From positions 1 to 32,392 of the forward strand of contig JABFYB010000444.1 in NCBI GenBank assembly GCA_013361475.1: a stretch of DNA of 32,392 nt, in the 5' to 3' direction. Both the position numbers and the translations under genes were made by a program. Positions 1-32,392 of this stretch are shown in pieces; position 1 is the first letter of the stretch, and every line of letters begins with the position of its first letter. The notes beneath the pieces were generated by a model, which worked only from the letters and a program-made list of their open reading frames with translations, did not search any database and was not told the DNA's origin. This stretch comes from Hamadaea sp. GTDB taxonomy: Bacteria; Actinomycetota; Actinomycetes; Mycobacteriales; Micromonosporaceae.

Positions 1-312
1 CACCGCGCCGACGGCGACCGCCTGCCCGACACAGATCGTCGCGATCTGCGGCCTGATGTAGCGCATCGTGTCGTAGACGGCCAGCATGGCGCTGGGATCG
101 CCGCCCTCGCAGTTGATGTAGAGCTGGATCTCGCGCTCCGGATTGTCTGCCTCCAAGTGCAGCAGCTGCGCGACCAGCGCGTTCGCGACTCCGGCGTCGA
201 GCGCCGTGCCGAGGTAGACGACCCGCTCGGTCAGCAGGTGCGAGTAGACGTCCATGACGCGATCGCCGCGCGGATGCTGAGCGATGACGTTCGGGATCAT
301 GTAGCTGCTCAT
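1..312 (-). CDS. clpP: ClpP-family subunit, catalytic Ser replaced by Ala (5' part only; gene runs off the window)
   Basis: The visible 104 residues are the N-terminal half of a Clp protease proteolytic subunit, which normally forms heptameric rings fed by a Clp ATPase. Family landmarks are YLGTALD, QLYIN, LAVYDTMRYI and TICVGQ. Where active ClpP has GQAASMGA, this protein reads GQAVAVGA, so the nucleophile position (about residue 100) is Ala. The oxyanion-loop region GGSVTAG is also altered, to GGDPSAM. This resembles the inactive ClpR-type subunits of other lineages. Start ATG at 312; a GGAGG lies about 10 nt upstream, and the ATG overlaps the stop of the upstream clpP by 4 bp (ATGA), so the two are translationally coupled. 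The His/Asp region lies outside the window. Confidence 0.88.
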   Translation of the reverse strand, partial: MSSYMIPNVIAQHPRGDRVMDVYSHLLTERVVYLGTALDAGVANALVAQLLHLEADNPEREIQLYINCEGGDPSAMLAVYDTMRYIRPQIATICVGQAVAVGAV

Positions 313-938
313 CGGGACGTCGCCTCCTCGGCCGCGCGGAGGCCGACGTAGCGGCGGCGGCCCCGCGGCGCGATGTCGTCGAACTCCGCGACGATCTCGT
401 CGATGAACCCGTACTCGAGGGCCTCCTGAGTGGTGTACCAGCGGTCGTGCAGGGAATCTTCGAAGACGCGCTCGACGGGCTGGCCGGTGTCCTCCGCGAT
501 CAGCCGCAGCACGGTGTCGCGAGTATGACGCAGGTCGTTGGCCTGCAACTCGACGTCGACCGCGGTGCCGGCGATGCCCGCCGAGCCTTGGTGCATGAGC
601 ACCCGGGCGTGCGGCATCGCCCGCCGCTTGCCACGGGTCCCGGCCGAGAGCAGGAACTGACCGGCGCTGTACGCGATGCCCAGCGCCAAGGTCGACACGG
701 CGCACGGGAGCACCCGCATGACGTCGCGGATCGCCAGCATGGACGGCACCGACCCGCCCGGAGAGTGAATCCACAGGGCGATGTCGGTGGACGGATCATC
801 CATCGCCAGCGTGATCAGCTGTGTCGTCAGCAGGGTGCCGTTGTCGTCGTCCAGCGTGCCGTCCAGGACGAGGACACGCTGCTCGTACAGCTCACGCCGG
901 ACGCGCTCGGTGAACATCGGGGGTCTTTGCTCGCTCAT
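309..938 (-). CDS. clpP: ATP-dependent Clp protease proteolytic subunit (active-type ClpP)
   Basis: A full-length 209-residue ClpP. The catalytic triad is readable: Ser91 in GIAYSAGQFLL, His116 in RVLMHQGSAG and Asp165 in HDRWYTT. The C-terminal signature TTQEALEYGFIDEI also fits. The start is placed at ATG 938, preceded by GGGTGG; the open frame continues 132 bp further up, but that extension does not look like ClpP. It is the first gene of a two-gene operon with the Ser-less ClpP downstream and is divergent from a PopR/ClgR-like regulator. The arrangement matches the clpP3-clpP4 second clp operon known from Streptomyces, but which paralogue number applies cannot be settled from sequence alone. 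Confidence 0.93.
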   Translation of the reverse strand: MSEQRPPMFTERVRRELYEQRVLVLDGTLDDDNGTLLTTQLITLAMDDPSTDIALWIHSPGGSVPSMLAIRDVMRVLPCAVSTLALGIAYSAGQFLLSAGTRGKRRAMPHARVLMHQGSAGIAGTAVDVELQANDLRHTRDTVLRLIAEDTGQPVERVFEDSLHDRWYTTQEALEYGFIDEIVAEFDDIAPRGRRRYVGLRAAEEATSR

Positions 939-979
939 CAGTCCACCCTGCCCGCCGTACCGGGCCGGACGGGGTGCCG

Positions 980-994
980 TCTGCCGTCGGCAGA
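980..994. promoter_or_regulatory. Perfect palindrome between clpP operon and regulator gene
   Basis: TCTGCCGTCGGCAGA is a perfect 7-1-7 inverted repeat, 42 bp upstream of the clpP start and in the divergent control region. It is a candidate binding site for the neighbouring XRE-family regulator. That it is the actual operator is inference from position and symmetry. Confidence 0.5.
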
Positions 995-1117
995 TCTGCT
1001 CACAGCAGCGGAAACCGCGTTCGGCTGTGGGCGGAAGAGCCACTCGTGGGGGCACCGTCCGCTTTACCATGAGGCGTGGCTCAGACCCCCTGGACAGACG
1101 ACGCCCCGACCGGCCGC

Positions 1118-1171
1118 GAGACTCGATCCGACCGTGAGACGCGATCCGACGGTGAAACGCGATCAGACCGT
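1118..1171 (+). repeat. Three tandem 18-bp direct repeats upstream of the regulator gene
   Basis: Three consecutive 18-bp units (1118-1135, 1136-1153, 1154-1171) follow the pattern GAGACGCGATCCGACCGT, with two to three differences between copies. They end 24 bp before the preferred start (ATG 1196) of the popR-like gene. If translation began at the in-frame GTG 1076, they would encode three RETRSD-type hexapeptides. That N-terminal stretch has no resemblance to the regulator family, so a leader or control region is preferred. Confidence 0.7.
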
Positions 1172-1195
1172 GGGCAAGGCCGTGGGCAGGGGCTG

Positions 1196-1519
1196 ATGAC
1201 GGCGCCCCGCCCGGCGAACCATCCTGATCGCGAGCCGCTGTGGCGCCACGTCCTCGGCGAACACCTGCGATCGCTTCGCCTGGAGCGCGGGGAGACGCTC
1301 GTTGAGACGGCGGCCCGGGCGGGCGTGTCGCCGCAGTACCTCTCCGAGATGGAGCGCGGCACCAAGGAACCGTCCAGCGAGATGATCGCCGCGGTCACCG
1401 GAGCGCTGGATGTCACTCTCGTCGATGTCGCAGCGGCGATCGCGGAGAACCTCCGGAACCTGCGGCCGAGCGTGTTCACCGGTCCCACCTGCCGGGCGGC
1501 GTACGCGCTGGCCGCCTGA
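1196..1519 (+). CDS. popR: XRE-family regulator of clp genes (PopR/ClgR-like) with SsrA-like C-terminus
   Basis: A 107-residue DNA-binding protein. Residues 21-77 form a Cro/C1-type HTH with the ClgR/PopR hallmark VSPQYLSEMERGTKEPSSE; such proteins activate clp protease genes in actinobacteria. The C-terminus is CRAAYALAA, identical in its last five residues to the E. coli SsrA degradation tag. In Streptomyces, PopR activates clpP3-clpP4 and is itself degraded by ClpP through its two terminal alanines, so the same feedback is likely here. Start ATG 1196 is preceded by GGGCAGGGG; an in-frame GTG at 1076 would add 40 low-complexity residues spanning the tandem repeats. It is divergent from the clpP operon. 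The choice of popR over clgR rests on context and the C-terminus. Confidence 0.8.
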   Translation: MTAPRPANHPDREPLWRHVLGEHLRSLRLERGETLVETAARAGVSPQYLSEMERGTKEPSSEMIAAVTGALDVTLVDVAAAIAENLRNLRPSVFTGPTCRAAYALAA

Positions 1520-1530
1520 CGGCGAGGTCG

Positions 1531-2097
1531 TCAGCGCAGGACCGAGTCGACGATCGCGCGTACCGCCTCCGGCGTCGGCGGCCCGGCGGTGCGGTCGGCG
1601 AACTGCAGATGGGCGGTGCCGATCAGCATCGCGCCGAGAGTTTGCGGGTCGGCGGCCGGATCCACCCGCCCCAGTCGCTGTTCGGCCGCCAGATACTCGC
1701 CGAGCATGATCGCGCCCTCGGTCAGCACCGGCACCCCGGCCGGCCAGGTACGCCGCAGCCGTACCCGCAGCTGCGACCGGAAGGTGACCAGCGGGACGAT
1801 CGCCAGCGCGACCGAGCTGAGCAACGCCGTCAACGCCTCGGTGACGTTGTCGGCGACGGTTCCACCGCCGACCGCGTCGGTGAGCGCGGGGGGTGTCTGC
1901 CCGACGCGGTCGAGGACGAACTCGGCGAGGAACTCGTCGAAGTCGGCGAAGTGCTTGTGCAGTACGCCTTTGGCCACCCCGGCCTCGTCGGTCACCGCCC
2001 GGCTGGTCAGCGCGCTCGGCCCGTCGCGGAGCAGGATGCGCTCGGCCGCGTCGAACAGCTGCTGGCGTACGTCGCGCAGGGCTACGCCGGTCGGCAC
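1531..2097 (-). CDS. TetR-family transcriptional repressor
   Basis: 188 residues. The N-terminal TetR HTH is clear (VRQQLFDAAERILLRDG, then SRAVTDEAGVAKGVLHKHFADFDEFLAEFV); the C-terminal ligand domain is variable, as usual in the family. The start is placed at GTG 2097 because GGGGAG lies 6 nt upstream. The frame is open to 2145, but that would run through the operator region. The gene is divergent from a SAM methyltransferase, and two palindromes lie between them, so it most likely represses that gene and itself. The ligand is unknown. Confidence 0.88.
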   Translation of the reverse strand: MPTGVALRDVRQQLFDAAERILLRDGPSALTSRAVTDEAGVAKGVLHKHFADFDEFLAEFVLDRVGQTPPALTDAVGGGTVADNVTEALTALLSSVALAIVPLVTFRSQLRVRLRRTWPAGVPVLTEGAIMLGEYLAAEQRLGRVDPAADPQTLGAMLIGTAHLQFADRTAGPPTPEAVRAIVDSVLR

Positions 2098-2110
2098 AGG
2101 TGACTCCCCA

Positions 2111-2139
2111 TTGCAGAGTGGGCAAGCGCCCACTAGTGT
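2111..2139 (+). promoter_or_regulatory. Leaderless promoter of the methyltransferase gene
   Basis: TTGCAG (2111-2116), a 17-bp spacer, then TAGTGT (2134-2139). Six bases later comes the ATG at 2146, where transcription would be expected to begin. No ribosome-binding site precedes the ATG, which fits a leaderless mRNA. Confidence 0.65.
2117..2134. promoter_or_regulatory. TetR operator candidate 1 (fills the promoter spacer)
   Basis: AGTGGGCAAGCGCCCACT is a perfect 7-4-7 inverted repeat. It occupies the spacer between the -35 and -10 boxes exactly, a position where a bound repressor would block RNA polymerase. Confidence 0.65.
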
Positions 2140-2152
2140 GGGCACATGCCCA
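2139..2152. promoter_or_regulatory. TetR operator candidate 2 (covers transcription start and ATG)
   Basis: TGGGCACATGCCCA is a perfect 6-2-6 inverted repeat sharing the GTGGGC/GCCCA core of the first palindrome. The methyltransferase ATG (2146-2148) lies inside it, so operator, transcription start and start codon coincide. Confidence 0.6.
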
Positions 2153-2931
2153 TTCTAGAGCCTCACCGGGACCGCGGGACGGCGGAGTCGTTCGGCGTCG
2201 ACGCGGACCGCTATGACCGCACCCGACCGGCGTACCCGGCCGATCTGATCGCGCGGATCGTCGAGCTGAGCCCCGGCCGGGAGATCCTCGACGTCGGCTG
2301 CGGCACCGGCATCGCCGCCCGGCAGTTCCAGGCCGCCGGCTGCGCCGTCCTCGGCGTCGAGCCCGATCCCCGCATGGCGGCGTACGCCCAGACCACCGGC
2401 GTCCAGGCCGAGGTGGCGACCTTCGAGGACTGGGACGCCCGCGGGCGGCGGTTCGACGCGGTCGTCGCCGGAACGGCGTGGCATTGGATCGACCCCGTCG
2501 CCGGCGCGACCAAGGCCGCCGACGTGCTACGGCCGGAGGGCGTGCTCGCCCCGTTCGGCCACGCCTTCGAGCCGCCCGCCGAGCTCGCCGCCGCGAGCGC
2601 GGACGTCGTCCGCCGGGTGTTCCCGCAGGCGCCGGTGCCACCCGCCGGGATCTCCGTCCTCGACGGCTACCAGGGGATGTACGCGAAGTTCGCGGCGGCG
2701 GTGCAGGAGACCGGGCGGTTCGCCGACCCCGAGCCCTTCCGGTTCGACTGGCAACGCGCGTACGCCCGCGACGAGTGGCTGGCGCAGCTGCCGACCTCCG
2801 GCGGCCTCACCCGGCTCGCGCCGGACCAGCTGGCCGAAGTGCTCGCCGCCGTCGGCGCGGCGATCGACCAGCTCGGCGGCACTTTCACGATGCGCTACGC
2901 CACCGTCGGCTTCACCGCCGTACGCCGTTAG
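2146..2931 (+). CDS. Class I SAM-dependent methyltransferase
   Basis: 261 residues with a Rossmann-type methyltransferase fold. Motif I is ILDVGCGTG (residues 47-55), the acidic residue after strand 2 is in LGVEPDPRM, and the post-motif region FDAVVAGTAWHWIDPVAG resembles the Methyltransf_11/25 group acting on small molecules. The N-terminal pattern DADRYDRTRPAYP is common in actinobacterial members. The start is at 2146 with no ribosome-binding site, consistent with the leaderless promoter. Regulation by the divergent TetR gene is likely from the operators. The stop overlaps the convergent TetR gene by 4 bp. The substrate cannot be deduced. Confidence 0.9.
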   Translation: MPILEPHRDRGTAESFGVDADRYDRTRPAYPADLIARIVELSPGREILDVGCGTGIAARQFQAAGCAVLGVEPDPRMAAYAQTTGVQAEVATFEDWDARGRRFDAVVAGTAWHWIDPVAGATKAADVLRPEGVLAPFGHAFEPPAELAAASADVVRRVFPQAPVPPAGISVLDGYQGMYAKFAAAVQETGRFADPEPFRFDWQRAYARDEWLAQLPTSGGLTRLAPDQLAEVLAAVGAAIDQLGGTFTMRYATVGFTAVRR

Positions 2932-3623
2932 CCGATCCCGCTCAGCACGCGCGCCAAGCCGTAGCGGAACAGCCGGTCCGGCCGGTCCTCGGCATGCGGG
3001 GTCTCCGCGTCGAGCATGATGCGGCTGAGCTGCGGATACCGTCCACTGCCGATGACGGCGTCCCCGTACGCGCCCTGGGCGTCCAGCCAGCCGCGCATGT
3101 CCTGCCCGGACCGTCGGGCGGCTTCCCGTTCGGCGAGTTCGTCGATGACGTGCCCGCGTACGAAGGTCAGCACCGTCTGCACTCGGAGCAGCGTCTCGTC
3201 GGCCGTCAGCCCGAGCCCGGCCAGCGTCGCGTACATCGCCTCCTGCCAGGCCAGCCCGTTCGGGCCGAGGGACGGCCGCGACGCGGGCAGGCCCGCCAGC
3301 CACGGGTGCCGGAGCACCAACTCGCGTTGTGCGGAGGCGACCGCCGACAGATCCGTCCGCCAGTCGCCGGTCGGCTCGGGCGGATCGGCCTCGCCGAGCA
3401 CGGCGTCCACCATCAGGTCGAACAGCTCGTCCTTGTTCACGATGTATCGATAGAGCGTGGCCGGGCCGGTCCCCAGCTCGGCGGCGACTCGCCGTAGCGA
3501 TACCGCGTCGAGCCCATCCGCGTCGGCCAGGCGTACTGCGGTGGCGGCGATGTCGGCCCGCCGGTGGGCCGGCCGTGGGCCGCGGGCGCCGCGTTCGGGC
3601 CGCAGCCAGATCGGCTCGGTCAC
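2928..3623 (-). CDS. TetR-family transcriptional regulator (TetR_C type)
   Basis: 231 residues. The HTH is in IAATAVRLADADGLDAVSL followed by RRVAAELGTGPATLYRYI and NKDELFDLMVDAV. The larger C-terminal domain looks like the tetracycline-repressor-like TetR_C group (HPWLAGLPASRPSLGPN, LTFVRGHVIDELAERE). GTG 3623 is chosen because GGAGGT lies 7 nt upstream. ATG codons at 3629 and 3638 are in frame but sit on or before that ribosome-binding site. It is divergent from an alpha/beta hydrolase gene, which is its probable target. Confidence 0.88.
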   Translation of the reverse strand: MTEPIWLRPERGARGPRPAHRRADIAATAVRLADADGLDAVSLRRVAAELGTGPATLYRYIVNKDELFDLMVDAVLGEADPPEPTGDWRTDLSAVASAQRELVLRHPWLAGLPASRPSLGPNGLAWQEAMYATLAGLGLTADETLLRVQTVLTFVRGHVIDELAEREAARRSGQDMRGWLDAQGAYGDAVIGSGRYPQLSRIMLDAETPHAEDRPDRLFRYGLARVLSGIG

Positions 3624-3673
3624 GCTCATCACCTCCATGCCGCGATGACCATTATTGCGATCACTGTACGCGG

Positions 3674-3679
3674 TAAGCT
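3674..3679 (+). promoter_or_regulatory. Possible -10 box of the hydrolase gene
   Basis: TAAGCT matches TANNNT and lies 11 nt before ATG 3691, which has no ribosome-binding site. No convincing -35 hexamer was found. The AT-rich stretch 3647-3690 is the control region shared with the divergent TetR gene. Confidence 0.35.
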
Positions 3680-3690
3680 ACCGTCAAATT

Positions 3691-4542
3691 ATGCGAACAG
3701 CGTTCTCAGTTTCTCGGGAAGCGGTCACCTCGGCCGACGGCACCGTCATCGGCTACCGGCGCGTCGGATCCGGCCCACCCGTCCTCGTCCTGCACGGCAG
3801 CATGCTCGCCGCCCAGCACATGATGCGGCTGGCGTACGCGCTGGCCGACGACTTCACCGTCACCGTTCCCGACCGGCGCGGACGCGGCAGCAGCGGACCG
3901 CATGGCGACGCGTACCGGATGGCCCGCGAGATCGAAGACGTCGCAGCCCTCGCCGAAGCGACGGGAGCGAGCCGGGTCTTCGGCCTCAGCTCCGGCGGCC
4001 TGATCGCCCTGTACGCCGCCCGCACCCTGCCGCAGCTCGACCGCGTGGCCGCCTACGAGCCGCCCCTGTCCGTCGACGGCTCGGTGCCGATCGCCTGGCT
4101 GGACCGCTTCGATCGAGAGATCGCCGCCGGCGAACGGGGCAAGGCACTGGTCACCGCGCTCAAGTCGATGGGCGTCGAACCGCTGTTCAACCGGGTGCCC
4201 CGGCCGGTGCTCGACCTGGTGATGCCGCTGACGGTCCGGCTGCAGCGCGACGCCCCGGCCGGCGACGTGACGATCGAGGCGCTCACCCCGACCATGCACT
4301 TCGACATGGCACTCGTGCGCGAAACCGCCGACACAGCCGACGACCTCGCCCACCTCGACGCCCAGGTCCTGCTGCTCGGCGGCAGCCGCAGCCCCGCCTA
4401 CCTCGGCACCGCCCTCGACGCGCTCACCAGCGCCATCCCGGGCGCGCAGCGCCGGACGCTGCCCGGCCTCGGCCACTCCGGCCCCGAAGACGACGGCCGT
4501 CCGGAGCTGGTGGCCGAGGTGCTCCGCGACTTCTTCCGCTAA
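3691..4542 (+). CDS. Alpha/beta hydrolase fold protein
   Basis: 283 residues. The oxyanion-hole motif LVLHGSM is at residues 33-37, the nucleophile elbow GLSSG gives Ser100, and the C-terminal GLGHSG gives the catalytic His near 262. The acid is probably in the LLLGGSRSPAYLG region. The VPDRRGRGSS motif is typical of the family. ATG 3691 is preferred over the upstream TTG 3655, since homology-like sequence starts only there. A TetR regulator is divergent, which suggests inducible detoxification or catabolism. It overlaps the convergent flavin reductase gene by 4 bp. The substrate is unknown. Confidence 0.9.
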   Translation: MRTAFSVSREAVTSADGTVIGYRRVGSGPPVLVLHGSMLAAQHMMRLAYALADDFTVTVPDRRGRGSSGPHGDAYRMAREIEDVAALAEATGASRVFGLSSGGLIALYAARTLPQLDRVAAYEPPLSVDGSVPIAWLDRFDREIAAGERGKALVTALKSMGVEPLFNRVPRPVLDLVMPLTVRLQRDAPAGDVTIEALTPTMHFDMALVRETADTADDLAHLDAQVLLLGGSRSPAYLGTALDALTSAIPGAQRRTLPGLGHSGPEDDGRPELVAEVLRDFFR

Positions 4543-5129
4543 TCCGTCTCAGCCCGGAAATTGTGCCCGAGCCGCTCGCCCAGCCCGAAGTAGTGCCGGA
4601 AGTTGTAGATGAGCGGACTCCACCGGCGGGGATCGACATGATCGGTGCCGGGCACGACGATCTCCGGGTCGGCGTGCACGGCCACGACGCTCGCCTGCGC
4701 GATGAGGAAATCGTCGGCGGCGTTGCGGCTCACCGCCTCGACGCGCGCCTCCAGCTGCAGCGGGCACTCCGTGACGCGCGGCGGGCGTACCTTCACCGAC
4801 GGCACCGGCGTCAGCCCGGCCGCGCCGAACTTGTCGCGTTCATGCCGATAGGCCGCCCGCTTGTGGTCCGGCACCGGCCACGCGCCGGTCAGGTCCGCGA
4901 GGCGCTCCACGGCGGCCCACTGCCGCGGTCCCGGCACGCTGATCACGACTTCCGGCCGCTTCGCCAAGTTGTACGCCGTATGCCCGGCCGGTCCGAGGCC
5001 CAGCACGAGGGTGTGCCCGAGCGCCCAAGCCGACGAGTTCGGCGCGAGATTGGCGCTGCCGTCGTCGTTCTCGGTGGACAGCAGCACGACCGGGGTGCCG
5101 AAGTAGAGGATCTTCGGGGCGATGATCAT
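4539..5129 (-). CDS. Flavin reductase-like (FMN-binding split barrel) protein
   Basis: 196 residues resembling the DIM6/NTAB flavin-reductase family, which bind FMN in a split beta-barrel and commonly reduce flavin or supply reduced flavin to a partner oxygenase. Visible family features are PVVLLSTENDDGSANLAPNS near the N-terminus, AYNLAKRPEVVISVP, and the pairing of a beta-barrel core with RVEAVSRNAADDFLIAQASV. ATG 5129 lies 7 nt after TAGCGT, with no ribosome-binding site, so it is probably leaderless. A divergent ArsR-type regulator follows. No partner oxygenase is nearby. Confidence 0.82.
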   Translation of the reverse strand: MIIAPKILYFGTPVVLLSTENDDGSANLAPNSSAWALGHTLVLGLGPAGHTAYNLAKRPEVVISVPGPRQWAAVERLADLTGAWPVPDHKRAAYRHERDKFGAAGLTPVPSVKVRPPRVTECPLQLEARVEAVSRNAADDFLIAQASVVAVHADPEIVVPGTDHVDPRRWSPLIYNFRHYFGLGERLGHNFRAETD

Positions 5130-5136
5130 GTCGCCG

Positions 5137-5142
5137 ACGCTA
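5137..5142 (-). promoter_or_regulatory. -10 box of the flavin reductase gene (leaderless)
   Basis: On the minus strand this reads TAGCGT (TANNNT), with seven bases before ATG 5129. No strong -35 is seen at 16-18 bp. Confidence 0.45.
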
Positions 5143-5194
5143 ATCCCGGTACGCTTCGGCGCCGGCCGAACCGTGACTGCGGCATCATTGCCTG

Positions 5195-5872
5195 ATGACC
5201 ACGCCCGACCTGGCCGGATTCGCCGCCCTGCTGGCCGACCGCACACGCGCCGGCTTCTGCCTGGCGCTGCTGGACGGCCGGGCGTGGACCGTCTCCGAAC
5301 TCGCCCGCCACAGCGGCGTGGCCGCGTCGACCGCCACCGAACACGTCCACCGCCTCGTCGCCGGAGGCATCGTCGTCGAACACCGCCAAGGACGGCACCG
5401 CTACGTCCGCATCCGCGACGAGGAGACCGCCGCCCTGATCGAAGCCATGGCGCAGGCAGCCCCGAAGATCCGCGTACCGGTCCGGGGGCTGGCCGACGAC
5501 CGGCGCGGCAAGGCGCTGGCCTACGCACGCACCTGCTACGACCATCTCGCCGGCGCGCTCGGCGTCACCCTCGCCCGCGCGATGACCGAACACGGCTTCG
5601 TCACCTGGACCGACGGCCCCGCGCTGACCAAGCCGGGCGCTGCCTGGCTCACCGACCTCGGCGTAGTCCTGCCCGCCCCGTCCCGCCGACCGCCGTTGCG
5701 CGGCTGCCTGGACTGGACCGAACGCGTCGAACACCTCGGCGGCGCCATCGGCGCGGCCCTGTGCGCGTACGCCAAAGCCGACGGCTGGGTCACCCCGATC
5801 GGCACCGGACGCGCGCTCGCCGTCACCGAGCGAGGTCGCGCCGTCCTCGCCCCCTGGGGCGCCATCCCCTGA
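5195..5872 (+). CDS. ArsR/winged-helix transcriptional regulator
   Basis: 225 residues. The N-terminal winged helix is clear: ADRTRAGFCLALLDGRAWTV, SELARHSGVAASTATEHVHRL and the wing IVVEHRQGRHRYVRI (to about residue 75), typical of HTH_20/ArsR regulators. The long C-terminal part is shared with larger actinobacterial ArsR proteins and lacks an obvious metal-binding cysteine cluster, so the signal is probably not a metal. The start is ATG 5195. It is divergent from the flavin reductase gene with 65 bp between starts, so it probably controls that gene. Confidence 0.85.
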   Translation: MTTPDLAGFAALLADRTRAGFCLALLDGRAWTVSELARHSGVAASTATEHVHRLVAGGIVVEHRQGRHRYVRIRDEETAALIEAMAQAAPKIRVPVRGLADDRRGKALAYARTCYDHLAGALGVTLARAMTEHGFVTWTDGPALTKPGAAWLTDLGVVLPAPSRRPPLRGCLDWTERVEHLGGAIGAALCAYAKADGWVTPIGTGRALAVTERGRAVLAPWGAIP

Positions 5873-5947
5873 TGCCCGCTTGGTTCACCGTTGATGAGCC
5901 GAGTCAGTTGGGGACTCACCGGTCGAACCCCGCCGCTCACAGCGCGC

Positions 5948-5953
5948 TACGGT
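5948..5953 (+). promoter_or_regulatory. -10 box of the 5959 gene (leaderless)
   Basis: TACGGT (TANNNT) followed by five bases and ATG 5959; no ribosome-binding site precedes the ATG. Confidence 0.45.
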
Positions 5954-5958
5954 GTGGC

Positions 5959-6288
5959 ATGTCCGCAATCGCTGTCACCAACGACTCGGCAGGATGGCTC
6001 GTCCTGTGGATCGAGCCCTACGGTGAGGATCGCTGGCTCCGGACGGGCGAGACGTTCGTCGTACGCACCGACTACTCCGGCGACGAGCCGCCCTTCACCA
6101 TCCAATATTGGGTGAACACCGATGATCGTGCTGCCGGTATCGAGAACGTCACCGTGGTTGTCAACGAAGGCTTCTACCAGGGAGTCCTGGACAGTGAAGG
6201 CGGCGTCGTCGAATGCGGTCATCAGCGGCCTGCCGAGATCGTAGCGAAGTGGCAGGCGGTGATCAGACGCCTGCAGTCTGGGCGCTGA
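5959..6288 (+). CDS. Small hypothetical protein (109 residues)
   Basis: I do not recognise the family. The protein is soluble, acidic and rich in aromatic residues (WLVLWIEPYGEDRW, FVVRTDYSG, PPFTIQYWVN), with the look of a small beta-sandwich or barrel domain, and has no signal peptide or membrane segment. Its C-terminal end turns basic (AVIRRLQSGR). The frame is open far upstream, but the resembling-protein part, and a TANNNT box 5 nt away, begin at ATG 5959. It stands alone between the ArsR gene and the HNH pseudogene region. Confidence 0.65.
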   Translation: MSAIAVTNDSAGWLVLWIEPYGEDRWLRTGETFVVRTDYSGDEPPFTIQYWVNTDDRAAGIENVTVVVNEGFYQGVLDSEGGVVECGHQRPAEIVAKWQAVIRRLQSGR

Positions 6289-6313
6289 GAGCGCTACCGG
6301 TTGTGCGCCTGTG

Positions 6314-6361
6314 GTGTGCGATTTATGGCCGATTCGCAAGATCGTGTGCCGACGGTGTGCG
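6314..6361 (+). repeat. Left copy of direct repeat flanking the HNH pseudogene
   Basis: This 48-bp segment aligns with 7119-7165 at 37 of 48 positions. Shared blocks are GTGTGCGA, GCCGATTC, AAGATCGTG and GCCGA. Weaker similarity continues about 12 bp upstream of both copies (TGTGC..C.GTG). The rest of 6289-6538 holds no gene that I can support. Confidence 0.6.
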
Positions 6362-6538
6362 CCAAGAGGCCGTTTCCCGCATACGGCGGGAGTTTGATCA
6401 CGGAATCTGGCGCGAAATCGCAGATGGGGGTACGCGACCGGCGTTAGTCGCTTGTGGACTATCTGACGGTGGATCGTGGCACATTCTCGTGATCTTGACC
6501 CCTTGAAGGTGTTCGTGCCCTCGTTCTAATGTTAATCC

Positions 6539-7104
6539 ATGGACGGGGTGTTGGCGCAGGTCGAGGCGAATGTCGCCGAGCTCGTCGCTGGTCCCCTGTG
6601 GACACTTTCAGACGCCGAGATCACCGACGAAGTCCGTGGGACGCACTCCAAGCCAAAGTCGGCGCAGGTCTGCTGGACACCGGCGACCTGCTCACCCCGG
6701 AAACCATGCGACGACTGGCCTGCGACGCGATGATCATCCCCGCCGTGCTCGGCGGCGACGGGCAGGTTCTCGACGTCGGCCGCGCCCGCAGGCTCATCGA
6801 CGGACCCCTTCGACGCGCGCTTGTGCTGCGGGACAAGGGATGCGCATTCCCCGGCTGCGACCGGCCACCCCAATGGTCCCACGGCCACCACATCTGATCA
6901 TGGGCAGCCGGCGGCGACACCTGCCTGACCAACGGCGTCCTACTCTGCGGATTCCACCACCGCGAAATCCACCACGGACACTGGGAAGTCCGCATGAGAT
7001 CCGACGGATTCCCCGAATGCCTCCCGCCCATCTTCGTCGACCCGCAACGAAGACCCAGTGCGCAACACCCTCCACCGACGCTGCTGAGCAGCGGCGTGTG
7101 CTAG
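6539..7104 (+). pseudogene. Degraded 13E12-type (DUF222-HNH) endonuclease
   Basis: Remains of the actinobacterial REP13E12-like HNH endonuclease family. An N-terminal scrap from ATG 6539 (LSDAEITDEV) is followed, in a different frame from about 6640, by the DUF222 C-terminal part (GDLLTPETMRRLACDA, VLDVGRARRLI, LVLRDKGCAFPGCDRPPQW). The HNH core HGHHI is then interrupted by TGA at 6895-6897 and continues in the same frame as SWAAGGDTCLTNGVLLCGFH and HREIHHGHWEV to TAG 7102-7104. Most of the DUF222 domain, normally 200 or more residues, is missing, so there is an internal deletion plus frameshift and a nonsense change (probably CGA to TGA). Confidence 0.82.
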
Positions 7105-7118
7105 CGGTGTGCCAGTGG

Positions 7119-7165
7119 GTGTGCGACTCCAGCCGATTCTAAAGATCGTGAGCCGATGTTCTGCG
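7119..7165 (+). repeat. Right copy of direct repeat flanking the HNH pseudogene
   Basis: Matches 6314-6361 in the same orientation, with one single-base gap. It begins 15 bp after the pseudogene's last stop codon. Confidence 0.6.
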
Positions 7166-7242
7166 GCGCACTGTTTGTAGGGAAGTGATACCTTAGCTCG
7201 CCTGACGTCCGCGAACCCAAATTTCACCTCGGCGGAGGCGGA

Positions 7243-7515
7243 ATGTCCGTCATCGGCGCCCGGCTTCGGGCCTTCCGGGCTGTGCTGGCCCACGAGGGCA
7301 GCACGAGCTGGACTCATTGGCTGGTCGTGGCTGCGCTGACCGCTGCGGCTATCGCTGCAGTCCTGGGTGGCTTCGTGGCCAAGGATCTTCTCGACACCTA
7401 CACCGCGGTGTGGATTGGATCGGGGTCGATGCTGGGAATGATCTTGACGAGGATCAGCTACAGGATCGCGCGATACTTCGATCGCCCGGATCGCAGGTCG
7501 GGGTCGCCGCGGTAG
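7243..7515 (+). CDS. Small hypothetical membrane protein (90 residues)
   Basis: I do not recognise a family. Two hydrophobic segments are clear, about residues 26-46 (WLVVAALTAAAIAAVLGGFVA) and 52-70 (TYTAVWIGSGSMLGMILT), between basic ends (RLRAFRAVLAHEG; YRIARYFDRPDRR), so it is probably a small two-pass inner-membrane protein. ATG 7243 has GGAGG about 4 nt upstream. It is convergent with the aldo/keto reductase gene. Coding is supported by the ribosome-binding site and composition only. Confidence 0.55.
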   Translation: MSVIGARLRAFRAVLAHEGSTSWTHWLVVAALTAAAIAAVLGGFVAKDLLDTYTAVWIGSGSMLGMILTRISYRIARYFDRPDRRSGSPR

Positions 7516-7532
7516 ATGCGTGTGGTTGGCGG

Positions 7533-8552
7533 TCAGCGGCCGTCTACGTGGCGGCCGGCTTCGCCGAAGACCCAGTCGCTGGTCTGCGCGATGAACTCGG
7601 TGGGGAAGCCGACGGAGAAGTCGGCGGCTTCGGTCAGACGGCGTACCACTTCGTCCGGGAGAGTGAGGTCCAGCGCGCCGAGATTGTCGGCGAGCTGGGT
7701 GACGGACCGCGCGCCCACGATGGGATGCACGGCCTGCGAGCGGGCGCGCACCCAAGCCAGCGCGACCTGCGACGGCGTGGCGCCCAGCTCGTCGGCGGCC
7801 TGCTGGACCGCGCGGGCGACCGTGTGATCGCGCTCGGACAGGTTCGCCGCAGTGAGGCGGCTGGTGGCTTCGGCGGTCCCGTCGGTGTACTTGCCGGACA
7901 GGATGCCGCCCGCGAGCGGACTCCACGCCGCGACGGACATGCCGGTGGCCTCGGCCATCGGCAGCAGTTCCCGTTCGATGTCGCGGTTGAGCAGGCTGTA
8001 GGGGACCTGCAACCCGGCGAACGCGGTCCAGCCGTGCCATTGAGCCAGCACGTTCGCGCGGGCGACGACCCAGGCCGGCGCGTCGGAGATGCCGATGTAC
8101 AGCACCTTTCCGGCCCGGATGACGTCGTCGAGCGCGCGCATCGTCTCCTCGACCGGGGTATGGCGATCCCAGAGGTGCACCCAGTAGACGTCGACGTAGT
8201 CGGTGCGCAGGCGCTGCAGGCTGGTCTCCAGGGAGAGAACCAGGTTCTTGCGGTGGTTGCCGGCCGCGTTGGGGTCGCGACCGTTGCGGGAAACGGTGTA
8301 CTTGGTCGCCAGCACGAAGTCGTCGCGGCGGCCCTCGAGCAGTTCGCCGAGGAACTCCTCGCTCGCACCGCCGCGATAGTTGACCGCGGTGTCGACGACG
8401 TTGCCGCCGGCCTCGGCGTAATGGTCGAGGATGCGGCGGCACTCGTCCAGCGGTGCGCCGACGCCGCCCTGCTCGCCGAAGGTCATCGCGCCGAGGAAGA
8501 CTTCCGAGACGCGGAGGCCGGTGTTGCCGAACAGGCGATAGCGCATGATCAT
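7533..8552 (-). CDS. Aldo/keto reductase
   Basis: 339 residues, NADP(H)-dependent (beta/alpha)8-barrel oxidoreductase. The family tetrad is visible: Asp in VVDTAVNYRGG, Tyr in the same motif, Lys in FVLATKYT and His in VYWVHLWD. The cofactor-phosphate loop is PIVGARSVTQL. It is similar to the YajO/YghZ-like group that acts on carbonyls and sugars. ATG 8552 overlaps the upstream GH95 stop (TGATG), implying translational coupling; ATG 8546 is an alternative. Pairing with a fucosidase suggests that it reduces a released sugar or derivative, which is inference. Confidence 0.9.
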   Translation of the reverse strand: MIMRYRLFGNTGLRVSEVFLGAMTFGEQGGVGAPLDECRRILDHYAEAGGNVVDTAVNYRGGASEEFLGELLEGRRDDFVLATKYTVSRNGRDPNAAGNHRKNLVLSLETSLQRLRTDYVDVYWVHLWDRHTPVEETMRALDDVIRAGKVLYIGISDAPAWVVARANVLAQWHGWTAFAGLQVPYSLLNRDIERELLPMAEATGMSVAAWSPLAGGILSGKYTDGTAEATSRLTAANLSERDHTVARAVQQAADELGATPSQVALAWVRARSQAVHPIVGARSVTQLADNLGALDLTLPDEVVRRLTEAADFSVGFPTEFIAQTSDWVFGEAGRHVDGR

Positions 8553-10846
8553 CAGCGTACCGTGTGGCGGTCTCCCGCTGCGAGCGTGATCCGTTCCCGG
8601 CGTCCACTTGCGACAACGTCCACAGTGGTGGGAACGGTAGCGATCAGGCGGGCGCCGGTGAGCGTACCGTCGGCCCAGGTCAGCTCCTCGATCGTCACAC
8701 CGCCCCGGGCGCGCAGGCCGGTGACGCGGCCGGACGGCCACGCCGACGGCAACGCGGGCAGCAGCTCGACCACCGGTACGCCGTCCGCCAGCCCATGGCT
8801 CTGCACGAGCAGCTCGGCGATGGCGGCGGTGACGCCGAAGTTGCCGTCGATCTGGAACGGGGGATGGGCGCAGAGCAGGCTGGGATAGACGCCGCCCGCG
8901 TCGTCTGCGGTCGGCCGCAGGTATTCGCCGATCAGGCGGTGGGCGGCGTCGCCGTCGCGCAGCCGGGCCCAGAGCACGATCTTCCAGGCGATGGACCAGC
9001 CCGTTCCGGCGTCCCGCCGCAGTTCCAGCGACCGCCGCGCGGCGCCTTCGAGCGCGGGATCCCCGGTGGACGTCCGGCCGGGGTAGAAGCCGAAAAGGTG
9101 CGAGACGTGCCGGTGGTGCGGCTCGACCTCGGTACGCTCGGCCGACCACTCCAGCAGCTGGCCCCGACCGCCGACCCGCAACGGGGCGAGCCGGGGGAGT
9201 GCCTGCCGCGCCTCTTCGATCGCGGCCTGGTCGCCGGGTTCGACCGTTCCGAGCGCAGCCTCGGCCTCGATCAGGAACTCGAAGAGTTCCCGGGCCAGCA
9301 CGAGGTCCATGACCGTGCCTTCCTCCACACTGGCCGGACCGTCGGGCGTCACGAACTGGTTCTCCGGGCTGGTCGACGGCGACGTGATCAGGTGGCCGTC
9401 GGCGTTCTCGACGAGCAGATCGAGGACGAAGCGGGCGGCGTCGGCCGCGATCGGCAGCGCCTGCCGCAGGAAGTCCAGGTCACGCCCGAACCGCCAGTGC
9501 TCGGCCAGATGCGTGACGAGCCAAGCCCCGGCCATCGGCCATTGCGCCCACATCGGATCGCCCTGACCGAGCCCCACCGGGACGGTGATCCGCCACAGGT
9601 CGGTGTTGTGGTGGCACGTCCAGCCGCGGGCGGCGTAGATCCCACGGGCGGTCGCCCGGCCGGCCTCGGCCAATTCACCGATCATCCGCAACAGCGGCTC
9701 GTGGCACTCGGCCAACGCCGTCGTCTCGGCCGGCCAGTAGTTCATCTCGGCGTTGATGTTCACCGTGTACTGGCAATTCCACGGCGGCACGACGTGCGGG
9801 TTCCAGACGCCCTGCAGGTTCGCCGGCTGCGTACCGGGCCGGGAGGAGGCGGCTAGCAGATATCGGCCGAACGCGAAGGCCAGGACCGGCAGCTGCTCGT
9901 CGGTCTCCCCGGCGGCCCGGCGCGCCAGCCGTTCATCGGTCGGCCGCCCGGATCGGTCGTCCTCGGTGTCCACGGTCAGCGTGACCCGGTCCATGAGCGC
10001 CCGGTGCTCGGCGACGTGCGCTGCCTTGACGGCGGCCCAGCCCGCCTGGCGAGCCCGATCGACATCGGCCCGAGCCGCCTGCTCGTAACCATGTTTGGTC
10101 GGCGGCCGATCCCAGCCGTCGAAGCTCGTCCTGATCGCGACGTAAACGGTCGCCGACCGGGCATGCCGGATCCTGACCTTGTCCACAGTGGTCTGGACTT
10201 CTCCGCCCTCCGTGTCCACCTGAAAGACGGCGTACGCCCGCATCGAGTCGTCGTCGGCGGCCACTTCGCCGTCCCGGCGGGGCCACGGGATGACATGCCG
10301 GGGTGCGGACACCGCCAGCGAAAGGCCGTCGCCGTCCGGCCGGATCTCGGCCCGCTGCTGCGGCGTCGTCCAGCGCAGGTCGGCGGTCACGCCGTCGTCC
10401 CCGTGGCTCTCCAGCCGGATCACGACGACCTGGTGGTCGGCGCTGGCGAGCACCTCCTGGCGGAACCCGCCGCGGTCGACGATCGAGACGCCGTCGCGCA
10501 GGTCGAGGCTACGCCGGTAGGTCCCGCCGCCGTCCGGGCTCACCTGGGTGATCTCCAGATCCCCGACCGGCTGGTACGCCTCCGCGTCCGCGCCCTGCGT
10601 ACGCCGGAGCAGGTCGCCCGCCGCGACGAATGCGCCCTCCCGGACGAGGCGGCGTACCTCGTCGAGCAGGCCCGCAGGCACCTCGGGAACGGTCGTGTCG
10701 CCCGGGCCGGACCAGAAGGTGTCCTCGTTGAGGCTGATCCGTTCGACGGGGAAACCGCCGTGCACCATCGCACCCAGGCGGCCGTTACCCACTGGTGTCG
10801 CCTCTTCCCAGACGGCGGCGGGACGCGCGAAGATCAATTCCGGCAC
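8552..10846 (-). CDS. Glycoside hydrolase family 95 (alpha-L-fucosidase-like)
   Basis: 764 residues, full GH95 length. GH95 enzymes remove alpha-1,2-linked fucose (some act on galactose) by an inverting mechanism. Family features in order: [20 protein letters not shown] and [14 protein letters not shown], the (alpha/alpha)6 core with [20 protein letters not shown] (the paired Asn), [10 protein letters not shown] with general acid Glu495, [13 protein letters not shown], and FQIDGNFG with Asp667. There is no signal peptide, so the enzyme is probably cytoplasmic. GTG 10846 is chosen because TATCCT lies 7 nt upstream; a TTG at 10882 is in frame but inside the promoter. It forms an operon with the aldo/keto reductase. 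Confidence 0.93.
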
Positions 10847-10853
10847 GGTCGCC

Positions 10854-10882
10854 AGGATAGACTTTGTTTGGCGTCCAACCAA
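10854..10882 (-). promoter_or_regulatory. Leaderless promoter of the GH95 operon with internal operator
   Basis: On the minus strand: TTGGTT (10877-10882), 17-bp spacer, TATCCT (10854-10859), seven bases, then GTG 10846. Inside the spacer lies TTGGCGTCCAA (10868-10878), a 4-3-4 palindrome in a position suited to a sugar-responsive repressor. No such repressor is encoded next to it. Confidence 0.55.
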
Positions 10883-10897
10883 ATGCCGCCCGGGGCG

Positions 10898-11758
10898 TCA
10901 GGTCGTCAGGTCGGCGGGGACGGCCAGATCCGCGGAGTGGTAAAGCTCCCGGACCTGCTCGGCGTCGGCCCCGGCGCACACTTCCGCGACGCGGTCGATC
11001 AGTTGGTCGTAGTCGGGGCCGGTCGCGCCTCGATAGGAGGCCTCCATGCGACCCCACTCGTCCCAGGGCAGAGTCTCGATCTGCATCAACGCCGCGAGGT
11101 CGCGGATGGCGTTGCCGCGGATCTCGGCCGGTCCCCATGCGTCGTCGGTGTGGTTGACACCGAACGTGGCCGGATCGGCGTCACCTCTCCGCACGAGCTG
11201 CCAGGCCTCGCCGCCGGTCAGGAACTCGCCCGGCGCGAGGTCATCCGGGCGCGGCACAGCCGAGCCGTCGAGGATCTCCGGATCGATCCGGACCCACCGG
11301 CCGCCGGACGTGCCGTCGCCAGACCAGTACTCGACGACCCAGTGGTCGACGTGCCGGCCCGGCCGGAAGTAGGACGCGAATCCGCATCGAGCCCGCGCCG
11401 GGATGCGGTGCGCCTGCAGCAGAGCGACCGAGACCGTCGCGAAGTGGCGGCACGTGCCGACCACCCGTTGCCGAGGCTCGCGGTGCTTGGTCAGCGGCGC
11501 GGGATCGATCGCGAGCAGCTCGTCGAGGATACGGCTCACCGGCCGGATCGCCTGCGCCCCCAGGCGGATCTCCGGCAGACCCAGTGACCCGGTCTCGGCC
11601 GGATGGACGATCAGCCCGGCGACGGCGCGGCAGATCGCGATCGGGTCGCCGGGCATCTCTGCGGCCAGCTGCCGCTGATCCGGCGTGAGCGCGGTGAGGA
11701 CGCCGGGAGTCGAGTAGTCGATCGGCATGGACGCCACGCTATGCGCCGGGTACGACAT
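10898..11758 (-). CDS. Transglutaminase-like superfamily protein
   Basis: 286 residues. The papain-like triad of the transglutaminase fold is readable: Cys103 in GTCRHFATVS, His139 in HVDHWVVEYW and Asp159 in WVRIDPEIL. Bacterial members are often peptidases or amidases rather than crosslinkers. There is no signal peptide, so it is likely cytoplasmic. ATG 11758 has GGTGGAGG 5 nt upstream; ATG 11728 is an alternative, because TAGCGT lies 7 nt before it. The gene is downstream of, and on the same strand as, the TPR-SRPBCC gene with a 24-bp gap, so the two may be co-transcribed. Confidence 0.85.
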   Translation of the reverse strand: MSYPAHSVASMPIDYSTPGVLTALTPDQRQLAAEMPGDPIAICRAVAGLIVHPAETGSLGLPEIRLGAQAIRPVSRILDELLAIDPAPLTKHREPRQRVVGTCRHFATVSVALLQAHRIPARARCGFASYFRPGRHVDHWVVEYWSGDGTSGGRWVRIDPEILDGSAVPRPDDLAPGEFLTGGEAWQLVRRGDADPATFGVNHTDDAWGPAEIRGNAIRDLAALMQIETLPWDEWGRMEASYRGATGPDYDQLIDRVAEVCAGADAEQVRELYHSADLAVPADLTT

Positions 11759-11782
11759 CCGCGCCTCCACCGAAGACGGGCA

Positions 11783-12472
11783 CTAGCTCGCAGATCCGCC
11801 TTCGACGGTGCGGCGGATGTCAGCGATCCCGTACTCCATGCGCGTACGCACCTCGGCCGCTCGCTCGGCGGGCAGCACCCGGGCGGTCCACACCAGACGG
11901 CTGCGCCCTTCCGCGGCGGGGAAGACCTGGAACTCGGCCTCATGGTGATCCAGCGGCGGCCGGGCACCCGCGACGACGGCGTACGCCAAACGACGGGAGG
12001 AGTCGTCGACCGCCCGGATGACCTCGCGGATCACGTGACCGTCGGGAAAGGTCAGGAACCGCTGGCCGCCGTCGATCCGCGTACCGGTGACCCGGCCCGG
12101 CAGCAGCCGGGTGTGGACCGCGCCGACGTCGCGAATGACGTCCCAGACCCGCTCAGGGGATACGCCGATCTCCGTTTCCACCTCGATCGCCGGTGCGACC
12201 GACGCCAGCAGCGCTGCCGCCCTGGCGCGGTCGGCTTCGACCACGTCGTCGAGCTCCGGAGGAGCGGATACGGCCAGACACATGGCGAGCGCCGTCGCGG
12301 CCTCGGCGTGGCGGCCCTGGTGGAGCAGCAGATCGCCGAGGGCACACCAGGCGGTGACCTCCGTGACCGCGTCGCCCGCCGTCGCCGCCGTGCGCAGCTC
12401 CGCCTCGCCCCGGACGGCATCGCCTGCGTCCAGCAGGCGCAGAGCATTCGTCAGGCGGAGGCCGGCGAGCAT
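11783..12472 (-). CDS. TPR-like plus SRPBCC two-domain protein
   Basis: 229 residues. Residues 1-75 are helical, with TPR-like repeats (AELRTAATAGDAVTEVTAWCALG, then LLLHQGRHAEAATALAMCLA). Residues about 95-225 read as an SRPBCC/START-like lipid- or ligand-binding domain of the polyketide-cyclase group (VETEIGVSPERVWDVIRDV, GQRFLTFPDGHVIREVI, RSRLVWTARVLP). Function is unknown. ATG 12472 is preceded by TAAGCT and six bases, a leaderless pattern. The transglutaminase-like gene lies 24 bp downstream. Confidence 0.75.
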   Translation of the reverse strand: MLAGLRLTNALRLLDAGDAVRGEAELRTAATAGDAVTEVTAWCALGDLLLHQGRHAEAATALAMCLAVSAPPELDDVVEADRARAAALLASVAPAIEVETEIGVSPERVWDVIRDVGAVHTRLLPGRVTGTRIDGGQRFLTFPDGHVIREVIRAVDDSSRRLAYAVVAGARPPLDHHEAEFQVFPAAEGRSRLVWTARVLPAERAAEVRTRMEYGIADIRRTVEGGSAS

Positions 12473-12478
12473 TCAGGT

Positions 12479-12484
12479 AGCTTA
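12479..12484 (-). promoter_or_regulatory. -10 box of the TPR-SRPBCC gene (leaderless)
   Basis: The minus strand reads TAAGCT, six bases, ATG 12472. No good -35 was found. Confidence 0.45.
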
Positions 12485-12584
12485 GCCACCCATCCTTCGC
12501 TGTCGCCGACACTGCTACTCGATGGGCGGAACAGTCGGATTTCCGCCACCCGGGCAAGCCGTCCGCGGCCACACTGCTCGGGTG

Positions 12585-13400
12585 ATGCGTAGAGGAGTCG
12601 CGACGCTCGCCGTCGTGGGACTGCTGCTGTCCGGATGCGGCGGGCAGCCGGCCGAGTCTGTCGCACCCGGACAGACCGATGCGAGTTCCCCGTCCGCTGA
12701 GGAGACGGTGGGTCTGTCGTCCACCACCGTGCCGACAGCGGCCTCCTCGAAGACTCCGACGAAGAGCCCGAGCCCGGTCGTCCCGCCGAACGGGCGCAAG
12801 ATCAAGGTGATGGTGCTGGGCGACTCGATCTCCGCCGGAGCCAAGGACGAGGTGATGAACGGCTACCGGCTCGACCTGCTGAAGAAGCTGCCGGCGTACG
12901 CGATCGACTATGTCGGCTCCGACGAGCGGGGCGACAGCCGCCTGGCCGACAAGGACATGCAGGCCGAGGGCGGCGCCTGCATCCACGCGACGCCCTGCAA
13001 CAGCACCAGCATGTACGAGCAGACGGCGGGGTGGGTCTCCGCCGCGCAGCCGGATGTCGTGATCATGCAGGGCGGCGGCAACGACTACTGCTGCGGGCGT
13101 GGCGACCAGCCCGACGCGGTGGTGATCCAGGCGATGACCGATTGGATCAACCTCGTCTTCCAGACCAAGCCCGGCGTGTACATCGTGGTCATCGGGATGA
13201 CGGACTACCACGACGGCTACAAGAACTGGATCCCGACGTATGTCAAGAGCCAGGCTCAGGCCGGCAAGCGCATCGCGTACGTGTCGTTCGACGGGATCTC
13301 CACCTACGACACCGTCCACCCGAACATCGCCGGATACCAGCAGCTCGCGGGCCGGATCGCGACTGTGGTGAAGCCGATCTTCGACAAGATCCTCCGGTGA
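12585..13400 (+). CDS. SGNH-hydrolase lipoprotein
   Basis: 271 residues. The N-terminus MRRGVATLAVVGLLLSGCGG is a lipoprotein signal with lipobox LSGC (Cys18), so the mature protein is lipid-anchored outside the membrane. A Ser/Thr/Pro-rich linker (to about residue 70) follows. The catalytic domain has the SGNH blocks: VMVLGDSIS (Ser), the glycine region, GGGNDYC (Asn) and DTVHPNIAGY (Asp/His). Substrates of this esterase/lipase group range from acetylated sugars to lipids. ATG 12585 was chosen to give a proper signal peptide; GTG 12582 is equivalent. Several Cys residues (GACIHATPC, CC) could form disulfides. Confidence 0.88.
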   Translation: MRRGVATLAVVGLLLSGCGGQPAESVAPGQTDASSPSAEETVGLSSTTVPTAASSKTPTKSPSPVVPPNGRKIKVMVLGDSISAGAKDEVMNGYRLDLLKKLPAYAIDYVGSDERGDSRLADKDMQAEGGACIHATPCNSTSMYEQTAGWVSAAQPDVVIMQGGGNDYCCGRGDQPDAVVIQAMTDWINLVFQTKPGVYIVVIGMTDYHDGYKNWIPTYVKSQAQAGKRIAYVSFDGISTYDTVHPNIAGYQQLAGRIATVVKPIFDKILR

Positions 13401-13424
13401 CCGTGGGAGCACGGCCGCCGGGCG

Positions 13425-13430
13425 TACCCT
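13425..13430 (+). promoter_or_regulatory. -10 box of the DinB-family gene (leaderless)
   Basis: TACCCT followed by exactly six bases and ATG 13437; no ribosome-binding site is present. Confidence 0.5.
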
Positions 13431-13436
13431 TCGACA

Positions 13437-13910
13437 ATGGCTGACCAACGACCGCCGCGCCTCGTCACCGGCGAACGGGAGAACCTCGTCCAGCTGCTCC
13501 AGTTCCAGCGGGAGTCGCTCGTCCGCAAAGTGACGGGAGTCGCCGAGGAGGCGGCGCGGCAGTCCCCGGTCGGCAGCGGCACCTCCTTGATGTGGCTCGT
13601 CAAGCACCTCACCGAGACCGAGTACTCCTGGTTCCGGCGGCGCTTCGCCGGCGAACAGGTCGAGCTTCCGTCGGCGGAGGTGCTGCCCGATGACACCGTC
13701 GGGGCCGCGGTGGCGGCGTACCAGCAGGCCTGGGCGGACGTCGCGCCGATCCTCGCGACCGGCGACCTGGACGCCGAATGCCGTGAACCCGGCTCGCAGC
13801 CGCCGATGAACCTGCGCTGGGTCATCGCGCACATGCTGGAGGAGACGGCCCGGCACGCCGGTCACGCCGACATCATCCGCGAGCTGATCGACGGCTCGAC
13901 CGGCCGCTGA
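13437..13910 (+). CDS. DinB/DUF664-family protein
   Basis: 157 residues of a four-helix DinB-like fold. The metal-binding histidine pattern of DUF664 is present: WLVKHLTETEYSWFRRRF (His in helix 2) and IAHMLEETARHAGHADIIRE (His cluster in the last helix). In actinobacteria, many such proteins are mycothiol- or other thiol-dependent transferases. The C-terminal motif is highly typical. Twenty-five bases separate it from the next gene, so a two-gene transcript is possible. Confidence 0.88.
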   Translation: MADQRPPRLVTGERENLVQLLQFQRESLVRKVTGVAEEAARQSPVGSGTSLMWLVKHLTETEYSWFRRRFAGEQVELPSAEVLPDDTVGAAVAAYQQAWADVAPILATGDLDAECREPGSQPPMNLRWVIAHMLEETARHAGHADIIRELIDGSTGR

Positions 13911-13935
13911 CCCGGCCGGTCAGGACGGAAATCCG

Positions 13936-14331
13936 TTGCCCAACACGGACGGCGTCGCCCACGCTGTCGCCATGGGCATGCTCGAGGCGGCCGCCGCGCG
14001 GGTGGCCGGTGGGGCGACGATCACGGTGCGGCCGACCGGCGGTTCGATGATCCCGCTGATCGCCAGCCGTTCGCTGGTGACGATCGCGCCGGTCGACGCG
14101 GCGAAGGTCGAGGTCGGCGACATCGTGCTCGCCAAGGTCGCGGGCACCGTCTACCTGCACCTGGTGTCGGCGGTGAATCACGCCGCCGGGCGGGTGCAGA
14201 TCAGCAACAACCGCGGACGCGTGAACGGCTGGACCAGCCACGCCCGCGTCTTCGGCATCTGCACCTCCGTCGACGGCGTGGTGCGGCCCCGGATCGCCAC
14301 AAAGGTCAGGTCCGGGGCCGAACCGGCTTAG
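13936..14331 (+). CDS. S24/S26 peptidase-like fold protein without membrane anchor
   Basis: 131 residues. The core has the layout of the LexA/signal-peptidase beta fold: PTGGSMIPLI (the Ser position of SMxP), a strand DIVLAKVAGTVYLHLVSAV, and RVQISNNRGRVNGWTSHARVFGICTSV at the end. A Lys base is not seen where S24/S26A enzymes have one, but a His (YLHLV) occupies the place where the S26B group has its catalytic His. No hydrophobic anchor is present. The start is TTG 13936 (AGGA upstream); ATG 13972 is an alternative. Whether it is an active peptidase is uncertain. It overlaps the convergent MBL gene by 4 bp. Confidence 0.65.
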   Translation: MPNTDGVAHAVAMGMLEAAAARVAGGATITVRPTGGSMIPLIASRSLVTIAPVDAAKVEVGDIVLAKVAGTVYLHLVSAVNHAAGRVQISNNRGRVNGWTSHARVFGICTSVDGVVRPRIATKVRSGAEPA

Positions 14332-15131
14332 CCGAGCGGCACCCACGTGCCGTGCGGGGCCGTCCGCAGCAGCGCCGACAGCCCGGCGTCGTCGAAGGCC
14401 CGCTCGATCTCGGCGAGCCCTTCGGAGAAGTGCGCCCAGCCGTCGTAGTGCGCCGGCACGACGATGCCCGCGCCCAGCACCGCGGCGGCGGCCGCGGCCC
14501 GCTCGCCGTCGAGGGTCAACGCGCGTCCGTTGAATCGCCGTTGTACGCGGGCCGCCCCGACGTTGAGCACCGCCACGTCGATGTGCGGTACGCGTTGAGC
14601 GATCTCGGCGACCGTGCGAATTGAGGCGTTGTCCCCGCTGACGTAGACCGTGGGCAGCCCCGCCCCGGTGAGGACGAACCCGACGACCTCGCAGTTGACG
14701 TTGCCGTCGGCGTCCCGGTCGCCGTCCTCGGGCCCGTGCACGGCCGGCACGACTTGCACGGTCAGTTCGCCGCCGTCCGGGCGGGTCACCGTGTGGCTGT
14801 CCCAGGGGCGTACGCCGATCGCGGGCGAGCCGAGCCGTCCGGCGGTGACCGGACCGGCGATCACGAGCGGCGACCCGAGCGCGTACGCCCGGCCGCGGTC
14901 GTCGAGGTTGTCCGGGTGCAGGTCATGACTGACGAGCACGACGTCGGCCGGGCCGACGACGTCCTCGGCGGCGGCCGGCCCCGCGAGTTTGGTGAGGTAT
15001 CCGTGCGGTCCCGCGTCGTCGAACGTCGGGTCGGCGACGATACGCAGTCCGCCCAGGTCGATGACGGCGGTCGGCCCGCCGAGGACGGCGATGGCACCGT
15101 CCTGACGGGTCAGGCTGATCTTGGCATCCAC
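14328..15131 (-). CDS. MBL-fold metal-dependent hydrolase (UlaG-like)
   Basis: 267 residues. The beta-lactamase-fold metal motif is SHDLHPDNLD (HxHxD type), with further ligands expected in VPAVHGPEDG, VYVSGDN and PAHYDGW. The layout ADPTFDDAGPHGYLTKLAGPAA followed by the metal motif matches UlaG/YtnP-like lactonase-type or phosphodiesterase members. The substrate is unknown. GTG 15131 follows TAGAGT by six bases, again a leaderless pattern. Confidence 0.88.
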   Translation of the reverse strand: MDAKISLTRQDGAIAVLGGPTAVIDLGGLRIVADPTFDDAGPHGYLTKLAGPAAAEDVVGPADVVLVSHDLHPDNLDDRGRAYALGSPLVIAGPVTAGRLGSPAIGVRPWDSHTVTRPDGGELTVQVVPAVHGPEDGDRDADGNVNCEVVGFVLTGAGLPTVYVSGDNASIRTVAEIAQRVPHIDVAVLNVGAARVQRRFNGRALTLDGERAAAAAAVLGAGIVVPAHYDGWAHFSEGLAEIERAFDDAGLSALLRTAPHGTWVPLG

Positions 15132-15137
15132 GACCGA

Positions 15138-15143
15138 ACTCTA
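15138..15143 (-). promoter_or_regulatory. -10 box of the MBL-fold gene (leaderless)
   Basis: The minus strand reads TAGAGT, six bases, GTG 15131. Confidence 0.5.
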
Positions 15144-15221
15144 ACCGTCGCGGTGGCTCGGCAGCCTGTGGTGGAAGCGAAGATCACGGTCGCAAACCAA
15201 GCGACGAAGTCGACCAGGTCG

Positions 15222-15497
15222 TCACGCAGGTTCAGTCAGCCGCCGGCGAAGCTCGCCTTCGAATCCCTCGTACGCCGGCACGACGTCTTCCAGATCCAAC
15301 TGTGGCGGCAGATCGTCGGGGCGTTGGCGGGTCAGCAGATAGTCGATCGTCGCCTCGACCACGCGTACGGCGGGGACGCCGTCCGGTGCGACGCGCGCGA
15401 CGGCGTCGGCGGACGCCCGGACCAAGATTTCGACGGAGTCGTCTTCGAACGGGATCCGCACGAGGTGTTGTTCGCCGTCGAGTTCCTCGATCATCAC
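15222..15497 (-). CDS. Small acidic hypothetical protein next to the gas-vesicle operon
   Basis: 91 residues, not recognised. Composition is acidic and soluble, with a short beta-rich start (EELDGEQHLVRIPFEDDSVEI) and a helical middle (VRVVEATIDYLLTRQRPDD). GTG 15497 sits 9 nt after AAGGAG; ATG 15494 is the next choice. An upstream ATG (15506) directly abuts the ribosome-binding site and is unlikely. It is divergent from gvpY, with 223 bp between the starts. No link to gas vesicles can be shown beyond position. Confidence 0.6.
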   Translation of the reverse strand: MMIEELDGEQHLVRIPFEDDSVEILVRASADAVARVAPDGVPAVRVVEATIDYLLTRQRPDDLPPQLDLEDVVPAYEGFEGELRRRLTEPA

Positions 15498-15593
15498 GAT
15501 GATCATCTCCTTGGTGCGTGGCCACGATCGGCTATGGATCATGCTATGCCTGCGCTTCCGGGCAGGTGATCGCACATTCGCCCGGCCCGGCCC

Positions 15594-15618
15594 GTTTGCT
15601 GCGAGGGCGCGAGGGTAC
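15594..15618 (+). promoter_or_regulatory. Sigma-B-type promoter of the gas-vesicle operon
   Basis: GTTT (15594-15597), 15 bases, GGGTAC (15613-15618). This matches the GNNT-N14-16-GGGTAC/T consensus of stress/differentiation sigma factors (sigma-B family) in Streptomyces. It lies 102 bp upstream of the gvpY start in an otherwise empty 223-bp intergenic region. The match is seen in the sequence; use by sigma-B is inference. Confidence 0.62.
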
Positions 15619-15720
15619 GCGTCGCCAGATCCAACGGCTGGGCTCGCTATCTAGGCCCTCACCAGCGAAAACAAGGCTTCCATCGGTGCGTCCAGCCGTA
15701 CATGAGATGGGAGGACATCG

Positions 15721-16302
15721 ATGAAACCGACAGTGGCGATTCCCCTCGCCGTCGGCGTCGGCTACGTGCTGGGACGAACCCACAAGCTGAAGCTCGCCAT
15801 CCTGCTGGGTGCGGCGGCGGCTGCGGGGAAGTTCGCCGGGCCGGCCAACGAGATGATGCAGCGGGGAGCGCGTTCGTTGACCTCGTCGACTGACTTGAAG
15901 CAGCTCACCGAGCCGGGCCAACGGCTCATGGAGGCGGCCAAGGGCGCCGCGATGACCGCGCTCACCAGCCGCCTGAACCAACTCAGCGGACGCCTCACCG
16001 AAGGCATGCCGAGTATCGGCGGCAAAGGGGGCGAGGAGTCGGACGAGCGGGAATCCGAGGAACAGGAGCCGGAGGAGCGGCGCGAACGCTCGCAGTCCGG
16101 TGAATCCCGGCGCGGCCGGCCGGCCGGACGCCGGCGCGAAGAGCCGGAGCCCGAGGAGGAGACCGACGAGTACGACGAAGGCGACGAGGGCGACGAAGAC
16201 GAGGACTACGAGGAGCCGGAGGAACAGCCCCGTGAGCAGGCGCGCGGCCGGCAGCCGGTACGCCGCAATCGGCCCGAACCGGCCGGGCGGCGGGGAAGGT
16301 AG
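15721..16302 (+). CDS. gvpY: Gas-vesicle cluster protein GvpY-like
   Basis: 193 residues in two parts. Residues 1-45 hold two short hydrophobic stretches (VAIPLAVGVGYVLG; KLAILLGAAAAAGKFAG), probably a membrane-associated hairpin. A helical section follows to about residue 98. The tail is extremely charged, alternating Glu/Asp-rich and Arg-rich runs (EESDERESEEQEPEERRE; DEYDEGDEGDEDEDYEEPE), and is surely disordered. ATG 15721 has GGGAGG 6 nt upstream. It is the first gene of the operon, 6 bp before gvpZ. The name follows the Streptomyces gvp cluster by context and composition; function is unknown. Confidence 0.7.
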   Translation: MKPTVAIPLAVGVGYVLGRTHKLKLAILLGAAAAAGKFAGPANEMMQRGARSLTSSTDLKQLTEPGQRLMEAAKGAAMTALTSRLNQLSGRLTEGMPSIGGKGGEESDERESEEQEPEERRERSQSGESRRGRPAGRRREEPEPEEETDEYDEGDEGDEDEDYEEPEEQPREQARGRQPVRRNRPEPAGRRGR

Positions 16303-16308
16303 CCCGAG

Positions 16309-17301
16309 ATGACCGCGCACACCGGTGAACGTCCCACAGGCGTCCTCGGCAAAGCCGTCGAGAGCGTGATCAGCGCCGTGGGGAAGCGGGCCGTCTCGTC
16401 CGTCAGCGACCGCATGGGGTCGGCGACCGAGCGTCTGGCCGACTACACCAAGGGGGCGGCGGGAGACGTCAAGGAGGCCGTCCTCGACAACAGCGGACCG
16501 GCGGGCAAGGCCCTGGGCCTCGTCGACAAGGTCAAACAGAAGCTCGGCGGTGGTGGCGGCGGTGGCGGCAAGCTCAAGGTCACCAACATCGTGGAGAGCA
16601 TCGACGTCGCGGTGCCCCTCAGCGTCGCGTACAACCAGTGGACGCAGTTCACCGACTTCCCGAGCTTCATGAAGAAGGTCGAGGCGGTGGAACAGGGCGA
16701 CGAGCCGCAGAAGCTGTCGTGGAAGGCCCAGATCCTCTGGTCGCATCGCAGCTGGGAATCCGACATCGTCGACCAGGTTCCCGACCAGCGGATCGTGTGG
16801 CGGTCGCAGGGGGCGAAGGGTTACCCCGACGGCGCGGTGACCTTCCACGAACTCGGCCCGAACCTCACCCGGATCGTCCTCGTCCTCGAATACCACCCAC
16901 AGGGGTTCTTCGAGTACACCGGCAATCTCTGGCGGGCGCAGGGCCGCCGGGCGCGGCTGGAACTCAAGCACTTCGCCCGGCACGTCATGACCGACACGCT
17001 GCTGCATCCGCAGGACGTCACCGGCTGGCGCGGCGAGATCCACGACGGTGAGGTGACCGCCGAACCAGGCGAAGCCGAGGCCGACACCGAACGCGACGCA
17101 GAGGGCGGCACCGAGGCCGAAAGCGGCGACCGTGACGAGCCTCGTCGTGACGAGTCCCGCGGCGACCGTGGCGACTCCCGTGGCGACCGTGGCGACCGCA
17201 GTGACCGAAGTGACCGTGGCGACCGTGGCGAGTCTCATGACGACCGCGAGAAGCCGCGTGGTGAACGCCGCGGCCGGGCGAAAGCGGAGGCGCGATCATG
17301 A
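16309..17301 (+). CDS. gvpZ: Gas-vesicle cluster SRPBCC-domain protein GvpZ-like
   Basis: 330 residues. Residues 1-79 are helical ([20 protein letters not shown]), then eight glycines (80-87) form a hinge. Residues about 91-235 are an SRPBCC/cyclase-dehydrase-like domain ([67 protein letters not shown]). The last 85 residues are a disordered charged tail with RGD/RSD triplet repeats. SRPBCC domains bind hydrophobic ligands; a role on vesicle or membrane lipid is conceivable but unproven. It overlaps gvpA by 4 bp. The name is by analogy with the Streptomyces cluster. Confidence 0.75.
17158..17232 (+). repeat. 9-bp tandem repeats in the gvpZ tail
   Basis: Eight units of the CGTGGCGAC type, with one 3-bp insert (TCC), encode Arg-Gly-Asp and Arg-Ser-Asp triplets. 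Copies are near identical, so the array is likely to vary in length between strains. Confidence 0.85.
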
Positions 17302-17657
17302 CCATCTCCACCGGTGACGGCGGCGGCTCCGGCTCGGGCTCGTCCCTGGCCGACGTCGTCGACACCGTCCTCGACAAGGGGCTGGTGATCGACGCGTACA
17401 TCGGCGCGTCGGTCGCCGGCATCGAACTGCTGACCATCAACGCGCGGGTGGTCGTCGCCAGCGTCGACACCTATCTGCGGTTCGCCGAGCGAGCCGATCG
17501 GCTTCAGCTGGACTCCGGCGGAGCCGGTCTGCCTGAGGTGGTCCAGTCCGCGACCTCCGGCCACGCGAAGGGCAAGGCGGCCAACAGCGCACTGGGCGCG
17601 GCCAGCTCGGCACTCGACCAGCTGGCCGACTCGCTCGGCTCCCGGCAACGACAGTAG
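17298..17657 (+). CDS. gvpA: Gas-vesicle structural protein GvpA
   Basis: 119 residues. The GvpA core (residues 15-66) is nearly canonical: [40 protein letters not shown] and [14 protein letters not shown]. GvpA forms the ribbed beta-sheet shell of the vesicle. A Gly/Ser-rich N-terminal lead (residues 6-16) and a 50-residue Ala/Ser-rich C-terminal tail extend it beyond the classic length of about 70 residues; such tails occur in other actinobacteria. ATG 17298 overlaps the gvpZ stop (ATGA). Of the three GvpA-fold genes here, this is the one most like the main shell protein. Confidence 0.92.
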
Positions 17658-17666
17658 GGGACGGAC

Positions 17667-18434
17667 ATGTCTGATCGCGACACCGGCCACGGAAGCGTCT
17701 GCTACGTGTACGGCGTGGTGCCGGCCGACGTCGAAATCGACGAGGAGGTGCGGGGCGTCGCGGCCCCGCCGGCTCGCGTACAGGTGATCCGGCGGGGCCG
17801 GGTCGCGGGGCTGGTCAGCGAGATAGACCGCGACCGGCCGCTGGGCCGGCCCGACGACCTCGTCGCGCACAAGCAGGTCCTCGACATGGTCGCGGCGGTG
17901 GCCCCGGTGCTGCCGATGCGCTTCGGCGCCGTCGCGCCCAGCGCGGAGGTCATCGCCGACGAGCTGCTCGACGCGCATCAGGACGAGCTGGCCGCCGACC
18001 TCGACGACATCGAGGGGTACGCCGAATACGTCCTGCACGGCCGCTACGACTCGGAGGCATTGCTGGCCGCGGTATTGCAGGAGAACCCGGCGGCCGCCCG
18101 GCTGCGGGACGCCCTCCACGGCGTACCGGAGGAGCAGAGCCGGGACGCGCGGATCCGGCTCGGCGAGTTCATCGGTCAGGCGGTGGAGGCGAAGCGGAAG
18201 GCGGACACCGAAACGGTGATGCGGGAGCTGCAGCCGCTCGCCCGCGAAATGAGCGTTCGCGACCCGACGCACGAGGACGACGCGATCTATCTCGCCGTCC
18301 TGGCCGAGACCGGACGCTCCGGCGACCTCGAACAGTACGCCGAGGACTTGGCACACCGCTGGGACGGCTGGATCACGCCGCAGCTGCTCGGCCCGATGGC
18401 GGCGTACGACTTCGTCGCCGCACCGGAGGCGTGA
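17667..18434 (+). CDS. gvpF: Gas-vesicle protein GvpF
   Basis: 255 residues of the GvpF/GvpL family, which contact GvpA and are needed in small amounts for assembly. Landmarks: YVYGVVPADVE at the start, VAGLVSEIDRDRPLG, KQVLDMVAAVAPVLPMRFGAV (the family core), and the C-terminal WDGWITPQLLGPMAAYDFV ending. It is called F rather than L because it follows gvpA and precedes gvpG, as in Streptomyces. GGGGACGG lies before ATG 17667. Nine bases separate it from gvpA and one base from gvpG. Confidence 0.92.
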   Translation: MSDRDTGHGSVCYVYGVVPADVEIDEEVRGVAAPPARVQVIRRGRVAGLVSEIDRDRPLGRPDDLVAHKQVLDMVAAVAPVLPMRFGAVAPSAEVIADELLDAHQDELAADLDDIEGYAEYVLHGRYDSEALLAAVLQENPAAARLRDALHGVPEEQSRDARIRLGEFIGQAVEAKRKADTETVMRELQPLAREMSVRDPTHEDDAIYLAVLAETGRSGDLEQYAEDLAHRWDGWITPQLLGPMAAYDFVAAPEA

Positions 18435-18435
18435 C

Positions 18436-18702
18436 ATGGACCTGTTCGCGGCCATCGCCACGTTGCCGCTGGCACCGGTACGCGGCCTGCTGGCGGTGGC
18501 CAAGGTCATCCAGGGTGAGGTGGACCGGCAGCTCTACGACCCGGGGAACGCCCGGCGGCAGATCGAGCAGCTGGAATCGGCCCAGCAGAGCGGTGACCTG
18601 TCCGATGCCGACCGCGAACAGGCCGAGCGGGAGATCGTCGGGCGGCTGGTCGCCCAGCCGTCCGACACCACCTCGGACAACGGTGGGGAGGAGCAAGAAT
18701 GA
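18436..18702 (+). CDS. gvpG: Gas-vesicle protein GvpG
   Basis: 88 residues, a small helical GvpG. The family core LPLAPVRGLLAVAKVIQGEV, DRQLYDPGNARRQIEQLE and AEREIVGRL is clear. GvpG is an accessory protein predicted to form coiled coils. It overlaps gvpO by 4 bp (ATGA), so the two are translationally coupled. Confidence 0.92.
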   Translation: MDLFAAIATLPLAPVRGLLAVAKVIQGEVDRQLYDPGNARRQIEQLESAQQSGDLSDADREQAEREIVGRLVAQPSDTTSDNGGEEQE

Positions 18703-19022
18703 GAACCCATCACGACACCGACGTCTCCGGGCGGCGCCGCAACGGAGCGGACCAGGACCTGACGACCGCCGAGGCGGCGCAGGCCGGGCTGCGGCACGTC
18801 GCGGACCTCACCGGCAACGAAACCGTGGGCATCGTCTCGGTCGAGCCGTCCGACCAGGGCTGGCTGATCGGCGTCGAGACCGTCGAGGAACGGCGTGTCC
18901 CGTCCTCGACCGATGTCTTGGCGTTGTACACGGCGGAGATCGACCTCGACGGCGAACTGCTGTCCTACCGGCGCGTCCGCCGGTACTCACGGGGTCACGG
19001 CGACGACGGGGTCTCCTCATGA
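18699..19022 (+). CDS. gvpO: Gas-vesicle protein GvpO
   Basis: 107 residues. The GvpO domain occupies residues 20-100: AAQAGLRHVADLTGNETVGI, VSVEPSDQGWLIGVETVEER, TDVLALYTAEIDLDGELLSY and RRVRRYSRG. GvpO is essential for vesicle formation in haloarchaea and is conserved in actinobacteria. The first 18 residues are a variable charged lead. It overlaps both neighbours by 4 bp. In Streptomyces gvpO stands first in the operon; here it is sixth. Confidence 0.92.
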   Translation: MRTHHDTDVSGRRRNGADQDLTTAEAAQAGLRHVADLTGNETVGIVSVEPSDQGWLIGVETVEERRVPSSTDVLALYTAEIDLDGELLSYRRVRRYSRGHGDDGVSS

Positions 19023-19402
19023 CCGAATCCACCACAGGCATGGCACAACCGCTGGGCGCCCCGGCGACCGGCCAGCAGTCGGCCAATCTCGGCGACATCC
19101 TGGAGCGCGTCCTGGACAAGGGACTCGTGATCGTCGGCGACATCAAGGTCAACCTGCTCGACATCGAGCTGCTGACCGTCAAGCTCCGGCTGCTCGTCGC
19201 GTCCGTGGAAACCGCCCGTCAGCTCGGCATCGACTGGTGGCAGCACGATCCGTGGCTCACCTCCGGTGCACAGCCGGCCGTCGACGGCCCGACGCGTACG
19301 CCGGTCACCGGTCCCCGGCGGGAGGCCATCGCGAACGGCGACCACTTCGCGGAGCAGCGGTTCTCGGACGATCGACCATCGGAGGAGCAGAACGATGAGT
19401 AA
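19019..19402 (+). CDS. gvpJ: Gas-vesicle protein GvpJ
   Basis: 127 residues. The GvpA-fold core (residues 22-66) reads [40 protein letters not shown] and SVETA, followed by the GvpJ-specific block ARQLGIDWWQHDPWL. GvpJ is a minor GvpA homologue thought to act at nucleation or the cone tips. The last 45 residues are a variable hydrophilic tail. ATG 19019 overlaps gvpO; the last 8 bp overlap gvpL. Confidence 0.9.
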   Translation: MTESTTGMAQPLGAPATGQQSANLGDILERVLDKGLVIVGDIKVNLLDIELLTVKLRLLVASVETARQLGIDWWQHDPWLTSGAQPAVDGPTRTPVTGPRREAIANGDHFAEQRFSDDRPSEEQNDE

Positions 19403-20279
19403 CCGAACGGGCCTCTGGCTCTACGCGGTCACCCGTCCGTCCGACGACCTGGACGGGCTGGCGATCACCGGGATGAGAGGTCAACCCGTGTGCCTGCGCG
19501 ACGTGGGGGACCTCGTCGCCATCGCGACCGTGCTGGACCTCGACGCCGCGCCGGCCGCCGACCTCGGAACCGCGCTGAACGACCTGCCGACGCTCGAGCC
19601 CATCGCGCGTGCCCACCATGCGGTCATCACGGTTGTCGCCCGGATGGGCGCCACCCTGCCGGCCCGGCTGGCCACCGTCTTCTCCGACCACGACAGCCTC
19701 GACACCCTGCTGGCCGAGCGGCGATACCAGTTGCACGCCGCCCTCGACCACGTCGCTGGGCGTACCGAATGGGGGATCAAGGTCTACCCGCGAGCCACGG
19801 CGGCGGATGCCGCCGACTCGGCCGACGACGGCTCGGCGACCGGCGCGGGCGCCCGATATCTGCAGCGGCGCCGGGCCGAGCTGGACGCCGGTCGCCGGGC
19901 CGCCGCGCGGACCGCCGCGACCGCGCAGACCATCTATCGCGTGCTGGCCCGGCACAGCCAGCAGGCTCAGCAGAACCTGGTCGGCCGGGTGCCGCGGGCC
20001 GAGGTCCCGGTGCTCAACGGCGCCTTCCTCGTCGACGATCGCGACGTCGGCGTCTTCCTCGGCGCGGTCGACGGCCTGCGCCACAGCAATCCCGAGGTAC
20101 GCGTGGACATCACGGGTCCGTGGCCGGCGTACTCGTTCGCCGAGCTGAACCTCGCGCAGACCGACCTGCATCTCGACCAGGCCGAGCTGAACCCGGAACC
20201 GGCCGAGCTGAGCCTCGAACGAACCGAGCCGAGCCGGGGAGCCGCAGCGGGCTTGGGGGCGGACCGTGCAGCCCTATGA
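19395..20279 (+). CDS. gvpL: Gas-vesicle protein GvpL (GvpF/L family) with repeat tail
   Basis: 294 residues, second GvpF/L protein. Core: LWLYAVTRPSDDLDGLAITG, HHAVITVVARMGATLPARLA, EWGIKVYP, YLQRRRAELDAGRRAA, VPVLNGAFLVDDRDVGVFLG and ITGPWPAYSFAELN. Compared with GvpF it carries an Ala/Asp-rich insert (TAADAADSADDGSATGAGA), and its C-terminus ends in five 7-residue repeats (residues 249-283). GGAGGAGC precedes ATG 19395. It overlaps gvpJ by 8 bp and gvpS by 14 bp. Confidence 0.9.
   Translation: MSNRTGLWLYAVTRPSDDLDGLAITGMRGQPVCLRDVGDLVAIATVLDLDAAPAADLGTALNDLPTLEPIARAHHAVITVVARMGATLPARLATVFSDHDSLDTLLAERRYQLHAALDHVAGRTEWGIKVYPRATAADAADSADDGSATGAGARYLQRRRAELDAGRRAAARTAATAQTIYRVLARHSQQAQQNLVGRVPRAEVPVLNGAFLVDDRDVGVFLGAVDGLRHSNPEVRVDITGPWPAYSFAELNLAQTDLHLDQAELNPEPAELSLERTEPSRGAAAGLGADRAAL
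20139..20243 (+). repeat. 21-bp degenerate tandem repeats at the gvpL 3' end
   Basis: Five in-frame 21-bp units starting at 20139 encode AELNLAQ, TDLHLDQ, AELNPEP, AELSLER and TEPSRGA. The first four share an (A/T)(E/D)L-x-(L/P) pattern, and GCCGAGCTGA is repeated at the DNA level in three units. Confidence 0.7.
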
Positions 20280-20469
20280 CGACCCGGTCGATCAGCCGGT
20301 CGTCCTCCCACCCGCGCAGACGTCCCTGGTCGACATCCTGGACCGCGTCCTGGCCGCCGGGGTCGTCATCACCGGAGACGTGACGATCTCCATCGCCGAG
20401 GTCGACCTGATCCACCTCTCGCTGAACGCCCTGCTCGCCTCCGCGGCCGGGGTCGAGGATCCGCGATGA
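20266..20469 (+). CDS. gvpS: Gas-vesicle protein GvpS (GvpA-fold)
   Basis: 67 residues, the shortest GvpA-fold protein here: TSLVDILDRVLAAGVVITGD, VTISIAEVDLIHLSLNALLA, SA. The VDLIHLSLNALL segment matches the GvpS/GvpM type rather than the shell protein. GTG 20266 follows GGGGGCGGA. It overlaps gvpL by 14 bp and gvpK by 4 bp, which secures its place in the operon. Confidence 0.88.
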   Translation: MQPYDDPVDQPVVLPPAQTSLVDILDRVLAAGVVITGDVTISIAEVDLIHLSLNALLASAAGVEDPR

Positions 20470-20777
20470 CCGCCACCGGTCCGCCGAGCAGCCGCCGGAT
20501 CGAGCTCGACCGCGACTCCGCCGAGCGCGGCTTCGCTGCCCTGGTGCTCACCATCGTCGAACTGATCCGCCAGCTCATGGAACGCCAGGCGTTGCGCCGC
20601 ATCGACCACGGCGACCTCACCGACGACCAGATCGAGCAGATCGGCGCCACGCTGCTGGCCCTCGACGAGCAGATGACCGTGCTGTGCGAGCATTTCGGGC
20701 TGCGGCCGGAGGACTTGAACCTGGATCTGGGCCCCCTGGGCACACTGCTGCCGCCGGAACACCCGCGTTCCTCCTAA
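20466..20777 (+). CDS. gvpK: Gas-vesicle protein GvpK
   Basis: 103 residues, last gene of the operon. The GvpK signature is strong: RIELDRDSAERGFAALVLTI, VELIRQLMERQALRRIDHGD, LTDDQIEQIGATLLALDEQM and GLRPEDLNLDLGPLG. GvpK is a helical accessory protein required for assembly. ATG 20466 overlaps gvpS. Sixty-four bases separate its stop from the STAS gene; they contain only a weak hairpin (CCCC..GGGG). Confidence 0.93.
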   Translation: MTATGPPSSRRIELDRDSAERGFAALVLTIVELIRQLMERQALRRIDHGDLTDDQIEQIGATLLALDEQMTVLCEHFGLRPEDLNLDLGPLGTLLPPEHPRSS

Positions 20778-20841
20778 CGAGCAGCGGTCCAAACGCGCGC
20801 CCGGCCGGATTTCCCCTCCCGGTGGGGCACACAATGGTCGG

Positions 20842-21141
20842 ATGGCTGACCAGGAACCCGGCCCACCGACCATGGTGGTCGTCAAGCTGCACGGTGCGCT
20901 GGATTTGCAGACCAAAGACGCGGCACTGGCGCAGCTGCTCGACGCCGTCCGAGGCCGGCACCACGTCGAAGTGGACATGAGTGAGGTCACCTTCGTCGAC
21001 TCGACCGCGATCTCGATGTTGGTGCGCGTACGCGAACTCGCGGCGGCCGACGGTCTGCGGCTGCGGGTGAGCCACCCGGCGCCGCTGGTGCAGCGAGTCT
21101 TGCGCGTCACGGGCGTACACGATCTGCTGACCGGCCGGTGA
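20842..21141 (+). CDS. STAS-domain anti-sigma factor antagonist
   Basis: 99 residues, a single STAS domain. Ser54 in FVDSTAISML is the usual phosphorylation site of anti-anti-sigma factors (SpoIIAA/RsbV type), which bind an anti-sigma kinase in the partner-switch circuit and free a sigma-B-type factor. It sits directly after the gas-vesicle operon, which itself has a sigma-B-type promoter. No anti-sigma kinase or sigma gene is in the window. ATG 20842 has no ribosome-binding site; CACAAT lies six bases upstream, a weak leaderless pattern. Confidence 0.88.
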   Translation: MADQEPGPPTMVVVKLHGALDLQTKDAALAQLLDAVRGRHHVEVDMSEVTFVDSTAISMLVRVRELAAADGLRLRVSHPAPLVQRVLRVTGVHDLLTGR

Positions 21142-21167
21142 CATCGGACGAGGGCGTGGATTAGGGT
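21138..21167 (+). promoter_or_regulatory. Leaderless promoter of the 21175 gene
   Basis: GTGACA (21138-21143), 18-bp spacer, TAGGGT (21162-21167), seven bases, ATG 21175. The -35 overlaps the STAS stop codon. Confidence 0.5.
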
Positions 21168-21174
21168 CGCGCCC

Positions 21175-21837
21175 ATGACGGGGATCGAGGAAGTTCCGCG
21201 CGGCGTACGCCTCGCGACGCTGACACTGTGGCTGACCGCTCCGGTCGGGCTGCTGCTGGCGCTGGCCGGGCTCCTGGAGATGTACTGGTGGGGCACCGGC
21301 GACGCGGCCCGGCTGGCCGAGGTCTTCCGGCAGGTCCACGAGGAGTTCGGGCTGCTGACCCCGGCGCTGATCCGTGACCGGCGGGGAGCCGCCGAACTGA
21401 TCGTCCTCGGCGTGGTCTGCCTCGCCGGCGCGGCGTTGGCGTTGTTCGTCCGCCGGGGCTCGGCCATCGCCCGTACCTCGGCGCTGGTCCTCAACGTGGT
21501 GACCCTGCTCTACGGATTGTTCGGCATCGGCGCGGACCTGAGCGCGCCGCTGCGGTTGGGTGAGTACCTCGACCAGCTGCGTACGCTGGCCTCCGGTGCC
21601 CGGATCCCGGAGATCCAGGCGCTCGTCCATCCCGCCTGGTATGCCTGGCTCGAAGACGTAGCACAGGGACTGCAGGTGCTGGCCGCGCTGGCCGTGCTCG
21701 TGACGCTCGGCTACGCGATGATCTGGCACCCGCATTTCTTCCGCAACCGCAAGGCGGATGCCGCCGCGGGCGACCAGTGGGGCGACGCTCTGCGGCGTAT
21801 CCGCCAGGAACGGGCGCAATCCAAAGCCGACGCGTAG
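21175..21837 (+). CDS. Hypothetical membrane protein (four predicted TM segments)
   Basis: 220 residues, family not recognised. Hydrophobic segments lie at about 14-36, 72-92, 99-120 and 163-183, with an amphipathic extracytoplasmic-like stretch after the first (GTGDAARLAEVFRQVHEEFG) and another after the third (LGEYLDQLRTLASGARIP). The C-terminal 35 residues are hydrophilic. It is a probable four-pass plasma-membrane protein. Nine bases separate it from the F420-type gene, whose own -10 box overlaps this stop codon. Confidence 0.7.
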   Translation: MTGIEEVPRGVRLATLTLWLTAPVGLLLALAGLLEMYWWGTGDAARLAEVFRQVHEEFGLLTPALIRDRRGAAELIVLGVVCLAGAALALFVRRGSAIARTSALVLNVVTLLYGLFGIGADLSAPLRLGEYLDQLRTLASGARIPEIQALVHPAWYAWLEDVAQGLQVLAALAVLVTLGYAMIWHPHFFRNRKADAAAGDQWGDALRRIRQERAQSKADA

Positions 21838-21840
21838 GTT
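21835..21840 (+). promoter_or_regulatory. -10 box of the Ddn-type gene (leaderless)
   Basis: TAGGTT followed by six bases and GTG 21847. The TAG of the box is also the stop codon of the preceding gene. Confidence 0.5.
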
Positions 21841-21846
21841 GGGCCG

Positions 21847-22281
21847 GTGACCGAAGAGATCGTCGACAGCCCGGTCGGCTGGGTGGCCAAGCACATCAAT
21901 TCCTATGTAGACAGCGACGGCGGCCGGGGACACGAATACTACGGCGTCAACGCCTTGCTCCTGACGACACGCGGGCGCAAGTCCGGCAAGCTTCGCCGCA
22001 CCGCGCTGTACTACGCAACGCGTGGCGACGACGTCGTGCTGATCGCGTCCAACGGCGGATCCGTGGGGCATCCCCTGTGGTATCGCAACCTCACCGCCGA
22101 CCCCAACGTCACGCTGCAGATCAAGGACGACGTGTACGCGGCGGTGGCGCGTACCGCCGAAGGTGCGGAACGGGCCGAACTCTGGGACCTGATGGTCGGC
22201 GTCTTCCCGAAGTACGCCGAATACCAGGCGAAGGTCGAGCGCGAGATCCCCGTCGTCGTCCTGACGCGTACGGCGGACTGA
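21847..22281 (+). CDS. Deazaflavin (F420)-dependent nitroreductase-family protein
   Basis: 144 residues of the Ddn/FDOR-type split-barrel family, which use F420H2 (some members FMN or heme) to reduce quinones, nitro compounds and others. Family motifs: VNALLLTTRGRKSGKLRRTA with LYYATRGDDVVLIASNGGS, HPLWYRNLTADPNVTLQI, ERAELWDLMVGVFPKYAEYQ. The start is GTG 21847. Presence of such enzymes is typical of F420-making actinobacteria. Confidence 0.92.
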   Translation: MTEEIVDSPVGWVAKHINSYVDSDGGRGHEYYGVNALLLTTRGRKSGKLRRTALYYATRGDDVVLIASNGGSVGHPLWYRNLTADPNVTLQIKDDVYAAVARTAEGAERAELWDLMVGVFPKYAEYQAKVEREIPVVVLTRTAD

Positions 22282-22286
22282 CCGGA

Positions 22287-22309
22287 GGCCGCCGGGGAAT
22301 CCGGCGGCC
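22287..22309. terminator. Bidirectional hairpin terminator candidate
   Basis: GGCCGCCGG, five-base loop GGAAT, CCGGCGGCC: a perfect 9-bp stem in the 39-bp gap between two convergent genes. No T-tract follows, which is common in high-GC actinobacteria. Confidence 0.65.
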
Positions 22310-22320
22310 CACGGCTCATC

Positions 22321-23106
22321 TCACCGGCGGTGGTAGCGCGGCCCGTCCGGGTTGTTCATCTCGCCGCGGTAGACGCCGTCGCGGATCTCGGAGGTGTACT
22401 CCGCCAGCTCAGGCATGCCCAGCTCGGCGGCGACGGCGAGTTCCGCCTCGACGTCGTACGGGACTCGCACGAACTGGATCGAGAAGGGCGCCTCCTCGGC
22501 CGAGCCGTAGACGCCTTCGAGGATGACGTAGACCGGCGTGGGGTCGTCCATGGAGTTGCCGACGCTGCCCGTGTTGAACACGGTGCGCCGCTGCCGGTCC
22601 ACCTCGTAGTACGGGTCGTGGGTGTCGCCGTAGCCGACGACGTCGGGCACCGGCCCGTCACCGGTGGCCGGAGTGTTGGCGAACAACTCCAGGAACTCGG
22701 TCTCGGTGTGGTCGAAGCGTACGCGCCGGTGCACGCTGGTCGAGGAGGCGTGGAACAACCGCACCCGGCGGCCGCTGAGCAGGAAGTCGAAGCTGAACGG
22801 CAGCTTGCGCAGCCAGTCGCCCTGCCCCTCGGACAGCTGCGCCAGCCACCACCGGAACGCCTCGCTGTCGTACTCCCGGTCGGGGTCGGGCAGCGCGTCG
22901 TCCCAGTTGCCGAGCAGGTTGACCTCGCACACCTCCCGGCAGCGGTCGATCACCTCCCGCCCGCGCGGGCCCTTGCCGACGTAGTCGCCGAGGTTGAAGA
23001 TCCGTTCGATGCCCCGGTCCCGGATGTCGGCCAGGACAGCCTCCAGCGCGGTGAGGTTGCCGTGGACGTCAGAAATCAGGGCGATTCGGTCGAGGACTCG
23101 GCGCAT
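22321..23106 (-). CDS. Metallophosphoesterase
   Basis: 261 residues of the calcineurin-like phosphoesterase fold, YfcE/MJ0936-type. Metal motifs in order: LISDVHGNLTALEAVL (D-x-H), NLGDYVGKGP (GD), LLGNWDD (GN[H/W]D), HASS and GYGDTHDPYY (GD/G-T-H), NTGSVG. Likely a phosphodiesterase of unknown substrate. GNWDD replaces the more usual GNHD, so one metal-site His is Trp. ATG 23106 has AGGATGAGG just upstream. It is convergent with the Ddn-type gene across a hairpin. Confidence 0.9.
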   Translation of the reverse strand: MRRVLDRIALISDVHGNLTALEAVLADIRDRGIERIFNLGDYVGKGPRGREVIDRCREVCEVNLLGNWDDALPDPDREYDSEAFRWWLAQLSEGQGDWLRKLPFSFDFLLSGRRVRLFHASSTSVHRRVRFDHTETEFLELFANTPATGDGPVPDVVGYGDTHDPYYEVDRQRRTVFNTGSVGNSMDDPTPVYVILEGVYGSAEEAPFSIQFVRVPYDVEAELAVAAELGMPELAEYTSEIRDGVYRGEMNNPDGPRYHRR

Positions 23107-23127
23107 GCCTCATCCTGGCATGGCCCG

Positions 23128-23565
23128 TCACTCGCCCGGACGCCCCACCGAGTCCCGCAGCGAGGCCAGGACGTCGCCCCACATCTGCTCCGAATGCCGG
23201 ACCTCCTCCTCGCTGCCGGCGTTCGTCTGGGTGATCGTCACGGCGGTCTCGTCGCCGACCGGCACGAGGTCGAAGGTCACGACGTGGTAGTTGTCCGGCT
23301 CGTCCGGCAGCCCGGACAGCGGGCTGAAGTGGGTGAACCGGAGGTACTGGCCGGGTTCGGCGTCCAGGATCTCGCCGTGGTCGTGGAACTCGCGGCCCTG
23401 CCAGTCGCCGTCGAACCGGATCGGCGACCCGGGCTCCCAGTCGGTCGTCACGTCGGCCCCGAAGAAGGCCTGGCTGACCGTCGCCGGATCGGTGAGCGCG
23501 TCCCACACGGCGGTGGGATCGGCGGGAATGCTGACACTGCTGGTCGCGATGAGCTTGCTGGTCAC
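23128..23565 (-). CDS. AHSA1/SRPBCC-family protein
   Basis: 145 residues, single SRPBCC domain of the Aha1-like group: VSIPADPTAVWDALTDPATV, PIRFDGDWQGREFHDHGEIL, YLRFTHFSPLSGLPD, NYHVVTFDLVPVGDETAVTI and TQTNAGSEEEVRHSEQMWGD. Function is unspecified; such proteins bind small hydrophobic ligands. GTG 23565 has GGAGG 8 nt upstream. It is divergent from aconitase (93 bp between starts), and its stop is 21 bp from the metallophosphoesterase gene downstream on the same strand, so these two may form an operon. Confidence 0.9.
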   Translation of the reverse strand: MTSKLIATSSVSIPADPTAVWDALTDPATVSQAFFGADVTTDWEPGSPIRFDGDWQGREFHDHGEILDAEPGQYLRFTHFSPLSGLPDEPDNYHVVTFDLVPVGDETAVTITQTNAGSEEEVRHSEQMWGDVLASLRDSVGRPGE

Positions 23566-23658
23566 GGGCGGACCTCCCTTCGCCGTCAAGCTCAGTTCCC
23601 CGCCAGGCGCGCGGCAAACACCGGGCACAACCGTCGATGGCGGGGCAGACTGGTACGC

Positions 23659-25596
23659 ATGCCGAGCGTGGCGCGGAAGCTCATCGCGGCCCACCTGGTG
23701 TCCGGCGAACCCACCCCGGGCACGGAGATCGGGCTGCGCATCGATCAGACCCTCACCCAGGACGCCACCGGCACGATGGTGATGCTGGAACTGGAGGCGC
23801 TCGGGCTCGACCGGGTACGCACCGAGGTGTCCGCCCAGTACGTCGACCACAACCTCGTCCAGGCCGACGAACTCAACATGGCCGACCATCTGTTCCTGCG
23901 CTCGGCCTGCCGCCGGTTCGGCATCTGGTACTCCGGTCCTGGCAACGGCGTCTCCCACCCCACGCACATGCAGCGATTCGGCGTACCCGGGAGGACGCTG
24001 ATCGGCTCGGATTCGCACACCTGCGCGGCCGGGTGCCTCGGCATGCTGGCGATCGGGGTCGGCGGCCTGGAGGTGGCCCTCGCCATGGCCGGGCAGCCGC
24101 TGTTCGTCCGGATGCCCCAGATCTGGGGCGTACGCCTCACCGGCGAGCTGCCACCGTGGGTGAGCGCGAAGGACGTGATCCTGGAGATGCTGCGCCGGCA
24201 CGGGGTCGGCGGCGGCGTCAACAAGATCATCGAGTATCACGGACCGGGCCTGGCGACGCTGACCGCGATGGATCGGCACGTCATCGCCAACATGGGCGCC
24301 GAGCTGGGCGCGACCGCGACTGTGTTCCCGGCCGACGACCAGGTCGCGACGTTCCTGCGCGGCCAGGGCCGGGAAGCTGACTTCGTCGAACTGCTCGCCG
24401 ACCCCGACGCCGACTACGACCTCACCGACGAGATCGATCTGTCGACTGTGGAGCCACTCATCGCCGCACCCCAGTCGCCGGGCAACGTGACCCCGGTACG
24501 CGAAGTCGCCGGCGAGCCGGTGCACCAGGTGGTCGTCGGCTCCTCGGCGAACCCGGGTCTACGGGACGCCGCCGTCGTCGCCGCGATCCTCGCCGGGCGG
24601 CGTACGCACCCGCAGGTGTCGCTCGACGTCAACCCGGCGAGCCGGCAAACCCTCGCCGAACTCACCACGATGGGCGCCACGCTCGACCTCATCCGCGCCG
24701 GGGCGCGCCTGCACCAGACCGGTTGCCTCGGCTGCATCGGCATGGGCCAGGCGCCCGCCATCGGGCGCAACAGCTTGCGTACCTTCCCGCGCAACTTCCC
24801 GGGTCGCTCCGGCACCCACGACGACCGGGTCTGGCTGTGCTCGCCGGAGACCGCGGCCGCGGCCGCGCTGACCGGCCACATCACCGACCCCCGGGAGCTG
24901 CCGTCCCTGCTGGGCATCGACTATCCGCGGCTGCGCCTGCCCGCGCCCATGCCGGGCATCGCGACGATCGAACCGCCCCTGCCGGCGGCGCAGGCGGCCG
25001 CCGTCGAGCTGGACAAGGCCCCGAGCATCGGCAGCCTGCCGGACCTCGACCCGCTGCCGGACCGCCTCGAGCTGCCGATCGCCCTCAAACTCGGCGACGA
25101 CATCTCCACCGACGAGATCATGCCCGCCGGAGCGCGAGCCCTGCCGCACCGCAGCAACATCGCGCGCCTCGCGGAGTTCGTCTTCGACCAGGTCGAGCAG
25201 GGGTACGCCGCACGGGCGCGAACGCTGGGCCCGCATGCCGTGGTCGCCGGGGACAACTACGGGCAGGGCTCCTCGCGAGAGCACGCCGCCATCGCCCCCC
25301 GCTATCTGGGACTTCGCCTGGTCGTCGCCCGCTCCTACGCCCGAATCCACTGGCAGAACCTGGCCAACTTCGGCGTCCTCGCGCTGGAATTCGCCGATCG
25401 CGCCGACTACGAGCGCCTCCAAACTGGGGACGTGCTGGTGCTGGACGGCGTCCGGGCCGCCCTCGCCGCCGGAGCCGACCTGACGGCGTCCACTGCGGAC
25501 GGTCAGACTCTACGGCTGTGGCATCGCCTGTCGGAGCGCCAAGTCGCGATGGTGCTCGCCGGCGGACAGATTCCGCTGCTACGCGAAGCGGGCTGA
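23659..25596 (+). CDS. Aconitate hydratase (aconitase), about 645-residue single-chain type
   Basis: 645 residues. Catalyses citrate-isocitrate interconversion in the TCA cycle with a [4Fe-4S] cluster. The cluster cysteines are Cys122 (SDSHTCAAG), Cys356 and Cys359 (TGCLGCIG). Substrate-binding motifs include YVDHNLVQAD, GNGVSHPTHMQRF, VGGLEVALAMAG and, in the swivel domain, GDDISTDEIMPAG and GDNYGQGSSREHAAIAPRYL. It is shorter than the roughly 900-residue AcnA of most actinobacteria and resembles the mitochondrial/clostridial-type aconitases, so it may be a second enzyme or a homoaconitase-like relative. ATG 23659; the open frame upstream is not family-like. Confidence 0.92.
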   Translation: MPSVARKLIAAHLVSGEPTPGTEIGLRIDQTLTQDATGTMVMLELEALGLDRVRTEVSAQYVDHNLVQADELNMADHLFLRSACRRFGIWYSGPGNGVSHPTHMQRFGVPGRTLIGSDSHTCAAGCLGMLAIGVGGLEVALAMAGQPLFVRMPQIWGVRLTGELPPWVSAKDVILEMLRRHGVGGGVNKIIEYHGPGLATLTAMDRHVIANMGAELGATATVFPADDQVATFLRGQGREADFVELLADPDADYDLTDEIDLSTVEPLIAAPQSPGNVTPVREVAGEPVHQVVVGSSANPGLRDAAVVAAILAGRRTHPQVSLDVNPASRQTLAELTTMGATLDLIRAGARLHQTGCLGCIGMGQAPAIGRNSLRTFPRNFPGRSGTHDDRVWLCSPETAAAAALTGHITDPRELPSLLGIDYPRLRLPAPMPGIATIEPPLPAAQAAAVELDKAPSIGSLPDLDPLPDRLELPIALKLGDDISTDEIMPAGARALPHRSNIARLAEFVFDQVEQGYAARARTLGPHAVVAGDNYGQGSSREHAAIAPRYLGLRLVVARSYARIHWQNLANFGVLALEFADRADYERLQTGDVLVLDGVRAALAAGADLTASTADGQTLRLWHRLSERQVAMVLAGGQIPLLREAG

Positions 25597-25609
25597 GTGC
25601 GGCTGCGCG

Positions 25610-26476
25610 CTAGGCGGGCCGGTGGACCACCGCGACCGGGCTGGCCGCGTGATGGGTCAGCGCCCGGGAGGTCGACCCGAGCAGGATGCTGCGCAGCCCA
25701 CCGAGGCCACGGCAGCCGACGACGGTGAGGACCGCCCCGGCGGACGCCTCGATCATGGCCTGATCGACCCGTCCGGTGTACACCGCACGCGTCTCGACCC
25801 GCAGCCGCGGATGCAGGCTGTGCAGGTCGGCCGTCGTCGTCGCGAGCAGACGTTCGGCCTCGGCCCGGCCCTCGGTCATCGCATCCGTGGCCCGCGGGTG
25901 CAGCGCCTCGGTGTACGCATGCAGCACGACCAGGTCGGCGCCCCGGAGCGCGGCTTCGCCGGCGGCGTACCGGAGGGCTCGCTCGGCGTGCTCGGACGCG
26001 TCCACGCCGACGAGGACCGGGCCACGCCCGGGCGCCGGTCCGCGTACGACGATCACCGGACCCAGCCCGTGCACGGTGACCTGGTCGGCGACCGAGCCGA
26101 GCAGCAGATGGGTGAAGCCGCCGCCGCCGCGGGCGCCGACGACGGTCGCGATCGCCTCCCGGGACGCGTCGACGAGGACGGCCGTCCCGCCGCCGGTCTC
26201 CATCCGCGTGTCGACCTGCAGCCCGGCGTATGCCGTCCGCAGCCGTTCGGCCACAGTGCCGAGCATGTCCTCGGCCTGCCCGCGAGCGCGGGCGTCGAAG
26301 TGTTCCATCTCCCCGAGCGTGCCGATCGGGGAGAAGCCATACAGCGGTAGGTGGTATCCGTAGACGCAGCACAGCGACGCGCCGTGCCGAACGGCGTACG
26401 CGGCCGCCCAGCGGGCGGCATCCATAGCCGTGGGTGATCCGTCCACGCCGACCACCACCGGGGGTTTGGCATCCAC
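25610..26476 (-). CDS. Universal stress protein, two tandem Usp domains
   Basis: 288 residues. Domain 1 (about 5-145) starts VVVGVDGSPTAMDAARWAAA and ends with the ATP-binding G-x2-G-x9-G(S/T) motif in GARGGGGFTHLLLGS. Domain 2 (about 150-287) has VLVGVDASEHAERALRYAAG and GCRGLGGLRSILLGST. This is the usual ATP-binding type found in actinobacterial stress/dormancy regulons. GTG 26476 has GAAGG 7 nt upstream; the frame is open to 26524, through the promoter. A sigma-B-type promoter precedes it. Convergent with aconitase (13-bp gap) and divergent from the DUF3040-type gene. Confidence 0.93.
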   Translation of the reverse strand: MDAKPPVVVGVDGSPTAMDAARWAAAYAVRHGASLCCVYGYHLPLYGFSPIGTLGEMEHFDARARGQAEDMLGTVAERLRTAYAGLQVDTRMETGGGTAVLVDASREAIATVVGARGGGGFTHLLLGSVADQVTVHGLGPVIVVRGPAPGRGPVLVGVDASEHAERALRYAAGEAALRGADLVVLHAYTEALHPRATDAMTEGRAEAERLLATTTADLHSLHPRLRVETRAVYTGRVDQAMIEASAGAVLTVVGCRGLGGLRSILLGSTSRALTHHAASPVAVVHRPA

Positions 26477-26500
26477 GCGATCACCTTCTCCCGCGCGCGC

Positions 26501-26526
26501 ATACCCGGCCCCGGGAGGGCACAAAC
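26501..26526 (-). promoter_or_regulatory. Sigma-B-type promoter of the universal stress protein gene
   Basis: On the minus strand: GTTT (26523-26526), 16 bases, GGGTAT (26501-26506), with the GTG start 25 bp further on. It fits the same GNNT-N14-16-GGGTAC/T pattern as the promoter before gvpY. Confidence 0.6.
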
Positions 26527-26588
26527 GCGTCTTGCGCAGGCGGTCCGGCGGGGCGGACGATAGGGGAACAAGCCCCCATGGAGGCGCG

Positions 26589-26837
26589 ATGCTCAGCCCG
26601 CGCGAGGAGATTCAGCTGGCGGAGATCGAGCGGCAGCTCGTCGCCGATGATCCAGCTCTGTCCGCGCGCCTCGGCGGGATGCGCCGGCGGCACACCTGGC
26701 TTCGCGCGCTCACCCATGTGGGCGCCGCGCTCCTGACGATCTTCGTCGGGCTGTTCGTCGGCATCGAATGGGCGATCGCGATCCTTGCCCTGACGGCGCT
26801 GATCGCCGTGATGATGATCCACAGCCGCCGTTCCTGA
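26589..26837 (+). CDS. DUF3040-type small membrane protein
   Basis: 82 residues. The start MLSPREEIQLAEIERQLVAD is the signature of actinobacterial DUF3040 proteins (usually LSxREqr.L.eIE..L...DP). A basic linker (GGMRRRHTWLRALTH) leads to two hydrophobic segments, about residues 43-59 and 61-77, so it is a small inner-membrane protein with a cytoplasmic N-terminal helix. Function is unknown. ATG 26589 has GGAGG 4 nt upstream. It is divergent from the universal stress protein gene. Confidence 0.85.
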   Translation: MLSPREEIQLAEIERQLVADDPALSARLGGMRRRHTWLRALTHVGAALLTIFVGLFVGIEWAIAILALTALIAVMMIHSRRS

Positions 26838-26855
26838 ACCCGCTGCCGGCGAATC

Positions 26856-26861
26856 TATGCT
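26856..26861 (+). promoter_or_regulatory. -10 box of the MerR gene (leaderless)
   Basis: TATGCT, six bases, then GTG 26868, with no ribosome-binding site. The box lies 18 bp after the DUF3040-type stop, so the MerR gene probably has its own transcript. Confidence 0.5.
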
Positions 26862-26867
26862 CGCCCC

Positions 26868-27227
26868 GTGAGTTCCTACACCCCGGCGGAAGCCGTCGAG
26901 CTGACCGGCTTCAGCATCCACACTCTCCGGTATTACGAACGCATCGGGCTGCTCGGCGACGTCAGCCGGACGTCGGGCGGGCGCCGGGTGTTCTCCGACG
27001 ACGACCTCGGCTGGCTGGACGTGCTGCGCTGCCTACGCGACACCGGCATGCCGATCAGCCAGCTGCGGCGCTACTGCGATCTGGCGCGGACGGGGGAGGG
27101 CACGCTCGCGGAGCGGCTCTCCTTGCTGGAAGAGCACTCACGTGAGGTGGAGGAGCGGATGGAGCTGCTGCGGCGGCAGTACGAGCATCTTCAGGAGAAG
27201 ATCGCCTGGTACCGGAGCCAGGGCTGA
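26868..27227 (+). CDS. MerR-family transcriptional regulator
   Basis: 119 residues. The winged-helix N-terminus is canonical: YTPAEAVELTGFSIHTLRYY, ERIGLLGDVSRTSGGRRVFS, DDDLGWLDVLRCLRDTGMPI. A coiled-coil dimerisation helix (RLSLLEEHSREVEERMELLR) follows, and the protein ends soon after, without a ligand domain or metal-binding cysteines. It belongs to the short group that senses unknown signals. No MerR target with the long 19-bp spacer promoter was found nearby. Confidence 0.92.
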   Translation: MSSYTPAEAVELTGFSIHTLRYYERIGLLGDVSRTSGGRRVFSDDDLGWLDVLRCLRDTGMPISQLRRYCDLARTGEGTLAERLSLLEEHSREVEERMELLRRQYEHLQEKIAWYRSQG

Positions 27228-27245
27228 TCACCTTCGGCTGACATC

Positions 27246-27289
27246 GCGGTCGGCAACCGTGACGCGATGATGATGATCTTGCCGACCGC
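27246..27289. terminator. Stem-loop after the MerR gene
   Basis: GCGGTCGGCAA (27246-27256) is perfectly complementary to TTGCCGACCGC (27279-27289), with a 22-base loop containing GATGATGATGAT. It begins 19 bp after the MerR stop, so a terminator role is likely; the long loop is unusual. Confidence 0.5.
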
Positions 27290-27392
27290 CTGGCCGAGTC
27301 CGTCCGCCCGTGGGCCGCTTTAGGGTCCATGATCGAGCGGGGCGTTCACCCCCCTGGCACGCCCGGCTCACCGCGGGTCGTGGTTCTCCCGC

Positions 27393-27448
27393 CGTCTGGG
27401 CAGCCGCCCCACCGCACCCACCCCCCAGGTGGGGCGGCCGCCCAGACG
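27393..27448. repeat. Long inverted repeat (21-bp arms, one mismatch)
   Basis: The left arm 27393-27413 and right arm 27428-27448 pair at 20 of 21 positions around a 14-base C-rich loop. The arms begin CGTCTGGGC and end GCCCAGACG. It lies 125 bp upstream of the beta-propeller gene. Confidence 0.75.
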
Positions 27449-27460
27449 CACCCAGACGCA
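27441..27460. repeat. Two tandem 10-bp repeats
   Basis: CCCAGACGCA occurs twice in a row. The first copy is the end of the right arm of the long inverted repeat. Confidence 0.7.
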
Positions 27461-27572
27461 ATCAGGTGCGTGTTCAGCCGATCAAGCCTTCTCCGGGACC
27501 GGGGGCATCTGCTGTTTCGAGGGCGTCGGCGACGATGGCAACGCGCGAGCCGAGCCGGCGCGTTGTATCGGC

Positions 27573-28913
27573 ATGACCCTGATCGACTTGGATGCGCCGC
27601 CGCCCCCGACGCCCTCCGGGGAACGACCGGCCCGGCTGGCCGGCGTACGCGCGGCGCTGCGACGGCAGCGAACCGCCGTCGTCGGTGGAACGCTGCTGGC
27701 CCTGGTGCTCGCCACGCAGGCGGCCGCGGCTCCAGGCGTACCGGCGGTGGCGCCGATCCGTCTGCCCGCGGTGTCGGTGGACGGCGAGGTGCTGATCACC
27801 GGCGACCGCGCGTACGTCGTGACGGGGCAGGACTTCGAGCTGCGGGCGTACTCGCTGGCCGGCGGGCGGCAGCTGTGGGCGTACCGGTCGGGCCGGCCGA
27901 TCGAGGGGCTGCGCGACGCCGGTGACCTGGTGCTCGTGGTGAGTCCGCAGATCACCCGGGTCGGCGCGAATCAACAGCCGGAGATTACGCCCGGGCTGAT
28001 CGCCGCGCTCGACGGAGTCACCGGAGCGAAGCGCTGGGAGCATCGAGGCGCTCTGCTGCTCCCCGGTACGCCGGCCCCCGGCGTCCTCGTAGTACAGGAC
28101 GAGACAGGGCTGGTCGGGCTGACTTCCGACGACGGGCGCATGATCTGGCGTTACGGAGACGGCCAGCCCTATCCGGCGTACACGCCTTCGGCCGAGATCC
28201 TGGTCGGGACCTACGTGGCGGACGAGCCCGCGTCCCCCGAGGGCCGGATACAGCTCGGCCGGCTGGATTCCCTGACCGGCCGGGTCACACCGGTGGGCTC
28301 GCTGCCGCCGGCTGTCATGCCGTTGATGGCCGTCGGTACGTCAGATGTGCTGGTGCTGGACGGGCGCGCCGGGCTGTCGTACGGGCTTGCCGTCGCCGGG
28401 GCCGATCCCGCGGCGGTCATGTCCGTCACCAGGGTTGCGGCGAGCGCTCCGGTCGAGGTCGCCAGCGACCCTCGCTGCGGCCCGTTGGTGTGCTTGGCCT
28501 CGGGCCCGGAGCTGGTGGCCGTCGACCTGACCGCCCGGGCGACGGTCTGGCGACGGGTGGGAGCGTGGGCCGGTGCCCAGATCGGAGTGGGGGACGCGAC
28601 TCTGCTGCCGTTGATCCCCACCCAGTCGACCGCGACGGTGCTGGTGGACGCCGCGACCGGGCGGACGCGGGTCGACTTGGGAGTGTGGCGGGTCGCCGGA
28701 GTGGTCGCAGATCGGATCTACACGCTGTTCGAACCGAAACGCGGGGGCCGGGCGTGGCTCGGCGTGGTCGAGGGAAGCCGGGTTCGCGCCGTCGCCGACC
28801 TCGCCGACGCCCGCGACTGCCGGGTCGGCGCCGCCTGGCTGCTCTGCACCGGCGACGGCACCTCGGGCACCCGTGCCTGGCGGATCACCGCGGCCGGCTT
28901 GACCGGCAGATAA
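27573..28913 (+). CDS. Membrane-anchored PQQ-like beta-propeller protein
   Basis: 446 residues. A proline-rich cytoplasmic start (residues 1-33) is followed by one membrane segment (RTAVVGGTLLALVLATQAAA, about 33-52) and then an extracytoplasmic beta-propeller with PQQ/WD-like blades: YVVTGQDFELRAYSLAGGRQ, ALDGVTGAKRWEH, GLTSDDGRMIWRYGDGQPYP, AVDLTARATVWRRVG, LVDAATGRTRVDLGVWRV. There are two Cys pairs (PRCGPLVC; DCRVGAAWLLC). No catalytic or cofactor motif is evident, so it may be a sensor or scaffold. ATG 27573 has no clear ribosome-binding site; the frame is open to 27429 but that part is not protein-like. Confidence 0.82.
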   Translation: MTLIDLDAPPPPTPSGERPARLAGVRAALRRQRTAVVGGTLLALVLATQAAAAPGVPAVAPIRLPAVSVDGEVLITGDRAYVVTGQDFELRAYSLAGGRQLWAYRSGRPIEGLRDAGDLVLVVSPQITRVGANQQPEITPGLIAALDGVTGAKRWEHRGALLLPGTPAPGVLVVQDETGLVGLTSDDGRMIWRYGDGQPYPAYTPSAEILVGTYVADEPASPEGRIQLGRLDSLTGRVTPVGSLPPAVMPLMAVGTSDVLVLDGRAGLSYGLAVAGADPAAVMSVTRVAASAPVEVASDPRCGPLVCLASGPELVAVDLTARATVWRRVGAWAGAQIGVGDATLLPLIPTQSTATVLVDAATGRTRVDLGVWRVAGVVADRIYTLFEPKRGGRAWLGVVEGSRVRAVADLADARDCRVGAAWLLCTGDGTSGTRAWRITAAGLTGR

Positions 28914-28929
28914 TAAGCGCGCATACTAT
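28899..28929 (+). promoter_or_regulatory. Leaderless promoter of the EVE-MarR operon
   Basis: TTGACC (28899-28904), 19-bp spacer, TACTAT (28924-28929), five bases, ATG 28935. The -35 lies inside the end of the beta-propeller gene. Confidence 0.5.
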
Positions 28930-28934
28930 CTGCC

Positions 28935-29348
28935 ATGGAGAGGTATTGGCTGGGAGTCGTCTGCCGCGACCACGTACGCCGCGGCACCGGACTGGGCATC
29001 GCCCAACTTGGGCACGGCAGACGGGACGGACTGGCCCGGCTGTCGCCGGGGGACTGGCTGGTCTACTACTCGCCCCGCACCAGCCTGCGCGGCGGTACGC
29101 CACTCCAGGCGTTCACCGCGATCGGCGAGGTGGCCGACGACGAGATCTGGCAGGCCGACGAGGGAGACTTCCACCCGTGGCGTCGTAGGGTGTCCTACGT
29201 GGAGGACGCACGGGAGACCCGGATCATGGATCTCGATCTGGCTTTGACCCGCGAGCGGAACTGGGGCTACCAGTTGCGCCGCGGCTTGGTGGAGCTGTCC
29301 GAGGCGGACTTCGCGGTGATCCGGTCCGCCCTGGCGGGCCATCGGTGA
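28935..29348 (+). CDS. EVE-domain protein
   Basis: 137 residues, almost wholly an EVE domain (PUA-like fold): YWLGVVCRDHVRRGTGLGIA, KINDRED-type RLSPGDWLVYYSPRTSLRGG, LQAFTAIGEVADDEIWQADE, DFHPWRRRVSYVEDARETRI and GYQLRRGLVELSEADFAVI. Related domains recognise modified bases in DNA or RNA. It starts 5 nt after a TACTAT box and overlaps the MarR gene by 4 bp (GTGA), so they are co-expressed. Confidence 0.88.
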   Translation: MERYWLGVVCRDHVRRGTGLGIAQLGHGRRDGLARLSPGDWLVYYSPRTSLRGGTPLQAFTAIGEVADDEIWQADEGDFHPWRRRVSYVEDARETRIMDLDLALTRERNWGYQLRRGLVELSEADFAVIRSALAGHR

Positions 29349-29788
29349 GCGGCCTCGACACCGAGTTCCGCAGCGCCGACGAGAGCCCCGGTCTGCTGCT
29401 GTGGCAGGTGACGAACCAGTGGCAGGCCGCCATCCGCGCCGCGCTCAAACCGTTCGGCCTGACGCACGTGCAGTTCGTGCTGCTCGCGGCGCTGACCTGG
29501 CTGCAGGACTCGGGACCGGTCACGCAGAAGGCATTGGCCGACCTGGCGGTCACCGACCCGATGATGACCTCCCAGGTGCTGCGCGCGCTGGAGGGCCGCG
29601 CTCTCGTGCACCGCCCGCTCCATCCGCAGGACCGGCGGGCGCGGGCGCTCGAGGCGACCGAAGAGGGCCGGGCTCTGGTCAACCGGGCCATCGTCGCCGT
29701 CGAGGCGTGTGACCGGGAGTTCTTCGGCGCCCTCGGCGACGGCGTGGATCGCTTCGCCGGGGCGCTGCGGGCGCTGCGCCGCCCGTAG
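29345..29788 (+). CDS. MarR-family transcriptional regulator
   Basis: 147 residues. MarR winged helix: LLLWQVTNQWQAAIRAALKP, GLTHVQFVLLAALTWLQD, VTQKALADLAVTDPMMTSQV, LRALEGRALVHRPLHPQDRR, ARALEATEEGRALVNRAI. The DPxDRR-type wing (HPQDRRAR) is intact, so DNA binding is expected. GTG 29345 overlaps the EVE stop. It may autoregulate the EVE-MarR unit; the ligand is unknown. Confidence 0.92.
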   Translation: MSGLDTEFRSADESPGLLLWQVTNQWQAAIRAALKPFGLTHVQFVLLAALTWLQDSGPVTQKALADLAVTDPMMTSQVLRALEGRALVHRPLHPQDRRARALEATEEGRALVNRAIVAVEACDREFFGALGDGVDRFAGALRALRRP

Positions 29789-29838
29789 GACGCGGAAACG
29801 CGAGTTTACGTCAGCTTGACCGGGGGAAACCCTGGACC

Positions 29839-29982
29839 GTGGATTTCTTACTCTGGATCATCGCAGTAATCCTCGTGATCGCCGGCGTGTTCGCGCTGAT
29901 CCGGCGGCAGATCATCTGGGGCATCGTGCTCATCGTTCTCGGCCTGCTGGTCGGGCCGGGTGGCGTCAGCCTCTTCAGTTGA
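29839..29982 (+). CDS. GPGG-motif small membrane protein (47 residues)
   Basis: A very short gene starting GTG 29839. It encodes two hydrophobic helices, FLLWIIAVILVIAGVFALI and IIWGIVLIVLGLLVG, joined by RRQ and ending in GPGGVSLFS. This is the pattern of the actinobacterial GPGG-motif small membrane proteins, widespread but of unknown function. GGGGGA lies about 13 nt upstream, a poor distance. A strong terminator follows within 6 bp. Confidence 0.72.
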   Translation: MDFLLWIIAVILVIAGVFALIRRQIIWGIVLIVLGLLVGPGGVSLFS

Positions 29983-29987
29983 CGCGG

Positions 29988-30020
29988 GGGGCCGGCTGAC
30001 GCGTGGGATCAGCCGGCCCC
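29988..30020. terminator. Bidirectional hairpin terminator
   Basis: GGGGCCGGCTGA (29988-29999) and TCAGCCGGCCCC (30009-30020) form a perfect 12-bp stem with a 9-base loop, in the 40-bp gap between two convergent genes. Confidence 0.75.
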
Positions 30021-30022
30021 AC

Positions 30023-30865
30023 TCACGGCCATCCGGCGCCCGGCACGGCCACGTCGACGGCGAGCACCTGGCCACTGCCGGGCCGCACCGGTTGAGCCTC
30101 GGTCATGCTCTGCCAGACCGCCGCCACGATGAACAGCGTGGTACCCGCCGGACCGCCGAGCGCGCAAGCGAATCCGCCCCGATCCAGGTCGATCGTCTGC
30201 CGGACCTCGCCGCCTTCGGCCACGCGTACGCACCGGCGGTTGGGCACGTCGGCGTACCAGACGGCGTTCTCGGCGTCGAGACAGATGCCGTCCGGCGCTC
30301 CGTCGCCGAGATCCGCCCAGATCCGTCGATTCTCGAGGGTCCCGTCCGCCCCGATGTCGAAGCCCAGCAGACAGTTGCGAAACGAGTCGGCGACGATGAG
30401 CGTCGAGTTGTCCGCCGTCACCGCCATTCCGTTGGGAAACAGGACGTCGTCGGCGACCTGGCGTAGGCCGCCGTCCGGGGTCACCAGCGACACCCCGCCC
30501 GGCCGGACCTCCTCGCCGGCCATCGGATCGAAGCCCGCCCGGTTCACGTAGACGTTGCCCCGCCCATCGGCGACCACGTCGTTCCAGCCCGGACGGCCGA
30601 GGTCGGCGTACCTCCTCAGGCCCCCGTCCCCGGCCCGGACGAGCAGCCGCCCCTCGGCCGACGAGACGATCACCATCCGGCCGTCGGGCAGCCACGCTGT
30701 GCACAGGGGCAGCGACGGCACGCGCGCGACCACCTCGCTCCGGCCGGCCAGGTCGGTCGCGAGGACCTCACCGGCGGACCAGTCCGAGAAGTACAGCCGG
30801 TCGCCGTGCCATCGTGGGGACTCCACCAGCCCTCGGCCACCGAGCACCACCCGAGCCTCACTCAA
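30023..30865 (-). CDS. SMP-30/gluconolactonase-like protein
   Basis: 280 residues, six-bladed propeller of the SMP-30/gluconolaconase/LRE family, calcium-dependent lactonases of sugar lactones and related compounds. Family points: GLVESPRWHGDRLYFSDW (metal-binding Glu), LGRPGWNDVVADGRGNVYVN (Asn/Asp), LFPNGMAVTADNSTLIVADS (Asn), GAPDGICLDAENAVWYADV (Asp). TTG 30865 is preferred, with AGGTGG 6 nt upstream; GTG 30880 is in frame. There is no signal peptide. It is divergent from the MFS gene. Confidence 0.88.
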   Translation of the reverse strand: MSEARVVLGGRGLVESPRWHGDRLYFSDWSAGEVLATDLAGRSEVVARVPSLPLCTAWLPDGRMVIVSSAEGRLLVRAGDGGLRRYADLGRPGWNDVVADGRGNVYVNRAGFDPMAGEEVRPGGVSLVTPDGGLRQVADDVLFPNGMAVTADNSTLIVADSFRNCLLGFDIGADGTLENRRIWADLGDGAPDGICLDAENAVWYADVPNRRCVRVAEGGEVRQTIDLDRGGFACALGGPAGTTLFIVAAVWQSMTEAQPVRPGSGQVLAVDVAVPGAGWP

Positions 30866-30941
30866 CGCCGACCACCTCACTCATCCGTCTCACCTGCTTA
30901 TACGAACGAGCCCCCGCCGAATCGACAACCGCCCCCACAGA

Positions 30942-30947
30942 TACGGT
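30942..30947 (+). promoter_or_regulatory. -10 box of the MFS gene (leaderless)
   Basis: TACGGT, seven bases, ATG 30955, no ribosome-binding site. Confidence 0.5.
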
Positions 30948-30954
30948 CGCGATC

Positions 30955-32205
30955 ATGGAAAACACCCCCCGGGCCGCACCCTGGCCGCTGGCCAGCCTCC
31001 TGCTGGTCGCCGCCGGGACCTTCCTCTCGGTCACCACCGAGATGCTGCCCATGGGCCTGCTCAGCTCCATCAGCCACGACCTGCGCGTGAGCGAGCCGTC
31101 GGTCGGGCTGCTCGTCACCGGGTACGCCCTCATGGTGGCCCTGTTCGCGGCCCCGCTCGGCCGGGCGACCGCCCGCCTCCCGCGGCGTGCGCTGTTCGTC
31201 GGCACCCTCGTCGCGTACGCCGGAAGCAGCGTCCTGATGGCGGTGAGCACGGCCTACCCGATCGCGGCGGTCGCGCGCCTGCTCGGCGGGCTGACGCACG
31301 GGGTGTTCTGGGCGATGGTCGCCGGATACGTGGCGCGCCTGGTTCCGCCGGAGCGGCTCGGCCGGGCGGTGACGATCGTGTTCAGCGGCGGAACCGTGGC
31401 CGTCCTGGTCGGAGTGCCGCTGGGGACCGGGCTGGGAGTGGCGATCGGCTGGCGGGCGTCGTTCCTGGCGCTCTCCGGGGCGACCGCGCTCGTCGCCCTG
31501 GTCGCGTCGCGGCTGCTGCCGCCGATGCCGGGCGAGACCGCCGCCACCGAGACCAGCCTGGTACGCGTACTGCGAACGCCGTCCGTGACGGTCGTCGCGG
31601 TCACCACGGCGCTGACGATGCTCGGCTACTTCGCCTTCTACACCTACATCTCGCCGTTCCTGCAGGCGTCCGGGGTCGCTGAGAAGACGCTCGGCCCGGC
31701 GTTGTTCGGTTACGGCGTCGCCGGGGCGGTCGGCTTGTTCCTGGCCGGGATGCTGGTCGATCGGCGACCGCGGCTGGCGATGCTGTCCGGCGGCGGCATC
31801 CTCACCGCGGCGCTCGTCTTCCTCGCCGTCGCCCCCGACGGGCCCGTGCTCGCCGTCGCCGGGGTCATGGTGGCCGGGCTCGCCCTGAACGGGCTGGCCG
31901 TCCTGGTGCAGGCCGCCATCCTGCGCGCAGCCCCGCCGCAGGCGGGGGACACCGCGTCGGCGCTCAACGCCTCGGCGTTCAACCTCGGCATCGGCGGTGG
32001 GGCGCTGCTCGGCGGGCAGGTCCTGGCCGGCTGGGGAACCGGTGCGCTGCCGGCGGTCGCCGCCGTGCTGACGGCGGCCGGGCTGCTTGGCGTCCTATAT
32101 GGACGGCGCGACGGATTTCCGGCCGTCATCGAGACGGTACGCCCGCCGGCTCCACGGTCGCCCGAGGATCGTCCCGCCGAGTACGGCGCTGGGCGTACCA
32201 GTTGA
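30955..32205 (+). CDS. MFS transporter, DHA1 family (sugar/drug efflux type)
   Basis: 416 residues with 12 predicted membrane segments. The first helix region (FLSVTTEMLPMGLLSSISHD, VSEPSVGLLVTGYALMVALF) is characteristic of AraJ/SotB-like DHA1 exporters; the motif A region is APLGRATARLPRRAL, and motif C-like VPLGTGLGVAIGWRASF follows in helix 5. Such proton-driven pumps export sugars, arabinose analogues or drugs. The C-terminal 30 residues are a cytoplasmic Pro/Arg-rich tail. Divergent from the SMP-30-like gene, convergent with the PaiB-like gene. Confidence 0.92.
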   Translation: MENTPRAAPWPLASLLLVAAGTFLSVTTEMLPMGLLSSISHDLRVSEPSVGLLVTGYALMVALFAAPLGRATARLPRRALFVGTLVAYAGSSVLMAVSTAYPIAAVARLLGGLTHGVFWAMVAGYVARLVPPERLGRAVTIVFSGGTVAVLVGVPLGTGLGVAIGWRASFLALSGATALVALVASRLLPPMPGETAATETSLVRVLRTPSVTVVAVTTALTMLGYFAFYTYISPFLQASGVAEKTLGPALFGYGVAGAVGLFLAGMLVDRRPRLAMLSGGGILTAALVFLAVAPDGPVLAVAGVMVAGLALNGLAVLVQAAILRAAPPQAGDTASALNASAFNLGIGGGALLGGQVLAGWGTGALPAVAAVLTAAGLLGVLYGRRDGFPAVIETVRPPAPRSPEDRPAEYGAGRTS

Positions 32206-32223
32206 TCTGACGCGCAGCGGCCG

Positions 32224-32392
32224 TCAGTGCCCGTTGTGAGCGCGCATCGCGGACGCCGCGGCGGTCTGGCCCTGCTCCGTCAGTCCGTCGATGACGCCGC
32301 CGACGTCGGCGGCCGAGCGGTTCTGGCTGAGCTTGGCCTTGGCCTCGACCCGCCGGATCACCAGCTCGACCCCGACGATGGCACGTGCCTGA
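32224..32392 (-). CDS. FMN-binding negative regulator PaiB-like (C-terminal end only)
   Basis: The visible 55 or so residues are the C-terminus of a PaiB-type split-barrel protein: IVGVELVIRRVEAKAKLSQN followed by RSAADVGGVIDGL. The KxKLSQNR block is the family signature. B. subtilis PaiB is a negative regulator of sporulation and protease genes. The rest of the gene lies beyond the window edge. Confidence 0.82.
   Translation of the reverse strand, partial: QARAIVGVELVIRRVEAKAKLSQNRSAADVGGVIDGLTEQGQTAAASAMRAHNGH

Follow-up and report, generated by a model that had tools for sequence, protein, structure and literature searches.

The role of gas-vesicle genes in soil actinobacteria is reportedly an old open question, associated with van Keulen et al. 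(2005). The closest described systems are the two clusters of Streptomyces coelicolor (SCO6499-6508 and SCO0649-0657), which carry the same gene families as the locus analyzed here, including gvpY and gvpZ, and which PMC4982088 describes as devoid of gvpN. The order O-A-F-G-Y-Z-J-L-S is printed in a table of PMC5839063, where gvpY and gvpZ lie between gvpG and gvpJ; a figure legend in PMC2631018 identifies gvpK as SCO6508. The promoter of the SCO6496-6508 operon is reportedly SigB-regulated (PMC5733086). The literature disagrees on vesicles in Streptomyces, since PMC9501494 lists the genus among the vesicle formers, whereas, according to PMC4982088, no condition is known under which S. coelicolor forms vesicles. 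In addition, disruption of its gvp clusters is said to leave buoyancy in liquid unaltered (PMC5839063, citing van Keulen 2005). Five clusters produced detectable vesicles when placed in E. coli; that of S. coelicolor was not one of them, though clusters from known producers failed too (PMC10344784), nor was it part of the two vesicle-yielding hybrids described in PMC12081810.

We analyzed a stretch of 32,392 nucleotides from Hamadaea sp. (contig JABFYB010000444.1), hereafter the window. It contains a gas-vesicle operon of ten genes at positions 15721-20777, all on the + strand, in the order Y-Z-A-F-G-O-J-L-S-K, preceded by a promoter-like site:

15594-15618, +, predicted general-stress sigma (SigB/SigF type) promoter, sequence motif GTTT-N15-GGGTAC
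15721-16302, +, gvpY, 193 aa, without Pfam or NCBIfam match
16309-17301, +, gvpZ, 330 aa, SRPBCC/Polyketide_cyc domain at residues 100-222 (PF03364, 64 bits, cut-off 23.4)
17298-17657, +, gvpA, shell protein, 119 aa (PF00741, 52.4 bits, cut-off 25)
17667-18434, +, gvpF (PF06386, 187.7 bits)
18436-18702, +, gvpG (PF05120, 62.2 bits)
18699-19022, +, gvpO (PF05800, 91.5 bits)
19019-19402, +, gvpJ, GvpA paralogue (PF00741, 51.4 bits, cut-off 25)
19395-20279, +, gvpL (PF06386, 159.2 bits)
20266-20469, +, gvpS, GvpA paralogue, GTG start (PF00741, 57.8 bits, cut-off 25)
20466-20777, +, gvpK (PF05121, 121.3 bits)

The gene order given in the preliminary description is real, as testified by the open reading frames and, for all genes but gvpY, by Pfam; the assembly proteins GvpF/L, GvpG, GvpJ or GvpS, and GvpK, which place the locus among gas-vesicle clusters, are all present. 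NCBIfam labels were obtained for A, F, J, L, and S only, all under the curated cut-offs. The wording "ten overlapping genes" was slightly too strong, because six of the nine junctions overlap (Z/A, G/O, O/J, J/L, L/S, and S/K) and gaps of 6, 9, and 1 bases separate Y-Z, A-F, and F-G, respectively. The start previously assigned to the locus, 15594, is the first base of the promoter motif, and no gene starts there. Neither Sigma-70-type promoters nor terminators were found in 15400-20950, and no Rfam family or tRNA gene within the window. By Pfam, none of the ten proteins is the outer reinforcing protein GvpC, which B. megaterium also lacks (PMC9994262).

The operon contains the only GvpK match of its genome (20466-20777). 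Among sampled genomes, gvpK occurs in 78 of 300 from the family and 90 of 394 from the class, one of the 90 scoring under the cut-off. Its distribution within the genus is patchy (one of three other genomes), and the same-genus genome has the cluster in common with the window but not the flanks. These two features would suit a decaying cryptic locus whose GvpA is losing function; against this, all ten reading frames are open, and pairwise dN/dS relative to the same-genus copy is below 1 for every gene (0.16-0.58). The differing flanks led us to discard joint acquisition of the cluster with its neighbors. The downstream STAS gene (20842-21141) was considered as a conserved linked sigma-factor regulator and rejected, a relative being present in only 4 of 173 other loci.

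The exact order YZAFGOJLSK on a single strand, as in the window, is the commonest among relatives, with 32 of 81 genome loci from five families (window counted). It also prevails in a GvpZ-seeded sample from named genomes, blind to clusters without Z, with 52 of 80 loci, these being the best 80 of at least 311 confirmed; 12 of these best 80 have Y-Z only and three Z-Z only, some near contig ends. A few residual LL or LJL cases were left out of the exact tally, and some genomes entered the samples twice. The arrangement is therefore ordinary for actinobacteria, and the proposal of a rearranged order does not hold. The Streptomyces order O-A-F-G-Y-Z-J-L-S-K, which differs from that of the window and was given correctly in the preliminary description (up to gvpS by the PMC5839063 table, for gvpK by the PMC2631018 legend), is not the commonest actinobacterial arrangement in our sample. 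An identical order in all relatives, put forward as what would remove the rearrangement, is largely, not wholly, what the two samples display.

The names gvpY and gvpZ hold, because in loci with the O-A-F-G-Y-Z-J-L-S-K order both families occupy the G-J interval, the place of S. coelicolor gvpY and gvpZ. In alignment, GvpY has a short conserved hydrophobic Gly-rich N-terminus and a charged low-complexity tail; the GvpZ model is of low confidence (mean pLDDT 54.8). With their hydrophobic N-terminus and SRPBCC domain, respectively, GvpY and GvpZ are probably accessory proteins. Y-Z as obligate gvp genes was only partly upheld: full GvpZ (>300 bits) was found in 11 of 20 gvpK-positive genomes and one of 38 without gvpK, counts that are not a frequency because these 58 chosen genomes were deliberately enriched for gvp loci without Y-Z.

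According to PMC9501494, every gvp cluster conserves the AAA ATPase GvpN. The preliminary description, which named a gvpN elsewhere in the genome together with floating cells as evidence of an ordinary system, was right about its absence: in the assembly, which is 87.7% complete, the profile search returned six sub-threshold matches only (best 38.6 bits, cut-off 266.8). This absence is not special, as no actinobacterial genome or plasmid searched had a gvpN over threshold. None of 388 sampled class genomes carried gvpN over threshold (six candidates scored per genome in the rows displayed), and the search was therefore extended to Halobacterium pNRC100, to five plasmids, and to nine gvpK-positive actinobacterial genomes. 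It detected gvpN in pNRC100 and in all five plasmids, which serve as a control of the search and do not establish a rule, since all five carry annotated gvpN, and in none of the nine genomes (58-114 candidates scored each). A Thiodictyon record, one of seven non-actinobacterial records and outside the plasmid comparison, has a lone gvpA and no gvpN within that stretch. Without GvpN, the shell may remain small, as bicones, or fail to elongate; Serratia GvpN mutants form small bicones (PMC4982088), and a gvpN stop mutant of the B. megaterium cluster, which gave no vesicles by electron microscopy (PMC11223475), speaks against the small-bicone prediction. The missing gvpN also weighs against an ordinary gas-vesicle system with nothing special about it, in which vesicles are made under some condition, even though A, F, G, J, K, L, O, and S are all there.

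The promoter motif, whose SigB-type consensus is taken from PMC8346170, has its sole + strand match in the window at 15594 and one − strand match at 26526. It is enriched ahead of gvpY: 45 of 96 distinct upstream regions contain it, 40 with a spacer of exactly 15, against one on the reverse strand, and the exact motif is missing from the other 51. The 79 other letter permutations gave 44 matches in total (mean 0.56, highest 14; mean 1.11 over 80 with the real motif included). The looser form GTTT-N14-17-GGGTA, present upstream of the window operon, occurs in only one of 19 O-led loci. The genome encodes one SigBFG-type sigma factor over the cut-off (257.7 bits). Judging from its sequence, 15594-15618 may thus be a working promoter, and a single general-stress sigma promoter probably drives the whole operon. 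When S. coelicolor is acid-shocked, expression of 11 gvp genes goes up, but that of gvpA and gvpF of SCO6500/6501 goes down (PMC2631018). The earlier suggestion of a stress function gains indirect support from the upstream site and from the SigB report in S. coelicolor (PMC5733086). The stress-type motif would also agree with a gas-free structure, in which GvpA and its helpers form a shell, rib, or filament that is induced by stress and serves some other purpose, as would the incidence of gvpK noted above in spite of the lack of a known S. coelicolor vesicle condition (PMC4982088).

GvpA fits the shell-protein family by Pfam, by sequence matches to 7r1c and 8gbs, and by a predicted helix-strand-strand-helix core (mean pLDDT 60.7, with blocks of 70-87 over residues 21-60). 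In the fold search, 7r1c and 8gbs were the sole matches with E <0.001, with TM-scores of only 0.27-0.45 and an rmsd of 7.7. At the following three positions, the residue differs from that of B. megaterium GvpA2:

17403-17405, +, GvpA codon 36, equivalent to Arg31 of GvpA2, Gly here
17415-17417, +, GvpA codon 40, equivalent to Val35 of GvpA2, a seam residue in PMC9994262, Ala here
17439-17441, +, GvpA codon 48, equivalent to Glu43 of GvpA2, Asn here

In the solved shell, Glu43-Arg31-Glu38 salt bridges hold the ribs (PMC9994262), a feature of that structure and not a published family criterion. The window GvpA (GvpA2 numbering) has Gly31, retains Glu38, and carries Asn43 at the inter-subunit partner of Arg31. 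Among 120 distinct, related GvpA sequences, from a table of 151 rows cleared beforehand of four GvpA-like paralogues (AS_KL/AA_KL type), both acids are kept in 88/88 with Arg31 and in 3/32 without it. All eight non-actinobacterial gvpA copies (seven records) have Arg or Lys31, Glu38, and Glu43. This constancy again disfavors an ordinary system, which would require that the shell tolerate loss of the Arg31 network; in Haloferax, vesicles were still made with roughly two-thirds of 60 single substitutions in GvpA (PMC9501494), and the hydrophobic hairpin positions are retained here. Considering also the reported buoyancy of the disrupted S. coelicolor strain (PMC5839063), we regard this explanation as rather unlikely.

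In the tree, 29 of 34 Arg31-less loci fall in one clade centered on the window's family, and many species of one clade have kept the variant. Five Arg31 loci are nested within it; Arg31 was therefore regained or lost more than once, and some groups within the clade are weakly supported (0.54 for the four loci that include the window). In the F+L+K+O tree, all eight inferred acid losses lie on Arg31-less branches, which make up 17.5% of the tree length; p is about 9e-7 if change is proportional to branch length, in a crude test (parsimony, midpoint root) that counts the branch of Arg31 loss as Arg31-less. At equal GvpF distance, the core of Arg31-less GvpA is 2-8 times more divergent than that of Arg31 GvpA, the pairs not being independent and the first bin holding 8 and 11. 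Entropy at polar positions is 0.83 without Arg31 versus 0.12 with it, while positions hydrophobic in 7r1c keep a mean hydrophobic fraction of 0.895 versus 0.917, with exceptions in the Arg31-less group such as position 29, where the fraction drops from 0.35 to 0. The charged triad has thus been lost jointly and GvpA changes faster, with hydrophobic positions retained. The GvpA dN/dS of 0.58, the highest of the ten genes (pairwise, same-genus copy), also fits relaxed constraint. Faster divergence is what decay would produce; since the additional change is chiefly at polar positions and the variant persists across its clade, we consider decay very improbable. The relaxed polar positions of the hairpin would suit a gas-free structure, but its hydrophobic positions stay so, as they should if the wall still has to face gas, and that alternative appears unlikely to us.

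We give about an even chance to a stress-induced operon that encodes a modified shell of gas-vesicle type, in the commonest actinobacterial architecture. GvpA would be the shell subunit and F, L, G, O, J, S, and K the assembly set; together they are predicted to yield a ribbed GvpA shell whose inner face is hydrophobic. Without Arg31, its ribs would depend on hydrogen bonds of the backbone and on side chains that bear no charge. Such a shell might form, fill with gas, be small or weak, and act in osmotic or stationary-phase stress. A more specific version, tentative and on balance doubtful, is that the large clade centered on the window's family rebuilt the rib: loss of Arg31 freed the two acidic partners, a largely uncharged Ser/Gln/Asn hairpin face replaced the salt bridges with the inner face still hydrophobic, and, without GvpN and under a stress promoter, a small, soft, non-float shell resulted. 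If true, the clade would amount to a set of natural mutants in the GvpA lattice. In any case, a lineage without rib salt bridges offers natural variants for testing the part of these bridges in shell strength, a question that also bears on ultrasound reporter design, and the widespread stress-sigma-type motif hints at when to look for gvp activity in soil actinobacteria.

Compared with known systems, the Halobacterium pNRC100 cluster has the GvpA, F, G, J, K, L, and O families of the window and differs by annotated gvpN, gvpC, gvpD, and gvpE, by having no Y-Z, and by an intact triad. B. megaterium GvpA2 (7r1c) and Anabaena GvpA (8gbs) belong to the same family as the window GvpA, with its predicted helix-strand-strand-helix core, and carry Arg31, Glu38, and Glu43 where the window has Gly, Glu, and Asn, in addition to Ala for Val35. 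Unlike the window, ten tree loci of the presumed Streptomyces family (assigned from gene order) have Arg31, Glu38, and Asp43 in GvpA, as do the named Nocardia and Rhodococcus tree loci and four Rhodococcus plasmid loci. The latter four start with Y-Z-A, as the operon of the window does, and the Nocardia gvpAFGOJLMK cluster (PMC7600791) shares with it the run A-F-G-O-J-L-(S/M)-K.

Ten open reading frames occupy positions 15721–20777 of the window, all on the + strand, and include every gvp gene named in the preliminary description. Matches above the Pfam cut-offs were obtained for GvpA, GvpJ and GvpS (PF00741), for GvpF and GvpL (PF06386), and for GvpG, GvpO and GvpK; the second gene, gvpZ, carries a polyketide-cyclase/SRPBCC domain, and the first, gvpY, has no family match in Pfam or NCBIfam. 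The genes had been said to overlap throughout, which holds at six of the nine junctions, and to start at 15594, where a promoter-like site begins instead of a gene. The operon and its surroundings comprise:

13437–13910, + strand, Mycothiol-S-transferase/DinB family protein near the operon
15594–15618, + strand, GTTT-N15-GGGTAC, 102 bases ahead of the gvpY start
15721–20777, + strand, gvpY to gvpK
20842–21141, + strand, STAS-domain protein of the anti-sigma antagonist type, 64 bases 3′ of gvpK
21847–22281, F420H2-dependent quinone reductase

Relatives of the STAS protein occur in only 4 of the 173 other loci of the comparison set, and its position next to gvpK is therefore probably that of a chance neighbor.

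Gene order was compared in 40 regions from 81 gvpK places in the family (300 genomes, 78 with gvpK) and 40 from 105 places in the class (394 genomes, 90 with a match), picked mainly for genus spread and labeled with profiles derived from the proteins of the window and related sequences. With the window added, 32 of the 81 loci have exactly the order YZAFGOJLSK, distributed over the numbered genome families as 21/41 in f1 (the window's own), 3/15 in f19, 1/1 in f2, 5/6 in f22, and 2/2 in f29. Exact OAFGYZJLSK was found in 12/81, seven of the 12 loci of f21, taken from its gene order to be the Streptomyces family, and five of the 15 of f19; a third order, with O-J-L at the front and A-F-Y-Z at the end, appears in f20 (3/3) and f1 (5/41). 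A further, Z-seeded set covered 80 loci of named genomes (the best 80 of 311 confirmed); 52 of these have exact YZAFGOJLSK, in genera including Amycolatopsis, Mycobacterium, Rhodococcus, Gordonia, Nonomuraea, Micromonospora, Nocardioides, and one Streptomyces, and a Nocardia gvpAFGOJLMK order is reported in PMC7600791. Judged by these gene orders, the arrangement, previously described as rearranged, is thus the ordinary actinobacterial one, and the operon is a complete member of the commonest arrangement sampled. Six plasmid loci were also labeled and left out of the 81-locus counts; Rhodococcus plasmids (loci L037, L038, L151, L152) carry Y-Z-A-led clusters, some shortened or with two gvpA, so that the gvp cluster does occur on plasmids. 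A divergent GvpA-like type (VLNADIMVSV...) lies next to GvpK and GvpL in L043, L074, L135, and L136, with most other gvp genes missing in L043, L135, and L136, and is possibly a separate reduced system.

The absence of gvpN, also claimed from the start, is supported: in the window's own assembly, which is 87.7% complete (7.1 Mb in 831 contigs), the search gave six weak matches, the best at 38.6 bits versus a cut-off of 266.8. No match at 1e-30 was found in 388 class genomes (six candidates scored per genome in the rows shown, no positive anywhere), nor at 1e-20 in nine gvpK-positive actinobacterial genomes; as controls, the Halobacterium plasmid pNRC100 scored 439.7 bits, and a further five plasmids annotated as carrying gvpN scored 309–408 bits. 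Streptomyces coelicolor is already described as lacking gvpN in PMC4982088. The finding as originally put is mostly explained, and the part worth pursuing is the joint loss of the GvpA rib salt-bridge triad, combined with the presence of a stress-type promoter.

The window GvpA aligns to both solved shells (7r1c and 8gbs), and the expected helix-strand-strand-helix core is present in its model, the overall confidence of which is low (mean pLDDT 60.7); an additional low-confidence C-terminal helix (residues 97–116) extends past the shell core. At the rib salt-bridge positions 31, 38, and 43 (B. megaterium GvpA2 numbering) it carries Gly, Glu, and Asn, with Ala at position 35; PMC9994262 describes Glu43-Arg31-Glu38 salt bridges in the solved shell and names Val35 as a seam residue. 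The GvpA of another genome of the genus has Ser31, Glu38, Asn43, and Val35, so the missing Arg31 and the missing acid at 43 are no sequencing error; within the genus, Gly31 and Ala35 come from the window assembly alone. Arg or Lys31, Glu38, and Glu43 are present in each of eight non-actinobacterial gvpA copies, which come from seven records of archaea, cyanobacteria, and proteobacteria and include two like copies from Nostoc. The literature searched returned the cryo-EM shell paper and no actinobacterial study of these residues.

Among 120 distinct actinobacterial GvpA cores, all 88 with Arg31 have acids at both 38 and 43; the 32 without it keep both in three cases, lose both in 15, only 38 in eight, and only 43 in six. 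A tree of 133 loci built on GvpF+L+K+O implies about eight changes of Arg31, read either as six losses with two apparent returns or as a larger number of losses: the main Arg31-less clade (support 0.98) lacks it at 29 of 34 tips, the five remaining losses are single tips, and all eight inferred acid losses fall on Arg31-less branches. Within the window's own family, Arg31 is missing from 21/25 YZAF-type loci versus 1/11 of other orders. When loci at equal GvpF distance are compared, Arg31-less ones differ 2–8 times more in the GvpA core than Arg31 ones do, and differ less in GvpK. Most positions that are hydrophobic in 7r1c remain hydrophobic (mean fraction 0.895 without Arg31 versus 0.917 with it), and the entropy of polar positions is 0.83 without Arg31 against 0.12 with it. 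Pairwise dN/dS against the same-genus copy is below 1 for all ten genes (K 0.16, O 0.18, F 0.18, G 0.50) and highest for A (0.58).

The GTTT-N15-GGGTAC form occurs once on the + strand of the window and once on the − strand, at 26526, and matches SigB-type promoters as presented in PMC8346170. A looser pattern (spacer 14–17) lies upstream of 54/102 Y-led loci, where random stretches drawn from these loci predict 1.9 and shuffles 0.3, and of 5/9 A-led (one at distance 0), 3/10 O-J-L-led, and 1/19 O-A-led loci. Once near-duplicates are removed, the motif with spacer 15–16 is found in 45 of 96 Y-led upstream regions, 40 of them with spacer 15; the 79 other letter permutations gave 44 matches in total, the best (14) being an overlapping variant. 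The window's own genome encodes one SigBFG-type sigma factor above cut-off. The S. coelicolor gvp operon promoter is stated in PMC5733086 to be under SigB control, and the gvp response of that species to acid shock was mixed in PMC2631018. Among the papers listed in a literature search on SigB and gas vesicles, none dealt with the Y-led operons.

A general-stress sigma factor most likely turns on the operon from the predicted promoter, for a predicted use under stress, and the GvpA ribs would most likely be assembled by F, L, G, O, J, S, and K. GvpY has a conserved hydrophobic, glycine-rich N terminus and a charged tail, and GvpZ ends in an acidic tail in most alignment rows; their association with gvp suggests that both may be helper or anchoring proteins. 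In Nonomuraea gerenzanensis (L040, 5740–7714) and in loci L272, L273, and L274 of three other genomes, gvpY-gvpZ pairs or Z-Z tandems are also located away from the gvp cluster. Because the salt bridges are missing, the ribs are predicted to be softer. Without GvpN, the shell, which would putatively be gas-filled, may remain a small bicone, by analogy with the small bicones of Serratia gvpN mutants (PMC4982088); alternatively, it may not form, as with the B. megaterium gvpN mutant, in which electron microscopy showed no vesicles (PMC11223475).
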